From NCBI RefSeq assembly GCF_014206975.1, contig NZ_JACHOU010000001.1, forward strand, positions 620,001-684,000: 64,000 bases of DNA, read 5' to 3'. Position 1 is the first letter of the stretch; each line of letters begins with the position of its first letter. The position numbers and the translations under genes were made by a program. The notes under the pieces are model-generated. The model did no database searches, had not been told where the DNA came from, and was given only the letters and a program-made list of their open reading frames with translations. The stretch comes from Aminobacter aganoensis (lineage in GTDB: Bacteria > Pseudomonadota > Alphaproteobacteria > Rhizobiales > Rhizobiaceae). Below are positions 1 to 64,000 of the stretch, piece by piece.

Positions 1-639
1 CTTGTCGCGGGTCGTCTTGAGAACGCCCTTCTCTTCCTTGAGCGACGTGAACCCGGTCAGCGGCGCGGAGTACACGCGGCCGGTCTGCGGGCCGGTCTTG
101 ACCTGCTCGCCCTTGCCGGCTTCGAACTGGTCGATGATCTCGCCCAGGCGCTCGGGCGTCAGGTCCTCATAGGTGTCCTTGAAGATCATGACCATCGGTG
201 CGTTCACGCAGGCGCCGAGGCACTCGACCTCTTCCCACGACAGCGTGCCCGCCTCGTTGGTGTGGAACTGGTCGTGATGGATCTTCGAGCGGCAGACATC
301 CATCAGTTCTTCCGAGCCGCGCAGCATGCAGGGCGTGGTGCCGCACACCTGGATATGGGCGCGCGTGCCCACAGGCTTGAGCTGGAACTGCGTGTAGAAG
401 GTCGCGACTTCGAGGGCGCGGATATAGGGCATGCCGAGCATATCGGCGACATGCTCGATGGCAGCCTTCGTCACCCAGCCGTCCTGCTCCTGCGCAAGCA
501 TGAGCAGCGGGATGACGGCCGACTGTTCGCGGCCCTTGGGGTACTTCTTGATCCAGGTCTTGGCCTGCGCCGTGAATGCCTTGTTGAAGGCGAAGGACGC
601 TGGCTGGACGCTGGCTTCTGCGAGACGGCGGACTGACAT
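1..639 (-). CDS. nuoE: NADH-quinone oxidoreductase subunit E (NuoE), 3' end outside the window
   Basis: This is the 24-kDa thioredoxin-like subunit of respiratory complex I. It carries the N1a [2Fe-2S] cluster in the NADH-oxidising arm on the cytoplasmic side. Reading the minus strand from the ATG at 639 gives 213 residues and no stop before the window edge, so the C-terminus is missing. The four cluster ligands are visible as Cys99 and Cys104 (CGTTPC) and Cys140 and Cys144 (CLGAC). The ATG directly follows the nuoD stop (640-642), so the two are translationally coupled. The protein already exceeds the short NuoE form and has a charged C-terminal tail, as is common in rhizobia. nuoF is expected just beyond the edge. 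Confidence 0.95.
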   Translation of the reverse strand, partial: MSVRRLAEASVQPASFAFNKAFTAQAKTWIKKYPKGREQSAVIPLLMLAQEQDGWVTKAAIEHVADMLGMPYIRALEVATFYTQFQLKPVGTRAHIQVCGTTPCMLRGSEELMDVCRSKIHHDQFHTNEAGTLSWEEVECLGACVNAPMVMIFKDTYEDLTPERLGEIIDQFEAGKGEQVKTGPQTGRVYSAPLTGFTSLKEEKGVLKTTRDK

Positions 640-1830
640 TTAGCGGTCGACCTCACCAAACACGATGTCGAGGGAGCCGAGAACGGCCGAGATATCCGCG
701 AGCATGTGGCCGCGGCACAGGAAATCCATCGCCTGGAGATGGGCGAAACCCGGTGCGCGCAGCTTGCAGCGGTATGGTTTGTTGGTGCCGTCGGAGACAA
801 GGAACACGCCGAACTCGCCCTTCGGCGCTTCGACGGCCGCATAGACTTCGCCGGCGGGCACGCGGTAGCCTTCGGTGTAGAGCTTGAAGTGATGGATCAG
901 CGATTCCATCGACCGCTTCATCGCCTGGCGCTTCGGCGGAACCACCTTGCCGTCCATGTTGGACACCGGGCCGGTGCTTTCCTTGCCGAGCAGCAGATCG
1001 ACGCACTGGCGCATGATGCTCGCCGACTGGCGCATCTCTTCCATGCGGATGAGGTAGCGGTCGTAGCAGTCGCCGTTCTTGCCGATCGGAATGTCGAAAT
1101 CCATCTCCGAGTAGCACTCGTAGGGCTGGCTCTTGCGCAGGTCCCAGGCAGCGCCCGAACCGCGCACCATCACGCCCGAGAAGCCCCAGGCCCAGGCGTC
1201 GTCGAGCGACACCACGCCGATGTCGACGTTGCGCTGCTTGAAGATGCGGTTGGGGGTCAGCAGGTCGTCGAGGTTCTTCACCGTCTGCAGGAACGGATCG
1301 ATCCATTTGCCGATGTCTTCGACCAGCTTCTGCGGCAGGTCCTGATGGACGCCGCCCGGACGGAAGTAGGCTGCGTGCATGCGCGCGCCGCAGGCCCGCT
1401 CATAAAACACCATCAGCTTTTCGCGCTCTTCGAAGCCCCACAGCGGCGGGGTCAGCGCGCCGACGTCCATCGCCTGCGTCGTGACGTTGAGCAGATGCGA
1501 CAGGATGCGGCCGATCTCGGAAAACAGCACGCGGATGATCTGGCCGCGCTTCGGCACCTCGATGCCGAGCAGGCGCTCGACCGCGAGAGCAAAAGCGTGC
1601 TCCTGGTTCATCGGCGCGACATAGTCGAGCCGGTCGAAATAGGGCACGGCCTGCAGGTAGGTCTTCTGCTCGATCAGCTTTTCGGTGCCGCGGTGCAAAA
1701 GGCCGATATGCGGATCGACGCGATCGACGACTTCGCCGTCGAGCTCGAGCACCAGGCGCAGCACGCCGTGCGCTGCCGGGTGCTGCGGACCGAAGTTGAT
1801 GTTGAAGTTGCGGACGGAGGTTTCAGCCAT
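640..1830 (-). CDS. nuoD: NADH-quinone oxidoreductase subunit D (NuoD, 49-kDa)
   Basis: The 49-kDa subunit of complex I forms the quinone-reducing site together with NuoB and derives from the large subunit of NiFe hydrogenases. The 396-residue product is the full usual length. It begins [20 protein letters not shown], with the [10 protein letters not shown] signature that contains the quinone-site His. It ends with the typical DIVFGEVDR tail. It lies between nuoC (9 bp upstream) and nuoE (immediately downstream). The hydrogenase-type Cys ligands are absent, as is normal for NuoD. Nothing in the sequence suggests a defect. Confidence 0.97.
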
Positions 1831-1839
1831 GTCGCCGCC

Positions 1840-2445
1840 TCAATTCGTCTTGGCTTTTTCGTCGCCCGGCAGCACGTATTCGGTGCCTTCCCAGGGAGAC
1901 AAAAAGTCGAAATTGCGGAATTCCTGCTTGAGCTCGACCGGCTCGTAAACGACGCGCTTCTGCTCGTCGTCGTAGCGAACCTCGACGAAACCGGTGAGCG
2001 GGAAGTCCTTGCGCAACGGATGGCCCTCGAAACCGTAGTCGGTCAGCAGGCGGCGCAGGTCGGGATGGCCGGAAAACAGGATGCCGTACATGTCGTAGGC
2101 TTCGCGCTCGAACCAGTCGGCGCCGGGAAATACCGACGTGATCGACGGCACCGGCGTGTCTTCGTCCGTGCTGACCTTGACGCGGATGCGCAGATTCTGG
2201 CGCGGCGACATCAGGTGATAGACGACGTCGAAACGCTTGCGGCGCTGCGGATAGTCGACACCGGCGGCATCGATGAATGAGACGAACTGGCACTGCACGT
2301 CCGAGCGCAAGAAGGTCATCACGTCGACGATGTCGGCTGCCTTCACCGTCAGCGTCAGTTCGCCATAGGCGACAACGCTTTCTTCGATGTCCGCATCGAG
2401 CTTTTCCGCAATGTAGGCGGCAAGGTCGTTCAAGGCTTCACTCAT
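1840..2445 (-). CDS. nuoC: NADH-quinone oxidoreductase subunit C (NuoC, 30-kDa)
   Basis: This is the 30-kDa peripheral-arm subunit of complex I, 201 residues from the ATG at 2445 ([12 protein letters not shown]). The frame stays open upstream to 2625, but that part overlaps nuoB and does not look like NuoC. The family signature is present in the second half: [12 protein letters not shown], then [14 protein letters not shown] and [10 protein letters not shown]. It is a separate protein rather than a NuoCD fusion. Its start lies 5 bp after the end of nuoB and its stop 9 bp before nuoD, consistent with one polycistronic mRNA. Confidence 0.96.
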
Positions 2446-2450
2446 CTGGA

Positions 2451-3032
2451 TCACCGCTCGATCGTGCCGGTGCGGCGGATCTTCTTCTGGAGAAGAAGGA
2501 TGCCGTAGAGAAGTGCTTCGGCGGTCGGAGGGCAGCCGGGCACGTAGATGTCGACGGGCACGACGCGATCGCAGCCGCGCACCACCGAATAGGAATAATG
2601 GTAGTAGCCGCCGCCATTGGCGCACGAGCCCATCGAGATGACGTAGCGCGGCTCCGGCATCTGGTCGTAGACCTTGCGCAGCGCAGGCGCCATCTTGTTG
2701 GTCAGCGTGCCGGCAACGATCATCACGTCCGACTGGCGCGGAGAAGCGCGCGGCGCGATGCCGAAGCGTTCGGCGTCATAACGCGGCATCGAGATGTGCA
2801 TCATCTCGACGGCGCAGCAGGCCAGGCCGAAGGTCATCCACATCAGCGAGCCGGTGCGCGCCCAGGTGATCAGCGCCTCGGACGAGGTGACGATGAAGCC
2901 CTTGTCCGAAAGCTCGCTGTTCAGCTCGCCGAAAAAGGCGTCGTCGGAACCGATGAGCTTGCCGGTGTTGGGATCGATGATGCCTTTCGGCTTCGGCGCG
3001 ATCAGGGTGCCGGAGGCGTCGTTCAATCCCAT
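2451..3032 (-). CDS. nuoB: NADH-quinone oxidoreductase subunit B (NuoB, PSST)
   Basis: This subunit holds [4Fe-4S] cluster N2, the last electron carrier before quinone. The ATG at 3032 gives 193 residues starting [10 protein letters not shown]. The expected ligands are visible: the Cys72-Cys73 pair in [10 protein letters not shown], Cys137 in [10 protein letters not shown] and Cys167 in [11 protein letters not shown]. The gene overlaps the 3' end of nuoA by 10 bp, which argues for coupling. A longer upstream extension of the same frame is only the antisense or out-of-frame shadow of nuoA. Confidence 0.96.
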
Positions 3033-3388
3033 TCCAGCGCTCCCTTTTTCCACTCGTAGATAAAGCCGATGGTCAGCACGGCCAGGAAGATCATCATCGA
3101 CCAGAAGCCGAGCATTCCGATCTCGCCGAAGGACACTGCCCACGGGAACAGGAACGCCACTTCGAGATCGAAGATGATGAACAGGATGGAGACCAGGTAG
3201 AAGCGAATGTCGAACTTCATGCGGGCATCGTCGAACGAGTTGAAGCCGCACTCGTAGGCAGAAAGCTTCTCCGGATCCGGATTTCGGTAGGCGACAAGGA
3301 AGGGCGCCACGATAAGGGCGATGCCGACGAGTAGCGCCACACCGATGAAGATGACGATGGGCAGATACGAACTCAGGAGAGCGTTCAT
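3023..3388 (-). CDS. nuoA: NADH-quinone oxidoreductase subunit A (NuoA)
   Basis: NuoA is a small membrane subunit of complex I at the junction of the peripheral and membrane arms. The 121-residue protein has three hydrophobic segments (about residues 7-31, 63-83 and 91-110). The conserved loop [20 protein letters not shown] lies between the first two and contains the Cys whose exposure is state-dependent in family members. It is the first gene of the nuo operon. The next gene upstream (ycaQ-like) is divergent. Confidence 0.96.
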
Positions 3389-3731
3389 GCTGCGAATTCC
3401 GTTGGTGGCCTATCCACCCAGATTTACAGCACGGGGTCCGTTTCCGGAAGCGCGACGAATTCTCGCCGGCCCTGACGAAACGGTCGTGCTGCAATGCGGC
3501 GACGGTTAGCGCAGCCGGTCGGGCGAAGCAAGCCCAACCTTGTCCAAAACGGGGCAAACCCCACCGCTGGACCAAAATCCTGCGCGTGTGGCTCCTGTTT
3601 GATTTCCTTCGTCTTTTACTCAACTTTATATTCCTGACAAGCCTGGAACCGCACTCCTGCTAGCATTTGCAGCAAAGGCCGATTCTGGTGCCCTTGCGTC
3701 ACTCATCCGGAGACTGCGATAGCTTGCCGCA
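3389..3731. other. intergenic region between divergent nuoA and ycaQ
   Basis: These 343 bp separate two divergent genes and hold no convincing ORF. The stretch 3600-3660 is noticeably AT-richer than its surroundings and contains the best promoter candidate for nuo. A short GC-rich hairpin lies near 3515-3540. No clear promoter was recognised for the plus-strand gene. Confidence 0.6.
3613..3641 (-). promoter_or_regulatory. putative nuo operon promoter
   Basis: On the minus strand a CTTGTC -35 (3636-3641) is followed after 17 bp by TAAAAG (3613-3618). The -35 matches the rhizobial housekeeping consensus CTTGAC at five of six positions; the -10 is only a partial match. It would give an untranslated leader of about 220 nt before nuoA. 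It is the best hexamer pair in the AT-rich patch, but this is pattern matching only. Confidence 0.35.
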
Positions 3732-4958
3732 ATGAAGGAAAAACTCTCGCTTCCCACCGCCCGCCGCATCGCACTCGCGGCCCAGGGCTTCGCCGATCCG
3801 CGCCCGTCCGGCGCGGTCACTCGACGTCACCTGCAGCGCGTGCTCGGCCGCACCGGCCTGCTGCAGATCGACTCGGTCAGCGCCGTCGTGCGCGCCCACT
3901 ACATGCCGCTCTATTCGCGCCTCGGCCCCTACCCCATGGCGCTGCTCGACGACGCCATGCAGCCGAAAAAGCGCATGCTCTTCGAATACTGGGCGCATGA
4001 AGCCTCGCTGCTGCCGCTGGAGACCTTTCCGCTGCTGCGCTGGCGCATGGAGCGGGCGGACACCGAGATGTATTCGGGGCTGGCGAAGTTCGGCCGCGAG
4101 CAGGCTCCTTACATAGAAGGGATCTATCGCCAGGTGGTCGACCGCGGCCCGATCGCCGCCTCGGACATCGAGGGCGCCAAGGGTTCGGGCGGCTGGTGGG
4201 GCTGGAGCCTTGAGAAACGCGCCTTCGAATGGCTGTTCTGGGCCGGCCGCATCACCACCCATTCCCGCCGCGGCTTCGAGCGTCTCTACGACTTGCCCGA
4301 GCGCGTGCTGCCGGCTGACATCTACAACAGCCCTGCTCTGCGGGCCGAAGATGCCCATCGCGAACTGTTGCGAATCTCCGCTCAGGCCCATGGCGTCGCG
4401 ACCGGCACCTGCCTGCGCGACTATTTCCGCCTGTCGCCGGACGACATGAAGGGCCGGCTCGAAGAGCTGGTCGAGATGGGCGAACTGATTCCCGTGCGCG
4501 TCGAAGGCTGGAACAGGCAGGCCTATCTGCATGCCGAGGCCCGCATCCCTCGAAAAGTGCAAGCACGCGCCCTGCTCGCGCCCTTCGACCCGCTGGTGTT
4601 CGAGCGCACCCGCGCCGAGCAATTGTTCGACTTCCGCTACCGCATCGAGATCTACACGCCAGCGGACAAGCGCCAGTACGGCTACTACGTCCTGCCCTTC
4701 CTGCTTGGCGAACGCATCGTCGCCCGCATCGACCTCAAAGCCGACCGCCCGGCCGGCGTGCTGCGCGTCCATGCCGCCTATGCCGAGCCCTGCGCGCCCC
4801 CGGAAACAGCAGCCCAGCTCTTTGAAGAACTCAAGCAGATGCGCGACTGGCTCGGCCTCGAACGCATCGAGGTCACCCCCGCCGGCGACCTCGGCCCGGC
4901 GCTGAGCGACATTGTTGGTCGCTCCATTGCGTTGACTCCACCCCACGCGAAAGCCTAA
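3732..4958 (+). CDS. YcaQ/AlkX-type winged-helix DNA glycosylase
   Basis: This belongs to the HTH_42 (DUF1006) family, whose E. coli member YcaQ is a glycosylase that unhooks DNA interstrand crosslinks. The 408-residue length is normal. The catalytic Q-x-D signature appears as Gln45-Ile46-Asp47 in LLQIDSVSAV, followed by the conserved RAHYMPLYSRLGPY and the EYWAHEASLLP block near residues 90-100. WWGWSLEKRAFEWLFW around 155-170 is also typical. It is a single gene, divergent from nuo. The next transcription unit (cob) starts at its stop codon, so a cob promoter overlaps its last codons. The repair role is inferred from the family. Confidence 0.85.
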   Translation: MKEKLSLPTARRIALAAQGFADPRPSGAVTRRHLQRVLGRTGLLQIDSVSAVVRAHYMPLYSRLGPYPMALLDDAMQPKKRMLFEYWAHEASLLPLETFPLLRWRMERADTEMYSGLAKFGREQAPYIEGIYRQVVDRGPIAASDIEGAKGSGGWWGWSLEKRAFEWLFWAGRITTHSRRGFERLYDLPERVLPADIYNSPALRAEDAHRELLRISAQAHGVATGTCLRDYFRLSPDDMKGRLEELVEMGELIPVRVEGWNRQAYLHAEARIPRKVQARALLAPFDPLVFERTRAEQLFDFRYRIEIYTPADKRQYGYYVLPFLLGERIVARIDLKADRPAGVLRVHAAYAEPCAPPETAAQLFEELKQMRDWLGLERIEVTPAGDLGPALSDIVGRSIALTPPHAKA

Positions 4959-4960
4959 AT
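4931..4960 (+). promoter_or_regulatory. putative promoter of the riboswitch-controlled cob operon
   Basis: GTTGAC (4931-4936) and CTAAAT (4955-4960) are 18 bp apart and resemble the rhizobial consensus CTTGAC/CTATAT. The predicted start near 4967 falls at the first base of the riboswitch P1 stem (4969). The promoter therefore lies within the last codons and stop of the ycaQ-like gene, because there is no free intergenic space before the riboswitch. Confidence 0.5.
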
Positions 4961-4968
4961 CGCCCACA

Positions 4969-5141
4969 GACGGTCCTTCGCCCGCAACGGCGGGGGCTAA
5001 GAGGGAATGCGGTGCGGCGCATATGCGCCAAAACCGCGGCTGTCCCCGCAACTGTGAGCGAAGAGCCAGACCCGAAGACCACTGGGATTTCCCGGGAAGG
5101 CGGGCGAAGGCGACGATCCGCAAGCCAGGAGACCTGCCGTC
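4969..5141 (+). ncRNA. cobalamin (adenosylcobalamin-type) riboswitch
   Basis: The leader shows the hallmarks of the cobalamin aptamer in order. P1 is closed by GACGG (4969-4973) and CCGTC (5137-5141). GAGGGAATGCGGTGCG lies from 5001. The core CTGTCCCCGCAACTGTGAGC follows (5040-5059), then CCACTGGGATTTCCCGGG (from 5079), and the B12 box AGCCAGGAGACCTGCC (5123-5138). The first candidate ATG is at 5169, 28 nt after P1. Control by sequestering the translation start is therefore plausible, and no separate U-tract terminator is visible before it. High B12 should switch off the DUF1636-cobW-cobN-cobG-cobH-cobI-cobJ unit. Confidence 0.95.
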
Positions 5142-5168
5142 GCAGACATTGATCCGATCGCCTGGCGG

Positions 5169-5626
5169 GTGCCCCGGGCAGGGAGCCTGGATTTGGACTT
5201 CGACGACAACCTTCCGGTCGGTACTTCTGACGCATCCGGCGATGCAGCAGGCGTGCGCGCCTGCGACGTGACCATCCTCGTGTGCTCCTCCTGCCGTGAC
5301 GAAACCGGTTCGGACGCCCATCCCCGCGCCGGAGAAAGACTTGCCGAATCCGCCCGTCGGGCAGCAGTCGGCCAAGGCGTCACCGTCCGCACCGTCGAAT
5401 GCCTCGGCAATTGCAAGCGCCGCCTGAGTGCCGCCCTGCTCCGAGACGGCGCATGGAGCTACGTGTTCGGCGATCTCAACGTTTCCTCCGGCGAAGACCT
5501 CGTCACCGGCGCACAACTGTTCAGCACCTCCACCGACGGCCTGATCCCCTGGCGCGGCCGTCCCGACAGCCTCAAGCGCGGCCTCGTCGCGCGCATCCCT
5601 CCGCTTGCTCTCATCAAGGAAGACAA

Positions 5627-5630
<4 letters not shown>
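5169..5630 (+). CDS. DUF1636 family metal-binding-like protein, first gene of the cob operon
   Basis: This 153-residue protein belongs to DUF1636, an uncharacterised family recurrently found beside cobW in rhizobia (from memory). It has a CxxC pair (VCSSCRDETG) and a CxxxC pair (CLGNCKRR). That spacing is reminiscent of thioredoxin-like [2Fe-2S] ferredoxins, so a cluster or metal-binding role is inferred. It is the first ORF after the cobalamin riboswitch, and its TGA overlaps the cobW ATG. The start is uncertain: the ATG at 5169 gives about 30 unconserved residues before the core. Confidence 0.8.
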
Positions 5631-6664
<1,034 letters not shown>

Positions 6665-6668
6665 AACG

Positions 6669-6801
6669 ATGTCCCCTCACCCGACCTCCGCTGCGCTCGG
6701 TCGACCTCTCTCCAAACTGGAGCGGAGATCGCCGACGTCAGCGCGTGCCTCATCTCCCTGCCGGGGAGAAGGTCGCCCGAAGGGCTGGATGAGGGGGACA
6801 T
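6669..6801. repeat. mosaic palindromic element copy 1 (cobW-cobN intergenic)
   Basis: About 133 bp are bounded by inverted ends ATGTCCCCTCA (6669-6679) and TGAGGGGGACAT (6790-6801). It fills nearly all of the cobW-cobN gap and contains internal CG-rich arms including TCTCCCTGCCGGGGAGAAGG. It shares the CCCCTCA/TGAGGGG borders and the CTCCCCG/CGGGGAG core with the four other copies in this cluster. It resembles the intergenic mosaic elements (RIME-like) of Rhizobiales. Confidence 0.8.
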
Positions 6802-6829
6802 TTCGCGCGACCTCAAGCGAGGCGAGCTG

Positions 6830-9800
6830 ATGCACATCCTCACCACCACCTCCGCCTCGCTCGACGACCTCATCGAGCCTGTGGACCTCGGGCAGAAGCC
6901 TGCGGATGTGGTGGCGCTGTCCTTCACCGACAGCGATCTGGCAGGCCTCGCCAACGCCTGGAAGGCGGGTGCAGCAAACCTGCCGTCGATGCGGCTCGCC
7001 AGCCTGCGCGACCTCCGGCACCCGATGTCGGTCGACCTGTGGATCGACAGCGTGGCTGCCCACGCCAGGGTCATCCTCGTCCGTATCCTCGGTGGTCACG
7101 ACTGGTGGCGCTACGGCTGCGACCAGCTTGCTGCGGTGGCTCGCGAAAGAGGCATCGCGCTGGCGCTGCTGCCCGGCGAAAGCCATGACGAGGATCTCAG
7201 GCTGATCGAAGCATCGACGCTACCACGCGCCGAACTCGATGCCCTGCTCGGTTACTTCCGCGAGGGCGGCCCGGAGAACATGAAGGCGCTGGTCGCGCGG
7301 CTGGCTGGGCTGGCAGGTGACAAGAGCATCATCGTAGCACCTGTGGCGGTGCCGAAAGCGGGGTTTTATGATCCGGAGCGGGGCGTGATTGAAGCCCCCT
7401 TCTCCCCGTTCACGGGGAGAAGGTCCCGGCAGGGGGATGAGGGGCAAGCACCGACCTCTGGCAGCCTTGCGCAGCCCCTCAACCGCCCCTTCGGGGCACC
7501 TTCTCCCCGTGAACGGGGAGAAGGAAACGTCATCCCCATCCTCTTCTACCGTTCAATGCTGCTCGCCGCAGACGTCGCCCCCATCGACGCGCTGGTCGAA
7601 GCACTCAGGACCCAAGGCCTCCGCCCCGTCCCGATCTTCGTCTCCAGCCTCAAGGACAAGGCCTCCCTCGCCTTCATCGAGGCCGCGCTGACGCAACTTG
7701 CTCCGGCAGCCATCGTCACCGCCACCGCTTTCGCAGCAGGCGCCGAGCCCGGCGCGGAAACGCTGTTCGACCGCGCCGGCGTGCCGGTGTTTCAGGTCAT
7801 CGTCGCCACCACCCGCCGCGAAGCGTGGGAAGGCAGCCCGCGTGGCCTCGCGCCCGCCGACCTTGCCATGCATGTGGTGATGCCCGAGCTCGACGGCCGC
7901 ATCCTCGCCGGTGCCATCTCCTTCAAGGCCGAGAGCGAGGTCGACCCCGCGCTCGGCTTCCGCGCCTTTGCCAACCGGCCCGAACCCGACCGCGTCGACC
8001 AGGTCGCCCGCCGCATCGCCGCGCATCTCAGGCTGCGCGAGACGCGGCCCGAAAACCGCAAGCTCGTGATCCTCATCCCCGACTACCCCAGCGCCCCTGG
8101 CCGGACGGGTTATGCCGTCGGCCTCGACGTTCCGAACAGCGTGCTCGCAATGCTGCACGACCTGAAGGACGCGGGCTATGCGGTTGAAGGGATTCCGGAA
8201 TCACCGCGCGCACTGCTCGACCTGATCGAGGCAGGTGGGCATGGGCTGGCGCTGAATGACTATCTCGCGCTTTCCGCCGATCTGCCCACAGATGCAAGAA
8301 ATGCGGTTGAGGCGGCGTGGGGAGAAGCAGCGCAGGAAGCTGTAATTGCGCTTTCGCGCCGCCCCTCATCCTCTGCCGGACCATCTCCCCGTCAGGACGG
8401 GGAGATGGAAGTCCGCCGCAACGCCAGCGCCAACGAAGACAGCCTCAACGCTTACGCCCCCCTCTCCCCGACCTTACGGGGAGAGGGTAAGGGTGAGGGG
8501 CAGCTCAACCTTTGCGAGGAGCAACGCCATTTCCCCTTCCGCGCTGCAACCTTCGGCAATGTCACCGTAGCCCTCGCCCCCGACCGTGGCCGCTCTGCCG
8601 ATCGCCGCGCCGATTACCACGACCCGACGCTGCCGCCCCGCCATGCCTTGCTCGCCTTCGGCTTCTGGCTGCAGAAGTCGCTCGGCATCCATGCCATCGT
8701 CCATGTCGGCGCCCATGGCACGCTCGAATGGCTGCCCGGCAAGGCGGTGGCGCTGAGCCAAAACTGCTTCCCCGAGATCGTCACCGGCTCGCTGCCGGTG
8801 GTCTATCCCTTCATCGTCTCCAATCCCGGCGAGGCAGCCCAGGCCAAGCGCCGCATCGCGGCCGTGACGCTTGGCCACCTGCCGCCGCCGCTCGCCAGCG
8901 CCGGGCTGGATGAAAACCAGCACAAGCTCGAGCGGCTGGTCGACGAATACGCCCAGGCCGACGGCCTCGACCGCCGCCGCCGCGACCGGCTCGCGAAGCT
9001 GATCGTCGAGACGGCGTCGCAGACCGGCCTTGCCGCCGAGGCCGGCGTCGCCAACACCGACGCGCCCGACGAAGCGCTGCGCCGCATCGATTCCTGGCTC
9101 TGCGACCTCAAGGATTTCGCCATCAAGGACGGCCTGCACGTCTATGGCCGCGCCGAAGAGAACGAGCCGGACCCAGCGCGCCGCGCCAGCGCCGAGGCCG
9201 AGCGGAAAAACCTGATCGCCGCACTCGACGGCCGCCACGTCAATGCCGGTCCCTCGGGCGCCCCTGCCCGCGGTCGCACCGACGTGTTGCCCACCGGGCG
9301 CAACCTGTTCACCTCGGATCCGCGCACAATGCCGACGCCGACCGCTTTCGACCTCGGCAAGATGGCCTCCGACGAGATCATGCGCAGCTACCTGCAGAGC
9401 CACGGCGAATGGCCGCGCGCGCTGGTCATCGATCTTTGGGGCAGCGCGTCGCTGCGCACCGGCGGCGAGGAAATCGCGCAGGGCCTGGCGCTAATGGGCT
9501 GCCGGCCGCAATGGGATGCCGCGACCGGCCGCGTCACCGGCATCGAGGTGCTGCCGCCGGCAGCGCTCGGCCGCCCGCGCGTCGACGTCACCTGGCGCAT
9601 CTCCGGCCTGTTCCGCGACATGTTCCCGACCCAGATCGCGCTGGTCGATGCCGCTGCCCGTGCTGTTGCCACCCGCGACGAGGACGACCATGACAACCCG
9701 CTCGCCGCCAGCACCCGCGCCGCAGGCAAGGTCGAGCCGCGCATTTTCGGCTCCTCCCCCGGCACCTATGGCGCTGGCCTCGAAGACCTTTTGTCCAGCG

Positions 9801-10456
9801 GCGACTGGCAGGCCCGCGAAGAGCTCGGCCGCGCCTATCTCGACGCCGCCTCCCACGCCTATGGCGGCAGCGACGGCGAAGGCTTTTCCGCGCCCGGCGC
9901 ATTCGCCGGCCGCATCGCCGAGGCTGACCTTCTCGTCCACACCGGCGACGACCCCGGCCGCGACATCCTCGAAGGCTCCGCCGACGTCGCCTTCATCGGC
10001 GGCTTTTCGGCGGCGGTGGCAGCACTCGGCAAGAACGCCGACGTCATCGTGCTCGACACATCGGACCCGCAAAAGCCGCGCCCGCGTTCGGTCACCGAGG
10101 CCGTCGGCCGCGTCGTCAGGGCACGCGCCACCAACGCCCGCTTCATCGCCGGCCAGATGCGCCACGGCCCGCGCGGCGCCTCCGAATTCGCCGAGACCGT
10201 CGACCGGCTGATCGGCTTCGCCGAAACCACCAACGCCATTCCGGGCGCGCTGATCGAGGCCGTCCACGACGCCTATGTCGGTGACGAAGCCGTCCGCGAC
10301 TTCATGCTGCGCGAGAACCCGGCAGCGGCAAAGTTCATCGCCGAGCGTTTCGCCACTGCCCGCCGGCGTGGTCTGTGGCACCCGCTGCGCAATTCCATCG
10401 ACGACGATCTCGTCGCCCTCATCGCCGAGGCTGAAGCGCGTGAGGTGGCGGCATGA
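6830..10456 (+). CDS. cobN: CobN, cobaltochelatase large subunit, with two palindrome-derived insertions
   Basis: CobN is the substrate-binding subunit of the aerobic CobNST chelatase, which inserts Co into hydrogenobyrinic acid a,c-diamide using ATP. The 1208-residue frame holds the family blocks YHDPTLPPRHALLAFGFW, IVHVGAHGTLEWLPGKAVAL, PSGAPARGRTDVLPTGRN and GRPRVDVTWRISGLFRDMFP. Residues about 190-232 and 511-557 are translated from mosaic palindromes (separate entries) and look foreign: Pro/Arg/Gly-rich and flanked by conserved sequence. From memory of the Pseudomonas denitrificans protein (about 1275 residues), the variable helical section before ALDGRHV is also about 130 residues shorter. 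The start follows a GAGG box. The stop overlaps cobG. Confidence 0.95.
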   Translation: MHILTTTSASLDDLIEPVDLGQKPADVVALSFTDSDLAGLANAWKAGAANLPSMRLASLRDLRHPMSVDLWIDSVAAHARVILVRILGGHDWWRYGCDQLAAVARERGIALALLPGESHDEDLRLIEASTLPRAELDALLGYFREGGPENMKALVARLAGLAGDKSIIVAPVAVPKAGFYDPERGVIEAPFSPFTGRRSRQGDEGQAPTSGSLAQPLNRPFGAPSPRERGEGNVIPILFYRSMLLAADVAPIDALVEALRTQGLRPVPIFVSSLKDKASLAFIEAALTQLAPAAIVTATAFAAGAEPGAETLFDRAGVPVFQVIVATTRREAWEGSPRGLAPADLAMHVVMPELDGRILAGAISFKAESEVDPALGFRAFANRPEPDRVDQVARRIAAHLRLRETRPENRKLVILIPDYPSAPGRTGYAVGLDVPNSVLAMLHDLKDAGYAVEGIPESPRALLDLIEAGGHGLALNDYLALSADLPTDARNAVEAAWGEAAQEAVIALSRRPSSSAGPSPRQDGEMEVRRNASANEDSLNAYAPLSPTLRGEGKGEGQLNLCEEQRHFPFRAATFGNVTVALAPDRGRSADRRADYHDPTLPPRHALLAFGFWLQKSLGIHAIVHVGAHGTLEWLPGKAVALSQNCFPEIVTGSLPVVYPFIVSNPGEAAQAKRRIAAVTLGHLPPPLASAGLDENQHKLERLVDEYAQADGLDRRRRDRLAKLIVETASQTGLAAEAGVANTDAPDEALRRIDSWLCDLKDFAIKDGLHVYGRAEENEPDPARRASAEAERKNLIAALDGRHVNAGPSGAPARGRTDVLPTGRNLFTSDPRTMPTPTAFDLGKMASDEIMRSYLQSHGEWPRALVIDLWGSASLRTGGEEIAQGLALMGCRPQWDAATGRVTGIEVLPPAALGRPRVDVTWRISGLFRDMFPTQIALVDAAARAVATRDEDDHDNPLAASTRAAGKVEPRIFGSSPGTYGAGLEDLLSSGDWQAREELGRAYLDAASHAYGGSDGEGFSAPGAFAGRIAEADLLVHTGDDPGRDILEGSADVAFIGGFSAAVAALGKNADVIVLDTSDPQKPRPRSVTEAVGRVVRARATNARFIAGQMRHGPRGASEFAETVDRLIGFAETTNAIPGALIEAVHDAYVGDEAVRDFMLRENPAAAKFIAERFATARRRGLWHPLRNSIDDDLVALIAEAEAREVAA
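7395..7530. repeat. mosaic palindromic element copy 2, inside cobN
   Basis: Two matching hairpins, each with 12-bp perfect arms (CCTTCTCCCCGT/ACGGGGAGAAGG), sit at 7398-7423 and 7499-7524. One is the reverse complement of the other (TC versus GA at the centre). Between them GATGAGGGGC and GCCCCTCAA face each other. The whole unit is read through in frame as CobN residues about 190-232, between GVIEAP and the conserved FYRSMLLAAD block. Confidence 0.85.
8360..8501. repeat. mosaic palindromic element copy 3, inside cobN
   Basis: Outer inverted ends GCCCCTCA (8360-8367) and TGAGGGGC (8494-8501) enclose two hairpins. The first is CCATCTCCCCGT/ACGGGGAGATGG (8381-8392, 8397-8408). The second is CCCTCTCCCCG/CGGGGAGAGGG (8460-8470, 8477-8487). 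The frame stays open, and residues about 511-557 of CobN are encoded by it. It precedes HFPFRAATFGNVTVALAP, which matches normal CobN. Confidence 0.85.
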
Positions 10457-11994
10457 CAGGCTTTTCCCGTCGCGGTGCCTGTCCGGCGCTATCAGCCCCG
10501 ATGCAGACCGGCGACGGCCTGCTCGTGCGGATCAATCCGCTCGTCGGAGAACTTACGCCCAACACCTTGATCGGACTCTGCGAATCCGCAGCTAGACATG
10601 GCAACGGCATCGTCGAGGTCACTGCACGCGGCAGCATCCAGATCAGAGGGCTGACGGAGGAGAGTGCCTGTTTGCTGGCCGAAGAAGTCGACACGCTGGG
10701 CATCGCGGTGCGCAGCGGTGTGCCCGTCGACACGAGCCCGCTCGCTGGCATCGATCCCGAGGAAGTCGTTGATCCCGCGCCTCTCGCCGCAGCGATCCGC
10801 ACAGGCATTGAGGCTGCCGGCCTCGCTTCGCGGCTCGGGCCAAAAGTGTCCGTTGTCGTTGATGGATGTGGCCAGATCAGGCTCGGCGCCATCATGGGCG
10901 ATGTCAGGCTTGTCGCAGCGGATGCAGAACGCTGGCGCCTGTCGGTGGCTGGCGATGAGACCTCGACGCGTTTGGTCGGCGAGTTCGATGCGGATGCCGC
11001 CTGCCGCGCCACGCTCGACATGCTTCACGCAATTGCGGCGCTGGGTCGGCAAGGCCGCGCCCGTGACCTCAAACCGGAGGCCTTGCGCGCCGCCATAGCA
11101 GGATTTGAAGCCTCTCGTTCCTTCGCACCCCCCTCTGTCCTGCCGGACATCTCCCCCGCAAGGGGGGAGATTGGCAGCTCCGCTGGTAGCGCTCATCTTA
11201 AAGCGCTGCGGATGGGCGGAGACGGCGATGGCAGCCTGATCTCCCCCCTTGCGGGGGAGATGTCCGGCAGGACAGAGGGGGGTGGGAAGGATCGCGACCT
11301 AAACGATCAGCCATCGCCAAAAGCAGCTGATTCAAATCATGAGCACTCCGCCGCAACCGATTCATCTCCCATCGGAATCTTCCCGCTAACCGGCGCCCGA
11401 ATCGCCCTCGGCATCGCGCTACCCTTCGGCAGCGTCGACGCCCCAACCCTGACCAAATTCAGCCAGGCAGCGAAAGCCGCCGGCGCCACCGGCATCCGCC
11501 CAGCACCCGGCCGAACCCTGCTCGTCATGGGCCTCGACCGCACCGCCGCCGCCACCCTAACCTCCACCGCCCAATCCCTCCGATTCGTCACCTCGCCCGC
11601 CGACCCGCGCATCCGCATCGCCGCCTGCCCCGGCGCGCCGGCTTGCGCATCGGGCATAATCGCCGCGCGTGACGTCGCCTCGAATATCGCAACCAAAATC
11701 GGCGATGACCTCGACCCAACGCTTTCGCTCCACGTCTCCGGCTGCGCCAAGGGCTGCGCCCATCCGGGGCCTGCCGCGCTCACCATCGTCGGTGACGAAA
11801 AAGGTGCGGCATTTGTCGTCGGCGGAACGGCAAAGGGCCTTCCGGCATCCTACACCGCAGGATATGAAGCCGCGCGCGGCATGGGCCGCCTCATGAAATT
11901 GCTCGCCCAGGAGCGCAAGCCGGACGAAAATGCCGCCGCTTGCCTCGCAAGGCTGGGCGCAAAGCGCCTCGCGCAAGCACTGGCACAGGAATGA
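10453..11994 (+). CDS. cobG: CobG, precorrin-3B synthase (oxygen-dependent), with in-frame palindrome insertion
   Basis: CobG is the monooxygenase that prepares ring contraction in the aerobic B12 pathway. It is related to sulfite/nitrite reductases and carries a [4Fe-4S] cluster. The 513-residue product has the two ferredoxin-like half domains. The cluster-binding Cys motifs lie in the C-terminal half: CPGAPACASG near residue 395 and CAKGCAHPG near 433. Residues about 225-277 come from a palindromic element with perfect 45-bp arms. Without them the length is about 460, the usual size. Its ATG overlaps the cobN stop and its TGA overlaps the cobH region. The insertion lies at the boundary between the two halves, which may explain why it is tolerated. 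Confidence 0.93.
   Translation: MTGFSRRGACPALSAPMQTGDGLLVRINPLVGELTPNTLIGLCESAARHGNGIVEVTARGSIQIRGLTEESACLLAEEVDTLGIAVRSGVPVDTSPLAGIDPEEVVDPAPLAAAIRTGIEAAGLASRLGPKVSVVVDGCGQIRLGAIMGDVRLVAADAERWRLSVAGDETSTRLVGEFDADAACRATLDMLHAIAALGRQGRARDLKPEALRAAIAGFEASRSFAPPSVLPDISPARGEIGSSAGSAHLKALRMGGDGDGSLISPLAGEMSGRTEGGGKDRDLNDQPSPKAADSNHEHSAATDSSPIGIFPLTGARIALGIALPFGSVDAPTLTKFSQAAKAAGATGIRPAPGRTLLVMGLDRTAAATLTSTAQSLRFVTSPADPRIRIAACPGAPACASGIIAARDVASNIATKIGDDLDPTLSLHVSGCAKGCAHPGPAALTIVGDEKGAAFVVGGTAKGLPASYTAGYEAARGMGRLMKLLAQERKPDENAAACLARLGAKRLAQALAQE
11127..11283. repeat. mosaic palindromic element copy 4, inside cobG, perfect 45-bp inverted repeat
   Basis: Positions 11127-11171 and 11239-11283 are exact reverse complements (45 bp each), separated by 67 bp. 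Each arm itself contains the CTCCCCC..GGGGGAG hairpin typical of the family. The element is translated in frame within cobG (residues about 225-277). In RNA the arms could pair into a very stable long stem. Confidence 0.92.
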
Positions 11995-11996
11995 AC

Positions 11997-12629
11997 ATGG
12001 CCGCCTACGACTACATCCATGATGGCACGGCCATCTACGAACGCTCCTTCGCCATCATCCGCGCTGAGGCCGACCTCACGCGCTTCTCGGAAAACGAGGC
12101 CGACGTGGCGGTGCGCATGATCCATGCCTGCGGCCTGGTCGAGGCCGCCGAGCATTTCGTCTTCTCGGAAAACTTCGTCTCCGCCGCGCGTGGCGCGCTG
12201 CAGGTCGGCGCACCAATTTTCTGCGACGCAGAGATGGTGTCGCGCGGCGTCACCCGGGCCCGCCTGCCCGCCAATAACGAGGTGCTTTGCACCCTGCGCG
12301 ACCCGCGCACGGCAGACATCGCCAAGGAGATCGGCAACACGCGCTCGGCCGCAGCAATCGACCTCTGGATGGACAAGATCGCCGGCTCCGTCGTCGCCAT
12401 CGGAAATGCGCCGACAGCCCTGTTCTACCTGCTCGAGAAGCTGCGCGACGGCGCGCCAAAACCTGCCGCCATCATCGGCATGCCGGTCGGTTTCGTTGGC
12501 GCTGCCGAATCCAAGGACGCGCTGGCCGAGAATTCCTACGGCGTGCCCTATGCCATCGTCCGTGGCCGCCTCGGCGGCAGCGCCATGACTGCGGCTGCGC
12601 TCAACTCGCTGGCGAGGCCCGGCGTATGA
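11997..12629 (+). CDS. cobH: CobH, precorrin-8X methylmutase
   Basis: CobH moves the C11 methyl group to C12, forming hydrogenobyrinic acid. The ATG at 11997 gives 210 residues, identical to the usual length, and places the catalytic histidine exactly at His43 (RMIHACGLVEA). An AGGA box at 11987-11990 is 6 nt upstream of this ATG. The other ATG at 11991 directly abuts that box and is less likely. The block GNAPTALFYLLEKL and the C-terminal GRLGGSAMTAAALNSLARPG are family hallmarks. Its TGA overlaps the cobI ATG. Confidence 0.96.
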   Translation: MAAYDYIHDGTAIYERSFAIIRAEADLTRFSENEADVAVRMIHACGLVEAAEHFVFSENFVSAARGALQVGAPIFCDAEMVSRGVTRARLPANNEVLCTLRDPRTADIAKEIGNTRSAAAIDLWMDKIAGSVVAIGNAPTALFYLLEKLRDGAPKPAAIIGMPVGFVGAAESKDALAENSYGVPYAIVRGRLGGSAMTAAALNSLARPGV

Positions 12630-13378
12630 CTGCTTCCGCTGCAAAAGGCCGCCTCATCGGCGTCGGCACCGGACCCGGCGACCCCGAACTGCTGACGGTC
12701 AAGGCCGTGCGCGCTCTGGCCGAGGCCGACGTGATCGCGCATTTTTCCAAGCGCGGCGCCAACGGCAACGCCCGCACCATCACCGGTGCGCATTTCCGCG
12801 ACGGCGTGATCGAGCTGCCGCTTGTCTATCCCGTGACGATTGAGATCGACAAGGATCACGACGACTATCGCTCGGCGATCACGGGTTTCTACGAGGAGTC
12901 GGCGCAGGCCGTCGCCGCCCATCTCGACCAGGGCCGCACTGTCGCCATCCTGTCCGAAGGCGACCCGCTGTTCTACGGCTCCTACATGCACCTGCATGTG
13001 CGCCTGTCGCATCTCTACCCGACCGAGGTCATCCCGGGCGTCACCGCCATGTCAGGCTGCTGGTCGCAGACCGGCGTGCCGATCGTCCAGGGCGACGACG
13101 TGCTGTCGGTGCTGCCGGGCACCATGAGCGAGTTCGAGCTCACCCGCCGCCTCGCCGACGCCGACGCCGCCGTCATCATGAAGGTCGGCCGCAACCTGTC
13201 CAAGATCCGCAAGGCGCTGGAGGCGACCGGCAAGCTCGACCGCGCGCTTTATGTCGAGCGCGGCACCATGCCGAACACGCAGCACATGCGGCTGGTCGAC
13301 AAGACGGACGACATCGCACCCTATTTCGCCATCGTGCTGGTGCCCGGCTGGGCCGGCAAGCCTGGAGCGGACAAGTGA
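12626..13378 (+). CDS. cobI: CobI, precorrin-2 C20-methyltransferase
   Basis: This SAM-dependent class III methyltransferase converts precorrin-2 to precorrin-3A. It is 250 residues long. The tetrapyrrole-methylase N-terminal loop GVGTGPGDPELLT lies near residue 11, SEGDPLFYGSYMHL near 110 and the PGVTAMSGCWSQ region near 137. The start is fixed by the ATGA overlap with cobH; the frame is open further upstream only as a shadow of cobH. Its stop overlaps the GTG of cobJ, continuing the tightly coupled string. Confidence 0.96.
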   Translation: MTASAAKGRLIGVGTGPGDPELLTVKAVRALAEADVIAHFSKRGANGNARTITGAHFRDGVIELPLVYPVTIEIDKDHDDYRSAITGFYEESAQAVAAHLDQGRTVAILSEGDPLFYGSYMHLHVRLSHLYPTEVIPGVTAMSGCWSQTGVPIVQGDDVLSVLPGTMSEFELTRRLADADAAVIMKVGRNLSKIRKALEATGKLDRALYVERGTMPNTQHMRLVDKTDDIAPYFAIVLVPGWAGKPGADK

Positions 13379-14139
13379 GCAGCCGCCTCGTCGTTATCGG
13401 CCTTGGGCCCGGCAATCCCGACCAGATCACGCCGGAAGCCAGCCGCGCGGTCGCTGAAGCCAGCCATTTCTACGGCTACAAGCCCTATCTCGACCGGCTG
13501 GAGCTGCGCCCCGACCAGACCCGCGTCGCCTCCGACAACCGCGAGGAAATCTCGCGCTCCAACGCCGCGCTCGAAATGGCAGCCAGCGGCCACAAGGTCG
13601 CCATGGTCTCCGGCGGCGATCCCGGCGTCTTCGCCATGGCCGCCGCCGTCTGCGAAGCGATCGAGGCCGGCCCGAAAGAATGGCGCGACATCGAGCTCGC
13701 GGTCATTCCCGGCGTCACCGCCATGCTTGCCGTTGCCGCCCGCGTCGGTGCGCCGCTCGGCCATGATTTCTGCGCCATCAACCTGTCGGACAACCTGAAG
13801 CCGTGGGATTTGGTCGAACGTCGCATGGTCGCGGTCGCCCAGGCCGGATTCGTCATTTCGCTCTACAATCCGATCAGCAAGGCCCGCCCGTGGCAGCTCG
13901 GCAGCGCGTTCGAAACGCTACGCAACCACTTGCCTGAAACAACGCCAGTCATCTTCGGCCGCGCCGCCGGCCGGCCCGACGAACGCATCGAAATCGTAAC
14001 GCTCGGCGAGGCCGTTGCTGATATGGCCGACATGGCGACCTGCGTCGTCATCGGCTCGCCGGAAACGCGCCTCATCGAACGTGACGGCAAGCCCCCGCTG
14101 GTCTACACGCCGCGCTTTTCAACTGGTGTGGCGAAATGA
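13375..14139 (+). CDS. cobJ: CobJ, precorrin-3B C17-methyltransferase
   Basis: CobJ methylates C17 and drives ring contraction of precorrin-3B. The 254-residue protein has the family loop GLGPGNPDQIT at residues 8-18, SGGDPGVFAMAAAVCEA near 80 and PGVTAMLAVAARVGAPLGHDF near 103-123. It starts with GTG, using a GTGA overlap with the cobI stop. It is the last gene of the riboswitch-led unit. Its 3' end overlaps that of the convergent cobK by 37 bp. Confidence 0.95.
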   Translation: MSSRLVVIGLGPGNPDQITPEASRAVAEASHFYGYKPYLDRLELRPDQTRVASDNREEISRSNAALEMAASGHKVAMVSGGDPGVFAMAAAVCEAIEAGPKEWRDIELAVIPGVTAMLAVAARVGAPLGHDFCAINLSDNLKPWDLVERRMVAVAQAGFVISLYNPISKARPWQLGSAFETLRNHLPETTPVIFGRAAGRPDERIEIVTLGEAVADMADMATCVVIGSPETRLIERDGKPPLVYTPRFSTGVAK

Positions 14140-14867
14140 TCGACCATCTCGGCCATCGCAGAGACGCTTGGAGCGGACGGCACGTCGGGCAGCTGCGGTC
14201 GGCGGAACAGGATCACCTCGATGCCAAGCTGCCTGGCCGCCGCGATCTTGCCGTAGGTCGCCTGCCCGCCACTGTTTTTGGCGACGATGACGTCGATCCT
14301 GTGCGCCTCAAGCAGCGTCCGCTCGTCGGCTTCGGCGAACGGCCCGCGCGCCAGGATGTAGGTCGCATCAGGCACGCCGAGCGGCGGCTCGATCGGATCG
14401 ACGCTGCGAATGACATAGGCATGCTGGGGCGCGGTCTCGAACGCCGCCACCTCCTGCCGTCCGAGCGCCAGGAACACGCGGCGCGATGCCTCGCCCAGCG
14501 TGGCAACCGCTTCTTCGGCAGTGTCCACCAGCGTCCAGCGATCTCCGGCGACAGGTGCCCAGCCGGGACGGCGCAGAGCAAGAATCGGCACACCGGCTAT
14601 CCGCGCCGCCTCAGCCGCATTGGCCGAGATGCGCGCCGCATGAGGATGCGTGGCATCGATCAGCAGATCGATCTCGTGCCCGGTCAGCCAGTCGGCCAGC
14701 CCCGTCGCGCCGCCGAAGCCGCCTGTTCGCACCGGCACCGGCTGCGCGACCGGGTTTTCGGTTCGGCCGGCCAGCGACAGGGTGATGTCGAGATCCCCGC
14801 GCGCAGCAAGCTTCGCCGCCAGCAGCCGCGCTTCGGTGGTTCCGCCCAGGATCAGTATCTTCTTCAT
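14103..14867 (-). CDS. cobK: CobK, precorrin-6A reductase
   Basis: This NADPH-dependent reductase converts precorrin-6A to precorrin-6B. From the ATG at 14867 the protein has 254 residues with an N-terminal Rossmann-like ILILGGTTEARLLA. The IDATHPHAARIS motif lies near residue 76, and the late VAKNSGGQATYGKIAAA block is also typical. An upstream in-frame extension runs through palindrome copy 5 and is not CobK-like. cobK is the lone minus-strand gene between two plus-strand cob segments. It is divergent from cobL across that palindrome. Confidence 0.95.
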   Translation of the reverse strand: MKKILILGGTTEARLLAAKLAARGDLDITLSLAGRTENPVAQPVPVRTGGFGGATGLADWLTGHEIDLLIDATHPHAARISANAAEAARIAGVPILALRRPGWAPVAGDRWTLVDTAEEAVATLGEASRRVFLALGRQEVAAFETAPQHAYVIRSVDPIEPPLGVPDATYILARGPFAEADERTLLEAHRIDVIVAKNSGGQATYGKIAAARQLGIEVILFRRPQLPDVPSAPSVSAMAEMVDHFATPVEKRGV

Positions 14868-14900
14868 GTCGCCTGCGATTATCCTAATAAGGGGGAAACG

Positions 14901-15013
14901 GCCCCTCACCCTTACCCTCTCCCCGTAATGACGGGGAGAGGGAGTCGTCAACCTGGCCGCTTCTCCCTTCTCCCCGCCTGCGGGGAGAAGGTGCCGGCAG
15001 GCGGATGAGGGGC
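14901..15013. repeat. mosaic palindromic element copy 5 (cobK-cobL intergenic)
   Basis: The element is bounded by GCCCCTCA (14901-14908) and TGAGGGGC (15006-15013). It contains hairpins CCCTCTCCCCGT/ACGGGGAGAGGG and CCTTCTCCCCGC/GCGGGGAGAAGG. It ends 8 bp before the cobL ATG and begins 33 bp before the cobK start. It therefore occupies the space where the divergent promoters and the cobL ribosome-binding site would lie. Confidence 0.85.
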
Positions 15014-15021
15014 AGCGCGAC

Positions 15022-16251
15022 ATGACAGACTCACATAGCGCCGTGCAAAAGTGGCTGACTGTCGTCGGTATCGGCGAAGACGGCGTGGCAGGCCTCGGCG
15101 ACGAGGCCAAGCGCGCTATTTCGTCTGCTACCCGCGTCTTCGGCGGCAAGCGCCATCTGGCGCTGGCCGCAGAGCTGATCAAAGGCGAATCCCGCCCTTG
15201 GCCGACACCCTTCGACGACGAGATGCGCGACGTCGTCGCCCTGCGCGGCGAAAGCGTCTGCGTGCTGGCGTCGGGTGACCCGTTCCTTCACGGCGTCGGC
15301 GTCACGCTCGCCCGTGCAGTGCCTCCGGCGGAAATGCGCGTCATCCCCGCTCCGTCCGCCTTCTCGCTGGCAGCATCCCGGCTTGGCTGGGCGCTGCAGG
15401 ATGTCGAGACCATCTCGCTCCACGGCCACGCCATCGAACTGATCCGCCCGCGACTGCATCAGGGCGCGCGCATCATCGCGCTCACCTCCGACGGCGAAGC
15501 GCCTGCCCAGATCGCAGCGCTGCTCACCGACAGCGGCTTCGGCCTGTCGCGGCTGACGGTGCTCGAAGCGCTCGGCGGTGAAAACGAGCGCATGCGCACG
15601 AGCGTCGCCGCCTCTTTCGACGTCGAAAACATCAATCCGCTCAACGTCCTGGCGCTTGAGCTTGAATCAACTCCGCAGGCCCGCATCCTGCCACTCGTCT
15701 CGGGGCTCCCGGACGACCTGTTCGAGCATGACGGCCAAATCACCAAACGCGAGATCCGTGCGGTCACGCTGTCCACCCTCGCCCCGCGCCGTGGCGAGCT
15801 GCTGTGGGACATCGGCGGCGGCTCCGGTTCGATCTCGATCGAATGGATGCTCTGCCATCCCTCCCTGCGCGCCATCGCCATCGAGCACAACGACGAACGC
15901 GCCGAGCGCATCGAACGCAACGCCAGCGCCTGCGGTGTACCTGGCCTGAAGGTCGTCAGGGGTGCAGCACCCGAGGCACTCGCCGATCTGCCCACCCCCG
16001 ACATGATCTTCATCGGCGGCGGCGGCTCGGAGGATGGTGTCTTCGATGCGGCCATATCAGCTCTTTGTCCCGGTGGCCGTCTCGTTGCCAACGCCGTCAC
16101 GCTCGAAATGGAAGCGCTGCTGCTCGCCCGCCACGCCGCGCACGGCGGCGAGCTGCTGCGACTACAAATCTCCCGCGCCGCCCCCGTTGGCGCGATGACC
16201 GGCTGGCGGCCGGCAATGCCGGTCACACAGTGGAGCTGGGTCAAGCCATGA
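15022..16251 (+). CDS. cobL: CobL, precorrin-6Y C5,15-methyltransferase (decarboxylating)
   Basis: This bifunctional enzyme methylates C5 and C15 and decarboxylates the C12 acetate. It fuses a CbiE-like tetrapyrrole methylase (residues about 10-215, with VVGIGEDGVAGL and LASGDPFLHGVG) to a CbiT-like Rossmann domain. The SAM-binding motif WDIGGGSGSISIEW of the second domain lies near residues 261-274. The length of 409 residues fits the family. The start lies 8 bp after a mosaic palindrome, so the normal Shine-Dalgarno region comes from the element's tail (GGGGCAGCGCGAC). Its TGA overlaps the cobE ATG. Confidence 0.95.
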   Translation: MTDSHSAVQKWLTVVGIGEDGVAGLGDEAKRAISSATRVFGGKRHLALAAELIKGESRPWPTPFDDEMRDVVALRGESVCVLASGDPFLHGVGVTLARAVPPAEMRVIPAPSAFSLAASRLGWALQDVETISLHGHAIELIRPRLHQGARIIALTSDGEAPAQIAALLTDSGFGLSRLTVLEALGGENERMRTSVAASFDVENINPLNVLALELESTPQARILPLVSGLPDDLFEHDGQITKREIRAVTLSTLAPRRGELLWDIGGGSGSISIEWMLCHPSLRAIAIEHNDERAERIERNASACGVPGLKVVRGAAPEALADLPTPDMIFIGGGGSEDGVFDAAISALCPGGRLVANAVTLEMEALLLARHAAHGGELLRLQISRAAPVGAMTGWRPAMPVTQWSWVKP

Positions 16252-16634
16252 TGGTCGCAGGCATTGGCTGCCGCAAAGGCGCAGCGCACGAAGACATTCT
16301 TTCCGCCATCGAAACCGCGCTCGAAGCGCACGGCCTCGTCGTCACCGCGCTTTCGGCGCTGGCCACCGCCAGCCTGAAACGTGACGAGCCCGGCATTCTC
16401 GCCGCCGCGCGCCGGCTCGACCTGCCGCTGCTCGTCATGGATGACGCGGCACTGGCGGCCGCCACATCCCGCACGCTCAGCCACTCGCAGGCTTCGTTGG
16501 AAGCAGCCGGCACGCCTTCCGTGTCCGAAGCCGCCGCCCTCGCCGCCGCCGGCGCCGACGCCGCCCTGCTCGGCCCGCGCATATCCGTCGGCCCCGCCAC
16601 CTGCGCCATCGCCACCTCTGGAGCCACAGCTTGA
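16248..16634 (+). CDS. cobE: CobE (CbiG C-terminal-like) cobalamin biosynthesis protein
   Basis: This small 128-residue protein is homologous to the C-terminal domain of CbiG. Its role in the aerobic pathway is not firmly established; it has been implicated near the C11-methylation and ring-contraction steps. The start [12 protein letters not shown] has the typical GIGCRKG motif, and the centre has [12 protein letters not shown] and EAAALAAAG. It sits between cobL and cobM with stop-start overlaps on both sides. That places it next to the C11 methyltransferase. Confidence 0.88.
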
Positions 16635-17395
16635 CCGTCCATTTCATCGGCGCCGGCCCGGGCGCGGCAGACCTCATCACAGTGCGCGGCAGCCGCCTGC
16701 TCGGCACTTGTCCGGTCTGTCTCTATGCCGGTTCCATCGTTTCGCCGGAACTGCTCACCTATTGCCCCGATGACGCCCGGCTGGTCGACACCGCACCGAT
16801 GTCGCTCGACGAGATCGAGGCCGAGTATGTCGCCGCCCACAAGGCTGGCCACGACGTCGCGCGCCTGCATTCGGGCGACCTCTCGGTGTGGAGTGCTGTC
16901 GCCGAACAGATCCGCCGGCTGGAGAAAAACGGCATCCCCTACACGCTGACCCCCGGCGTGCCGTCCTTTGCTGCAGCAGCGGCAGCACTCAGGCGCGAGC
17001 TGACCATCCCGGAAGTCGCGCAGAGCCTGGTGCTGACCCGCACCTCCGGCCGCGCCTCCAAGATGCCGCCGGGCGAAACGCTCGCCGGCTTCGGCCGCAC
17101 TGGAGCAACGCTCGCGGTCCACCTGTCGATCCACGCGATCGACCAGGTGGTAACGGAACTCACCCCGCATTACGGCCCGGAGTGCCCTGTGGCGGTCGTC
17201 TTCCGCGCCTCCTGGCCAGACGAGCGCATCGTCAGGGCCACGCTGTCGACGATATCAGCCGAACTGGCCAAGGACCCGATCGAACGCACCGCCATCATCT
17301 TCGTCGGCCAGTCGCTGGCGGCGGAGGATTTTCGCGAAAGCTCGCTCTACGACGCCTATTATCAGCGCCGGTTCAGGGGCCGCGACGGGTTATGA
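16631..17395 (+). CDS. cobM: CobM, precorrin-4 C11-methyltransferase
   Basis: CobM adds the C11 methyl group to form precorrin-5. The protein has 254 residues with the loop [16 protein letters not shown] at residues 5-20, [15 protein letters not shown] near 81 and [15 protein letters not shown] near 108. The start codon is TTG in a TTGA overlap with the cobE stop; no in-frame ATG lies at the conserved N-terminus, so the TTG is well supported. Its 3' end overlaps that of the convergent cbiD by 34 bp. Confidence 0.94.
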
Positions 17396-18477
17396 CAGGC
17401 GGCGAAGGGCGCATGCCCCATCAGCTCGCCCTCGCGGTTGAAGACGAGGATTTCGAGCGCGATATCGGCACTGTTGAGCGCGCCGGCCGCCGTGCGCCAC
17501 GCCGCAGCCGCAACCGCGTCGCCGATCGCAATGCCGGCCTTGCGCGCCTCGATGAAGGCTTCGGCGACCGTGTTGGCGCTCTTGATGCGCGCTTCGAGCG
17601 CGGCATCGGCGCCTGCCTCTACAGCGACTGCGGCAAGCCCGTCGAGATCGGCCGAACCGCGGTTCGAATGCACGTCGAGCAGGCCTTGCGACAGCTTGGT
17701 CATCTTGGCGACGCCACCGGCGATCGTCACCTTGGCCACCGGATGGGCGCGGATGTATTTCGCCATGCCGCCGACGAAGTCGCCCATGTCGATCAGCTGC
17801 ACCTCGTGCAGGCCATGGAACTTCTGCACCGCCAGCTCGGAAGCGTTGCCGGTCGATCCAGCGACATGGTCGAAACCCATGGCGCGCGCCACGTCGACGC
17901 CGCGATGGATCGAGTGGATCCAGGCCGAGCACGAATAGGGAATGACGATGCCCGTCGTTCCCAGGATCGAGATGCCGCCGAGGATGCCGAGGCGGGGATT
18001 GAGCGTCTTGAGCGCCATCTCCTCGCCGCCGGCAACGGAAATCTCGACCTCGACATCGGCGCCCTCGCCCAGCACCTCGGCAACGACACCGGCAATCATC
18101 TTGCGCGGCACTGGGTTGATCGAGGCTTCGCCCGGCGGGATCGGCAGGCCCGGCCGCGTCACCGTGCCGACGCCCTTGCCGGCCTTGAACACAACACCGC
18201 TGCTCGCAGCACCGGGGCGCACCGTGCTCATGACAAGCGCGCCATGCGTGACATCAGGGTCGTCACCGGCGTCCTTGACGATGCCGGCCATGGCCCAGCC
18301 GTTGCCCCGCTCGCTTTTCGCCAGCGCAAAGGCCACGTTCTGCCCGCCCGGCAGCACGATCTCGACCGGGTCCGGAAACGCCCCCGTCGTCAATGCCAGG
18401 CACGCCGCCTTGGTGGCGGCGGTGGCGCAGGCGCCGGTGGTCCAGCCGCGCTTGAGCGGACGATCTTCTTCATTCAT
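17362..18477 (-). CDS. cbiD: CbiD, (cobalt-)precorrin-5B C1-methyltransferase
   Basis: CbiD is the C1-methylating enzyme best known from the anaerobic pathway. It is unrelated to CobF, which does this step in the classical aerobic route. The ATG at 18477 gives 371 residues starting [20 protein letters not shown]; the [16 protein letters not shown] block is the family signature. [22 protein letters not shown] and [16 protein letters not shown] are also characteristic. No cobF is present in the window, so this gene probably fills that role and gives a hybrid pathway. It faces cobA with only 53 bp between them, and its 3' end overlaps cobM. Confidence 0.94.
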
Positions 18478-18530
18478 GACGCGATCTATAGGCTGGCCGA
18501 GCCTGAACGTCATCGCCGAAAGCGACACGC
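18478..18530. promoter_or_regulatory. short divergent promoter region of cbiD and cobA
   Basis: Only 53 bp separate the divergent starts of cbiD and cobA, so any promoters must overlap each other or the coding ends. No clear hexamers and no second cobalamin riboswitch are visible here. The cobA-cobB-cobS-cobT and cbiD units therefore do not share the riboswitch control seen at 4969-5141. Confidence 0.4.
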
Positions 18531-19316
18531 ATGAGCCTTGAAACTGCCATCTCGCGTCTGAACTACCAGCAGCGCATTCTCGAGCCGGGCCATGTCTGGC
18601 TCGCCGGCGCCGGCCCCGGCGATCCCGGGCTGCTGACGCTGGACGTTTTGTCGGCGCTCGCCCAGGCCGATGCGCTGGTGCATGATGCACTGGTATCACC
18701 CGAAATCGTCGCCGTTGCCGAGCAGGCGGAGAAGTTCTTCGTCGGCAAGCGCGGCGGGCGGCTGTCGATACCACAGGGCGACATCAACGCGCTGCTGGTC
18801 AAGCTGGCACGCGAAGGCCGCAAGGTCGTGCGGCTCAAGGGCGGCCATCCCTTCGTCTTCGGCCGCGGTGCGGAGGAAGCGCTGGTGCTGACCCGCGAGA
18901 ACATCCCGTGGCGGGTACTGTCGGGCATAACCTCTGCCTTCGGCGGCCTGTCCTCTGCGGGCATCCCGGCCACCATGCGCGGCGTCAACGGCGCCATCAT
19001 CCTCGCCACCGGCTTTGCCGCCGTGAGCGACGACCGGCCCGACTGGGCAGCCCTTGCCCGCACCGGCCAGCCCATCGTCATCTACATGGGCCTGACCCAC
19101 ATGGCCGACACGGTGGCCGAGCTGATGGCCGGCGGCCTATCGGTCGACACGCCCGCGGCCTTCGTCGAAAACGCCTCGATGCCGGAGGAACGCACAGTCA
19201 CTGCGACGCTGGGCACGCTGGTCGCCACCGCCGAGCGCGAAAAGGTCGTGTCGCCGTCACTCATCGTCGTCGGCGGCATCGTTGCGCTGCGCGCCGAACT
19301 GATGGGGCAAGAATGA
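18531..19316 (+). CDS. cobA: CobA, uroporphyrinogen-III C-methyltransferase (SUMT)
   Basis: CobA makes precorrin-2 by methylating C2 and C7 of uroporphyrinogen III, the entry step to B12 and siroheme. The 261-residue protein has VWLAGAGPGDPGLLTLDVLSAL-type N-terminal sequence (split here at the motif GAGPGDPGLLT). LKGGHPFVFGRGAEE lies near residue 103 and SAGIPATMRGV near 142. No CysG oxidase/ferrochelatase domain is fused. It begins the cobA-cobB-cobS-cobT run, and its TGA overlaps the cobB ATG. Confidence 0.95.
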   Translation: MSLETAISRLNYQQRILEPGHVWLAGAGPGDPGLLTLDVLSALAQADALVHDALVSPEIVAVAEQAEKFFVGKRGGRLSIPQGDINALLVKLAREGRKVVRLKGGHPFVFGRGAEEALVLTRENIPWRVLSGITSAFGGLSSAGIPATMRGVNGAIILATGFAAVSDDRPDWAALARTGQPIVIYMGLTHMADTVAELMAGGLSVDTPAAFVENASMPEERTVTATLGTLVATAEREKVVSPSLIVVGGIVALRAELMGQE

Positions 19317-20626
19317 CAGCGCGCGGACTCATCATCGGCGCCCCGCGCTCGGGCTCGGGCAAGACCAGCGTCACCATCGGCCTTTTGCGCGCGCTCGCCC
19401 GCCGCGGCGTCAAGGTGCGCGGCGCGAAGTCCGGCCCCGACTACATCGACCCCGGCTTCCACGCGGCCGCCACCGGCCTTCCCGGCGTCAATCTCGACAG
19501 CTGGGCCATGGCGCCTTCCCTGCTCAACGCGCTTGCCGCCGATGCATCGTCCGACGCCGAGATCGTGATCCTCGAAAGCGCCATGGGCCTGTTCGACGGC
19601 ATCCCCTCGGACAAGGGCCGTTCCGGCGCGGCAGCCGATCTCGCCCGGCTTTACGGCCTGCCGGTTCTGCTGGTGCTCGACGTCTCAGGCCAATCCCAGA
19701 CCGCCGCCGCCATCGCCAAGGGTTTCGCCACCTACGATCCCGATGTCCGCATCGCGGGCGTGGTGCTCAACAGGCTCGGCAGCGACCGTCACCGCAAGCT
19801 TGCCGGCGACGCTATCGAGGCGCTCGGCCTGCCCGTCGTCGGCGCCATCCTGCGCGACCCGACCTTGTCGATTCCCGAGCGCCATCTCGGCCTCGTCCAG
19901 GCCGAGGAGCATGCCGACCTCTTCGCCCACATCGAAAAGCTCGCCGACATGGTCGAGCGCTCGCTCGACCTGGATGCCATCATCGCGCTGGCGACGCCAC
20001 TGGCGCCAACCGCCGGCGACCAAGCTTTCGCGCTGCCGCCGCCGGGCCAGCGCATCGCACTCGCCCGGGACGCCGCCTTCACCTTCCTTTACCCTCACCT
20101 TGCCGCCCACTGGCGCGCCATGGGGGCGGAACTGGTGCAGTTCTCGCCGCTCGCCGACCAGGCGCCCGACGCCTCCTGTGATGTCTGCTGGCTGCCAGGC
20201 GGCTATCCCGAACTCCATGCCGGCCGCCTCGCCGCTGCTGAGAACTTCATATCCGGCACTCGCCGTTTCGCCGAAACCAGGCCCGTCCATGGCGAGTGCG
20301 GCGGCTTCATGGTGCTCGGCCGCTCCATCGAGGACGCCGATGGCGTCACCCACGGCATGCTCGGCCTGCTCGGCCACGCCACCAGCTTCGCCAAGCGCAA
20401 GATGAACCTCGGCTACCGCCAGGCGACACTCTCGGCACCCTGCCCGCTCGGCCCTGCGGGCGGCATCATACGTGGCCACGAATTCCACTACGCCCAGACG
20501 ATCGAGCGTGGTGAGGACACGCCTTTGGGCGAAATCGCCGATGGCCAGGGCAACCCGCTCGGCGGCTTCGGCGGCCGGCGCGGCCATGTCACCGGCACCT
20601 TCTTCCACGCGATCGCGCGAGGTTGA
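19313..20626 (+). CDS. cobB: CobB, hydrogenobyrinic acid a,c-diamide synthase
   Basis: This glutamine amidotransferase amidates side chains a and c using ATP and glutamine, producing the substrate of CobN. It has 437 residues. An N-terminal dethiobiotin-synthetase-like ATPase (IGAPRSGSGKTSVTIGLL, then KSGPDYIDPGFH) is followed by a class I glutaminase with the nucleophile in HGECGGFMVLG near residue 327. A late HEFHYA histidine follows. The start is fixed by the ATGA overlap with cobA. The next gene, cobS, begins 1 bp after the stop. Confidence 0.95.
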   Translation: MTARGLIIGAPRSGSGKTSVTIGLLRALARRGVKVRGAKSGPDYIDPGFHAAATGLPGVNLDSWAMAPSLLNALAADASSDAEIVILESAMGLFDGIPSDKGRSGAAADLARLYGLPVLLVLDVSGQSQTAAAIAKGFATYDPDVRIAGVVLNRLGSDRHRKLAGDAIEALGLPVVGAILRDPTLSIPERHLGLVQAEEHADLFAHIEKLADMVERSLDLDAIIALATPLAPTAGDQAFALPPPGQRIALARDAAFTFLYPHLAAHWRAMGAELVQFSPLADQAPDASCDVCWLPGGYPELHAGRLAAAENFISGTRRFAETRPVHGECGGFMVLGRSIEDADGVTHGMLGLLGHATSFAKRKMNLGYRQATLSAPCPLGPAGGIIRGHEFHYAQTIERGEDTPLGEIADGQGNPLGGFGGRRGHVTGTFFHAIARG

Positions 20627-20627
20627 G

Positions 20628-21386
20628 ATGGTCAAGCCGGCGACCATCTTCGACGACATCCGCCTCGGCCTCGTCTTCTTCACCCGCCTGCCGTTGCCGC
20701 ATTTCGAGGTCAGGGACCGTTCGCTTGCCGACGCAATCTGGACCGCGCCGCTGGTCGGCGTCGTCGTGGCGTTCGTCGCCTGGCTCGCCTTTGCTGCCGG
20801 ACACGCTCTCGGCCTCGCCGAGGGACCGGCGGCCGCCCTGGCAATTGCCGCCGCCATGCTGGTCACGGGTTGCCTGCATGAAGACGGCTTATCCGATTGC
20901 GCCGACGGCTTCGGCGGTGGGCGCACGCGTGAACGCAAGCTGGAGATCATGCGCGACAGCCGCATCGGCAGCTATGGCGCCGCAGCCCTGATGCTTTCGA
21001 TCCTGGCGCGCTGGAGCGCGATCACCGAAATCGAGGATCCCGCTCCGGTCTTCGCCGCCCTGGTCGCCGCGCATGTCGGCTCGCGCGCGCTGATCCCAGC
21101 TTTCATGCACCTCTTGCCGCAGGCACGCATCGACGGTCTTGCCGCCGGCGTCGGCACAGTCGCCGATAGTGCCGCGGTCACAGCCCTCGTCATCGGCGCG
21201 CTCGGCCTGCTCTTCCTCGGCCTCCGGGGCGCGATCGTTGCCGCCTTGTGCCTCGCCATCCTCTTCTTCGGCTTCAGAAAGCTTTGCCTCGCGCAGATCG
21301 GCGGCCAGAGCGGCGACACCATCGGTGCCCTGCAACAGCTCGCCGAAATCGCGCTGCTGTTCGTCGCATCCGCCATCCTTGCTTGA
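20628..21386 (+). CDS. cobS: Adenosylcobinamide-GDP ribazoletransferase (cobalamin synthase; CobV in P. denitrificans naming)
   Basis: This integral membrane enzyme joins adenosylcobinamide-GDP and alpha-ribazole to complete the nucleotide loop. The 252-residue protein has about six hydrophobic segments. Its conserved metal-binding motif HEDGLSDCADGFGGG (near residue 84) is followed by REIM-type sequence (RKLEIMRDSRIGSYG). The start ATG at 20628 lies 1 bp after cobB. The name cobS follows Salmonella usage and should not be confused with the CobS chelatase subunit, which is not in this window. Confidence 0.94.
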   Translation: MVKPATIFDDIRLGLVFFTRLPLPHFEVRDRSLADAIWTAPLVGVVVAFVAWLAFAAGHALGLAEGPAAALAIAAAMLVTGCLHEDGLSDCADGFGGGRTRERKLEIMRDSRIGSYGAAALMLSILARWSAITEIEDPAPVFAALVAAHVGSRALIPAFMHLLPQARIDGLAAGVGTVADSAAVTALVIGALGLLFLGLRGAIVAALCLAILFFGFRKLCLAQIGGQSGDTIGALQQLAEIALLFVASAILA

Positions 21387-21410
21387 TTCAGTTTTGGAGT
21401 ATTCGCAGAC

Positions 21411-22421
21411 ATGGCCTTCAAATCGCTCGATCAATTGCGCAATGCCTGCCTCGACCTGCCCTCCGGCAGCGATACCGCAGCGGATGCCGTCGCCCGCCGC
21501 CAGGACACGCTGACCAAGCCGCGCGGCAGCCTCGGCAAGCTGGAGCAGATCGCCGCATGGCTCGGCCGCTGGCAAGACCGCGACATGCCCAGGCTCGACA
21601 GGGTCAAGGTTATCGTCTTCGCCGGCAACCATGGCGTCACCGCCCAAGGCGTGTCTGCCTACCCGTCCGAGGTGACGGTGCAGATGGTCGCCAACTTCGC
21701 CGGCGGCGGAGCTGCCATCAACCAGCTCGCCCGTCTTGCCGGCGCCGAGCTTTCGGTGATCCCGCTCGACCTCAACCACCCCACCGGCGACTTCACGCAG
21801 ACAGTCGCGATGACCGAGGCCGAGTTCCTCGCTGCCGTCTCCACCGGATACGAGGCGGTCGACCAGGACCTCGACCTGATCTGCTTCGGCGAAATGGGCA
21901 TCGGCAACACCACCCCGGCCGCGGCCATCGCCGCTGGCCTGTTCGGAGGCACCGGCCGGCAATGGGCCGGCCGCGGCACCGGCGTCGACGATTCAGGCCT
22001 GTCGCGCAAGTTTGCTGCAATCGATGCCGGCCTTGCCCGCCATGCGGCGACGCTCAACGATCCGCTGGCCGTCGCTGCCAATCTCGGCGGCCGCGAGCTC
22101 GCCGCCATCCTCGGCGCCACCCTCGCCGCGCGCCACCACAACGTGCCCGTCCTGCTCGACGGCTTCGTCGTCACCGCCGCTGTCGCGCCACTGGCAAGAC
22201 TCCACCCCGAAGGCCTTGCCCACACGCTCTCCGCCCACGTCTCCGCCGAAGCCGGCCACCGCCAGTTGCTGGAGGCGCTGAAACTTGCGCCGCTGCTCGA
22301 TCTCGGCATGCGGTTGGGCGAAGGCTCCGGCGCCTGCCTTGCGGTCAACCTCGTCCGATCGGCACTGGAATGCCATGCCCGCATGGCGAGCTTTGCCGAA
22401 GCCGGCGTGACGGACAAATAG
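21411..22421 (+). CDS. cobT: Nicotinate-nucleotide-dimethylbenzimidazole phosphoribosyltransferase (CobU in P. denitrificans naming)
   Basis: The enzyme makes alpha-ribazole phosphate, the lower-ligand precursor of B12. It has 336 residues. VFAGNHGVTAQGVSAYPSEV lies near residues 65-85, GEMGIGNTTPAAAI near 162 and LGEGSGACLAV, with the catalytic Glu, near 302. It is the last cob gene here, 24 bp after cobS. The expected partners cobP/cobU kinase, cobC, cobD, cobO, cobQ and the CobS/CobT chelatase subunits are not in this window. Confidence 0.95.
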   Translation: MAFKSLDQLRNACLDLPSGSDTAADAVARRQDTLTKPRGSLGKLEQIAAWLGRWQDRDMPRLDRVKVIVFAGNHGVTAQGVSAYPSEVTVQMVANFAGGGAAINQLARLAGAELSVIPLDLNHPTGDFTQTVAMTEAEFLAAVSTGYEAVDQDLDLICFGEMGIGNTTPAAAIAAGLFGGTGRQWAGRGTGVDDSGLSRKFAAIDAGLARHAATLNDPLAVAANLGGRELAAILGATLAARHHNVPVLLDGFVVTAAVAPLARLHPEGLAHTLSAHVSAEAGHRQLLEALKLAPLLDLGMRLGEGSGACLAVNLVRSALECHARMASFAEAGVTDK

Positions 22422-22608
22422 TCGGACTTTCCCCTGGCAACAGTTCAAAAACTTCGCATTGGAAAACGATTTCTTCGGTTTCAGAAAAGATAGAAGAAAA
22501 TTCTTATCATGAGCGCAGAGGCAACCGGCCTCTGCCTCCTCCTGGCGCAGCCTCCCGACTATCTTGCGGCCTACTTCAGCCATTTGCCGCTTGTCTCAGG
22601 AGAGCCCC

Positions 22609-23595
22609 ATGAAACGTTTCCTTCTCGTCGGCGCCGCGCTCGCCGCGATCCTCGCCGACCCGCTGGAGGCTTCCGCCGCCGACAAGCTGCTCAATGCCTC
22701 CTACGACGTCGCCCGCGAGCTGTTCGCGGGCGAGAACGCCGCCTTCATCGCCAAGAACCCGGGCATCACCGTCGACCAGTCGCATGCCGGCACCTCCAAG
22801 CAAGCGCGCGCCATCGTCGAGGGACTCGAGGCCGACGTCGTCACCTTCAACCAGGTCACCGACATCGACTTCCTGGTCAAGAACGGCTTCGTTTCCGACG
22901 ACTGGAAGCAGGATTTTGCCAACCAGGCCTCGCCCTTCTATTCGCTGCCGTCCTTCCTCGTCCGCGCCGGCAACCCCAAGGGCATCAAGGACTGGTCCGA
23001 TCTCGTCCGCGACGACGTCAAGGTGATCTTCCCCAATCCCAAGACCTCGGGCAATGCGCGCTACACCTATCTCGCGGCGACCGCCTACGCCAAGGAAGCC
23101 TTCAAGGGCGACGAGGCCAAGGTGAAGGAGTTCGTGACCAAGCTGTTCGACAACGTGCCGGTGTTCGACACCGGCGGCCGCGCCGCCACCACCACTTTCG
23201 TCGAGCGCAACATCGGCGACGTCCTCATCACCTTCGAAGCCGAGACCCGCTCCATCGCCAGGGAGTACGGCGCCGACAAGGTCGAGAGCGTCATCCCGTC
23301 CGTCAGCCTGCTCGCCGAGTTCCCCGTCGCGATCGTCGACAAGGTGGTCGACAAGCGCGGTTCGCGCGATCTCGCCAAGTCCTACCTCGATTTCCTCTAT
23401 TCGCCCGAAGGTCAGCGCATCGCCGCCCAGCATGGCAACCGCGTCCATGAGCCTGCCGTCGCCGCCGAATTCAAGGAACAGTTCCCCGAGGTTCGTCTCG
23501 TCACTGTCGAAGACGTCTTCGGCGGCTGGGACAAGGTCCAGAAGGAACATTTCGGTTCCGGCGGGCTGCTCGAAGAGATCTACGGCGAGCGTTGA
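22609..23595 (+). CDS. sbp: Sulfate ABC transporter periplasmic substrate-binding protein
   Basis: This secreted sulfate/thiosulfate receptor delivers ligand to CysTW. The ATG at 22609 follows CAGGAGAG and gives 328 residues. A signal peptide (MKRFLLVGAALAAILA...) is cleaved near ASA-ADK. The mature part begins LLNASYDVARELF, and the ligand region includes SHAGTSKQARAI, NPKTSGNARYTYLAA and FDTGGRAATTTF, all typical of Sbp/CysP. A longer frame upstream is not signal-like. A hairpin and a mosaic palindrome lie between sbp and cysT, probably setting differential expression. Confidence 0.95.
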   Translation: MKRFLLVGAALAAILADPLEASAADKLLNASYDVARELFAGENAAFIAKNPGITVDQSHAGTSKQARAIVEGLEADVVTFNQVTDIDFLVKNGFVSDDWKQDFANQASPFYSLPSFLVRAGNPKGIKDWSDLVRDDVKVIFPNPKTSGNARYTYLAATAYAKEAFKGDEAKVKEFVTKLFDNVPVFDTGGRAATTTFVERNIGDVLITFEAETRSIAREYGADKVESVIPSVSLLAEFPVAIVDKVVDKRGSRDLAKSYLDFLYSPEGQRIAAQHGNRVHEPAVAAEFKEQFPEVRLVTVEDVFGGWDKVQKEHFGSGGLLEEIYGER

Positions 23596-23603
23596 TCGCA
23601 CGT

Positions 23604-23648
23604 GCATGACCCCGAAAATCGATATCGATTTTCGCAAAAGGATCATGC
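23604..23648. repeat. GCATGA/TCATGC mosaic palindrome with perfect 22-bp core (sbp-cysT)
   Basis: The ends GCATGA (23604-23609) and TCATGC (23643-23648) flank a perfect 22-bp palindrome at 23613-23634 (CGAAAATCGAT and its complement). A related element is at 33531-33595. This is a second repeat family, distinct from the CCCCTCA elements of the cob cluster. Its AT-rich core suggests a different origin. Confidence 0.75.
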
Positions 23649-23722
23649 ACAACTCAAGTGCTGCAGCGTCCTTCGCGCGTCCAGAATAGACGCGCGGCGC
23701 TGTCACCATGCTGTTGAAAATT

Positions 23723-23747
23723 GGAAAGCCGGTCACGCCGGCTTTCC
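23723..23747 (+). terminator. hairpin between sbp and cysT, no U-tract
   Basis: Perfect 10-bp arms GGAAAGCCGG (23723-23732) and CCGGCTTTCC (23738-23747) enclose a 5-nt loop. There is no following run of T, so it is more likely a processing or stability hairpin than a true terminator. It could protect the sbp transcript and lower cysTWA expression relative to the abundant binding protein. Confidence 0.5.
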
Positions 23748-23775
23748 GCATTGACGTATCCAGGAAGGCATTTCA

Positions 23776-24597
23776 GTGGCGCGCCGCATTCTGCCAGGGT
23801 TCCCCCTGGCGCTGGGGATAACCCTCGTCTACGTCTCGATCATCGTCGCGCTTCCGCTCGGCGCGCTGGTCTTCAAGGCGGCCAGCCTCGGTTTCGAGGA
23901 CTATTGGCGCATCGTCTCCTCGCCGCGTGCGGTCGCCAGTTATCGCGTCACCGCGCTGTCGGCGCTTGCGGCCACCGCCTTCAACCTAGTCTTCGGCATG
24001 GCGCTCGCCTGGGTGCTGGTGCGTTATCGCTTTCCCGGCCGCCGCTTCGTCGACGCGCTGGTCGACTTGCCCTTCGCGCTGCCGACGGCAGTTGCCGGCA
24101 TCGCGCTGACCACGCTGTTTGCCGAAAACGGCTGGTTCGGCTCGGTCCTTGCACAAGCCGGCATCAAGGTCGCCTACACGCCGCTCGGCATCATGGTCGC
24201 CATGGCCTTCACCAGCCTGCCCTTCATCGTGCGCACCGTGCAGCCCGTGCTGGAAGACCTCGACCCGGCACTTGAGGAAGCCGCGCAAACGCTTGGCGGC
24301 AGCGATCATTCGATCTTCCTGCGCGTCATCCTGCCGCTGCTGACGCCAGCACTGCTCGCCGGCCTGTCGCTGTCCTTCGCCCGCAGCCTCGGCGAGTTCG
24401 GCGCCATCATCTTCATCGCCGGCAACCAGCCGATGGAAACCGAGATCACCGCCCTCCTGGCCTTCATCCGGCTCGAGGAATACGACTACCAGGCTGCCGC
24501 AGCCATTGCCTCGGTGCTGCTCATTGCCGCCTTCCTGATGCTCGCCGTCACCAACATCCTGCAGGCGCGTGCCCTGCGCTACACGGCAAGAGGCTGA
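23776..24597 (+). CDS. cysT: Sulfate ABC transporter permease CysT (CysU)
   Basis: This is an inner-membrane subunit of the sulfate/thiosulfate importer, 273 residues with six predicted membrane segments. The cytoplasmic EAA loop that docks on CysA is visible as EEAAQTLGGSDHSIFLRVILP near residues 170-190. FARSLGEFGAIIFIAGN follows, which is typical for CysT. The start is GTG at 23776 after an AGGAAGGC box. cysW begins 1 bp after the stop. Confidence 0.94.
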   Translation: MARRILPGFPLALGITLVYVSIIVALPLGALVFKAASLGFEDYWRIVSSPRAVASYRVTALSALAATAFNLVFGMALAWVLVRYRFPGRRFVDALVDLPFALPTAVAGIALTTLFAENGWFGSVLAQAGIKVAYTPLGIMVAMAFTSLPFIVRTVQPVLEDLDPALEEAAQTLGGSDHSIFLRVILPLLTPALLAGLSLSFARSLGEFGAIIFIAGNQPMETEITALLAFIRLEEYDYQAAAAIASVLLIAAFLMLAVTNILQARALRYTARG

Positions 24598-24598
24598 G

Positions 24599-25507
24599 AT
24601 GAGCGCTTCCGTCAAAGGCCGCCCGCCCCGCGTCGGCGACGCTCCAGGCTTCCGCCGCGCCCTGATCGGCGTCGTGCTGACCTTGGTGGCGATCGTCATC
24701 ATCGCGCCATTGGCGGTCATCGGCTACCAGGCCTTTTCGCAAGGACTGCAGGTCTATGCCGCGGCAATCGCTCATCCCGACACGCTGCACGCCATCGGGC
24801 TGACGGTGGTCACCGCCCTGATCGCTGTGCCCATCAACACCGCCTTCGGCGTCGCCGCCGCCTGGGCGATCACGAAATTCGACTTCTGGGGCCGCCGCTT
24901 CCTGCTGGTCGTCATCGAAATCCCGTTCTCGATCTCGCCCATCGTCGCCGGCGTCGCCTATCTCTTCGTCTACGGCCTGCAGGGCCTGTTCGGCCCGGCG
25001 CTTGAATCGGCGGACATCAAGATCCTGTTCGCCCTGCCCGGCATCGTGCTCGCCTCGATGTTCGTCACCGCCCCCTTCGTCGCCCGCGAACTCATCCCGC
25101 TGATGCAAGCGCAAGGGCGCGATCTGGAAGAAGCCGCGACATCGCTCGGCGCCTCGGGCTGGCGTACCTTCTTTTCGGTCACGCTGCCCAACATCCGCTG
25201 GGCACTGCTCTACGGCGTGGTGCTGTGCAATGCGCGCGTCATGGGAGAGTTCGGCGCCGTCTCGGTGGTGTCGGGCAACATCCGCGGCCAGACCAACACG
25301 CTGCCACTGCACATCGAACTGCTGTACCACGACTACCAGACCGCAGGCGCCTTCGCCGCCGCATCCATCCTCGCCCTGCTCGCCGTCGTCACCCTAGTGG
25401 CCAAGGTCCTGCTCGAACGCCAGGGCGCCGGGCGCGCGCGCCGCGGCCCGGCACTGGCGGCCCCGGCTGCCGCTCCCAAAACCGCTTCCGCAGAGGTTTC
25501 GTCATGA
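24599..25507 (+). CDS. cysW: Sulfate ABC transporter permease CysW
   Basis: The second membrane subunit has 302 residues and six membrane segments. The EAA loop reads [21 protein letters not shown] near 180-200. [21 protein letters not shown], the conserved CysW signature (split around SVVSG), follows. The start ATG at 24599 overlaps the region after the cysT stop by normal spacing. The C-terminal tail (about 20 residues, Ala/Pro/Arg-rich) is longer than usual and probably disordered. The stop overlaps the cysA ATG. Confidence 0.94.
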
Positions 25508-26526
25508 AAATCCGCCTCGACAACGTCGTGAAGACCTTCGAGACCTTCCGTGCCGTCCACGGCGTCTCGCTCGAAATCGAAAGCGGTGAACTGGTAGCCC
25601 TGCTCGGGCCCTCCGGCTCGGGCAAGACCACCATCCTGCGCATGGTCGCCGGCCTCGAATATGCCGATGCCGGCCACATCTATTTCGGTGCGGAGGATGC
25701 CACCGACATTCCGGTGCGCGACCGAGGCGTCGGTTTCGTCTTCCAGCATTATGCGCTGTTCCCGCACATGACGGTGGCCGAAAATATCGCGTTCGGCATG
25801 AAGGTGTCGAAGGTCCGCCGCGACAAAGGCGCGATCGACACGCGCGTTGCCGAACTGCTGCGCCTCGTCCAGCTCGATGGCCTGGGCGAGCGCTTTCCCG
25901 GACAGATCTCCGGCGGCCAGCGTCAGCGCGTGGCTCTTGCGCGCGCGCTCGCCGTCGACCCCAAGGTGCTATTGCTCGACGAACCGTTCGGCGCGCTCGA
26001 TGCCAATGTCCGCCGCGACCTGCGCCGCTGGCTGCGCGAGATCCATCAGGAACTCGGCATCACCACCTTATTCGTCACCCACGACCAGGAAGAAGCGCTC
26101 GACCTCGCCGACCGCGTCGTCATCCTCGACAAGGGCCGTATCGTCCAGCAAGGCACCCCCGAAGAGGTCTGCCGCAACCCGGCATCCGCCTTCGTCATGA
26201 ACTTCCTGGGCGACACCAACCGCTTTTCCGCCGCGGTCTCCGGCGGCGTCGCACGGCTCGGCGACGCCAGGATCCCCGCCCCCGGTTTTGCCGACGGACC
26301 GGTCGACATCTTCCTGCGCCCCAGCGATCTCGGCTGGAGCCAGTCGGGCGAAGGCATCGCGGCAACCGTCGCGCGCGTCATCGACAGGCCGGCCGGACGG
26401 CGCATCCTGGCGCTGACGGCGACAGGCGAAGCGGTCGAACTCGACGTCGCCCCGGAGACGGTGGTCAGCGCCCAGCAGAAGGGCGTCATCACCATCGAGC
26501 GGGCCAAGGTCTACGCCACGGCCTGA
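25504..26526 (+). CDS. cysA: Sulfate/thiosulfate ABC transporter ATP-binding protein CysA
   Basis: The ATPase of the importer has 340 residues. Walker A is GPSGSGKTT (about residues 37-45) and the Q-loop is [13 protein letters not shown]. The signature is [15 protein letters not shown], Walker B is [12 protein letters not shown], and the switch His is in [16 protein letters not shown]-terminal TOBE/CysA regulatory region follows from about 240. It is coupled to cysW by ATGA. An Rrf2 regulator gene lies 172 bp downstream on the same strand. Confidence 0.95.
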
Positions 26527-26698
26527 TTCTGGCCCAAAACACGCGAAACTTACGGAAAATCAACGCGTTTCGGCTTGTATATCAAGTCGCTGGAATTTAT
26601 CTCTGACGAAAGCCGGAATGCGATGGGGCCGAATCGTTATCCTCGGCATGCAACCTCATGCTGCGACAGGCAGCGGAAGCCGATGACACGCGTTCGCC

Positions 26699-27148
26699 AT
26701 GCTGACTAAAAAAGGCAAATACGGGCTCAAGGCCCTCGTCCATCTGTCCCAACTCCCCGCAGGCCAGCTCGCCTTCGTCGGCGACATAGCCATCACCAAC
26801 AAGATCCCGAAGAAGTTTCTCGACGCCATTCTGGGCGAGTTGCGAAATGCCGGTTTCGTCCAGAGCCGCAAGGGCAAGGACGGCGGCTACCGGCTTGCCA
26901 GGCCGGCGACTGAGATCAAGATCGGCCATGTCGTGCGCGTGCTCGACGGCCCCCTGGCACCCATTCCCTGCGCCAGCCGGACCCAGTACCAGCCGTGCGA
27001 CGACTGCGACGAGGCCACCTGCCAGATCAGGCACATGATGCTTGAGGTGCGCCAGGCGATTGCCGGCGTGCTCGACAACCGCAGCCTCGCGCAGGTCCGG
27101 GATGCCGCCAATGACGACATCCTGGCCGAGGCCCTGCACCACGCCTGA
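26699..27148 (+). CDS. Rrf2 family transcriptional regulator (probable sulfur-metabolism regulator)
   Basis: This 149-residue Rrf2 protein has an N-terminal winged helix (MLTKKGKYGLKALVHLSQLP, recognition region FLDAILGELRNAGFV, wing RKGKDGGYRLARP). In the effector region the cysteines are spaced as IPCAS...PCDDCDEATC, so an Fe-S cluster or thiol sensor is possible. Family members include IscR, CymR and RirA. Position directly after cysA and convergent to an LLM oxidoreductase suggests control of sulfate/organosulfur genes. The inverted repeat at 28366-28386 is a candidate site; both links are inference. Confidence 0.85.
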   Translation: MLTKKGKYGLKALVHLSQLPAGQLAFVGDIAITNKIPKKFLDAILGELRNAGFVQSRKGKDGGYRLARPATEIKIGHVVRVLDGPLAPIPCASRTQYQPCDDCDEATCQIRHMMLEVRQAIAGVLDNRSLAQVRDAANDDILAEALHHA

Positions 27149-27151
27149 GGG

Positions 27152-28063
27152 TCAGACCACCTGGCGCAGCGCCACGGGCCGCTTGCGCGGGCTCGCCGGC
27201 GTCGGCCGCCTGAACATCTTGCGCACAACCGCCATGACCTGATGTCCGAACGAAGCGATAGCGTCGGCATCGTCGAGGCCGTGGACGATGAAGTCGCTGA
27301 CGCCGAGTTCGACGAAGCTTGCCAGCACCGCCACGGCTTGCTCCGGCACGATGCCGAGTTGCCAGGCCTGATCGCCTTCTCCGGCAAGCACAGGCAGCGA
27401 AAAGCGAATGCGCCGTGTCCGGCCGAACGGCTCGGCCGCCGCCCTCAGGCGCTCGATCAGCCGTCGTGTTTCGTCGAAGCTGCCAGCCGGCAGCTCGAAC
27501 CGGTCGGCGTGCCGGCCGGCGATCTTGAGCGCGGTGCCCGACAATCCGCCGAGTTGCAGCGAAATGGCGGCGCCCTCTGCCGCCTTCATCGGCACGAAGC
27601 CACCATGGATGCGATAGAACAGGCCCTCATGCTCGAAGGGTTGCGCATTGCTCCAGAGCCGCTTGAGCAGCGTCAGGTATTCATCCGTCCGCCCCAGCGT
27701 GGCGACCAGGCCGCTATCGTCGTTGGTTTCGCGCAGGTCGCGGCTTGGCGGCACGCGCAGTGCCAGTCGGCTGGGCCCAAGCTGGTCGAGAGCCGCAAAT
27801 TGCCGGGCCGCCACCACCGGCGCGACGATGCCCGGCCAGTGGGACACCAGGACGCCGATCGATTGCGTGCTGCGCAACGCCAGCGAAGCCAGGTCCATAT
27901 TGGCGAGCAGGCCGCCGGCATCGTCGATCAGGACACCGCTGAAGCCCGCCTTTTCAAGCTGCCGCAGTCTCTGCACGGCCAGTGCCGTGTCGGAAAAGAA
28001 GGAAGGGTGAAGTTCGTCCTTGTCGGCAACGCCGCCCGGGCAATGGGTGAAGTCGATCTGCAT
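27152..28063 (-). CDS. LLM-class flavin-dependent oxidoreductase
   Basis: A bacterial-luciferase-like (LLM) flavin monooxygenase, related to alkanesulfonate and nitrilotriacetate monooxygenases. The ATG at 28063 follows AAGGAG with 6 nt spacing and gives 303 residues. The other ATG, 15 nt upstream, contains that ribosome-binding site within its first codons and is rejected. Recognisable parts are the IGVLVSHWPGIVAPVVAARQFAALDQL barrel strand (given here only as landmarks near residues 75-100), GGLSGTALKIAGRHADRFELP and GVSDFIVHGLDDADAIASFG. It is shorter than SsuD (about 380). Placement beside sulfate uptake and Rrf2 genes suggests organosulfur use. Confidence 0.8.
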   Translation of the reverse strand: MQIDFTHCPGGVADKDELHPSFFSDTALAVQRLRQLEKAGFSGVLIDDAGGLLANMDLASLALRSTQSIGVLVSHWPGIVAPVVAARQFAALDQLGPSRLALRVPPSRDLRETNDDSGLVATLGRTDEYLTLLKRLWSNAQPFEHEGLFYRIHGGFVPMKAAEGAAISLQLGGLSGTALKIAGRHADRFELPAGSFDETRRLIERLRAAAEPFGRTRRIRFSLPVLAGEGDQAWQLGIVPEQAVAVLASFVELGVSDFIVHGLDDADAIASFGHQVMAVVRKMFRRPTPASPRKRPVALRQVV

Positions 28064-28191
28064 TGCAAACTCCTTCATCTTGTCAGGAACAGTCTTTGGC
28101 GCCGCCCGCGCCGGTTCACGCGCTACTCGGATAAGCCTTCATCATCGGGGTTGAGGATTGCGTCCGCCTCCGGACGCGCATTTGGGGTAGC

Positions 28192-28344
28192 CTAGTGGAC
28201 CAGGCCAACCACGACGGCTGCGGTGAAGCCGAACGAAACCGCAAAGACAAGGTAGGAACCGAACCTGGCAAATGCTGCAGGCCGCGCGGTCGAGGCCGCG
28301 GCCTGCGCAGCGCGGCCGTTCGAGAGATACTGGGTCTGTGCCAT
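28192..28344 (-). CDS. small 50-residue single-span membrane protein, function unknown
   Basis: This short ORF starts MAQTQYLSNGRAAQAAAS and ends VVVGLVH. GGAG lies 6 nt before the chosen ATG at 28344. Residues about 30-50 form one hydrophobic segment. It precedes the LLM gene on the same strand by about 130 bp, and an inverted repeat lies 22 bp upstream of its start, so the two may be co-regulated. I do not recognise a named family. The good ribosome-binding site, Ala-rich N-terminus and membrane span argue that it is real. Confidence 0.6.
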   Translation of the reverse strand: MAQTQYLSNGRAAQAAASTARPAAFARFGSYLVFAVSFGFTAAVVVGLVH

Positions 28345-28365
28345 CGCAATCTCCATCATGACCTT

Positions 28366-28386
28366 AGTCTATAAAATTAATAGACT
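28366..28386. promoter_or_regulatory. operator-like inverted repeat upstream of the small membrane protein and LLM gene
   Basis: AGTCTAT (28366-28372) and ATAGACT (28380-28386) form a perfect 7-bp inverted repeat around an AT-only 7-bp spacer, 22 bp upstream of the small protein start. The surroundings are unusually AT-rich for this genome. Size and symmetry suit a dimeric winged-helix regulator such as the nearby Rrf2 protein. That assignment is inference. Confidence 0.6.
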
Positions 28387-28602
28387 TTGTCGATTGCTAA
28401 TTTTGGCAAGATTGTGGAACGGCATTGCCGCGACATGCACTCCGCAGAGCATATTTTCCCGTCAGGCCAGCCACCGGCGAAGCGCGAAGAGATCGAAGAT
28501 GCGGCTAATCACCTGATCTATTGCTAAAAAAGTCAAGTAATTACAGATAGATAAATTATCGCCACCATTGCCTTCACGCTCGTACGATCACGGGCCGCGG
28601 CC
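28387..28602. other. AT-rich non-coding stretch upstream of the operator
   Basis: This 216-bp stretch (within the 321-bp gap between the small protein and the lipoprotein gene) has no credible ORF. Two similar AT-rich patches, GATTGCTAATTTTGGCAAG (from 28394) and TATTGCTAAAAAAGTCAAG (from 28519), suggest a repeated regulatory or promoter motif. A further GATCTA (28515-28520) and TAGAT pair is near 28548. Nothing firmer can be stated. Confidence 0.4.
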
Positions 28603-28645
28603 AAAAAACGATGTCCCGAAGGCGCATCGGCACCCTCGGGACATC
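28603..28645 (-). terminator. intrinsic terminator of the glycine-zipper lipoprotein gene
   Basis: On the minus strand, GATGTCCCGA and TCGGGACATC form perfect 10-bp arms (28636-28645 and 28610-28619) with a 16-nt loop. GTTTTTTGG follows. It starts 21 bp after the stop of the lipoprotein gene at 28666. Confidence 0.85.
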
Positions 28646-28665
28646 GCGCATGAAAGATAGTCGGC

Positions 28666-28938
28666 TCAGTAATAGCCGCGCGGGCATTCCGCGAGATAGG
28701 TGCGGCCATAGCGGTCGCGATAGCGGCAGCGATTCGGCTCGTTCGCCCGACCGATCAGGGCACCGGCCACGGCACCCACGGCACCGCCGACAAGAGCACC
28801 TTCGGCGCGGTTTCCAGGCGCAGCAACGGCACTGCCGATCGCCGCGCCGCCGAGACCGCCGATCGCAGCCCCCTGTTCCGTCTGCGAGCAGGCCGCCAAC
28901 GGCACCAACAGTGCCAGACACATCACCAGTTTCTTCAT
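28666..28938 (-). CDS. glycine-zipper outer-membrane lipoprotein
   Basis: A 90-residue lipoprotein. The N-terminus MKKLVMCLALLVPLAACSQT has a type II signal with lipobox LAAC, so Cys17 should be lipidated. Residues about 24-65 form a glycine zipper (GAAIGGLGGAAIGSAVAAPG...GALVGGAVGAVAGALIG). The C-terminal tail NRCRYRDRYGRTYLAECPRGYY carries two Cys. It resembles the 17-kDa surface antigen/SlyB-like group. The start at 28938 is 8 nt after GGAG; another ATG 6 nt upstream is possible. It appears monocistronic, with a clear terminator. Confidence 0.85.
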   Translation of the reverse strand: MKKLVMCLALLVPLAACSQTEQGAAIGGLGGAAIGSAVAAPGNRAEGALVGGAVGAVAGALIGRANEPNRCRYRDRYGRTYLAECPRGYY

Positions 28939-29119
28939 CACCATCACTCCGAAAAGGTTTAAACGCCCGTCCGAATCTAACAATGCGCAACGAGCGGAAT
29001 CGATCCATCGCCTTCTGGACGGCGGATCGCACGAATCCCTTCAACTCCTGAGATGCATACGCACTGCGGCAGCAATCGGGCGACGTTGCCCCTATGTCGG
29101 TGAGCCGGTGCTCATCGGC

Positions 29120-31060
29120 CTATGCGGCCTTGCTCTTCTTTCGGGCCTGCGACGGACGCCGCACCTTCCTTTTGGCGGCTTTGAGGGGGACTGCGGGCGC
29201 ATCGGTCAGGGCGCCGATCGCAGCACCAGTCATGCCGAACGCGGCAAAATCGGCGTTGAGGTCACCGGCCAGCTTCCCGGCATCCCCGCCAGCGGCATCG
29301 GTCCACAACACGACCCCGACCCTCAGCGACGGCTTGGCGCGCTTCAGGCGCCGCACCAGGAAGCGGCCATGGTTCAGCGAATCGGCGTTCAGGAACCCCA
29401 CCACGGCCGTCTGGACGCCTTCGAGCGGCAGGCTCCTGATGTTGGACGGCTCCATGTCGGCATGGCTCGCCGTCGTTGCTGCCGCCCCCTGTACTGTCAG
29501 GACCTGTGCCAGCATGGCGGCAGCCGCATTGTCGAGTTCGCCGCGGCCGCCGATGCAGAGCACCGATTTTCCAGCCCCGTCCGGCAGTTCCTCTTCCTCC
29601 TCGCCATCGGCTTGAGCCGCGTCGTCCGAAGCATCGTCATCGTCTTCGTCGGCCTCTTCGTCGGCGATCTCGTTCAGATTGGCCACCAGCGTCACGGCGC
29701 TTGCCGCAACGCGTGTCCGCTGCTCGTCGGTCAAGGCACCTCGCGCCCGGTCCAGTTCGCCCAGCAGCAAGGCAGGAATGGCGACCTTGCCGTAGAAGTC
29801 GACCAGATATTCGGTCTCGAGCATCTCCTCGGCATGATCGGTCGCCTCGTCCGGATCGCCCGCCAGCAGGCGCTGGTACAGCCGCTCCTTGGGGTCGAGC
29901 ACCGGTTCGTTGCCGAACAGCACCTCCAGGAACTCGAACTGCGGCACATGCTTGCCGAGCACCACGAGGCACACGGTCAGCGGCGTCGACAGCACCAGGC
30001 CCACCGGTCCCCACAGCCACGTCCAGAAGATCGCGGCAACGATGATGGCGAGCGGCGAGAGCCCGGTCCGCGAACCGTATAGCCAGGGCTCGATGACATT
30101 GTTGATGACGAGTTCCATGGCGATGAACAGCGCCGCCGCCCACAGCACCAGCGACCAGCCAGGCGCCACGGCAAGTGCCAGAAACAGCGGCAGGATCATC
30201 GCGATCGCCGGGCCGATATAGGGCACGAAGCGCAACACGATGGCCAGCAGGCCCCACAGGATCGCGTTGGGTATCCCCAGTAGCCAGAGGCCCATGCCGA
30301 TGGGAACGCCATAGGCCACGTTCACCACCAGCTGCATCAGCAAGTACTGCCCCACCCTTCGGCCGGCATCCTGCAGCGCTTCGGTCGTTCGGTGCAGGTC
30401 GCCATAGCCGACAAGGCGGATGAACCGGTCGCGCAGGTCCTCGCGCTCCAGAAGCATGAAGATGACGACGACAATGACCAGGCCTGCCGTGGCGAGCGGC
30501 CCGATCAACGGTCCGATCAGGTTTTTCAACGTCTCGATCGGCCTCTGCGGCGTGAATATCTCGACCAGCAGCGGGTCGGGACGCGATGGCTGCGCTGCGG
30601 GCACTGTCGCCGATTCAGGCTTTTCGATCTCCTGGCCGACGCGTTCGATGACGCCGCTCAGCCTGTCGATGATTCCGCCGCCGCTGCCGCTTTCCTTGAG
30701 AGAGCGCACCTTCTCCAGGATGTTGGCCTGGTAGGTCGGTACGTTGCGGGCAACCTCGCCGACCTGGGAAACGACGACAAAACTGAACACCGCGACCACG
30801 CCGAACGCGGCCAGCACGCAGGCAATCACCGAGACCAGCCTGGGAACGCCGATCCGCCTCAACCAGGCGACGATGGGCGCCAGGGCGAAAGTCAGCAGCA
30901 CGGCGATCGCCAGTGGCAGGAATACGTCGCGGGCGAAGTAGAGGATCGCGACCACCGCCGCGGTGGCGGCAAATGTCGGCAAGGCCGTCCTGGAATGCGG
31001 TTGCAGCGACAGCTGGTTGCCGGAACTCAGGCTTCGGCCCTTCGAAATTGCCTCGACCAC
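29120..31060 (-). CDS. AI-2E family (PerM-like) membrane protein with long acidic C-terminal extension
   Basis: The N-terminal about 370 residues are an AI-2E/PerM transporter domain with around eight membrane segments. The family regions VLRFVPYIGPAIAMILPLFLA and GLSPLAIIVAAIFWTWLWG can be seen as landmarks. A soluble region of about 270 residues follows. It contains a very acidic linker (EEADEDDDDASDDAAQADGE) and a final alpha/beta-like domain beginning SVLCIGGRGELDNAAAAML, ending in a Lys/Arg-rich tail. The GTG start at 31060 is supported by AGGAGG 6 nt upstream, giving 646 residues. An in-frame ATG 84 nt upstream lacks such a site. The substrate is unknown. Confidence 0.85.
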   Translation of the reverse strand: MVEAISKGRSLSSGNQLSLQPHSRTALPTFAATAAVVAILYFARDVFLPLAIAVLLTFALAPIVAWLRRIGVPRLVSVIACVLAAFGVVAVFSFVVVSQVGEVARNVPTYQANILEKVRSLKESGSGGGIIDRLSGVIERVGQEIEKPESATVPAAQPSRPDPLLVEIFTPQRPIETLKNLIGPLIGPLATAGLVIVVVIFMLLEREDLRDRFIRLVGYGDLHRTTEALQDAGRRVGQYLLMQLVVNVAYGVPIGMGLWLLGIPNAILWGLLAIVLRFVPYIGPAIAMILPLFLALAVAPGWSLVLWAAALFIAMELVINNVIEPWLYGSRTGLSPLAIIVAAIFWTWLWGPVGLVLSTPLTVCLVVLGKHVPQFEFLEVLFGNEPVLDPKERLYQRLLAGDPDEATDHAEEMLETEYLVDFYGKVAIPALLLGELDRARGALTDEQRTRVAASAVTLVANLNEIADEEADEDDDDASDDAAQADGEEEEELPDGAGKSVLCIGGRGELDNAAAAMLAQVLTVQGAAATTASHADMEPSNIRSLPLEGVQTAVVGFLNADSLNHGRFLVRRLKRAKPSLRVGVVLWTDAAGGDAGKLAGDLNADFAAFGMTGAAIGALTDAPAVPLKAAKRKVRRPSQARKKSKAA

Positions 31061-31216
31061 CCGCGACCTCCTGCCCTGAATTGCCGCGTGCCGACGACGC
31101 GCACTCCATAGTCGCGGAAGAGCGGCGGCTTTTGCAATGGGCAAGCCTAACCGTTGAAGGTTTGCTGCCTGTCAGACGCAGCCGGAAGCCGCGGCAGAAG
31201 CCTAAAACGTGACGGA

Positions 31217-32155
31217 TCAGGCTGGTTTCGGCGAAAAGATCGACCAGTTCATCCTTTTGGTCAGTTGCTCCAGCGCGATCGAGCCAAGCATCGAATTGCC
31301 GCGCGCATTCAGCCCCGGCGACCAGACGGCGATCGACGCGACACCGGGCACGATCGCCAGGATGCCGCCGCCGACACCGCTCTTCCCCGGAATGCCGACA
31401 CGGAAGGCAAACTCGCCCGAACCGTCATAGTGGCCGCAGGTCAGCATCAGCGCATTGATGCGCTTGGCCCGTTCGCTCGAAATGACCGTGTGCCCCGACG
31501 AGGGAACGCGCCCGGCGTTGGCCAGGAACCGGCCGGCATTGGCCAGTTGCTGGCAGTTCATCGCGATGGCGCAATGATGGAAATAGACGCCCAGGGTCAA
31601 TTCCGGCGCATGATTGAGGTTGCCAAAGCCCTTGAGGTAATTTGCCAGGGCAAAGTTGCGGTAGCCTGTGACGCGCTCGGAACCGGCGACATCGCCATCG
31701 ACCACGATCGTGTCGTCATCGGCCAGCGAGCGCACGAAACTCACGATCTCGCCGATCGCTTCGCGCGGCTGATGGCCTGCCAGGAGCACGTCGGAAACGA
31801 CGATTGCACCGGCATTGATGAACGGGTTGCGCGGGATGCCCTCCTCCCGCTCCAACTGGACGATGGAATTGAAAGGTGTGCCGGACGGCTCCCTGCCGAC
31901 ACGCTTCCACAAGGTGTCGCCGACACGGCCCAGCGCCAGGGCCAGGGTGAACACCTTGGAGATGCTCTGGATCGAAAACGGTTCGTCGGCGTCGCCCGCG
32001 ACCAGCACCTCGCCATTGGTCAAGGTGACGGCGATGCCGAACTTGTTCGGATCGATCTTGCCGAGTTGGGGAATGTAGGATGCGACTGCGCCGCGGTCCG
32101 AATATCCTGCCATCTCCGCGACGATCTCGTCGAGGACATCTCTCAAACTAGGCAT
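31217..32155 (-). CDS. glsA: Glutaminase
   Basis: Glutaminase hydrolyses glutamine to glutamate and ammonia, using a serine beta-lactamase-like fold. The 312-residue length is typical. The catalytic Ser-x-x-Lys is S64-I-S-K67 in [16 protein letters not shown]. Other hallmarks are [16 protein letters not shown], the [16 protein letters not shown] region near residue 160, and [15 protein letters not shown] near 275. It is monocistronic, with PerM downstream on the same strand and tRNA-Lys upstream. It may contribute to acid tolerance or nitrogen recycling, as in other rhizobia (family knowledge). Confidence 0.95.
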
Positions 32156-32362
32156 ATTTTATCCCGAAATCTTCCCGGCCCGAATCGCGCTTGCGTTCGA
32201 CAATCGGCGCTCCGCTAAAGCAAGACAAGCTTACCGGCGCCAGCCGGCCGGACAGGAAACGCGTTTGCGACGATGGAAAAGACAGAGGCTCTTGCCGGAA
32301 GCCGGCACCAGAATTTCGTATCATCTTGCATGAAGAATTCAGCGGAAGTCTTTGAGAAGACT

Positions 32363-32438
<76 letters not shown>

Positions 32439-32540
32439 ACTCGACCGGTAAACCGACCGTGGCCGGCATATAGCCAAGCCATTTTGCGCTGTCCACCCCA
32501 CCAGTCGTTTTTTCTTCAAGTCGGCAAAAATTCCTTCGCT

Positions 32541-33455
32541 TCAGACCAAGAGAACGCCTTCTGCGGTCCTCACGGCATGCCCGCCGATGCGCGCGGCGAC
32601 GAGATTTCCACCCGAGACGTCCAGTTCGAGCCTGATTCTCGACGGCCGGCCCATTTCGATTCCCTGTTCGATCCAGAATCGCTGCCCGCCATCGGTCGGC
32701 CTGTCGAAGTTCATGATCGCACCGGCAAAGGCGGCCGCCGCCGAACCCGTGGCCGGATCTTCGTAAGACGGGCTGCCCGGCACCATCATGCGGGCATGGA
32801 AGGCGCTGGTGTGGTCGATCGTCTCGCGGCAGTAGACATAGGCGCTGGCGACAGCGAATTCGCTCTTCTTCGGCGAAAACTCGAACCAGGCCTCGTTGTT
32901 GAACCGGATCTTCGATGCAGCCTGAAGGTCGGCGACCGGCACCGTGATGTAGGGTACGCCCGCCGACCACAGCGACACGCGATGGTTCTCGAAGCCGATT
33001 TCATGCGGCCCGAGCCCGAGTGCCGCCCCGATCGCCTCGGCATCGGCCGACAGCGGCAGTTGTTCCGGCAGCTTCGGCAGGTCGAATTCGGCGAACAGTC
33101 CGGAACCGACCTTGTCGACCGCGCATCGCACCAGGCCGATGTTCTCTTCGAGCACGAAAATGCCGGCGAGATCGCCACTCTTCTCCATCTCCGACAAGGC
33201 GATGGCCGTGCCGACCGTCGGATGGCCGGCAAAGGGCATCTCGTAGTCGGGCGTGAAGATGCGTACCCGCGCCTTGTGCTTGGGATTGTCGGGCGGCAGA
33301 ACGAACGCCGTTTCCGACAGGTTGAATTGCCGGGCGATCGCCTGCATCCCAGCCGAATCGAGCCCCTTCGAATCGACGACGACGGCCAGCGGGTTGCCCG
33401 CAAGCCTGTCCTGGGTGAAGACGTCGTAAATAAAATACTTGCGTCCGATCGTCAT
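32541..33455 (-). CDS. PhzF family isomerase/epimerase-like protein
   Basis: A 304-residue member of the PhzF (diaminopimelate-epimerase-fold) family, whose substrates are mostly unknown; a role in phenazine synthesis is not implied. The start at 33455 follows AAGGAG. The N-terminus KYFIYDVFTQDRLAGNPLAV, the catalytic-Glu region NLSETAFVLPP (near residue 46), EMPFAGHPTVGTAIAL and the late YEDPATGSAAAAFAG block are diagnostic. It is divergent from the macA-like gene, with a mosaic palindrome in between. Confidence 0.9.
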   Translation of the reverse strand: MTIGRKYFIYDVFTQDRLAGNPLAVVVDSKGLDSAGMQAIARQFNLSETAFVLPPDNPKHKARVRIFTPDYEMPFAGHPTVGTAIALSEMEKSGDLAGIFVLEENIGLVRCAVDKVGSGLFAEFDLPKLPEQLPLSADAEAIGAALGLGPHEIGFENHRVSLWSAGVPYITVPVADLQAASKIRFNNEAWFEFSPKKSEFAVASAYVYCRETIDHTSAFHARMMVPGSPSYEDPATGSAAAAFAGAIMNFDRPTDGGQRFWIEQGIEMGRPSRIRLELDVSGGNLVAARIGGHAVRTAEGVLLV

Positions 33456-33530
33456 GTTTGCTCCTTCTGCTGCCGGCAACATGAGCGAAATTTAATTTGA
33501 ATTCCGGGACAACACGGCCGATCTGTGATC

Positions 33531-33595
33531 CTAGAGCATGACCCCGAACGGTGGGAAACGGTTTCGGAAAGATCATGCTCGAGCAACAGGCTCTA
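33531..33595. repeat. GAGCATGA/TCATGCTC mosaic palindrome (phzF-macA intergenic)
   Basis: Nested inverted repeats: TAGAGC (33532-33537) with GCTCTA (33590-33595), and GAGCATGA (33534-33541) with TCATGCTC (33573-33580). CCGAA...TTCGG lies inside. It shares the GCATGACCCCGAA start and GATCATGC end with the element at 23604-23648. The proposed GTG start of the macA-like gene lies right at its edge. Confidence 0.75.
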
Positions 33596-33596
33596 A

Positions 33597-34928
33597 GTGG
33601 GTTTTCTCGAGCCATCAAAGGGGTCTGGCTTGGACCAGTTGGTAAATCGTCAGGATCAGGCGAGCACGCCATCCATCGAGACGGCACTCGGCCTCGATGG
33701 CAATGGCCGCACAACGCGTCGGCGCAAGGGCTGGCTCTGGCTGATTCTGGCTGTGATTGTCGTCGCCTTGGCCTATGCCGCCTTCTCCTGGCTCGGCACA
33801 CCTTCCGAGCGCATCGTCTACACCAGCCAGCCGGCCGAGGTCGGCGACATCACCGTCGAGGTCTCCGCGACAGGTAACCTGCAGCCCCTGACCCAGGTCG
33901 ACATTTCGAGCGAACTTTCGGGCGTCGTCCGTTCGGTCGCCGTCGTCGAAAACCAGCAGGTCAGGAAAGGCGACGTGCTGGCCGCGCTCGACACCACCCG
34001 GCTTTCCGCCCAGATCGAACGTGCCCAGGCTTCGGCAAAGGCGGCTGCCGCCAAGGTCGAGGATACGCGCACGACATTGTCGCAGAATGCGCAGGCCTTG
34101 ACCCGGGCGCAGGAACTGACACGCCGCGGCATGGCCACCACCCAGGCGCTCGAAGCAGCCACCGCCGAACGCGACCGCGCCCAGAGCGCGCTCGACATGG
34201 CGGAGGCCAACCTCGCCATCGCCGAGGCCGACCTCAAGCTGCAGCAGGCCGACCTTGCCAAGAGCAGCATCTATGCCCCCATCGACGGTGTCGTGCTGAC
34301 GCGTTCGGTCAACCCGGGCCAGACAGTCGCCTCCTCCATGCAGGCGCCGGTGCTGTTCGTGCTCGCCGCCGACCTGTCCAAGATGGAGCTCAAGGCGGCG
34401 GTCGATGAGGCCGACATCGGCACGGTCGCCAAGGGTCAGCACGCGCGCTTCACCGTAGATGCCTTCCCCGACCGCAGTTTCGACGCCTCGATCCGCGACA
34501 TCGCCTATGCCTCGGTCACCACCGATGGCGTGGTCACCTACAATGCGTGGCTCGATGTCGACAATGACGAACTGTTGCTGCGCCCGGGCATGACCGCCAC
34601 CGTCTCGATCGTCACGCGCGAGGCCAAGGACGTCCTCACGGTGCCGGCGACGGCATTCCGCTACCGACCCACCCCCGCCGCACGCAACTCCGGCTTCAGC
34701 CTGCAGAACGTGTTCCTGGGCCGGCCATCGCGCGGACCGACCGATCGCAGCCGTCCAGCCTCGACCCCTGCCGACGGCTCGCGCACGCTCTATGTCCTCA
34801 AGGACGGCGCACCGGTTGCGGTCCGGGTCAAGACCGGGGCCACCGACGGCGACCGCACGGAGATCGTCTCCGGCCTCAATGCCGGCGACCAGGTCGTCAC
34901 CGCCTCGAATTCGTCGCGGGCGAATTGA
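33597..34928 (+). CDS. MacA-like periplasmic adaptor of an ABC efflux system
   Basis: A 443-residue membrane-fusion (HlyD/MacA) protein. It has a cytoplasmic N-terminus, one membrane anchor (about residues 45-62, WLWLILAVIVVALAYAAF) and a biotinyl-lipoyl-like half (VEVSATGNLQPLTQVDISSE). A helical hairpin rich in Ala/Gln (about 120-210), the second lipoyl half (IYAPIDGVVLTRSVNPGQTV) and a beta-barrel follow. The start is uncertain: GTG at 33597 abuts the palindrome, while TTG at 33630 follows AAGGGG with 6 nt spacing and may be the real one. The stop overlaps the macB ATPase region. It should link the pump to an outer-membrane channel encoded elsewhere. Confidence 0.88.
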   Translation: MGFLEPSKGSGLDQLVNRQDQASTPSIETALGLDGNGRTTRRRKGWLWLILAVIVVALAYAAFSWLGTPSERIVYTSQPAEVGDITVEVSATGNLQPLTQVDISSELSGVVRSVAVVENQQVRKGDVLAALDTTRLSAQIERAQASAKAAAAKVEDTRTTLSQNAQALTRAQELTRRGMATTQALEAATAERDRAQSALDMAEANLAIAEADLKLQQADLAKSSIYAPIDGVVLTRSVNPGQTVASSMQAPVLFVLAADLSKMELKAAVDEADIGTVAKGQHARFTVDAFPDRSFDASIRDIAYASVTTDGVVTYNAWLDVDNDELLLRPGMTATVSIVTREAKDVLTVPATAFRYRPTPAARNSGFSLQNVFLGRPSRGPTDRSRPASTPADGSRTLYVLKDGAPVAVRVKTGATDGDRTEIVSGLNAGDQVVTASNSSRAN

Positions 34929-34936
34929 GAACCGAC

Positions 34937-35641
34937 ATGAGCCCGGCTCCGCTCATCGTCTTCGACAAGGTCTGGAAGACCTACGGCCAGGGCGAGGCTG
35001 AGGTGCGCGCGCTTGCCGGCATCGATCTTGCCATCGGCCAGGGCGAGTTCGTCGCCATCATGGGTCCGTCCGGCTCGGGCAAGTCGACGGCGATGAACAT
35101 CGTCGGCTGCCTCGATACCCCGACCTCCGGGCGCTACGGCTTCATGGGCGTCGACGCCGGCCGGCTCGATCGCAACCGGCGTGCGGAACTGCGCAATCTC
35201 TACATCGGCTTTGTCTTCCAGGGCTACAATCTGCTGCCGCGCACCACGGCGGTGGAAAATGTCGAGCTGCCGCTGATCTATCGCGGCGTTCCGGCCCAGG
35301 ACCGGCGCGCTTTGGCCATGAAGGCACTGGCCGAAGTCGGCCTCGAGGACCGCGAACACCACACCCCGGCCGAACTGTCCGGCGGCCAGCAGCAGCGCGT
35401 CGCGATCGCGCGTGCCATCGTCACGCGGCCGACGCTGCTCGTCGCCGACGAACCCACCGGCAATCTCGACACCGCCCGCAGCCACGAGATCATGCAACTG
35501 CTCACCCGCCTCAACGAGGAGTACGGGCTGACCATCGTCATGGTCACGCACGAATCCGACATCGCCGCCTATGCCGGCCGGACCATCGCCTTCCGCGACG
35601 GCCACGTCGCCTCCGACACCAAGAAGCTCGAGGCGGCATAG
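34937..35641 (+). CDS. MacB-type ABC transporter ATP-binding protein
   Basis: A 234-residue ATPase of the LolD/MacB class. Walker A is [15 protein letters not shown] near residue 41. The Q-loop is [17 protein letters not shown], the signature [15 protein letters not shown], Walker [14 protein letters not shown], and the switch is [13 protein letters not shown]. The ATG at 34937 lies 8 bp after the macA-like stop. ATPase and permease are separate polypeptides, unlike fused E. coli MacB. The permease gene follows after 3 bp. Lipoprotein, peptide or drug export is possible; the cargo cannot be told. Confidence 0.92.
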
Positions 35642-35644
35642 GCG

Positions 35645-36856
35645 ATGATCTGGGAAACCGTCCGCCTTGCCCTTCGCTCGGTCCGCCGCAACGCGCTGCG
35701 CTCGTTTCTGACCCTGCTCGGCATCGTCATCGGCGTCGCGGCCGTCATCGCCATGCTGACCATCGGCAGCGGCACGACGCAGAAGGTGAAGGCGGACATC
35801 TCGCAACTCGGCAGCAACCTGCTCATCGTCCGCTCCGGCCGCCCCGCCGCCCCCGGTTCGGGGCCGCAGCAGACGATCCGGCCGCTCGGCGAAAAGGAAG
35901 TCGCCGCCCTGGCGGCCCATCTCGAAGGCGCCCGCGCGGTCTCGCCGGCGTCGCAGAAGCAGGTGCGCGTCGTGTTCGGTACCGAGAGCCTGACCTCCTC
36001 GATCACCGGCACCGACAACGCCTATCTCGACGCGCGTGACTGGAAGGTCACCTCGGGCCGTTCGTTCAGCGAATCGGAAGTGCGCGGCGGCATCAATGCC
36101 TGCCTGATCGGTGAAACCGTGCGCCGGCAGTTTTTCGGCGCCGGCGACCCCGACGGCGCCAGCATCCGCATCGGCCGCATGAGCTGCAAGGTCGTCGGCC
36201 TGCTCGAACCCAAGGGTTATTCCGGTTTCGGCCAGGACCAGGACAATGTCGTGTTGATGCCGCTGTCGGCCTTCCAGCGCCGCATCGCCGGCAATCGCGA
36301 CATCGAAACGATCTATGTCGCTGCCGACGACGCCACGCCGACCCAGGTGGTGCAGACCCGCATCGAAGACATCATGCGCGACGTCAGGCGCGTCACCGCC
36401 GACCGCGAGGACGATTTCTCGGTGCGCGACATGACCCAGATTGCCGACGCCATGGCCAGCGCCACCGCCACGATGACCGGCATGCTCGGTGCCGTGGCCG
36501 GGGTAAGCCTGCTCGTCGGCGGCATCGGCATCATGAACATCATGCTGGTGTCGGTCACCGAGCGTACGCGCGAGATCGGCATCAGGCTGGCCATCGGCGC
36601 GCATGAAAAGCACATCTTGATCCAGTTCCTGGTCGAAGCGACGGTGCTGTCGCTGCTCGGCGGGCTGATCGGCATCGCCATCGGCCTGGCACTGGCAGGT
36701 GCCGCGTCGCTGGCGCTGTCGATCCCGTTCGTGCCCAGCCTGGCCGTGGTGCTGCTCGCCGTCGGCTTCTCCGCGCTGATCGGAATGGTGTTCGGCTTCT
36801 TCCCGGCATTGCGAGGCGCCCGCCTCGATCCGATCGAGGCCCTGCGCCACGAATAG
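35645..36856 (+). CDS. MacB/FtsX-type ABC transporter permease
   Basis: A 403-residue permease. The first membrane helix (ALRSFLTLLGIVIGVAAVIA, residues 17-36) is followed by a large periplasmic MacB core (about 45-270). Three C-terminal helices form the FtsX domain (VSLLVGGIGIMNIMLVSVTERTREIG begins it near 290). The conserved cytoplasmic REIGIRLAIGA coupling motif and the C-terminal ALRGARLDPIEALRHE are typical. Together with the two preceding genes it makes a complete inner-membrane efflux unit. Its end is 2 bp from the convergent cupin gene. Confidence 0.92.
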   Translation: MIWETVRLALRSVRRNALRSFLTLLGIVIGVAAVIAMLTIGSGTTQKVKADISQLGSNLLIVRSGRPAAPGSGPQQTIRPLGEKEVAALAAHLEGARAVSPASQKQVRVVFGTESLTSSITGTDNAYLDARDWKVTSGRSFSESEVRGGINACLIGETVRRQFFGAGDPDGASIRIGRMSCKVVGLLEPKGYSGFGQDQDNVVLMPLSAFQRRIAGNRDIETIYVAADDATPTQVVQTRIEDIMRDVRRVTADREDDFSVRDMTQIADAMASATATMTGMLGAVAGVSLLVGGIGIMNIMLVSVTERTREIGIRLAIGAHEKHILIQFLVEATVLSLLGGLIGIAIGLALAGAASLALSIPFVPSLAVVLLAVGFSALIGMVFGFFPALRGARLDPIEALRHE

Positions 36857-36858
36857 GG

Positions 36859-37314
36859 CTACTGCTTCAGCACCGTGTTGGACGTGCCTTCCTCGACCTG
36901 GTCGATGACGAGCAACTGGACTGGCTCCGCGCCGACATTCGCGCCCTGGTGCCACTCGCCGATCATTTCGACGATGAAGTCGCCCTTCTTGTAGCTGGTG
37001 CTCTTGCCGGTCTCGACGTTCGTGACCTCGAGGTTCCCGGCCAGCACGTAGGCGTAGCGCGCGGACGGGTGCTCATGCACGGGCAGCTTGGCGCCTGGCG
37101 GTATCTCGAAGGATGACACCAGCACCTGCACGTTCTTCTGCGGCAGCACGATCGGCTGTCCGCTCGCCGTCGTGGTCACCGACGCCAATGGCGTCACGAC
37201 GACCTTTGCGCCTGGATTGCCGCTGTCGAGCGCTTGCAACCCGCTGCTGGACAACAGCATCGCCGTCGAAACCACGATCGCCGCGTAGCCGCTGCGAAGC
37301 ATCGATGTGACCAT
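36859..37314 (-). CDS. secreted cupin-domain protein
   Basis: A 151-residue protein with a signal peptide (about residues 1-28, MVTSMLRSGYAAIVVSTAML, cleaved near LQA-LDS) and one cupin barrel. Likely metal ligands are in PVHEHPSARYAYVLAG (two His about residue 85) with a late His in GEWHQGANVG. The start at 37314 follows AAGGGGGGA at 4 nt. The upstream in-frame ATG is less likely because it would bury the signal peptide. It has no clear operon partner; its function is unknown. Confidence 0.8.
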   Translation of the reverse strand: MVTSMLRSGYAAIVVSTAMLLSSSGLQALDSGNPGAKVVVTPLASVTTTASGQPIVLPQKNVQVLVSSFEIPPGAKLPVHEHPSARYAYVLAGNLEVTNVETGKSTSYKKGDFIVEMIGEWHQGANVGAEPVQLLVIDQVEEGTSNTVLKQ

Positions 37315-37387
37315 GAAATCCCCCCTTGGAATATCACCGACAGTGCGCCTGGCGCGCACCGTCAGCAAGAGGGTGTGGGTGAGACGG

Positions 37388-38101
37388 CTAGCGCCGGGAG
37401 AAATGCCATTCCACCAGAGGGCGCATATGCGGCATCAGGCCCTCGGGCAGGTCGTCCATGCCGCGAATGATCACCGGCCCTTCGATCTCGGGGGCGGGAT
37501 CGTCGGCAACGAACCTGGCTATCTGCGCCGCCACCTCGTCGGCCGTTGCCGCCAGGCGGTAGCAACGCACGATGGCCGTGCCGCTTTCCACCGAAAGCGC
37601 ATGGCAGCGTTCCTCACGGCTGGCCGTGCCAAGGTCGAGGCCGGTCTCCTCGCGCACCTCGCGCGCCATGTTGTAGTCGAGGTCGACGAGGCCGTCGCGA
37701 AAGTCCTCCGGCTCAAAGGAGCCAGCGGCAAAGTACACCTTGCCGGCATTGGCCGTATGCGCGCCCATGCGGATCGCCACCAGCTTATCGTCGCTCGAAA
37801 TCAGCATGGCATGCGCGAAAGCGTGCTCGGCGCTCGTCACCGGCTTCAGTCTGCGCCACAGCATGAAGGTCGAGTAGCGGATGGCATGGCATCGGCCGGT
37901 CAGCCGGTTGTCGCCGTAGGCGAGTTCCGACAGGAGCACCACCGTGCCGTCGAAAAGCGCTGGCCGCGCCGCTTTCTCCGCCGCCCAGTTTGCGGCGATG
38001 GCTTCGGCATTGTCGCGCTCGAAGGGATGCGGCTCCGCATCGAGGCGCACGTCGACCACGTCGACCGGCAGGATCTGGTTGCGCGGAATGTCGAATGCCA
38101 A
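37388..38101 (-). CDS. Nudix hydrolase family protein
   Basis: A 237-residue protein whose central region carries the Nudix box core AREVREETGLDLG (near residue 145). The first half of the box (G-x5-E) is not well kept, so its catalytic competence is uncertain. The N-terminal about 90 residues resemble the extension found with Nudix proteins of the TagF/THO-like type in rhizobia. No ATG fits: a TTG at 38101 preceded by GAGAGG at 7 nt gives the product (M)AFDIPRNQILPVDVVDV. It lies 11 bp downstream of the EEP gene and is probably co-transcribed. Confidence 0.75.
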   Translation of the reverse strand: MAFDIPRNQILPVDVVDVRLDAEPHPFERDNAEAIAANWAAEKAARPALFDGTVVLLSELAYGDNRLTGRCHAIRYSTFMLWRRLKPVTSAEHAFAHAMLISSDDKLVAIRMGAHTANAGKVYFAAGSFEPEDFRDGLVDLDYNMAREVREETGLDLGTASREERCHALSVESGTAIVRCYRLAATADEVAAQIARFVADDPAPEIEGPVIIRGMDDLPEGLMPHMRPLVEWHFSRR

Positions 38102-38112
38102 GGCTTGGCCTC

Positions 38113-39225
38113 TCAGGTGATGTCGAGGGTCACGGCCACCGGACAGTGGTCGGAGGCCTTGGGCCTGTCCCAGCCGGCGCGCGGATAACGTTCCACCTCC
38201 TGCCCCGGCGGGAAGATGGTGCGCCAGGGCTGTCCGCGTCTGACGATGTCGGGTACGGCTTGGCCGTTTGCCTTCGCCAGCGCCGGCGACAACAGGATGT
38301 AGTCGAGCTGGCACAGGTGCCGCTCGAGCGGCCCGCGCGTATGGTAGAGCGTCCAGCGCTCCATCTCGGGTCGTCTCTCGACGACATTTTCGGCAAAACC
38401 GTCGGCCAGGAACACGTCGAGGCATGAGGTGGTCTCTTGGACCGGCGTGAAACTGTAGCCCTGATAGGCATCGCCGCCGATGACCACCCGCTCGCGGTAG
38501 TCGTTCATGTCGCCGCAGATCACCCAGCGCCGCTCGCCGACATGGTCCTTGCCGAAGCGGTCCTCGATGATCCGCCGCACCGCCTTGGCCTCGGCGATGC
38601 GGATCGGCATCGTCGCATCACGGCCGTTCAGCCCGTTTCGCGGCGAGCCCATCGACTTGAAGTGCACCGAATAGATGGTCAGCGGCTTGCCGCCGATCTT
38701 GACGTCGATCTCGAGGCAATCGCGCCGGAAGATGCGCTCGAACGGCTCCTGCCCGAGTGCTGCGAGCTCAGGCGTATGCAGCCCGAACTGCTCGAAGGTG
38801 ACATGGGCGTGGCTGGTCATGCGCACGAATTCGATCGGCTGGCCGTGCGCCGTCTCGGCCCGCATCATCACCGCCACGTCGATGCCGCGCGAATCATTGC
38901 CCGAGGTGGTGTATTTGTGCTGGTAGCCCTGCCCCACCATCTTGAAGAGATAGCCGTACTCGAACGCCTTCAGCGCTTCGATGTTGTCGACCTCCTGCAG
39001 GCAGATGATGTCGGCGCGGGTCTCGGCGATCGCCAGCGCAGTCAGCTGGCGCATGTCGTCGGCGTGCGCGATGGCCCGCGCCTGCTCCAGCAACCGGTAC
39101 TCGGCCTCGCTGCGGATCTCGAACAGCGCAAGCGCTCGATCCTCGTTGAGCTGGTTGCGGTAGCCGGAATAATCGAACCTGTTCATCAGGTTCTCGACAT
39201 TGAAGGTGGCAAGGCGCAGCGACAT
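38113..39225 (-). CDS. endonuclease/exonuclease/phosphatase (EEP) family protein
   Basis: A 370-residue EEP-fold hydrolase. Diagnostic elements are LRLATFNVENLMNRF at the N-terminus and ICLQEVDNIEALKAF (metal-binding Glu) near residue 75. VHFKSMGSPRNG, VICGDMNDYRE (near 225) and the final KASDHCPVAVTLDI with the catalytic Asp-His pair complete the set. No signal peptide is seen, so it is cytoplasmic. It could act on DNA, RNA or phospho-lipids; the substrate is not evident. It is in line with the downstream Nudix gene. Confidence 0.85.
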   Translation of the reverse strand: MSLRLATFNVENLMNRFDYSGYRNQLNEDRALALFEIRSEAEYRLLEQARAIAHADDMRQLTALAIAETRADIICLQEVDNIEALKAFEYGYLFKMVGQGYQHKYTTSGNDSRGIDVAVMMRAETAHGQPIEFVRMTSHAHVTFEQFGLHTPELAALGQEPFERIFRRDCLEIDVKIGGKPLTIYSVHFKSMGSPRNGLNGRDATMPIRIAEAKAVRRIIEDRFGKDHVGERRWVICGDMNDYRERVVIGGDAYQGYSFTPVQETTSCLDVFLADGFAENVVERRPEMERWTLYHTRGPLERHLCQLDYILLSPALAKANGQAVPDIVRRGQPWRTIFPPGQEVERYPRAGWDRPKASDHCPVAVTLDIT

Positions 39226-39395
39226 GGCGCGAGCATTGCCTTCATGTCGGCCCAAACACAAGAGCGCAAACAACGGGACGGCGGGAACCCGCGCCGTTCA
39301 TTGCACGTTCAGGCTGAGAAGCCGAACATGTGTGATCTCCATCGAAGATTGGGGGCATGGGGCCTTTGACATTCGAACGTCAGGAGACGACGAAA

Positions 39396-39911
39396 ATGAA
39401 ACTCTCATCCTTCTTGCGCTCAGGTATGCTCGCATTCGGCCTTGTTGCCGGCCTGCCGCTGGCAGCGTCGGCCGGTCCGATTGGTCTTGGTCAGCTGCCG
39501 GCGGCTCCCCGGGCGGCCACGAACATCATCCCCGTCGCCAGTCAGCTCTGCGAAATCCGTGGTGACTGCCGTCGCTATGGCCGCCGCGACGGCTGGCGTG
39601 GCGACAATTGGCGCCACAACAACTGGCGCGGTGATCGCTGGCGCGACGACCGGCGCTGGCGGCATCGTCCGCACCGGCGCAATTGGGGCGGCACCGGGAT
39701 CTATCTGAATTTCGGCATCCCGGCCTACCGCTACGACGAGCCGCGCTACTACCAGCCGCGCTACGTGCAGCCTCGCCGTGTCTATCGCGGCGGCCTGTCG
39801 TCGGTGCATGTCAGGTGGTGCTACAACCGCTATCGCTCGTACCGCGCCTGGGACAACACGTTCCAGCCCTACAACGGGCCGCGCCAACAGTGCTGGTCGC
39901 CCTATAGCTGA
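39396..39911 (+). CDS. BA14K family protein
   Basis: A 171-residue secreted protein with a signal peptide ([20 protein letters not shown], cleaved near ASA-GPI). Its middle is Arg/Trp/Asn-rich (repeats like [16 protein letters not shown], residues about 65-95). The C-terminal BA14K motif is present as [18 protein letters not shown] followed by [10 protein letters not shown]. The family is named from a Brucella 14-kDa immunoreactive, lectin-like protein and is common in Rhizobiales. The start follows CAGGAG at 11 nt. A 9-bp hairpin lies just after the stop. Confidence 0.88.
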
Positions 39912-39918
39912 CGCTCAG

Positions 39919-39945
39919 GCGGCGCCGGCAAGGTGGGCGCCGCCC
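39919..39945 (+). terminator. GC-rich hairpin after the BA14K gene
   Basis: Perfect 9-bp arms GGCGGCGCC (39919-39927) and GGCGCCGCC (39937-39945) start 8 bp after the stop. CCAAAAACC follows rather than a T-run on the plus strand. It may act as an mRNA 3' stabiliser, or terminate minus-strand transcription. Confidence 0.45.
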
Positions 39946-40026
39946 CAAAAACCTCGTGTTTACATGTCCACGCTAGGACCCTCCGCAGCGTGCGGTCGTT
40001 TGCCTGCACGCGCATGGACCGAGCGA

Positions 40027-40320
40027 ATGAGCGACGACGCAGAAATCAACAACCGGCGCGAGCACCGCAATCGCGTGCTCAAGGGCGCCACCATCATCAC
40101 CGGTGTCGCCAATTCGGAAATCAGCGTCACGGTGCGCAACATGCACCAGAACGGCGCCGAGCTGCGCGTCAGCGCCGACGCGCGCGTGCCCGAGCGCTTC
40201 CTGCTCTATGTCCCGGTCGATGGCATCGGCTACCGTTGCGTCGTGCGCTGGCGCAAGAACGACCGCGTCGGCGTGCAGTTCGAAGGCACCGAGCCGAAAC
40301 CGGCCTGGCACTACGGCTGA
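40027..40320 (+). CDS. PilZ domain protein (putative c-di-GMP binding)
   Basis: A 97-residue single-domain PilZ protein. The RxxxR c-di-GMP motif appears as RREHRNR at residues 9-15. The second motif is degenerate, VRNMHQNGAELRV in place of the usual D/N-x-S-x-x-G (His replaces Ser), so binding may be weakened. YVPVDGIGYRCVVRWRKNDRVGVQFEG matches the PilZ barrel as a landmark. The start ATG at 40027 is chosen because the conserved domain begins there; upstream sequence is non-conserved. It ends with a strong terminator. Confidence 0.8.
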   Translation: MSDDAEINNRREHRNRVLKGATIITGVANSEISVTVRNMHQNGAELRVSADARVPERFLLYVPVDGIGYRCVVRWRKNDRVGVQFEGTEPKPAWHYG

Positions 40321-40335
40321 TCCCCCCGCAACGAC

Positions 40336-40368
40336 AAAGGCCGACGGACTGCCCCGCCGGCCTTTTTT
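40336..40368 (+). terminator. intrinsic terminator of the PilZ gene
   Basis: AAAGGCCGACGG (40336-40347) and CCGCCGGCCTTT (40354-40365) pair with a single mismatch around a 6-nt loop and are followed by TTT. It lies between convergent pilZ-like and ilvC genes. It may also stop minus-strand transcription, since an A-run precedes the first arm. Confidence 0.85.
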
Positions 40369-40401
40369 GAGTCTGGCGCCGAACGCCATGGAAATCCGGA
40401 G

Positions 40402-40445
40402 CAATTCGCCACTGCCGCGCTGAAGGCTGCGGCAGGAGCGAATTG
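40402..40445 (-). terminator. two-part hairpin after ilvC, no U-tract
   Basis: CAATTCGC (40402-40409) pairs with GCGAATTG (40438-40445), and inside it CTGCCGC (40412-40418) pairs with GCGGCAG (40429-40435). It begins 11 bp past the ilvC stop on the minus strand. There is no T-run, so a stabilising 3' hairpin is more likely than a true terminator. Confidence 0.45.
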
Positions 40446-40456
40446 AGACGGGCTTC

Positions 40457-41500
<1,044 letters not shown>

Positions 41501-42154
41501 TTAGAGGGCCCTGGGCCCGGTTTTCGCTCCGTGGAGAGCAAGAAACTGCTGCGTTGCACGCGCGGCATCGCCGTCGATCCCCGCAGCAGTCAATTCCAGC
41601 CGGTCGCCGAGCAGCAGACGTATCTGCACGTCCCGCGCGACCAGCCCGAAAAAGGTTCGGAACGCCTCCTCGGCGTCGTCGAATTCGAGAAGCCCCGCCT
41701 CGCGGCCCGCTTCCAGCACCGGCTTGAGCCTGCGGCCGAGAGCAAAACGGCCACGCTCGAGCACGATAGCGCCAAGGTCGCGTTTGTCCGAGCCGGCATG
41801 CACGACCCCCACGCGGTTGAGCGCAATCGACGTGTCGCTTGAGATCACCCTAAGCCAATCGGAGGCGAAGCGCTCGAGACTTGCCGTCAGCGAGACGAGG
41901 TCCAGTCCCTTGCGGTCGACCGGCGGCACCCGCACCTTCGAGGCCTGCCACTGCACGGTGGCCGTCAGCAAGCCGTCGCGGTCGCCGAACCATTTGTAGA
42001 GCGTCTCCTTGGAGCAGCTGGCGCGCCGGGCAACGGCGGTCATGGTCAGCCGGTCACCTTCTTCGACGAGCAGGCGCAGCACCGCGTCAAGCACGTCCTG
42101 CTGACGCGCCGTCGGCCCCTCGCCTTCCATCATCTCGGTGACTGCCTGCAGCAT
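41501..42154 (-). CDS. TetR/AcrR family transcriptional regulator
   Basis: A 217-residue repressor with an N-terminal HTH: ARQQDVLDAVLRLLVEEGDR, then LTMTAVARRASCSKETLYKWFGDRDGLL (recognition helix SKETLYKWF). A longer reading from 42247 would translate through an operator-like inverted repeat (42200-42214). I therefore prefer the ATG at 42154 (MLQAVTEMMEGEG). The ligand domain has no recognised signature. It lies 24 bp upstream of ilvC on the same strand, so co-transcription and control of ilvC are possible but unproven. Confidence 0.85.
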   Translation of the reverse strand: MLQAVTEMMEGEGPTARQQDVLDAVLRLLVEEGDRLTMTAVARRASCSKETLYKWFGDRDGLLTATVQWQASKVRVPPVDRKGLDLVSLTASLERFASDWLRVISSDTSIALNRVGVVHAGSDKRDLGAIVLERGRFALGRRLKPVLEAGREAGLLEFDDAEEAFRTFFGLVARDVQIRLLLGDRLELTAAGIDGDAARATQQFLALHGAKTGPRAL

Positions 42155-42199
42155 CTTCGCCTGCCGTGGATCGTGGCCCGGCGCGCCCTGCGGCGCCGT

Positions 42200-42214
42200 A
42201 CCGTACGTTACGGT
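42200..42214. promoter_or_regulatory. TetR-type operator-like inverted repeat
   Basis: ACCGTA (42200-42205) and TACGGT (42209-42214) are perfect inverted repeats with a 3-bp centre, 46 bp upstream of the preferred TetR-family start. Size, position and the TACGGT half-site are typical of autoregulatory TetR operators. Confidence 0.65.
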
Positions 42215-42406
42215 TCGGCTTATGCCGCAAATTTCATGGCCTCGCAATGGGCAAGTTCGCCTTGTCGGAATTTAGTTGGCTGGGTCGCGAAGTCGAAAGC
42301 GCCAAGTCCGCCGCCAATCGGAAAAAACGCCCGGCGACAACGCAATCGCACACACCTGCGTTGCCGCGCGAAGGCCGCTTCCCGTGTTGGCCAGATGCTC
42401 CGGAGG

Positions 42407-43510
42407 TTAGTTCAACTTGACCAGCGCAACGCGCCGGTTCTTGGCCCGCCCCTCGTCATTGTCGTTGCTGGCAACCGGCGCCATCATCCCCGCCCCTGCC
42501 GCCGTCAGGCGCCCACCGTCGATGCCGAATTGCGAAACGAGAGCGGATTTCACCGCAGCGGCGCGGCGATTGGACAGGTCGACGTTGTAGTCGAACTTGC
42601 CCTGGTTGTCGGTGTGGCCGACGACAGCCACCGCAAGTGCCGGATCGTCCCCCAACAGCTTGGCGATCTCCTTCAATGTCGGCTCCGATTCGGGCTTGAT
42701 GTCGGCCTTGTCGGTGTCGAAAAAGATGCCATAGAGCGAGATGGCGCCGCTCGCCGACAATGAATCCGCCATCTTGGCCGCTTCCACCAGCACCATCTTC
42801 TTGTCGCGCGCCTTGGGCTCCAGCACGTGCACGATGGCGATCGTGCGCGCATTCAGCTCCTTGCAGTAGAGATCGTCGAGCAACTGGAACGTCTGCACCG
42901 TGACATATGCGTCGCCGCCGTCGCGTGGAACCTTGGCGGTGAAATAGCGCTGGTCAGCGACCCCTGACGAGGCCACGCACGCGGCATTCGAAAATGCCTC
43001 CACCCCGAGTTCGCTGTCATAGAAGAAGTTCATCATCAGGCTCATGTCACCGCCGCCGCTCGAAGCCGAGCGCGAGGCGTCGCCGCCGCACTCCTCCTTC
43101 TTGCATTCGAAGACGACTTCGCCGCCGGCAGCCTGCACCACGTCCTGGTAGTTGCGCAGCACTTCGAGCGGCGAACGGCCGTCCGGCAGCACATAAAAGA
43201 GGCGGGTGAGCGAACCCTCGACCTCTTCCGCTTTTTCCGGCTTGAACACGGAATTGTTGTTCTTGTCGCGTTTGTCCGTGTCGGGATCCGCCTTCAGCGG
43301 CGCCAGTGGCACGCTGAAATCTGTGTAGTCGAGCTTCTGGTAGTAGACGATGAACGCGCCTTCATAGCGCTTGGCGAGCGCATTGTCGGCAGCACCCTCG
43401 ATGTCGGCAGTGGGAATTGTCGCATCCGCCAGCGCCGGCATGCAGCCCAGGGCAAGCAGGACTGCCGCCGCCACCACCTTGCGAATTCCGCGCAGCATGA
43501 ACCCCGACAT
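42407..43510 (-). CDS. OmpA-family protein with N-terminal DUF4892-like region
   Basis: A 367-residue envelope protein. The signal peptide is MSGFMLRGIRKVVAAAVLLA..., cleaved near ALA-DAT. Residues about 30-250 resemble DUF4892, with a Cys-containing region CKKEECGG and a Ser/Gly stretch. The C-terminal OmpA/peptidoglycan-binding domain (about 255-367) shows YGIFFDTDKADIKPES, VVGHTDNQGKFDYN and LSNRRAAAVKSAL. It should be periplasmic or outer-membrane linked and bind peptidoglycan. The start at 43510 follows GAGGGG at 5 nt. It is monocistronic. Confidence 0.82.
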   Translation of the reverse strand: MSGFMLRGIRKVVAAAVLLALGCMPALADATIPTADIEGAADNALAKRYEGAFIVYYQKLDYTDFSVPLAPLKADPDTDKRDKNNNSVFKPEKAEEVEGSLTRLFYVLPDGRSPLEVLRNYQDVVQAAGGEVVFECKKEECGGDASRSASSGGGDMSLMMNFFYDSELGVEAFSNAACVASSGVADQRYFTAKVPRDGGDAYVTVQTFQLLDDLYCKELNARTIAIVHVLEPKARDKKMVLVEAAKMADSLSASGAISLYGIFFDTDKADIKPESEPTLKEIAKLLGDDPALAVAVVGHTDNQGKFDYNVDLSNRRAAAVKSALVSQFGIDGGRLTAAGAGMMAPVASNDNDEGRAKNRRVALVKLN

Positions 43511-43561
43511 CACAGCCCCTCGGTTGAATGTGACGCAACGTAGCCACAACCGCAGCATGGC

Positions 43562-44824
43562 TCAAGCCGGGATTCGAGCAGCCCCCTCATCGCTGCGGCT
43601 CGTCCAATCCGCCTCCTCGAGCCCCGCCGGCGCGAACGGATCGATCAGCGTGCCGGCGACGATGGAAGCAAGAAGCTGTGGCGTCGGCGGGATCCTGGCG
43701 ACGGTCGCAACGAGACTGTCCCGCAGAAACGGCAAAAGCATCGAGTCCGACTGGTAGAACGGCGTGAAGACCAGCGAGAGCGCCTGGAACAGCCTGACGT
43801 GCCAGCGCCGCGCCCGGAGATAGCTGGCAAGCGCCGCGTCCACATCGCTTGCCTGCCTCAGGGCATAGGCGAGCGATGCCGCGTCGAGCAGAGCCATGTT
43901 TGCGCCCTGCCCCAGTTGCGGGCTGGTCGAATGCGCGGCATCGCCAATGACGGCAAAGCCCCGCGCTGCCGGTTGCGCCAAGGTGAAGTGGCCATAGCGG
44001 GCCAGCGTCAGTTGCTCGAAATCCTCGATCTGGTCGAGATAGGCCTGGCTCTCCGGCCACAGCCTTGCCACCTGGGCCTTCCAGGCAGCCAGGCCGTCGG
44101 CTTGCACGCGTTCGGCGTCGGTCGGCTTCAGGCTCCAGAAGAACGCCGCCATCTTCCGCCCCTCCGCTTCCGCGCGTCCGATCGGCAGGACACCAATCAT
44201 CACGCTGGCGCGGCGATAGCGCTGGGACAGCGCGCGCTCGTCAAAGCCTTCGCCGCGCCAGTCGAGCGAGGTCCAGAATGCACCATAAGCGAGCGGCTTT
44301 GGCTCCCCAGCGAGGCCGGCACTACGGCGCAGCTTGGAGCGCGAACCAGTGGCGTCCACGACGAGATCGAATGACCCGAGGCCGCGCCCCTTGTCGTCGA
44401 CAAGCCGGGTTCGCCCGCCAGGCTCCACCGCATCGAGTTCAACGTCGGTGACAACCTCGATGCCCACCCGTTGGGCCGCGCGATAAAGCGTGCCGAACAG
44501 AACCGCACGATGCACGGCGACGCCGAAGCGTCCGCCCGGACGCGCATCGTAGCGGACGTCGAGCACGGTCCGCCCGCTCGCCGCATCCGTGCCATGCAGC
44601 CGGTCGATCCGGCTGCCAAGCATGCGAATTTCATCGATCAGGCCCATATCGTCGAGCACCGTCAATCCGGTCGGCTGCAGGATAAGCCCAGACCCTACTG
44701 GCCTCGGCTCGGCAAAGCGTTCGAAAACGGTGACGCGATGGCCATCCCGCTGCAGGTAGAGGGCCGCGGCAAGCCCGGCCGGCCCGGCGCCGGCAATTGC
44801 TATTTGAAGATTTCGACCGTTCAT
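43562..44824 (-). CDS. FAD-dependent monooxygenase (PHBH/UbiH-type)
   Basis: A 420-residue class A flavoprotein monooxygenase. The dinucleotide-binding IAIAGAGPAGLAAALYLQRD is at the N-terminus. The DG-type motif region LVVDATGSRSKLR lies near residue 160, and the FAD ribityl motif VIGDAAHSTSPQLGQGANMA near 285. The start at 44824 (MNGRNLQ) is set by the Rossmann motif; 23 upstream residues are not conserved. The substrate is unknown; aromatic or ubiquinone-like compounds are typical for the fold. It lies 84 bp from kup on the same strand. Confidence 0.85.
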   Translation of the reverse strand: MNGRNLQIAIAGAGPAGLAAALYLQRDGHRVTVFERFAEPRPVGSGLILQPTGLTVLDDMGLIDEIRMLGSRIDRLHGTDAASGRTVLDVRYDARPGGRFGVAVHRAVLFGTLYRAAQRVGIEVVTDVELDAVEPGGRTRLVDDKGRGLGSFDLVVDATGSRSKLRRSAGLAGEPKPLAYGAFWTSLDWRGEGFDERALSQRYRRASVMIGVLPIGRAEAEGRKMAAFFWSLKPTDAERVQADGLAAWKAQVARLWPESQAYLDQIEDFEQLTLARYGHFTLAQPAARGFAVIGDAAHSTSPQLGQGANMALLDAASLAYALRQASDVDAALASYLRARRWHVRLFQALSLVFTPFYQSDSMLLPFLRDSLVATVARIPPTPQLLASIVAGTLIDPFAPAGLEEADWTSRSDEGAARIPA

Positions 44825-44908
44825 GCGCACCCCATCCGCGGCAAAATTCACGGATGGCCGCGCTTTGGCAATGCTACACTTCGCCCTAGCCAAGGTCCGG
44901 CAAGGACG

Positions 44909-46825
44909 TCAGATCGAGACCTGGGTGCCGACCTCGACCACACGCCCGGTCGGAATCTGGAAATATTCGGTCGCATCTGCCGCAGTACGCGCCAGCCCGA
45001 TGAACAGCCTGTCCTGCCATGCCGGCATGCCCGAATTGGGTGACGCCTTGAGCGAGCGGCGCGACAGGAAGAACGACGTCGTCATGATGTCGAACTTCCA
45101 GCCCTGCTTGCGGCAGATGGCCAGCGCCTTGGGAATGTTTGGCTGCTCCATGTAGCCGAACTTCAGCTTCACGCGCATGAACAGCTCGTTGACCTGCTCC
45201 ATCTTGACGCGTTCGCTATCGGGCACGATCGGCTGCTGCGCCGTCACCACCGACAGGATGACGTTCTGCTCGTGCAGCACCTTGTAATGCTTGAGGCTGT
45301 GCATCAGCGCGGTCGGCGCGCTGTCGGGGTCGCTGGTCAGGAACACTGCGGTGCCGGGCACCAGGTGCGGCTTCTTCTTGATCAGGCTGCCCGCCAGGAA
45401 GTCGAGCGGGATTTCGTTCTTGCGGGTCTTGTCGAAGAGATAGCGGCTACCGCGCACCCAGGTCCACATGATCAGGACGATGGTGAAGGCGACGGCCAGC
45501 GATGCCCAGCCGCCGTCAAACACCTTGACGATGTTGGACGCGAAGAAGCCGATGTCGATCAGGCCGAAGATCGAGATCGCCACGACGACGACGGCGGCCT
45601 TCCAGCGCCAGATGCGCAGCATCACCACCGACAGCAGCAGCGTCGTGACCAGCATGTTGCCGGTCACCGAAATGCCATAGGCCGAGGCGAGCGCGCTCGA
45701 CTCGCCGAAACCGACGACCAGCAGCATCACCACCAGGGCCAAAAGCAGGTTGACGCGCGGCATGTAGATCTGGCCCTGCGTCGTCTCCGACGTGTGCTGG
45801 ATGACCAGGCGTGGCAGCATGTTGAGCTGCACGGCCTGGCGCGTCAACGAATAGGCGCCGGTGATCACCGCCTGGCTGGCGATGACGGTCGCAGCCGTCG
45901 CCAGCACCACCATCGGCACCAGCATCCAGCCCTCGTTCATCTCGAAGAACGGATGGCCCACCGTGCCGTTGTGCGAGAGCACGAAAGCGCCCTGCCCGAC
46001 ATAGTTGAGCAGCAGGCAGGGAAAGACGATGCACAGCCAGGCCAGCACGATCGGCCGGCGGCCGAAATGGCCGAGGTCGGCATAAAGCGCCTCGGCGCCG
46101 GTCACCGCGAGGAAGATGGCGCCGATGGTGACGAACGACACCTCCGGCTGGTTGACCAGGAACTTCACGATGTAGATCGGGTTGACCGCCAGCAGGATTT
46201 CGGGGTCGTCGGCGATGTGGACGATGCCCGAATAGCCGATGGCCAGGAACCAGACCAGGGTGATCGGCCCGAACACGGTTGCCACGCCGCCGCTGCCGAA
46301 GCGCTGGACCGAAAACAGCGCCGCCAGGATCACCAGCGTCAGCGGCACGACATAGGGCTGGAACGCCGGCGTCACGACATTCATGCCCTCCACCGCCGAA
46401 AGGACGGAAATCGCGGGCGTGATCACCGCATCGCCATAAAACAGCGCAGCGCCGACCATGCCGAGCGCCAGGATGATACCCGACCGCTTGGGCAGGCTGC
46501 GCCGCGCCAGCGCCATCAGCGACAGCGTTCCGCCCTCGCCCCGGTTGTGCGCCCGGAGCACGAACATGACGTATTTGACGGTGACGATGATGGTCAGCGC
46601 CCAGATGATCAGCGACAGCACGCCGAGAATGTCTTCGCGGGAAGCGACCTCGCCGCCGGCCGACGCCACCAGGGCCTCGCGGAAGGCGTAGATCGGGCTC
46701 GTGCCAATATCGCCGAAGACGACGCCGAGCGCACCAAGCACGAGAATCCTGATGTCGTGGGAATGGCCGTCCGTCTGGACCGCCTGCCCGCTCGTGTTCG
46801 CCTTGTCAGGGCCGGCATCGGTCAT
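44909..46825 (-). CDS. kup: Kup low-affinity potassium uptake protein
   Basis: KUP/HAK/KT family K+:H+ symporter, 638 residues, with about 12 membrane segments in the first 450 and a cytoplasmic C-terminal domain. Signatures are [20 protein letters not shown] near residue 30, [14 protein letters not shown] near 95, [20 protein letters not shown] near 120 and [14 protein letters not shown] near 250. The start at 46825 follows GGAGAG at 6 nt. Rhizobia often carry several kup copies. Confidence 0.95.
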
Positions 46826-46930
46826 GGACGACTCTCCGTGAAGCCGCGGGGCTCTACGCTTGCTGCAATGCAAAAGCAACAGCTGTTTTGCGACAGCTAA
46901 TGTTCAACCCTTGCAGCCGGCGCATGCGTT

Positions 46931-47671
46931 CTACCACCCGCAGGCCTTCAGATATCGCTTGATCGTACCGGTCATGCCGTATTCCAGCGCATCTGCCGTC
47001 AGGCCATGGCCGATCGACACTTCCGCCAGCTTCGGGATGCCGCGCATCAGCAGTGGCAGGTTGTCCACGACCAGGTCGTGGCCGGCATTGACCGCGAGGC
47101 CGGCAGCGATCGCGGCATCCGCGGTTTTACCGAGCATTTCCAATTGCTTCTCTGCCCCGGCGGGATCGTCGTGGCAGGCGCCATAGGGCCCGGTGAACAG
47201 CTCGATCCGGTCCGCGCCGGTATCGCGCGCAGTGTTGACACCGGAAGGATCGGCGTCGGCAAACAGGGAGACACGGAACCCGCCCTTCTTGAGCCGCGCC
47301 ACCACCGGCTTCAGCAGCCCCGCCTGGGCGGCAAAGTCCCAGCCGTGGTCGGAAGTCGCCTGCGACGGATCGTCCGGCACCAGCGTCACCTGTTCCGGCT
47401 GGTGCTTCTCGACCAGTTGGAGGAAATCCTCGCTCGGATAGCCTTCGATGTTGAATTCTGCCTTCGGAAACTCGTCGTCGATCAGCGCCCGCAGCTCAGG
47501 CACGTCGGAAAAGCGGATGTGCCGCTGGTCCGGACGCGGATGCACGGTCAGCCCATGCGCGCCGGCGGCAAGTGCCAGCCGGCCCAGGCCGGTCACACTG
47601 GGCCATGGCAGGTCGCGCCGGTTGCGCAGCATGGCGATGGCATTGACGTTCACGGAGAGCTTGGCGGGCAT
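46931..47671 (-). CDS. pdxJ: Pyridoxine 5'-phosphate synthase
   Basis: PdxJ condenses deoxyxylulose 5-phosphate with 3-amino-2-oxopropyl phosphate to form PNP in the DXP-dependent vitamin B6 route. The 246-residue barrel begins [20 protein letters not shown]. It carries [14 protein letters not shown] (active-site His and Arg), [28 protein letters not shown], and [13 protein letters not shown] near 205. The start at 47671 follows GGAG-like sequence. It is divergent from the STAS-like gene. Confidence 0.96.
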
Positions 47672-47798
47672 CGGCAACTCACGGCAAATCTTGAGACGAA
47701 CGCACCTAACACGCCTTGGCCGGGAACAGAGAGCGCTTTTATGTGTTCCAATGTCGTTGCAGCCAAAAACCGCCAGACGGCCAGCGAGGAGGACACCA

Positions 47799-48197
47799 AT
47801 GAAATCCATGGATGCCCCACCGCCTTTCCGGCGCATCGACACCGACAACAGCGAGGTTTTTGCTTTTGAGATCGTCGGCCATTTCACCCAGGCCGACATC
47901 GAAAACGCCTATGGCCTGCTCGACGCGGCCTACGAAGGCCATGAAAAGATCGACGTTTTGCTGCGAGCATCGGGTTATGACGGCTTCGACTGGTCGGCGC
48001 TTTTCGATCCTCTTACCTTCAAGGGCAAGATGAAGGCACTGCACCATATCAGGCGCTATGCGCTGGTCGGCGGCCCCGCCTGGATGGGCCCGGTCGTCGG
48101 CCTGTTTGCGCCGCTCACCTCGATCGAAACCAGGCATTTCGGCGATGCCGACGAGGCCGAGGCATGGCAATGGCTTGGCGCAAGGCCAGTCGAATAG
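47799..48197 (+). CDS. SpoIIAA/STAS-like protein
   Basis: A 132-residue SpoIIAA-like (DUF3478) protein of the STAS/SEC14-like fold. [20 protein letters not shown] and [19 protein letters not shown] are characteristic, with the [12 protein letters not shown] strand and a terminal helix ([11 protein letters not shown]). GAGGAGG 7 nt upstream supports the ATG at 47799. Homologues are often linked to membrane or stress responses, but no specific role is known. A PP2C-like gene starts 46 bp downstream. Confidence 0.8.
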
Positions 48198-48243
48198 CCT
48201 GCGGTCACACTCCGGTCACGGCCGCGCGCCAGACAGCTCCATC

Positions 48244-49116
48244 ATGCCCAGCATCCGCATCATAGATTCGATCACCGCCCCCGGCTCCATCAACCGCCCG
48301 AACGAGGACAGCGCCGGCGGCAACGCCACCTGCGCCTTCGTCATCGACGGCGCCACCGGCCTCGGCGGCGCCAGCCTCGTCGGCCTGCATGGCTCGGACG
48401 CGGCCTGGCTGGCCCGTTTTGCCCGGAGCACGTTCGAAGAACTGGCCCGCAACGGCCGCCCGATGGCCGATGTCGTGCGCGAACTCAACCAGCGCGCCGC
48501 CAATGTCGTGCACGAGGCCGCGCCGGCGCTGCCGATCGAGCCGTGGAACCTGCCGGTGGCAAGCTTCCAAATGGTCCGGATCGAAGGCGACGAGATCGTC
48601 ACCCACGGCCTTGGCGACTGCCGGCTGTTCCTGCTCAGCGCCGACGGCAGCACCCTCAGCACCAGCGCCATCAAGGGGGCGTCCGCCCAGGAGCGCGACG
48701 GCGCACGCGCGGCCATCGCTCATGCCGGCGGATTTGCCACCCATCAGGCCTTGGCCGATGCTCCGGGCGTGCGCGAGGAACTGCGCCGCCACCGCGCCGA
48801 CTACAACCGCGTCGGCGGCTCGGTCTGGACGCTTGGCATCGAGCCGTCTGCCGCCGAGCATCTCGTCACCGAAACGCTCGCGCCCTCCCTTCCGGCCAGG
48901 GGTCTTCTCTGCAGCGACGGCTTCGCCGCCCTCGTCGATCAATACGGCCGCTACGACGCCGCCGGATTTGTAGCTGCCGCGGGCACCGCCGGCCTTGCTC
49001 CGCTGCTTGAGGAATTGCGCCACATCGAGTTGACCGAAGACCCCGACGGCAAGCAGTTTCCCCGCTTCAAGGTCTCGGATGACGCGACGGCGGTTCTGTT
49101 CGAGATCGTAACCTGA
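48244..49116 (+). CDS. PP2C-like serine/threonine protein phosphatase
   Basis: A 290-residue protein with a divergent PP2C fold. NRPNEDSAGG (first acidic ligand region), CAFVIDGATGLGG, HGLGDCRLFLLS, RGLLCSDGFAALV and the final SDDATAVLFEI correspond to the metal-binding motifs in order. The metal residues Asp in VIDG, GDC and SDG are kept, so activity is likely. The ATG at 48244 is chosen since the conserved region starts there; an ATG 21 nt upstream is possible. It may form a two-gene unit with the preceding STAS-like protein. Confidence 0.82.
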   Translation: MPSIRIIDSITAPGSINRPNEDSAGGNATCAFVIDGATGLGGASLVGLHGSDAAWLARFARSTFEELARNGRPMADVVRELNQRAANVVHEAAPALPIEPWNLPVASFQMVRIEGDEIVTHGLGDCRLFLLSADGSTLSTSAIKGASAQERDGARAAIAHAGGFATHQALADAPGVREELRRHRADYNRVGGSVWTLGIEPSAAEHLVTETLAPSLPARGLLCSDGFAALVDQYGRYDAAGFVAAAGTAGLAPLLEELRHIELTEDPDGKQFPRFKVSDDATAVLFEIVT

Positions 49117-49231
49117 CGGCGAGCAGGCGCTCGGCTCCACGGCCGGCAACGACGCATTTCGACAGCCGAACGGGCCTTGCAGTTGAGCAGCGGAAGCGCA
49201 CGCAACGGCCCTTTTCGTGCGGCCGTATCCC

Positions 49232-50359
49232 CTACCGAACGACTGTCAGCCGTTCGGCCGCACGGGTAATCGCCGTATAGAGCCAGCGCTGGCGCGTGTC
49301 CTTGAAGGCCCAGCTCTCGTCAAACAGCACGACATTGTTCCACTGCGAGCCCTGCGCCTTGTGCACCGTCAGCGCGTAGCCATAGTCGAAGTCGTCGTAT
49401 CGCTTCTTGGTGCCCCAGGGGATTTCTTCGTCCGGGCTCTCGAACACCTGCTTCAACAGCTTGATCTTGGCGACGCCGCGGTCGGGATCGTCTTCCTCCG
49501 GCGCCACCAGAAGATTGATGCCGGGCTTCACCGTCTCGCGCGACGAGGTCATCACCTTCCACAGCGAGCCGTTGAGCAGGCCCTTGGCCGGGTCGTTGCG
49601 CAGGCACACCAGCTTGTCGCCGGCCTGCGGATAACCGGCGGTGAAACCCTTGAGCTCGCGCAGCCGCTGGTTGTAGCGCCGGCGCGTGCGGTTGGTGCCC
49701 ACAAGCACCTGGTCGGCGCCCAGCACCAGATCCTGGTTCACGTCTTCCTTGCCGATCACCTGCGCGGTGCCGTAGTCGCCGCGCATGAACTCGCGGCCCT
49801 CGCGCACGTCGAGTGCCAGCCGGATGATCGGGTTGTCGCGTGCCTGGCGATGGATCTCAGTGAGCAGGAAGTCCGGCTCATGTTCGGTGAAGAAGCCGCC
49901 GCCCGAAATCGGCGGCAGCTGCGCCGGGTCGCCGAGCACCAGCACTGGCGTGCCGAATGTCAGGAGATCGCGGCCGAGTTGTTCGTCGACCATCGAACAT
50001 TCGTCGATGACCACGAGCTTGGCCTTGGCGATCGGGCTCTGGCGGTTGAGCGAGAAGGTCGGCGACATCGAGGTCTTGCCGGTCGCTTCGTCGGCAATCG
50101 CCTCCTCGCCCTTCGGCCGATAGATCAGCGAATGGATGGTGCGCGCATTGGTGGCGCCCTTTGAGCGCAGCACCTGGGCGGCCTTGCCGGTGAAGGCGGC
50201 GAACTGCACCTGGCCATCGACATGCTCGGCGAAATAGCGCGCCAACGTCGTCTTGCCGGTGCCGGCATAGCCGAACAGGCGGAAAACCTGCGGCTTTCCC
50301 GATTTGAGCCACCGCGCCACGGCCTGCAGCGCATCATCCTGCTGAGGTGAGAATTCCAT
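49232..50359 (-). CDS. RecD-like ATP-dependent DNA helicase
   Basis: A 375-residue superfamily 1B helicase of the short RecD2/Dda-like type. Motif I is FGYAGTGKTTLARYF (near 30), motif Ia AFTGKAAQVLRSKG, motif II VIDECSMVDEQL, motif III GDPAQLPPISGGGFF, motif IV EIHRQARDNPI, motif V ALTVHKAQGSQW and motif VI YTAITRAAERL. No RecBC partner or phage context is nearby. The start at 50359 (MEFSPQQDDALQ) is where conservation begins. It is probably a housekeeping repair helicase. Confidence 0.88.
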   Translation of the reverse strand: MEFSPQQDDALQAVARWLKSGKPQVFRLFGYAGTGKTTLARYFAEHVDGQVQFAAFTGKAAQVLRSKGATNARTIHSLIYRPKGEEAIADEATGKTSMSPTFSLNRQSPIAKAKLVVIDECSMVDEQLGRDLLTFGTPVLVLGDPAQLPPISGGGFFTEHEPDFLLTEIHRQARDNPIIRLALDVREGREFMRGDYGTAQVIGKEDVNQDLVLGADQVLVGTNRTRRRYNQRLRELKGFTAGYPQAGDKLVCLRNDPAKGLLNGSLWKVMTSSRETVKPGINLLVAPEEDDPDRGVAKIKLLKQVFESPDEEIPWGTKKRYDDFDYGYALTVHKAQGSQWNNVVLFDESWAFKDTRQRWLYTAITRAAERLTVVR

Positions 50360-50406
50360 GGGCTTGACTGACAGGATTCGGACGCGAAGGGCAAGGGATT
50401 TGCCGA

Positions 50407-50802
50407 TCAGGCGAGATCGGTTTGGGCGAAATCGTTGCCCTTGTAAATCAACGGAACGCCAGAGCGGATTGCTGCAGCATAGGAAAAACAATCGCCGAAA
50501 TTCAGCCGTGCCGGATGGCCGGAACCTTTACCGTAGCGCTCATATACTTGAAGGGCTGTGATGTAGGTGTCGGCCTCTACCGGCTCAATTGCGATGCGGG
50601 CGCGCGCCAAAAAGTCATGAACGACAAACGTAATCTGGTCTATCGGCACCCGCCGAATGCGGCAGAGCGCCACCACTGTTTCGAACATCACAAGTGGAGA
50701 CGTGAAATGCGGCGGTTGCTTTTCAAGCTGCGCAGCAATTGCCTCGCCCTCGGGTTCGGCAGCAATCAGCGCCACAAGAGCGGAGCTGTCCACGAAGCTC
50801 AC
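50407..50802 (-). CDS. vapC: VapC-type PIN-domain ribonuclease toxin
   Basis: A 131-residue PIN-domain toxin of a type II toxin-antitoxin pair. The acidic active site is seen as Asp in FVDSSALVAL (residue 5), Glu in MFETVVALCR, Asp in NFGDCFSYAAA and the final KGNDFAQTDL. It starts with GTG at 50802 in a GTGA overlap with the vapB stop. A longer reading from an upstream ATG would lie inside vapB. The target RNA cannot be inferred. Confidence 0.9.
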   Translation of the reverse strand: MSFVDSSALVALIAAEPEGEAIAAQLEKQPPHFTSPLVMFETVVALCRIRRVPIDQITFVVHDFLARARIAIEPVEADTYITALQVYERYGKGSGHPARLNFGDCFSYAAAIRSGVPLIYKGNDFAQTDLA

Positions 50803-51047
50803 TCGGCGTCCTCCTCGCCCCAAAGACTGTCATAAAATTGCTTGTCGGCAACCTCGCCGGTCAACGGGTATGCGCTAACCTTGGCCCGCAAGTCGGCCGT
50901 ACGCTCCCACAGTGACTGCTTGCTGTTTTCAGCGGCCAAGGCCTCTTCGACAGCTTCCCGTATCGCCTCGGTAATCCCTATCCCTCGCCGGTTGGCGAGA
51001 TCGCGGACAAGTCGATCCGTCTCTTCATCTCTTACGTGCAAAATCAT
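50799..51047 (-). CDS. vapB: VapB-type antitoxin (type II TA)
   Basis: An 82-residue antitoxin. The N-terminal DNA-binding strand and helices (MILHVRDEETDRLVRDLANR, then GITEAIREAVEEALA) match the VapB/PSK family. The C-terminal tail SLWERTADLRAKVSAYP...QFYDSLWGEEDAE should wrap the toxin. Its ATG lies inside a near-consensus -10 hexamer (see the findings). The stop overlaps vapC, giving the usual antitoxin-first order. Confidence 0.88.
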   Translation of the reverse strand: MILHVRDEETDRLVRDLANRRGIGITEAIREAVEEALAAENSKQSLWERTADLRAKVSAYPLTGEVADKQFYDSLWGEEDAE

Positions 51048-51065
51048 ATCAACACAACCTTACGG

Positions 51066-51107
51066 TGTCAACACATCGATTGTATCGTATATACCATCGG
51101 AACACAA
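51066..51107 (-). promoter_or_regulatory. vapBC promoter/operator region
   Basis: On the minus strand, TTGTGT (51102-51107) and TACAAT (51079-51084) are 17 bp apart and would place the start about 25-30 nt before vapB. A second pair, TTGACA (51066-51071) with TATGAT (51043-51048), also has 17-bp spacing but its -10 covers the vapB ATG. AT-rich palindromic GTATATAC (51087-51094) overlaps the first promoter and is a candidate antitoxin operator. Confidence 0.5.
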
Positions 51108-51416
51108 TAAGAACATCCAACCTTCCAGAACGCCTCATCGAGCGGCGTGCTAGCGTCTCCGTGGCGCGCCCCGTCTGGCATTGTAGTGAGGCGGAAAGGC
51201 CAACCTCTGCGTGACGGAGGCCTCGCCAGCCGACGGCAAGCGGACTTTCAGCGCTCGGCAAAGGGCTTAATCGTTGCCCCTCCCAGAGGGATTTATACCC
51301 TCCGATACCATGGCTTCAGAATTCTTCACCAATGCCCGGGGCAACGATCTTGCCAAATCGCAGAAGCTCGCCGGCAATCAACTGGTAGCAATTGCCGACA
51401 TGGCTTTCGGCTGTCG
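51108..51416. other. unexplained intergenic segment between vapBC promoter and nitrile hydratase accessory gene
   Basis: This segment of about 310 bp has no ORF that I can support on either strand. Short open frames exist, but none has a ribosome-binding site or a recognisable motif. It lies downstream of the nitrile hydratase genes, which converge on it, and upstream of vapB. No clear terminator hairpin with a T-run was found. Confidence 0.4.
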
Positions 51417-51782
51417 TTACAAACCGGAATGCTTTTTCGGATCGTTCTCCAGCAGGATCGGCTGGCCATGCGGCGTGGCATGCGCAGCCCGCTCCCAGGC
51501 GGCGGCGACCGCATCGACCTCGTCGCGCCCGGCGAACCCCTTCTCCGCCATCAACCGCTCGAGCGCGGCAAGCCATCGCTCGTAGTAGTCGCTTCCGTCG
51601 GCGGCAGCACCGGGTTTTTTCACTTCTGCCGACAACCGCTCGGCCCATTCCGCCCAGGTGAACAGGCCTCGCTCGTGCAAGGCGACCACAATGGCGAAAG
51701 CTTCGGCCTGCCACGGCTCGGCGAAGACCGGTGCGTCGACGCCCTCTGGCCCGACTGGCAAACCCGCCTCATGCCGGCTCAA
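51417..51782 (-). CDS. nitrile hydratase accessory/activator protein
   Basis: A 121-residue protein homologous to the small activator family (P14K-like, related to the N-terminal part of the beta subunit). It helps load cobalt and oxidise the active-site Cys of the alpha subunit. Typical parts are FAEPWQAEAFAIVVALHERG and FTWAEWAERLSAEV, then the DYYERWLAALERLM block. The start is TTG at 51782, preceded by GGGAGAG and overlapping the beta-subunit 3' end. No ATG is available at the conserved N-terminus. The gene order alpha-beta-activator is standard for cobalt-type enzymes. Confidence 0.85.
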   Translation of the reverse strand: MSRHEAGLPVGPEGVDAPVFAEPWQAEAFAIVVALHERGLFTWAEWAERLSAEVKKPGAAADGSDYYERWLAALERLMAEKGFAGRDEVDAVAAAWERAAHATPHGQPILLENDPKKHSGL

Positions 51783-52428
51783 GATAACTCTCCCAGGCGT
51801 CGATGCTGACTTCGAGTGTCGGGTCGGCACCCTCGCCCCACAATTCGCTTGCTGCGAACACCACCGTGTAGAGCCACTGCGGGTTCTCGCCCTTGCCATG
51901 CGCATTGGTGTCGGGGAACACATAGCCCTCGCGCACCGCGTCGATCACGCCTTCCTTGCCACGGGCATAACGCGGCAGGCGGGTGTGGCCGGCGGGGTGA
52001 AAGTTCCTGGTCCGCACGCGTTGCCCGACAGCAAAAATCACCGGTGCGGCGACCGGCCGGTCGCAGGGTCCGCCCTTTGCCAAAGCGGCCGGCACGTTTT
52101 CCGCCTTCAGCACCCGCTTGGGTGTCGCCGCCGGATCGACGGCATCGCCGACCGCGAAGTCGTTGGCTGTCACGAAGTTGTGCCGCTTGAGCAGCGTTTC
52201 CAGCCCCTTGATCCAGATTTCGTAGTAGCTCGACGCATAATAGTCGACGGGGTGCAGCGATTCCCGCGCATGCCGGCTTTCGTCGATGTTCCAGGCACCC
52301 ATGGCACCGGCCGTCAGCGTCACGCCGAGCGCGCGCTTTTCCCATTCGGCATGAAAACAGGGCTCGTCCTTTTCAGGTGCCACCGGGCCAAAGCCCATCT
52401 GGCCGCCGAGATCCTGGGGGCCGTTCAT
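51769..52428 (-). CDS. nthB: nitrile hydratase subunit beta
   Basis: The beta subunit lines the substrate channel and supplies Arg residues that contact the oxidised Cys claw of alpha. It has 219 residues starting [16 protein letters not shown], the diagnostic N-terminus. [39 protein letters not shown] and the C-terminal [16 protein letters not shown] are further landmarks. The ATG overlaps the alpha-subunit TGA (ATGA). It acts as an alpha-beta heterodimer or tetramer in the cytoplasm, converting nitriles to amides. Confidence 0.94.
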
Positions 52429-53039
52429 GCAGCCCCCCGCGCAACGCCGGTGCCGATCATCGAGTCCCGCGTCACCAGTTCGGCCAATTGCGCCTCGCTC
52501 CAGCCTTCGGTGCCGTCGGGACGCTGCGGCACGACGAGGTAACGCAGCTCCGCGGTCGAATCCCAGACGCGGATCTTTTTGTCCCTGGGCAGCGTCAGGC
52601 CGAATTCCTCGAGCACGCCCCGCGGATCGATCACCGCCCGCGAACGGTACGGCGGCGCCTTGTACCAGACCGGCGGCAGACCAAGCACCGGCCACGGGTA
52701 ACAGGAGCACAGCGTACAGACGACCAGATTGTGGGTCTCGTCGGTGTTGAACACCGCCTGCATGTGCTCGCCCTGGCGGCCGGTGAAACCGAGCGAGGCG
52801 ATCGCGGCGGTCGCATCCCGCTTCAGCCAGTCGGCGAAGTCGGGCTCGTTCCAGGCCCTCGCCACCACGGCAGCGCCGTTGCGTGGGCCGACCTTGGTCT
52901 CATAGGTGTCGACGATGACGTCGATCGCTGCAGGGTCGATCAGCCCCTTGCGGGTCAGGATCGTCTCCAGCGCCCGCACCCGGGCAGCCATCGGGTCCAG
53001 TTCATTGTCATGATGGTCGTGGTCATGATCGTGTGACAT
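52425..53039 (-). CDS. nthA: nitrile hydratase subunit alpha, cobalt type
   Basis: The catalytic subunit, 204 residues. The metal-binding claw is [17 protein letters not shown] near residue 106. Thr in CTLCSC marks the cobalt type (iron types have CSLCSC). The N-terminus [13 protein letters not shown] is unusually His/Asp-rich and could bind metal. No amidase or aldoxime dehydratase gene is adjacent, so the downstream fate of the amide is unclear. It is the first gene of the three-gene operon and is divergent from an SDR gene (99 bp gap). Confidence 0.95.
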
Positions 53040-53138
53040 GGTCGAAAGCTAAGCCCACGCGCGGTGCTGCACAAGCCTCCGCCCCTTGGTCCAGCCCTGT
53101 GTTTGCGCCACTGGCCCGACGCCCGCTATCGTCGCCGG

Positions 53139-54419
53139 ATGCGGGTTCTGATTCTGGGCGGCAACGGTTTCATCGGGGCGGAAGTGGCGCGGTCGCTGGC
53201 GGCACGCGGACTGTCCGTCACGGCACTTGCGCGAGACACGGCGACTGCCGCCCGCCGCCATCAGGGGATCCAATGGGTCAAGGCTGACCTGGCGCACTTT
53301 CTGCGACCAGAAGATTGGCGCCCGTTGCTGAAGGAAATCGACGCCGTGGTCAATTGTGCCGGAGCGTTGCAGGACGGTCCGCGTGACAATGTCGCCGCAG
53401 TCCAGTTCGACGCCATGAGCGCGCTCTATGGCGCCGCCGCACCTTCGCTGCGTATCTTCGTCCAGGTCTCGGCGCGCACCGACGACGTCGCCACTGACAC
53501 TCCGTTCTTCGCCACCAAACGCCGGGCCGACGCGGCCCTTCGCGCTTCCGGCCTGCCATTTGCCATCCTGCGCCCGGCCGTCGTCATCGGCCGGACGGCG
53601 CATGGCGGTTCCGCGCTCCTGCGCGCACTGGCCGCATTCCCGGTCATCACCCCGCTGGTCTTTGGCCAGAGCCGGATGCAGTTCGTGTCCCTCGACGATG
53701 TCACTGACGCCGTGTTCGATGCCCTGTCAGGCGACATCGCGCCAGGCAGCGACATCGACCTTGCAAGCGATCAGACGCTCTCGCTCGCCGAGGCCGTGGC
53801 CGTCCACCGCCGCTGGCTCGGCCTGACTGAAACGCGGACCGTGCGCTTGCCCGGCCTGTTCGCCCGCCTCACCGCACATATTGCCGATCTTCTCGGCCGT
53901 CTTGGCTGGCGCTCGCCCTTGCGTTCGACCGCCCTCGAAGTGGCAGCCGGTGGTATAAGCGGCCACGCACGGGATTCCGGCCGACGCCTCCTTACGCTGG
54001 CCGCAGCACTCGACCTCTACCCCGCCGGGGTGCAAGACCTCTGGTTTGCCAGGCTCTATCTGCTCAAGCCGGCGATGTTTGCAACGTTGAGCCTGTTCTG
54101 GCTGCTGTCGGGCATCATCGCTCTGCTGCGCTTCGACGTTTCGGCGGCACATCTGGTTTCAGCCGGCGCGACGCCCACACTCGCAGCCATCGCCACGGTG
54201 GGCACCAGCCTTGCCGATATCGCCCTGGGAATGGGTGTTGCCATCCGCCGCCACGCCAGGGCAGCGCTGATCGGCATGGTAACCGTGTCGCTCGGCTATC
54301 TCGCGGCTGCCACCGTGCTGGCGCCAAGCCTCTGGGCAGACCCGCTCGGGCCCCTGGTCAAGGTCCTGCCGTCGATCGCGCTGACACTCGCAGCGCTTGC
54401 CATCCTGGAAGAGCGCTGA
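53139..54419 (+). CDS. NAD(P)-binding SDR-like protein fused to a DoxX-like membrane domain
   Basis: A 426-residue two-domain protein. Residues 1-290 are an atypical SDR: MRVLILGGNGFIGAEVARSL binds the nucleotide, VVNCAGALQDGP lies near 85, and a YxxxK-like site is replaced by FFATKRRAD. Residues about 300-426 contain four hydrophobic segments of a DoxX-like domain. The ATG at 53139 starts the Rossmann strand; 25 upstream residues are not conserved. A DUF2269 gene follows after 3 bp, so the pair is an operon. The function is unknown. Confidence 0.8.
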   Translation: MRVLILGGNGFIGAEVARSLAARGLSVTALARDTATAARRHQGIQWVKADLAHFLRPEDWRPLLKEIDAVVNCAGALQDGPRDNVAAVQFDAMSALYGAAAPSLRIFVQVSARTDDVATDTPFFATKRRADAALRASGLPFAILRPAVVIGRTAHGGSALLRALAAFPVITPLVFGQSRMQFVSLDDVTDAVFDALSGDIAPGSDIDLASDQTLSLAEAVAVHRRWLGLTETRTVRLPGLFARLTAHIADLLGRLGWRSPLRSTALEVAAGGISGHARDSGRRLLTLAAALDLYPAGVQDLWFARLYLLKPAMFATLSLFWLLSGIIALLRFDVSAAHLVSAGATPTLAAIATVGTSLADIALGMGVAIRRHARAALIGMVTVSLGYLAAATVLAPSLWADPLGPLVKVLPSIALTLAALAILEER

Positions 54420-54422
54420 GTC

Positions 54423-54896
54423 ATGGAAGAGCTGCTGCGCCTTGTCCATGTCGTCGGCGCTGCGGTGCTCCTGGGCACCGGTGCCGGCATCGCCTTCTTC
54501 ATGGTGATGGCCCATCGCACCCGGGACCCCACAATCATCGCCCATGTCGCAGGAACCGTTATTATCGCCGACTTCCTGTTCACGACGACGGCCGTAGTCC
54601 TGCAACCGGTCTCGGGAGCCTGGCTGGCACATGAGGTCGGATGGTCGCTCAGCGAAGGCTGGCTGCTGTGGTCGCTGGCGCTCTACGTCTTCACCGGCCT
54701 GTTCTGGCTGCCGGTCGTGTTCATCCAGATCGAGCTGCGCAAGCTTGCCCGCCAGTCCGCCGCCACCGCCAGGCCGCTGCCGGAACGCTATGACAGGCTC
54801 TACCGTATCTGGTTTGCCTGCGGCTTTCCGGCCTTCCTCGCCGTCATTGCCATTTTCTGGCTGATGCTGACGCGGCCGGCGATCGAATTGTTCTGA
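54423..54896 (+). CDS. DUF2269 family integral membrane protein
   Basis: A 157-residue membrane protein with four predicted helices (about 5-28, 40-63, 78-102, 130-152). RLVHVVGAAVLLGTGAGIAFF at the N-terminus with its conserved His, and GLFWLPVVFIQIELRKLA in the third segment, fit DUF2269. It is coupled to the SDR/DoxX-like gene and ends next to the convergent lysE-like gene. No function can be assigned. Confidence 0.78.
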   Translation: MEELLRLVHVVGAAVLLGTGAGIAFFMVMAHRTRDPTIIAHVAGTVIIADFLFTTTAVVLQPVSGAWLAHEVGWSLSEGWLLWSLALYVFTGLFWLPVVFIQIELRKLARQSAATARPLPERYDRLYRIWFACGFPAFLAVIAIFWLMLTRPAIELF

Positions 54897-55493
54897 CTAT
54901 TTCAGCATCGGCCACAACGTCGCCGCCAACAGCAGGCCCATGCCGATGTTGAACCATTTCAGCCGTACCGGATCGGCAAGAAACCCGCGCAACACCATGC
55001 CAAATCCGGCCCAGCTCGACACGCTTGGCAGGTTGACCAGGGCAAAGGCTCCGGAAATCAGGAGGACGGAGAGAAACGGCGATTCCGGGCTGGTGTAGAC
55101 GGCCATGGCAGTCACGGCCATCACCCATGCCTTGGGATTGACCCACTGGAACGCTGCGGCCTCGAGAAACGTCATCGGCCGCGCCTGCGCCTCGCCATCC
55201 TTGCCGAGCGAACGCGACATGCCGATGCGCCAGGCGAGATAGAGCAGATAGGCGCCGCCGGCAATCTTGAGGCCGCCATGCAGCATCGGAAAGGCAGATA
55301 GCACCGCTCCGAGGCCAAAACCGACGCCAAGCAGCAGTGTCAGGAAGCCGATGCCGATGCCCAGCATGTGCGGGATGGTACGCACGAAGCCAAAATTCAC
55401 GCCCGAGGCAAGCAGCATGAAGTTGTTCGGCCCCGGCGTGATCGAGGTCACGAAGGCATAGACGAGCAGTGCCAGAAACGCTTCGGACGACAT
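54897..55493 (-). CDS. LysE family translocator
   Basis: A 198-residue exporter of the LysE/RhtB superfamily with six membrane helices. The diagnostic N-terminus is FVTSITPGPNNFMLLASG (TPGPN motif near residue 20), and FQWVNPKAWVMAVTA lies near 115. The ATG at 55493 follows GGAGG at 4 nt. Members export amino acids such as threonine, homoserine or lysine; the substrate is not evident. It lies 131 bp from ilvH on the same strand and is probably a separate unit. Confidence 0.88.
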   Translation of the reverse strand: MSSEAFLALLVYAFVTSITPGPNNFMLLASGVNFGFVRTIPHMLGIGIGFLTLLLGVGFGLGAVLSAFPMLHGGLKIAGGAYLLYLAWRIGMSRSLGKDGEAQARPMTFLEAAAFQWVNPKAWVMAVTAMAVYTSPESPFLSVLLISGAFALVNLPSVSSWAGFGMVLRGFLADPVRLKWFNIGMGLLLAATLWPMLK

Positions 55494-55624
55494 ACGGCCT
55501 CCTCTGAATATGTCAGCAGTATTGTCTCTTTTTTGGGGGCGCGGAAAAACCAGGTCCGGACGGACCTTTGTACCAGATGCTGTTTGCAGGAAAGGTTGGC
55601 GGCGACCGAAGTCGCCGACCCCGA

Positions 55625-56197
55625 TCACATGCCCTGCGGGCCGCGGTTCATCGCCGCCACGCCGGTGCGGCAGACCTCGACCAGGCCGAGCGGCTTCATG
55701 ATGGCGATGAACTGCTCGATCTTCGACACCTTGCCGGTCAGCTCGAAGATGAAATGCTCGGTATTGGCGTCGATCACCTTGGCGCGGAAGGCGTCGGCCA
55801 ATCTGAGCGCTTCGACGCGGGCGTCGCCGGTGCCGGAGACCTTGACCAGCGCCAGTTCGCGCTCCAGCGCGCCGCCGGTACCCAGTTCCTGCGCCGTGAC
55901 GGTCAGGTCGACGACCCGATGCACCGGCACGATGCGCTCGAGCTGGTGCTTGATCTGCTCCAGCACGTGCGGCGTGCCGCGCGTCACGATGGTGATGCGC
56001 GACAGGTGCTTCTCATGCTCGGTTTCGGAGACGGTCAGGCTCTCGATGTTGTAGCCGCGGCCGGAAAACAGGCCGATGACGCGGGCAAGCACGCCCGGTT
56101 CGTTGTCGACCAGCACCGATAGGGTGTGGATTTCCGGCTTCTCGGTTTCCTTGGCGATGAAATAGGCCGAACCGGTGGGTTGTAGCTGTGCGTTCAT
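55625..56197 (-). CDS. ilvH: Acetolactate synthase small (regulatory) subunit
   Basis: IlvH activates the catalytic subunit and confers valine feedback inhibition through its N-terminal ACT domain. It has 190 residues. HTLSVLVDNEPGVLARVIGL (effector region, near 24-43), FSGRGYNIESLTVSETE and a C-terminal domain (VIDANTEHFIFELTG) are present. The start at 56197 gives MNAQLQPTGSAYFI. It lies 77 bp after ilvB in the same transcription unit and is controlled by the leader at 58.1-58.3 kb. Confidence 0.95.
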   Translation of the reverse strand: MNAQLQPTGSAYFIAKETEKPEIHTLSVLVDNEPGVLARVIGLFSGRGYNIESLTVSETEHEKHLSRITIVTRGTPHVLEQIKHQLERIVPVHRVVDLTVTAQELGTGGALERELALVKVSGTGDARVEALRLADAFRAKVIDANTEHFIFELTGKVSKIEQFIAIMKPLGLVEVCRTGVAAMNRGPQGM

Positions 56198-56274
56198 AGA
56201 ATGATTCTCGATCTCAGGCGGTTGCGCCAACTCGTTGATTGTGCGGCCTTCTTCGGAAGGCCGCACGCGATCCG

Positions 56275-58059
56275 TCAGACCAGTTCGCGGCCCTTGGCGT
56301 CGATGGCGTTGGCCACCGCCTCATCGGTCGCCTCGTCCGGCAGCAGCATCTCGTTATGCGCCTTGCCCGACGGGATCATCGGGAAGCAGTTGGCGAGCGT
56401 GGCCACGCGGCAGTCGAAGATCACCGGTTTCTTCACCGAAATCATCTCCTTGATGGCATCGTCGAGCTCATCGGGCTTTTCGCAGCGGATGCCGTGGCCG
56501 CCATAGGCTTCCGCCAGCTTGACGAAGTCGGGCATCGCCTCAGTGTAGGAATGCGACAGCCGGTTGCCGTGCAGCAGCTGCTGCCACTGGCGCACCATGC
56601 CCATGTAGGAGTTGTTGAGGATGAACACCTTGATCGGCGCATCGTACTGGAGTGCCGCGCTCATCTCCTGGATGCACATCTGGACCGAAGCGTCGCCGGC
56701 AATGTCGATGACCAGCGCCTCGGGATGCGCGATCTGCACGCCGAGTGCCGCCGGCAGGCCATAGCCCATCGTGCCCAGGCCGCCGGAGGTCATCCAGCGG
56801 TTCGGCTTCTCGAAGCCGTAATGCTGGGCAGCCCACATCTGGTGCTGGCCGACTTCCGTGGTGATGTAGGTATCCAGGTGCTTCGTGTTCTCGTAGAGCC
56901 GCTGGATGGCATATTGCGGCATGATCACGTCGCTGTTGGGCTTATAGGCATAGCTGTCGCGCGCGCGCCACTTGGCGATCTGTTCCCACCATGGATAGAG
57001 CGTCTTCTTGTCCGCCTTGGCGGTCGCCCGCCACAGCCGCACCATGTCTTCCAGCACCCGACCGACATCGCCCAGGATCGGCACATCGGCGCGCACGTTC
57101 TTGTTGATCGACGACGGGTCGATGTCGATGTGGATCTTCTTCGAGTTCGGCGAGAACGCGTTGAGACGGCCGGTGATACGGTCATCGAAGCGCGCACCGA
57201 CGCAGATCATCACGTCGCAATCATGCATCGCCATGTTGGCTTCGTAGCTGCCGTGCATGCCCAGCATGCCGAGCCAGTTCTTGCCCGAAGCCGGATAGGC
57301 GCCCAGGCCCATCAGCGTCGAGGTGATCGGGAAACCGGTCAGGTCAACCAGTTCGCGCAGCAGGTGGCTGGCCTCGGGACCGGAATTCACCACGCCGCCG
57401 CCGGTATAGATGATCGGCCGCTTGGCCCCCGCCATCAGTGCGACCGCTTCCTTGATCTTTTCCAGGTCGCCCTGGACCTTGGGCTGGTAGGACGTGCGCG
57501 GCGCGGTCTGCGGCGGCGTATAGATGCCCTTGGCGAACTGCACGTCCTTGGGAATGTCGACCACGACCGGGCCGGGGCGGCCGGTGGTGGCGACATGGAA
57601 AGCCTCGTGCAGGATGCCGGCCAGGTCATTGACGTCCTTCACCAGCCAGTTGTGCTTGGTGCACGGCCGGGTGATGCCGACCGTATCGCACTCCTGGAAG
57701 GCGTCGGAGCCGATCAGCGAAGTCGGAACCTGGCCGGTGATGCACACCAGTGGGATCGAATCCATCAAGGCATCCTGCAGCGGCGTCACCGCATTGGTGG
57801 CGCCCGGCCCCGAGGTCACCAACATCACGCCTGCCTTGCCGGTCGAGCGGGCATAACCCTCGGCGGCGTGGCCGGCGCCCTGCTCGTGGCGCACCAGGAT
57901 GTGCTGGACGTCGTCCTGCTGGAACAGTTCGTCATAGATCGGAAGGACGGCGCCGCCGGGATAGCCGAAGAGGTGCTGGACGCCGTTGTCCTTCAGCGCC
58001 TGCACCACCATCTCGGCGCCGGTCATTTCGCGTCGTCCGCTGTCACTATGTCCGCTCAT
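56275..58059 (-). CDS. ilvB: Acetolactate synthase large (catalytic) subunit
   Basis: The TPP- and FAD-dependent enzyme makes acetolactate or acetohydroxybutyrate for valine, leucine and isoleucine. It has 594 residues. The catalytic Glu lies in LVRHEQGAGHAAEGYARSTG (near 60), followed by GPGATNAVTPLQDA. The TPP motif is GDASVQMCIQEMSAA...NNSYMGMVRQW near 455-490. The start is MSGHSDSGRREMTGAEM. The mRNA leader carries a leader peptide and terminator (separate entries), and ilvH follows. Confidence 0.97.
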   Translation of the reverse strand: MSGHSDSGRREMTGAEMVVQALKDNGVQHLFGYPGGAVLPIYDELFQQDDVQHILVRHEQGAGHAAEGYARSTGKAGVMLVTSGPGATNAVTPLQDALMDSIPLVCITGQVPTSLIGSDAFQECDTVGITRPCTKHNWLVKDVNDLAGILHEAFHVATTGRPGPVVVDIPKDVQFAKGIYTPPQTAPRTSYQPKVQGDLEKIKEAVALMAGAKRPIIYTGGGVVNSGPEASHLLRELVDLTGFPITSTLMGLGAYPASGKNWLGMLGMHGSYEANMAMHDCDVMICVGARFDDRITGRLNAFSPNSKKIHIDIDPSSINKNVRADVPILGDVGRVLEDMVRLWRATAKADKKTLYPWWEQIAKWRARDSYAYKPNSDVIMPQYAIQRLYENTKHLDTYITTEVGQHQMWAAQHYGFEKPNRWMTSGGLGTMGYGLPAALGVQIAHPEALVIDIAGDASVQMCIQEMSAALQYDAPIKVFILNNSYMGMVRQWQQLLHGNRLSHSYTEAMPDFVKLAEAYGGHGIRCEKPDELDDAIKEMISVKKPVIFDCRVATLANCFPMIPSGKAHNEMLLPDEATDEAVANAIDAKGRELV

Positions 58060-58123
58060 CGGTCCGTCCCGTCTTCCTTTTCGCCGTTCTCGGCGGTTGC
58101 TGCTCGTTTAGTCCTGTTTCGGG

Positions 58124-58151
58124 CAATAAAAAAGGCCCCCGAGGGAGCCTT
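58124..58151 (-). terminator. attenuator terminator of ilvBH
   Basis: The minus strand has AAGGCTCC and GGGGCCTT arms with a CTCG tetraloop (58132-58151), followed by TTTTTTATT. It lies 32 bp after the leader-peptide stop and about 70 bp before the ilvB ATG, the usual position for an attenuator. Confidence 0.88.
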
Positions 58152-58156
58152 CACAT

Positions 58157-58207
58157 TTGCGCATGGGGGATTTCGCCCGGCGGTTACACCGCCTTGCCCA
58201 TGCGCAA
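58157..58207 (-). promoter_or_regulatory. competing leader hairpin of the ilvBH attenuator
   Basis: TTGCGCATGGG over leader codons 11-14 (58197-58207 on the minus strand) is the exact complement of CCCATGCGCAA at 58157-58167. A second small stem, GGCGGT/ACCGCC, overlaps the leader stop. A ribosome stalled on the Ile/Leu/Val codons would cover or free the first arm. The exact antiterminator pairing is not resolved by eye. Confidence 0.7.
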
Positions 58208-58237
58208 TCCTACTACGAGAATGAGTATCGTGTTCAT
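58184..58237 (-). CDS. ilvBH leader peptide (attenuation), 17 residues
   Basis: The minus strand reads MNTILILVVGLRMGKAV and stop. Eight of its 17 codons are Ile, Leu or Val, five of them in a six-codon run at positions 4-9 (ILILVV). Such clustering followed by alternative hairpins and a U-tract terminator is the mark of ribosome-mediated attenuation by branched-chain amino acid supply. There is no ribosome-binding site in front; the predicted transcription start is about 3 nt before the AUG. Confidence 0.9.
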   Translation of the reverse strand: MNTILILVVGLRMGKAV

Positions 58238-58246
58238 GGGCGCGGA

Positions 58247-58275
58247 CGTTAATGCGCATGACCGCGAACTGTCAA
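58247..58275 (-). promoter_or_regulatory. putative ilvBH promoter
   Basis: On the minus strand TTGACA (58270-58275) is a perfect -35, followed after 17 bp by TTAACG (58247-58252), a weak -10. The predicted start near 58240 is only about 3 nt before the leader-peptide ATG, suggesting a leaderless or nearly leaderless transcript. Confidence 0.5.
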
Positions 58276-58418
58276 CCTGACCTGAGCAAATTTTCCGCAG
58301 CGTCAGCTGCCGGCACAACGGTCGAATTGCAGCTTTCCGGTTAACCCCGGCTATACCATCCGCCATCACCCGACCTTAACCGCGCTGCGCTAGCCTTGCG
58401 GCTTGGGGAATAAGGGAC

Positions 58419-60254
58419 GTGGCATCAATGTACATCGAACGTCAGGCGGCGGGTGGCGAAACCACCTCGCAGGAGCGGCGCGATCCGAAACAGGATGACG
58501 CCCGCATCCTCGGCAACGTCGTGCAGTGCGACGGTGCGCGCGCGGTGATCAGCGCCTATGCCGAGACCGGCAGCGCAAGCATGGTCGGCCTCTGGACGGT
58601 CGGGCGCATGATCTGCATCAATCTCGGCGAAACCCGGACGATCGGACTGGTCTATTCCATCGCCAAGTCGGATCGTTCCTGGAGCAGCGAGGGCGACAAC
58701 CCCATCGAGGTCAATGTCGAGCTGATCGGCGAAGTCCGTGACGTCGGCGCGGACAAGAAGCCTGTCTTCGACCGCGGCATCACTGCCTATCCCTATATCG
58801 GTGCCATCGCCCACCGCATCCGCAGCCGCGACCTTCAGGCCGTCTACGACCTTGCCGGCCGCCACACCGTGACCATCGGGCAATTGTCGCAGGACGACAG
58901 CATCGATGCCTGCATCGCCATCGATGAGACATTGGCCCGCCATTTCGCCGTCGTCGGCACCACCGGCGTCGGCAAGTCGACTGCCGTCTCGCTGTTGCTG
59001 CGCAAGGCCATCGCCGCGCGGCCGGACCTGCGCGTGCTGATCATGGACCCGCACAACGAGTTCGCCGGCTCGCTGCCCGAATACTGCGTCAAGGTCGACA
59101 GCAACACGCTCGACCTGCCGTTCTGGCTGTTCCGCCTCGAAGAATTCGCCGAAGTGCTGTTTCGCGGACGCGAGACCGACGCCGACGAGATCGACGTGCT
59201 GCGCGACCTCATTCCGGTGGCGAAAAACCTCTACCGCAGCCCGCAGGGCGGCGCCTTCCTGCGGCGCGGCGTCGATGCGCTGACCGCCGACACGCCGGTC
59301 CCCTACCGCATGGCTGACCTCATCAAGCAGATCGACGAGCGCATGGGCCTGCTCGAATCCAAGAACGAGCGGCCGATCCTGAAATCGCTCAGGACGCGCA
59401 TCGAATCCGCCCTCGCCGACCCGCGCTATCGCTTCATGTTCCATTCCAGGCTGATCGAGGACACCATCCACGAGACGATCGGCAACATCTTCCGCGTCCC
59501 CACCCATGGCCGCCCGGTCACATGCTTCGAGATGGCCGGCATGCCGTCGGAAGTGGTCAATTCGGTCTGCTCGGTGCTGGCCCGCCTCGCCTTCGATCTT
59601 GCCCTGTGGAGCGAAGGCCGGCTCAAGCTGCTGCTTCTGTGCGAGGAAGCCCATCGCTACATGCCCGCCGACCACCGCCTCGGCTTTGCGCCGACCCGGC
59701 ACGCCCTGTCGCGCATCGCCAAGGAAGGCCGCAAGTATGGCTGCTATCTCGGCGTCGTGACCCAGCGGCCTGGCGAACTCGACCCGACGATCCTTTCGCA
59801 GTGCTCGACCGTTTTTGCCATGCGGCTCGCCAACGAGCAGGACCAGGCGATCATCCGTTCGGCGATTGCCGACTCGTCCGCTTCCAGCCTGTCATTCCTG
59901 TCCTCGATGGGCCAGCGCGAAGCCATCGCCTTCGGCGAAGGCGTTGCCACCACCATGCGGCTGAAGTTCGAAAAGCTCTCGGCCGAACTCATTCCCGGCA
60001 CCGGCAAGCGGGCCGCGGAGGCCCCGTCCGGCAGTGGCGACGACGTCGATCTTGTGGCAGTGGTCGAGCGCCTGCGCAACGTGCCCAAGCCGCAGGCAGC
60101 AGCCATGGGTTTCACCGAGGTCGTCGACAGCCAGCGCCAGGCTGGCGACAGCGACTATCAGAAGCCTCCGGCCAAGCCGCAGCCCGACGACGATTTCGAC
60201 ACCCGCTTCGGCTTGCGTCCGTCGACGTTTGGCGGACGCCCGCCAAACGGCTGA
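58419..60254 (+). CDS. HerA-like ATPase with HAS-barrel domain
   Basis: A 611-residue FtsK/HerA-superfamily ATPase. The N-terminal HAS-barrel (about 25-160, LGNVVQCDGARAVISAYAE) is followed by a RecA-like core (DUF87). Walker A is VVGTTGVGKSTAVSLLL near 182 and the Walker B-type acidic region is LLLLCEEAHRYMP near 405. The late motif is GVVTQRPGELDPTILSQC near 450. The C-terminal tail (from about 540) is Pro/Asp-rich. No NurA nuclease gene is adjacent. The start is GTG 58419 (9 nt after GGGGA) or ATG 58428 (10 nt after AGGGA). It may act in DNA end processing or translocation; its role in alphaproteobacteria is not established. Confidence 0.85.
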   Translation: MASMYIERQAAGGETTSQERRDPKQDDARILGNVVQCDGARAVISAYAETGSASMVGLWTVGRMICINLGETRTIGLVYSIAKSDRSWSSEGDNPIEVNVELIGEVRDVGADKKPVFDRGITAYPYIGAIAHRIRSRDLQAVYDLAGRHTVTIGQLSQDDSIDACIAIDETLARHFAVVGTTGVGKSTAVSLLLRKAIAARPDLRVLIMDPHNEFAGSLPEYCVKVDSNTLDLPFWLFRLEEFAEVLFRGRETDADEIDVLRDLIPVAKNLYRSPQGGAFLRRGVDALTADTPVPYRMADLIKQIDERMGLLESKNERPILKSLRTRIESALADPRYRFMFHSRLIEDTIHETIGNIFRVPTHGRPVTCFEMAGMPSEVVNSVCSVLARLAFDLALWSEGRLKLLLLCEEAHRYMPADHRLGFAPTRHALSRIAKEGRKYGCYLGVVTQRPGELDPTILSQCSTVFAMRLANEQDQAIIRSAIADSSASSLSFLSSMGQREAIAFGEGVATTMRLKFEKLSAELIPGTGKRAAEAPSGSGDDVDLVAVVERLRNVPKPQAAAMGFTEVVDSQRQAGDSDYQKPPAKPQPDDDFDTRFGLRPSTFGGRPPNG

Positions 60255-60308
60255 GATTTCTGAGGAAGGCTGCCGGTGCAGGCGGCAGGCCAAGCCGGCT
60301 ATAGCGCC

Positions 60309-60620
60309 TCAGATTCCCGAGCCGTCCAGTTGCTCCTCGTCCTCGCCTTCCCAGGGCGTCGGCATCAAGGGCGAATTCTTGCTCAGATTGGCCTTCGGCA
60401 ACGGCATCCAGCACTTCAGTTCCGGGTCGGCGTAGCCGATCACGCAACCCGGATAGGAGTCTGCGGCACGCCAGCCTTCGATGCCGAACGCGTCGGGCCT
60501 TGCCCAATAGGCGACATCGACCTCGGCCGGTCCCTGTTCCGACGAACGCACCGTCACCAGGATGCGGCTGCCGTCCTTCGGCGCGCTCGCCATGTTTCGC
60601 CACCGATCGGGTTCGTCCAT
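60309..60620 (-). CDS. DUF551-like small protein
   Basis: A 103-residue protein from the ATG at 60620, which follows AGGAGG at 6 nt. The pattern WRNMASAPKDGSRILVTVR, then VAYWARPDAFGIEGWRAAD and the late CWMPLPK resembles DUF551. That domain is often seen in phage and bacterial accessory proteins and has no known activity. The acidic tail WEGEDEEQLDGSG is not conserved. It is monocistronic. Confidence 0.7.
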   Translation of the reverse strand: MDEPDRWRNMASAPKDGSRILVTVRSSEQGPAEVDVAYWARPDAFGIEGWRAADSYPGCVIGYADPELKCWMPLPKANLSKNSPLMPTPWEGEDEEQLDGSGI

Positions 60621-60756
60621 CGCATTCCTCCTATGCACTCGGGCACCCGCAGCCTTGGCCGGCAAGCGGACAAGCCAGTGTTGCTGCGATGAAGAAGGAC
60701 GTCCAGCGGCAAGTTCAGGGAAAAAGCCGGCATGGCGAGATCGGGGATGGCGAAAG

Positions 60757-61548
60757 TCAGGCGCAGACGCGGTTGCGGCCCTGCCGCTTGGCCTCGTAGA
60801 GCTGCTTGTCGGCGCGGCGGTAGAATTCCTCGGCGGTCTCTTCCTTGTCCCACAAGGCCAGGCCGACGCTGGACGTCACGTTGAGCTGGGCACCACCGGT
60901 CTCGATGGCGAGCGAGGCGATCGCCTTGCGCATGCGCTCGGCAACGCGTTGCAGCAGCTCCAGGTCCATGTTGGGTGCGACGATGGCAAATTCCTCGCCG
61001 CCGAGCCGCGCCACCACGTCGTGGTAACGCGTCATGCTCTGCAGGCACTTGGCGACGGAGCGCAACACCTCGTCGCCGGCATCATGGCCGTAGGTGTCGT
61101 TGACCTGCTTGAAATGATCGAGATCGAGGATCATCAATCCGACCGGCTTGTCGATGCGACCGAACTCCCCGAGATACTCCCTCAGCGCGTCGTCGAAATA
61201 GCGCCTGTTCTGCATGCCGGTGAGCCCGTCGGTCAGGGCCGCCTGTTCGAGATTGCGCGAGCGCGCACTCAGCGAAGCCGTCATCTCGCGCAGCTTGCCG
61301 CCTTCCTTCACCTGGGTTCGTATCTCGGGGAAAATGAAGAACAGCCCATAGACCAGCGTGCCAGCCAGGAGCACGGCGATGGCCAAAAGCAGCTTCTGGA
61401 GAATTTCGATGCTCTCGACGCGCCCGGGCATGTACAGCGCATCAGCCGGACCCTCGACAAGCGTCCAGGCATAGAAGGTCGCCAGCGCTGCGGTCAAAAT
61501 CAGCGCTATGAAGACGAAAAACGCGGTTTCAGCCTTGTGAAAGCGCAT
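60757..61548 (-). CDS. membrane-anchored diguanylate cyclase (GGDEF)
   Basis: A 263-residue protein with two N-terminal membrane helices (about 8-30 and 50-72) and a GGDEF domain (about 100-263). The active-site motif is GGEEF within ARLGGEEFAIVAP, and the metal/GTP region is LMILDLDHFKQVNDTYGHDAG. An RxxD autoinhibitory site is not evident five residues before the GGEEF. It should make c-di-GMP, to which the PilZ protein at 40.0 kb could respond, though the genes are distant. Confidence 0.92.
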   Translation of the reverse strand: MRFHKAETAFFVFIALILTAALATFYAWTLVEGPADALYMPGRVESIEILQKLLLAIAVLLAGTLVYGLFFIFPEIRTQVKEGGKLREMTASLSARSRNLEQAALTDGLTGMQNRRYFDDALREYLGEFGRIDKPVGLMILDLDHFKQVNDTYGHDAGDEVLRSVAKCLQSMTRYHDVVARLGGEEFAIVAPNMDLELLQRVAERMRKAIASLAIETGGAQLNVTSSVGLALWDKEETAEEFYRRADKQLYEAKRQGRNRVCA

Positions 61549-61624
61549 GGCTACCCTGATTGATCCCTAAGGGCCTTATGCCATGCCGCGACTTACGGAG
61601 GGTTAATCCGTCGCGCGCAAATGG

Positions 61625-62584
61625 CTATGTCGCAGCGGTTTCGTCCGCTCTGCCGGCCTCGCCGCCGATCCTTTGCCATTCCGGTCCGAACTGGTTGCGG
61701 AACCATGTCGACTGCCGCTTGGCATATTGCCGGGTCGCGATCTTGGCCCGTTCGATCGCCTCGTCGAAGCTCGTTTCGCCAGCGATTGCGGCAGCAAGCT
61801 CGCGCACGCCAATGGCCTTCATCGCCGGCAGTTCAGGCGCAAGCCTCATCGCCGTGATCGCCTTCACCTCGTCCAGCGCACCATTGTCGAGCATCCTGTC
61901 GAAGCGCAGGTCGATGCGCTTGACCAGCAGGTCGCGCTCCGGCTCGATGACGATGAACCGCGCTGTTGCCAGGTCGATCATCGGATGGCCGCGATCGGCC
62001 TGCCACTTCAGGATCGAGCGCCCCGATGCCTCGAGCACCTCCAGCGCGCGCACGATACGCTGGCCGTCGCTGGCCTTGAGCCGCATCGCCACCTCGCTGT
62101 CGACCCGCATCAGCAGCCGGTGCAGCCTGGGTGCGCCTTCCTCGTTCAGCCGCCAGCGCCAGCGGTCGCGGATTTCGGTCGGAATTTCGGGCATCTCCGA
62201 GATGCCTTCTGCCAGCGCCCGGAAATAGAGTCCGGTCCCGCCGACGAAGATCGGCGGCCTGTCGTCGAACAGGCCGCTGTCCGCCAGAACCGCCACGTCG
62301 CGCAGCCATGTCCCCGTGGAATAGGCCGTCGCCGGCGACACGTGGCCGTAGAGGAAATGCCGCGCGCGGCGGAGATCATCGGTGCCCGGCCGGGCCGTCA
62401 GCACGCTGAGCACGTCATAGACCTGCATCGAATCGGCATTGACGATCACGCCGCCGTCGCGCTCGGCAAGCTTAAGCGCCAGCGCCGACTTGCCGCTGGC
62501 CGTCGGCCCGGCTATCAGGGTCGCGTTCTTGATGCGCCCCTCGCTTGTTCCGGAATTTTCGATGCCGCTCGTCGCCACGCTCAT
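61625..62584 (-). CDS. miaA: tRNA dimethylallyltransferase
   Basis: MiaA transfers a dimethylallyl group to A37 of tRNAs reading UNN codons. It has 319 residues. The P-loop is LIAGPTASGKSALALKLAER near 18, NADSMQVYDVLSVLTARPG follows, and FVGGTGLYFRALAEG lies near 100. The C-terminal ATRQYAKRQSTWFRNQ region is the tRNA-binding motif. The ATG at 62584 has GGGA 6 nt upstream; its first 23 nt overlap the divergent serB start. The expected neighbour in rhizobia is serB, as here. Confidence 0.94.
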   Translation of the reverse strand: MSVATSGIENSGTSEGRIKNATLIAGPTASGKSALALKLAERDGGVIVNADSMQVYDVLSVLTARPGTDDLRRARHFLYGHVSPATAYSTGTWLRDVAVLADSGLFDDRPPIFVGGTGLYFRALAEGISEMPEIPTEIRDRWRWRLNEEGAPRLHRLLMRVDSEVAMRLKASDGQRIVRALEVLEASGRSILKWQADRGHPMIDLATARFIVIEPERDLLVKRIDLRFDRMLDNGALDEVKAITAMRLAPELPAMKAIGVRELAAAIAGETSFDEAIERAKIATRQYAKRQSTWFRNQFGPEWQRIGGEAGRADETAAT

Positions 62585-63446
62585 GTCCCATCCCGACCGC
62601 GCTCTGCTGCTGCCGTCCCTTGCCGATAAGGCCTGCCGCGCCCTCGGTGCAAGCGCCATTGTGTGGCTCGACGCCAACATCGCCTGCGACATGGCCTTGC
62701 CATCGGGGCTTTCGGTCGACGACGCGAACGCAGCGCTGGCTGCCTCCCTTGCCGGCGAAACCATCGACTTCGTCGTCCAGGACAACGCGACGCGTAGGAA
62801 AAAGATCCTCATTGCCGACATGGATTCGACCATGATCGACCAGGAATGCATCGACGAACTGGCCGACGAGATCGGCGTCAAGGATCGTGTCGCCGACATC
62901 ACCGCACGCTCGATGAATGGCGAAATCGCCTTCGAGCCGGCACTGCGCGAGCGCGTGGCCCTGCTTGCCGGCCTCGACGCCTCCGTCATCGACCGCATTA
63001 TCGACACCCGTCTGACCCTCGCCTCGGGTGGCCAGGCGCTGGTCGCAACCATGAAGGCGCACGGCGCCTACTCAGCGCTGGTCTCCGGCGGCTTCGACGT
63101 GTTCACCTCGCGCATCGCGGCCAAGCTTGGCTTCGACGAAAACCGCGCCAACCACCTGATCGAAGCCGACGGCCGCCTCGCCGGCAAGGTTTCCGAGCCG
63201 ATCCTCGGCCGCGCCGCCAAGGCCGATGCGCTGAACGAGATTTCCCGGCGCCTCGGCCTCACCGTGGACGATGCCATCGCCGTCGGCGACGGCGCCAACG
63301 ACCTCGACATGATCCGCCTGGCCGGCAGCGGCGTTGCTCTCCACGCCAAGCCCTCCGTGGCCGCTGAAGCCAGGATCCGCATCGACCACGCGGATCTCAC
63401 CGCCCTGCTCTATCTCCAGGGCTACAGCCGCAGCGACTTCGCCTGA
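62562..63446 (+). CDS. serB: Phosphoserine phosphatase
   Basis: SerB performs the last step of serine synthesis. It has 294 residues with an N-terminal ACT-like part (about 1-75) and a HAD phosphatase domain. The catalytic DxDST is ADMDSTMIDQECIDEL near residue 85. Motif II is LVSGGFDVFTSRIA and motif III/IV is AVGDGANDLDMIRLAG near 248. The ATG at 62562 (MPLVATLMSHP) matches the usual N-terminus of alphaproteobacterial SerB; a second ATG at 62583 would shorten it. Its TGA overlaps the GNAT ATG. Confidence 0.93.
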   Translation: MPLVATLMSHPDRALLLPSLADKACRALGASAIVWLDANIACDMALPSGLSVDDANAALAASLAGETIDFVVQDNATRRKKILIADMDSTMIDQECIDELADEIGVKDRVADITARSMNGEIAFEPALRERVALLAGLDASVIDRIIDTRLTLASGGQALVATMKAHGAYSALVSGGFDVFTSRIAAKLGFDENRANHLIEADGRLAGKVSEPILGRAAKADALNEISRRLGLTVDDAIAVGDGANDLDMIRLAGSGVALHAKPSVAAEARIRIDHADLTALLYLQGYSRSDFA

Positions 63447-64000
63447 TGGAACCGCTCCGCACCCACCGCCTGATCCTGCGCAACTGGGAGGAGCGCGACC
63501 GCGTACTTTTCCATCGCATCAACGCCGACGACACGGTGATGGAGTTCTTCCCGATGCGCCGCAACCGTGCCGACAGCGACGCGCTGCTCGACAGGCTGGC
63601 GAGCGGCGTCGATCGAGATGGCTTCGGTTTCGCCGCCGCCGAGATTGCTGGGACCGGTGAATGCATCGGCTTCGTCGGCATCACTCGTACCGATCTGGAG
63701 CCCTTCATCCCACAGGGAACGATGGAGATCGGCTGGCGGCTTGCCCCCGAATTCTGGGGCAAGGGTTATGTCACCGAAGCGTCCGAGGCCTGGCTCGCTC
63801 ACGCCTTCGACGTGATTGGCGAAGACGAGGTCGTTTCCTTTGCCGTCTGGAACAACCATCGTTCGACCGCCGTCATGCAGCGGCTCGGCATGCAGCACGA
63901 CCCGTCTGGCGATTTCGACCACCCGCGCGTGCCCGAGACACATCCCGAATTGAAGCGGCACCTGCTCTACAGATTACCGCGCAGCCTGTGGCAGGAACGA
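63446..64000 (+). CDS. GNAT family N-acetyltransferase (RimJ/RimL type), 3' end outside the window
   Basis: 185 residues are visible and no stop is reached by the window end, so only the C-terminus is missing. EPLRTHRLILRNWEERDRV is the RimJ/RimL-type N-terminus. IGWRLAPEFWGKGYVTEAS holds the acetyl-CoA-binding Q/R-x-x-G-x-G/A-like loop (EFWGKGYV), followed by SFAVWNNHRSTAVMQRLGM. The start overlaps the serB stop (ATGA-type), so the genes are co-transcribed. The substrate is unknown. Confidence 0.9.
   Translation, partial: MEPLRTHRLILRNWEERDRVLFHRINADDTVMEFFPMRRNRADSDALLDRLASGVDRDGFGFAAAEIAGTGECIGFVGITRTDLEPFIPQGTMEIGWRLAPEFWGKGYVTEASEAWLAHAFDVIGEDEVVSFAVWNNHRSTAVMQRLGMQHDPSGDFDHPRVPETHPELKRHLLYRLPRSLWQER

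Follow-up and report, generated by a model that had tools for sequence, protein, structure and literature searches.

How does a long palindrome come to lie inside an open protein-coding gene, and what happens to it once it is there? The question is raised by the 64,000-nucleotide stretch of Aminobacter aganoensis DNA analyzed here (the window), in which cobG, the gene for precorrin-3B synthase (10453 to 11994, + strand; a 513-residue open reading frame), hosts an inverted repeat in its reading frame. From comparisons among related sequences we consider it probable that this is an old in-frame palindromic insert, in which template switching or gene conversion has homogenized the arms and has both inverted and exchanged the loop.

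The palindrome lies in a predicted linker of CobG

The element begins with a 45-nt left arm (11127 to 11171, + strand), which reads APPSVLPDISPARGEI, continues through a loop of 67 nt, or 1 mod 3 (11172 to 11238, + strand), which orientation scoring places in the forward class, and ends with a 45-nt right arm (11239 to 11283, + strand), which reads ISPLAGEMSGRTEGG. As the earlier note on this DNA had reported, the two arms are exact reverse complements of each other and the cobG frame stays open through them. The end of the left arm and the start of the right arm are 23-nt units, the left one hairpin forming (11149 to 11171 and 11239 to 11261, + strand). One further outward base pair also matches (11126/11284), and a looser outer extension gives arms of 59 nt that are 95% complementary (11113 to 11171 and 11239 to 11297, + strand), so that the whole inverted repeat spans 11113 to 11297. 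Folded as RNA, the element reaches -162 kcal/mol, compared with a mean of -86.1 for shuffled sequences (z -15.3), and none of 200 shuffles was as stable, a result that excludes a chance origin of the palindrome.

The open reading frame is identified as CobG by TIGR02435, at 354.8 bits against a cut-off of 234.8. The Pfam domains PF03460 and PF01077 both fall in the N-terminal half of the protein, and the C-terminal half takes nine of the ten sequence matches among solved structures, which are nitrite and sulfite reductases. In the structure predicted for CobG (pTM 0.75; 29 aligned sequences) both halves are modeled with mostly good confidence, and between them lies a stretch with pLDDT below 50 (residues 220 to 303) that holds the insert, arms and loop together making up residues 225 to 277. 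By this model the insert sits in a disordered linker joining two reductase-like halves of CobG; an insertion between such halves had been proposed from the sequence alone, and both the domain matches and the predicted structure agree with it. The accompanying claim that removing the arms restores the usual length of CobG did not hold in that form, since 157 bp is not a multiple of 3 and excising exactly this segment would break the frame. The comparison with insert-free relatives within the genus (G004 and G005) gives the actual difference: their CobG is 434 residues long, and the linker between the same motifs measures 60 nt versus 297 nt in the window, or 79 codons fewer.

The insertion is shared across genera

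A set of 85 CobG genes was compared, made up of 80 named loci and seven genomes minus two duplicates (L052 and L130). Both arms and a loop are found at the same linker and in the same frame in 65 of the 85, a share that is biased upward because the named genes were the best 80 of 218 matches to a query that itself bears the insert. The arms stand in identical codon phase in all 65 carriers. In another four genes (L089, L108, L109, and L128) one of the arms is altered or masked, and the remaining 16 are not intact, consisting of ten collapsed remnants, one single hairpin (L121), one different repeat (L118), and four genes without any insert (L125, L127, G004, and G005). Within the genus Aminobacter, eight of ten genomes carry the insert, always at the same place and in the same frame, as do most of the Mesorhizobium CobG genes in this set, which was ranked by similarity to the query.

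Aligning related cobG genes, a check that the earlier note had put forward, turned up empty sites in G004 and G005, within the carrying group. On a quick tree of 84 genes (linker removed and L127 left out), these empty Aminobacter sites nest inside the carriers and the element changes between intact and not intact 11 times, a picture drawn from a tree that carries long-branch warnings and leaves 21 of its 81 inner branches open. Over 185 nt, the window's element is 91% identical to the cobG element of G002, 88% to that of G003, and 84% to that of G007; the best other copy in its own genome, among those listed, is 84% identical over 157 nt and ties with G007. The simplest reading of these sequences would be one old insertion, placed most simply before the split between Mesorhizobium and Aminobacter, followed by repeated in-frame collapse.

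The perfect arms in the window had first been taken as a sign of recent insertion, yet arms that are perfect over 46 nt occur in 20 of the 65 cobG copies, and we now give a recent event almost no credence. Site and frame are common to the genera, while flanks and loops have diverged, and it is the empty sites inside the carrying group, together with the site that both genera have in common, that date the insertion as not recent. The opposite expectation, that close relatives would all share the insertion as an ancient conserved protein sequence, was half right: relatives do share an old insertion, yet its loop shows no conservation at the protein level. Insertion may alternatively have occurred more than once at a permissive linker, a reading that draws on the presence of other repeats in the CobG linker, as in L118. 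Inspection by eye places a GC-rich inverted repeat of different sequence in the linker of L118 (at about 640 to 800 of its cobG) and, from the translation, another repeat-like insert in the same linker of L034; the two suggest that the site is permissive.

The collapsed elements of L106, L110, L112, and L116 lack a loop and form perfect or near-perfect palindromes. L110 and L112 have an identical junction although they sit apart on the tree, which suggests recurrent deletion. An identical block of non-arm bases replaces part of the right arm in L108 and L109, with the frame kept.

The element belongs to a dispersed, mostly intergenic family

Searching the window's own genome with the element returned 59 pieces when E up to 10 was allowed and, at E up to 4e-4, about 22 places when merged by eye, the window's included; no further copy of the family was found elsewhere in the 64-kb window. 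Each of eight Mesorhizobium genomes contains 76 to 86 pieces, on both strands, at E up to 1e-6, and 40 of the 103 to 188 candidate places per genome were scored in that search. The element belongs to a palindromic repeat that is dispersed through the Aminobacter genome, and the suspicion that such a family had contributed a copy in frame is thereby supported. We take the family to be RIME-like, a likeness by description and not to the published RIME1/RIME2 consensus.

Of 96 dispersed loci that were fetched (L002 to L018 and L131 to L209), 86 have two arms and a loop; L016 is the same element as L002 and is counted twice in the Aminobacter dispersed rows for orientation, arms, and loops. Coding context was judged from 450-nt flanks for 83 dispersed copies, with three loci, L016 among them, omitted as too short, by a test that 60 of 66 cobG copies passed as a control; a stricter first version, whose own control was passed by 1 of 66, was discarded. 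The flanks were open in the same frame through the element in 11 copies and in the same frame with a stop in 12; in 32 they were coding on the same strand in another frame, in 15 on opposite strands, in 12 on one side, and in 1 on neither. Four of the 11 are clearly intragenic, two in cobG (L160 and L171) and two, by eye, in cobN (L164 and L209), and in the others the element stands close to where the open frame begins and perhaps precedes the actual start of the gene. Taken together, the family is mostly intergenic. A preference for in-frame insertion was considered and is not supported, the sampled copies being mostly intergenic.

In a check for the target-site duplication typical of a MITE, one filled and empty pair of sites, L139/L210, fits a 4-bp TCGC repeat flanking the element in the filled site, and this was the sole informative pair, as the second (L140/L211) aligned poorly. 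Membership in a known RNA family was also considered and rejected: five Rfam matches (E up to 1, positions 6500 to 12500) all fell below the gathering score, and the two at the element, both microRNA hairpin models, were taken as chance matches to a hairpin.

Arms stay matched and their silent sites are frozen

Across 600 random pairs drawn from the 65 genes, identity at fourfold-degenerate sites is 0.929 in the arms versus 0.612 in the flanking domains, and the two arms of a cobG copy match at a mean of 44.1 of 46 positions. The base pair at the arm tip is A-T in 28 copies, T-A in 21, G-C in 10, and non-Watson-Crick in 6 (n = 65), and in the protein these pairs appear, by eye, as the linked residues T/V, S/E, and A/A. 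The 59 paired tip states change 22 times on the tree, compared with a mean of 25.2 for shuffled states. Arm homogenization, a reported outcome of template switching, is evident here in the paired tip states and the high complementarity.

Unbiased arm-to-arm correction alone does not obviously account for the conservation of arms between species. One possibility is that the hairpin is kept by selection on the cobG mRNA or DNA, through RNase III processing, attenuation, or protein binding, which would suit both the extremely stable stem and the frozen silent sites. Such selection nevertheless strikes us as unlikely when the intact form is absent from 16 of 85 CobG genes and has changed state 11 times on the 84-gene tree. 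In addition, the dispersed, mostly intergenic copies have nearly the same arm consensus as the cobG copies, which makes conservation of the arms a property of the family and not of cobG.

The loop keeps the frame while its sequence varies

Loop length is 1 mod 3 in all 65 cobG copies, across nine lengths (67 nt in 39 genes, 85 in 18, 94 in 2, and 64, 76, 82, 88, 91, and 118 nt once each), and none of the 65 loops contains a stop codon. Among dispersed Mesorhizobium copies, 7 of 67 loops are 1 mod 3; the Fisher p of 4e-30 for this difference is overstated, as the rows are related and two genomes share orthologous copies, and the search with 67-nt-loop queries favored copies of similar length. 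Twelve disjoint pairs with loop identity above 0.8 in one orientation allowed codon positions to be compared. Their loops differ at positions 1, 2, and 3 in 36/282, 29/282, and 32/294 cases (0.128, 0.103, and 0.109), versus 542/4910, 315/4910, and 1352/4910 in the flanking domains (0.110, 0.064, and 0.275). With all loops at 1 mod 3 and no codon-position bias, the frame alone looks selected in the loop, and the predicted loop peptide looks tolerated, not used.

When loops were reversed computationally, 49 of the 65 alleles stayed open. Shuffled loops did so in 58% of cases on average, and segments of equal length from other parts of cobG in 85%; reversing the loop of the window's copy introduced one stop codon. 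A two-way switch kept by selection is not supported by this test.

Probable inversion and exchange of the loop

Two classes of cobG loop can be told apart, one being the reverse complement of the other, with 35 copies in the forward and 30 in the reverse orientation (n = 65; the labels are unsure for the weakest rows, L129, L054, G009, L107, and L055). Orientation changes 23 times on the tree, compared with a mean of 21.8 for shuffled labels; as far as this tree can tell, orientations are so mixed that phylogenetic signal is gone. Eleven pairs of equal-length loops, five of them involving L063, are at least 82% identical only when one member is reversed, and 45 to 58% identical as they stand. 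The loops of L076 and L100 are 94% identical after reversal, and those of L071/L105 and L063/L091 are each 92.5% identical, with all three pairs at 52 to 58% unreversed. L063 is M. ciceri WSM1271, a complete genome, and L091 is M. ciceri WSM4083; L100 and L105 are MAGs. Inversion of the spacer at the same site is therefore seen in cobG. Clean flips are not the commonest outcome: among gene pairs at a tree distance of 0.12 to 0.18 there are 4 flips, 2 unchanged loops, and 5 loops replaced or diverged, and at 0.18 to 0.24 the figures are 6, 9, and 28, so that replacement or divergence past recognition is commoner.

It could be argued that loop orientation is an artifact of assembly, in that a 67-nt loop flanked by 45-nt inverted repeats is beyond what short-read assemblers can orient; drafts and MAGs make up most of the records, and arm length can, we reason, exceed assembly k-mers. 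Several observations make this very improbable. For 16 of the 65 alleles just one orientation keeps the frame open, and every one of them is recorded in that orientation (1.5e-5 for random orientation). Records titled as complete show both orientations (L063 forward and L098 reverse), and the arms match at 42 of 46 positions in L063, 44 in L091, 45 in L071, and 44 in L105, mismatches by which the arms of these elements are not symmetrical.

A more serious rival is that loops have been replaced by ectopic gene conversion from other copies of the family and not inverted in place, since the arms are mirror images and a converted loop can enter either way round. Dispersed sites in two sister genomes bear on this question. 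Matching by flanks gave 23 pairs, of which L134/L176 (a one-sided match whose partner was also paired with L169) and L164/L209 (a one-sided match at different cobN sites) were dropped, leaving 21 sites; L170/L197 was retained despite a one-sided flank match, and L161/L183 differed in class between two scorings. At 10 of the 21 orthologous sites the loops are the same, and at 11 they are no more alike than those of unrelated copies and are mixed in orientation: reversal makes 7 of these more similar but not the other 4. No reversed case among the 7 stands clearly above 0.818, the 99th percentile of unrelated pairs (the best reach 0.82 and 0.79), so we claim in-place flips for cobG only. Replacement by ectopic conversion is also consistent with the sister genes L073 and L092 (distance 0.095), whose 85- and 67-nt loops are 0.60 alike at best.

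What such replacement explains less well is the similarity of the best reversed cobG loops, which at 92.5 to 94% exceeds the maximum of 0.864 among non-orthologous dispersed copies (1219 pairs) and of 0.806 among distant cobG pairs (1601 pairs). Nearer donors for L063/L091, L063/L070, and L071/L105 did not appear among the 40 places scored per genome, from about 90 to 190 candidates, a sample in which a nearer donor copy could be missed. With places matched to cobG by locus coordinates, the best scored match of the L063 element in the L091 and L070 genomes is in each case their own cobG element, at 93% and reversed relative to the gene, and the next copies are at 85% or less. The cobG elements of L071 (M. 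mediterraneum) and L105 are likewise mutual best scored matches, reversed, at 94 to 95%, with the next at 83 to 89%. Finally, an outer-arm variant with T-A on both arms is present in 63 of 65 cobG copies versus 21 of 62 dispersed Mesorhizobium copies, and its retention in cobG indicates that whole elements are not freely replaced. Ectopic replacement in place of inversion is, in our judgment, a real possibility but one short of likely. Given the 11 of 21 unlike dispersed loops and the many cobG pairs with replaced or diverged loops, loop exchange is common, and where present it seems to reach no further than the inner hairpins and the loop; conversion of these parts only is a possible alternative as well. 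Gene conversion had been offered, beside recent insertion, as a source of the perfect arms, and that part of the earlier reading remains plausible and is strengthened by the loop inversions in cobG.

A proposed history and its relation to known systems

We propose that a copy of an ancestral dispersed repeat entered the inter-domain linker of CobG in reading frame. Its arms would then have been homogenized by polymerase template switching or gene conversion, and its spacer loop inverted and exchanged by template switching or conversion. Template switching of the kind described in yeast is what we infer for cobG; its main rival is conversion, whether between arms or from copy to copy, and both processes may be at work. 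Cells would survive these events because the segment lies in a disordered linker, and selection would remove products that are out of frame or contain stops. A bolder version, in which the element is an active invertible coding cassette that inverts within populations, perhaps with an enzyme that recognizes the arms, so that one strain would make CobG (and CobN where it carries the element) with alternative linker peptides and the family would form a self-maintaining inversion system across the genome, is in our view a long shot.

Parts of this history have precedents. Rickettsia palindromic elements (RPEs) are described as palindromic repeats of about 150 bp that lie in frame in unrelated genes (PMC10969869), and a likeness to them, raised when the insert was first noticed, stands up: set beside them by description, the family is dispersed and palindromic and has copies in frame in genes (cobG, and cobN in L164 and L209), in cobG within the linker. 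Unlike RPEs, which are said to lose the identity of their repeats with time (PMC6649704), the cobG element has kept its arms matched over the time that separates genera, and its loop inverts; the copies of the family that were sampled, moreover, are mostly intergenic. Rhizobial palindromic repeats (RIME and the A, B, and C motifs) are dispersed and described as intergenic (PMC2573895). The family resembles RIME, again by description, in its many dispersed palindromic copies in a Rhizobiales genome, whereas the window's copy lies inside cobG.

Template switching between the arms of inverted repeats has been described in yeast genes, with arm homogenization and spacer inversion as outcomes, and the same source describes proteobacterial noncoding regions with short inverted repeats as more conserved than their surroundings (PMC8604942). 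Both outcomes are found in coding DNA in cobG as in yeast. The yeast cases described there involve short repeats, up to five neighboring residues, and strains of one species, whereas the cobG arms are about 46 nt with loops of 64 to 118 nt, belong to a bacterial repeat element, and recur across species and genera. Template switching is also reported to create and maintain RNA hairpins (PMC8794818). Correia elements, which like the cobG element are invertible bacterial inverted repeats, have been reported to invert in Neisseria gonorrhoeae (Elbeyioglu 2017, cited in PMC10969869), and that citing article discusses them for their promoters and their influence on neighboring genes and not for any coding loop. 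For Nematomorpha mitochondria, long inverted repeats that are actively maintained within protein-coding genes are described, in an account whose text has no word beginning "inversion" (PMC6649704); unlike the cobG element, these palindromes lie in animal mitochondria and are not a dispersed bacterial element. Palindrome-associated inversions are known in chloroplast DNA (PMC2903610). Arm homogenization and spacer inversion are thus already known for inverted repeats, and the bacterial coding case is apparently unreported: the open literature searched, in which older work is incompletely covered, held no report of an inverting palindromic loop in a bacterial protein-coding gene, which is weak evidence of absence.

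The cobG element can be regarded as a long-running natural experiment on the effects of inverted repeats in coding DNA. Linked residue changes (A/A, T/V, and S/E) and reversals of a segment look like DNA mechanics, not protein selection, and suggest that such mechanics, not selection, shape part of a working protein. This extends protein-coding palindromes to a Rhizobiales repeat family, in contrast to the reportedly decaying elements of Rickettsia. It also carries a warning that DNA pairing can cause covariation in protein alignments, and it makes hairpin-driven loop inversion testable in a harmless bacterium of the soil.

Palindromes of other kinds occur nearby. The window's cobN holds two in-frame palindromic inserts of other repeat sequence, at 7398 to 7524 (residues 190 to 232) and at 8370 to 8498 (residues 514 to 557), and in the Mesorhizobium loci L209 and L164 the cobG-element family stands in frame at what seem, by eye, to be the same two cobN sites. 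More copies of the repeat units found in the cobN inserts lie at 14904 to 15004 of the window.
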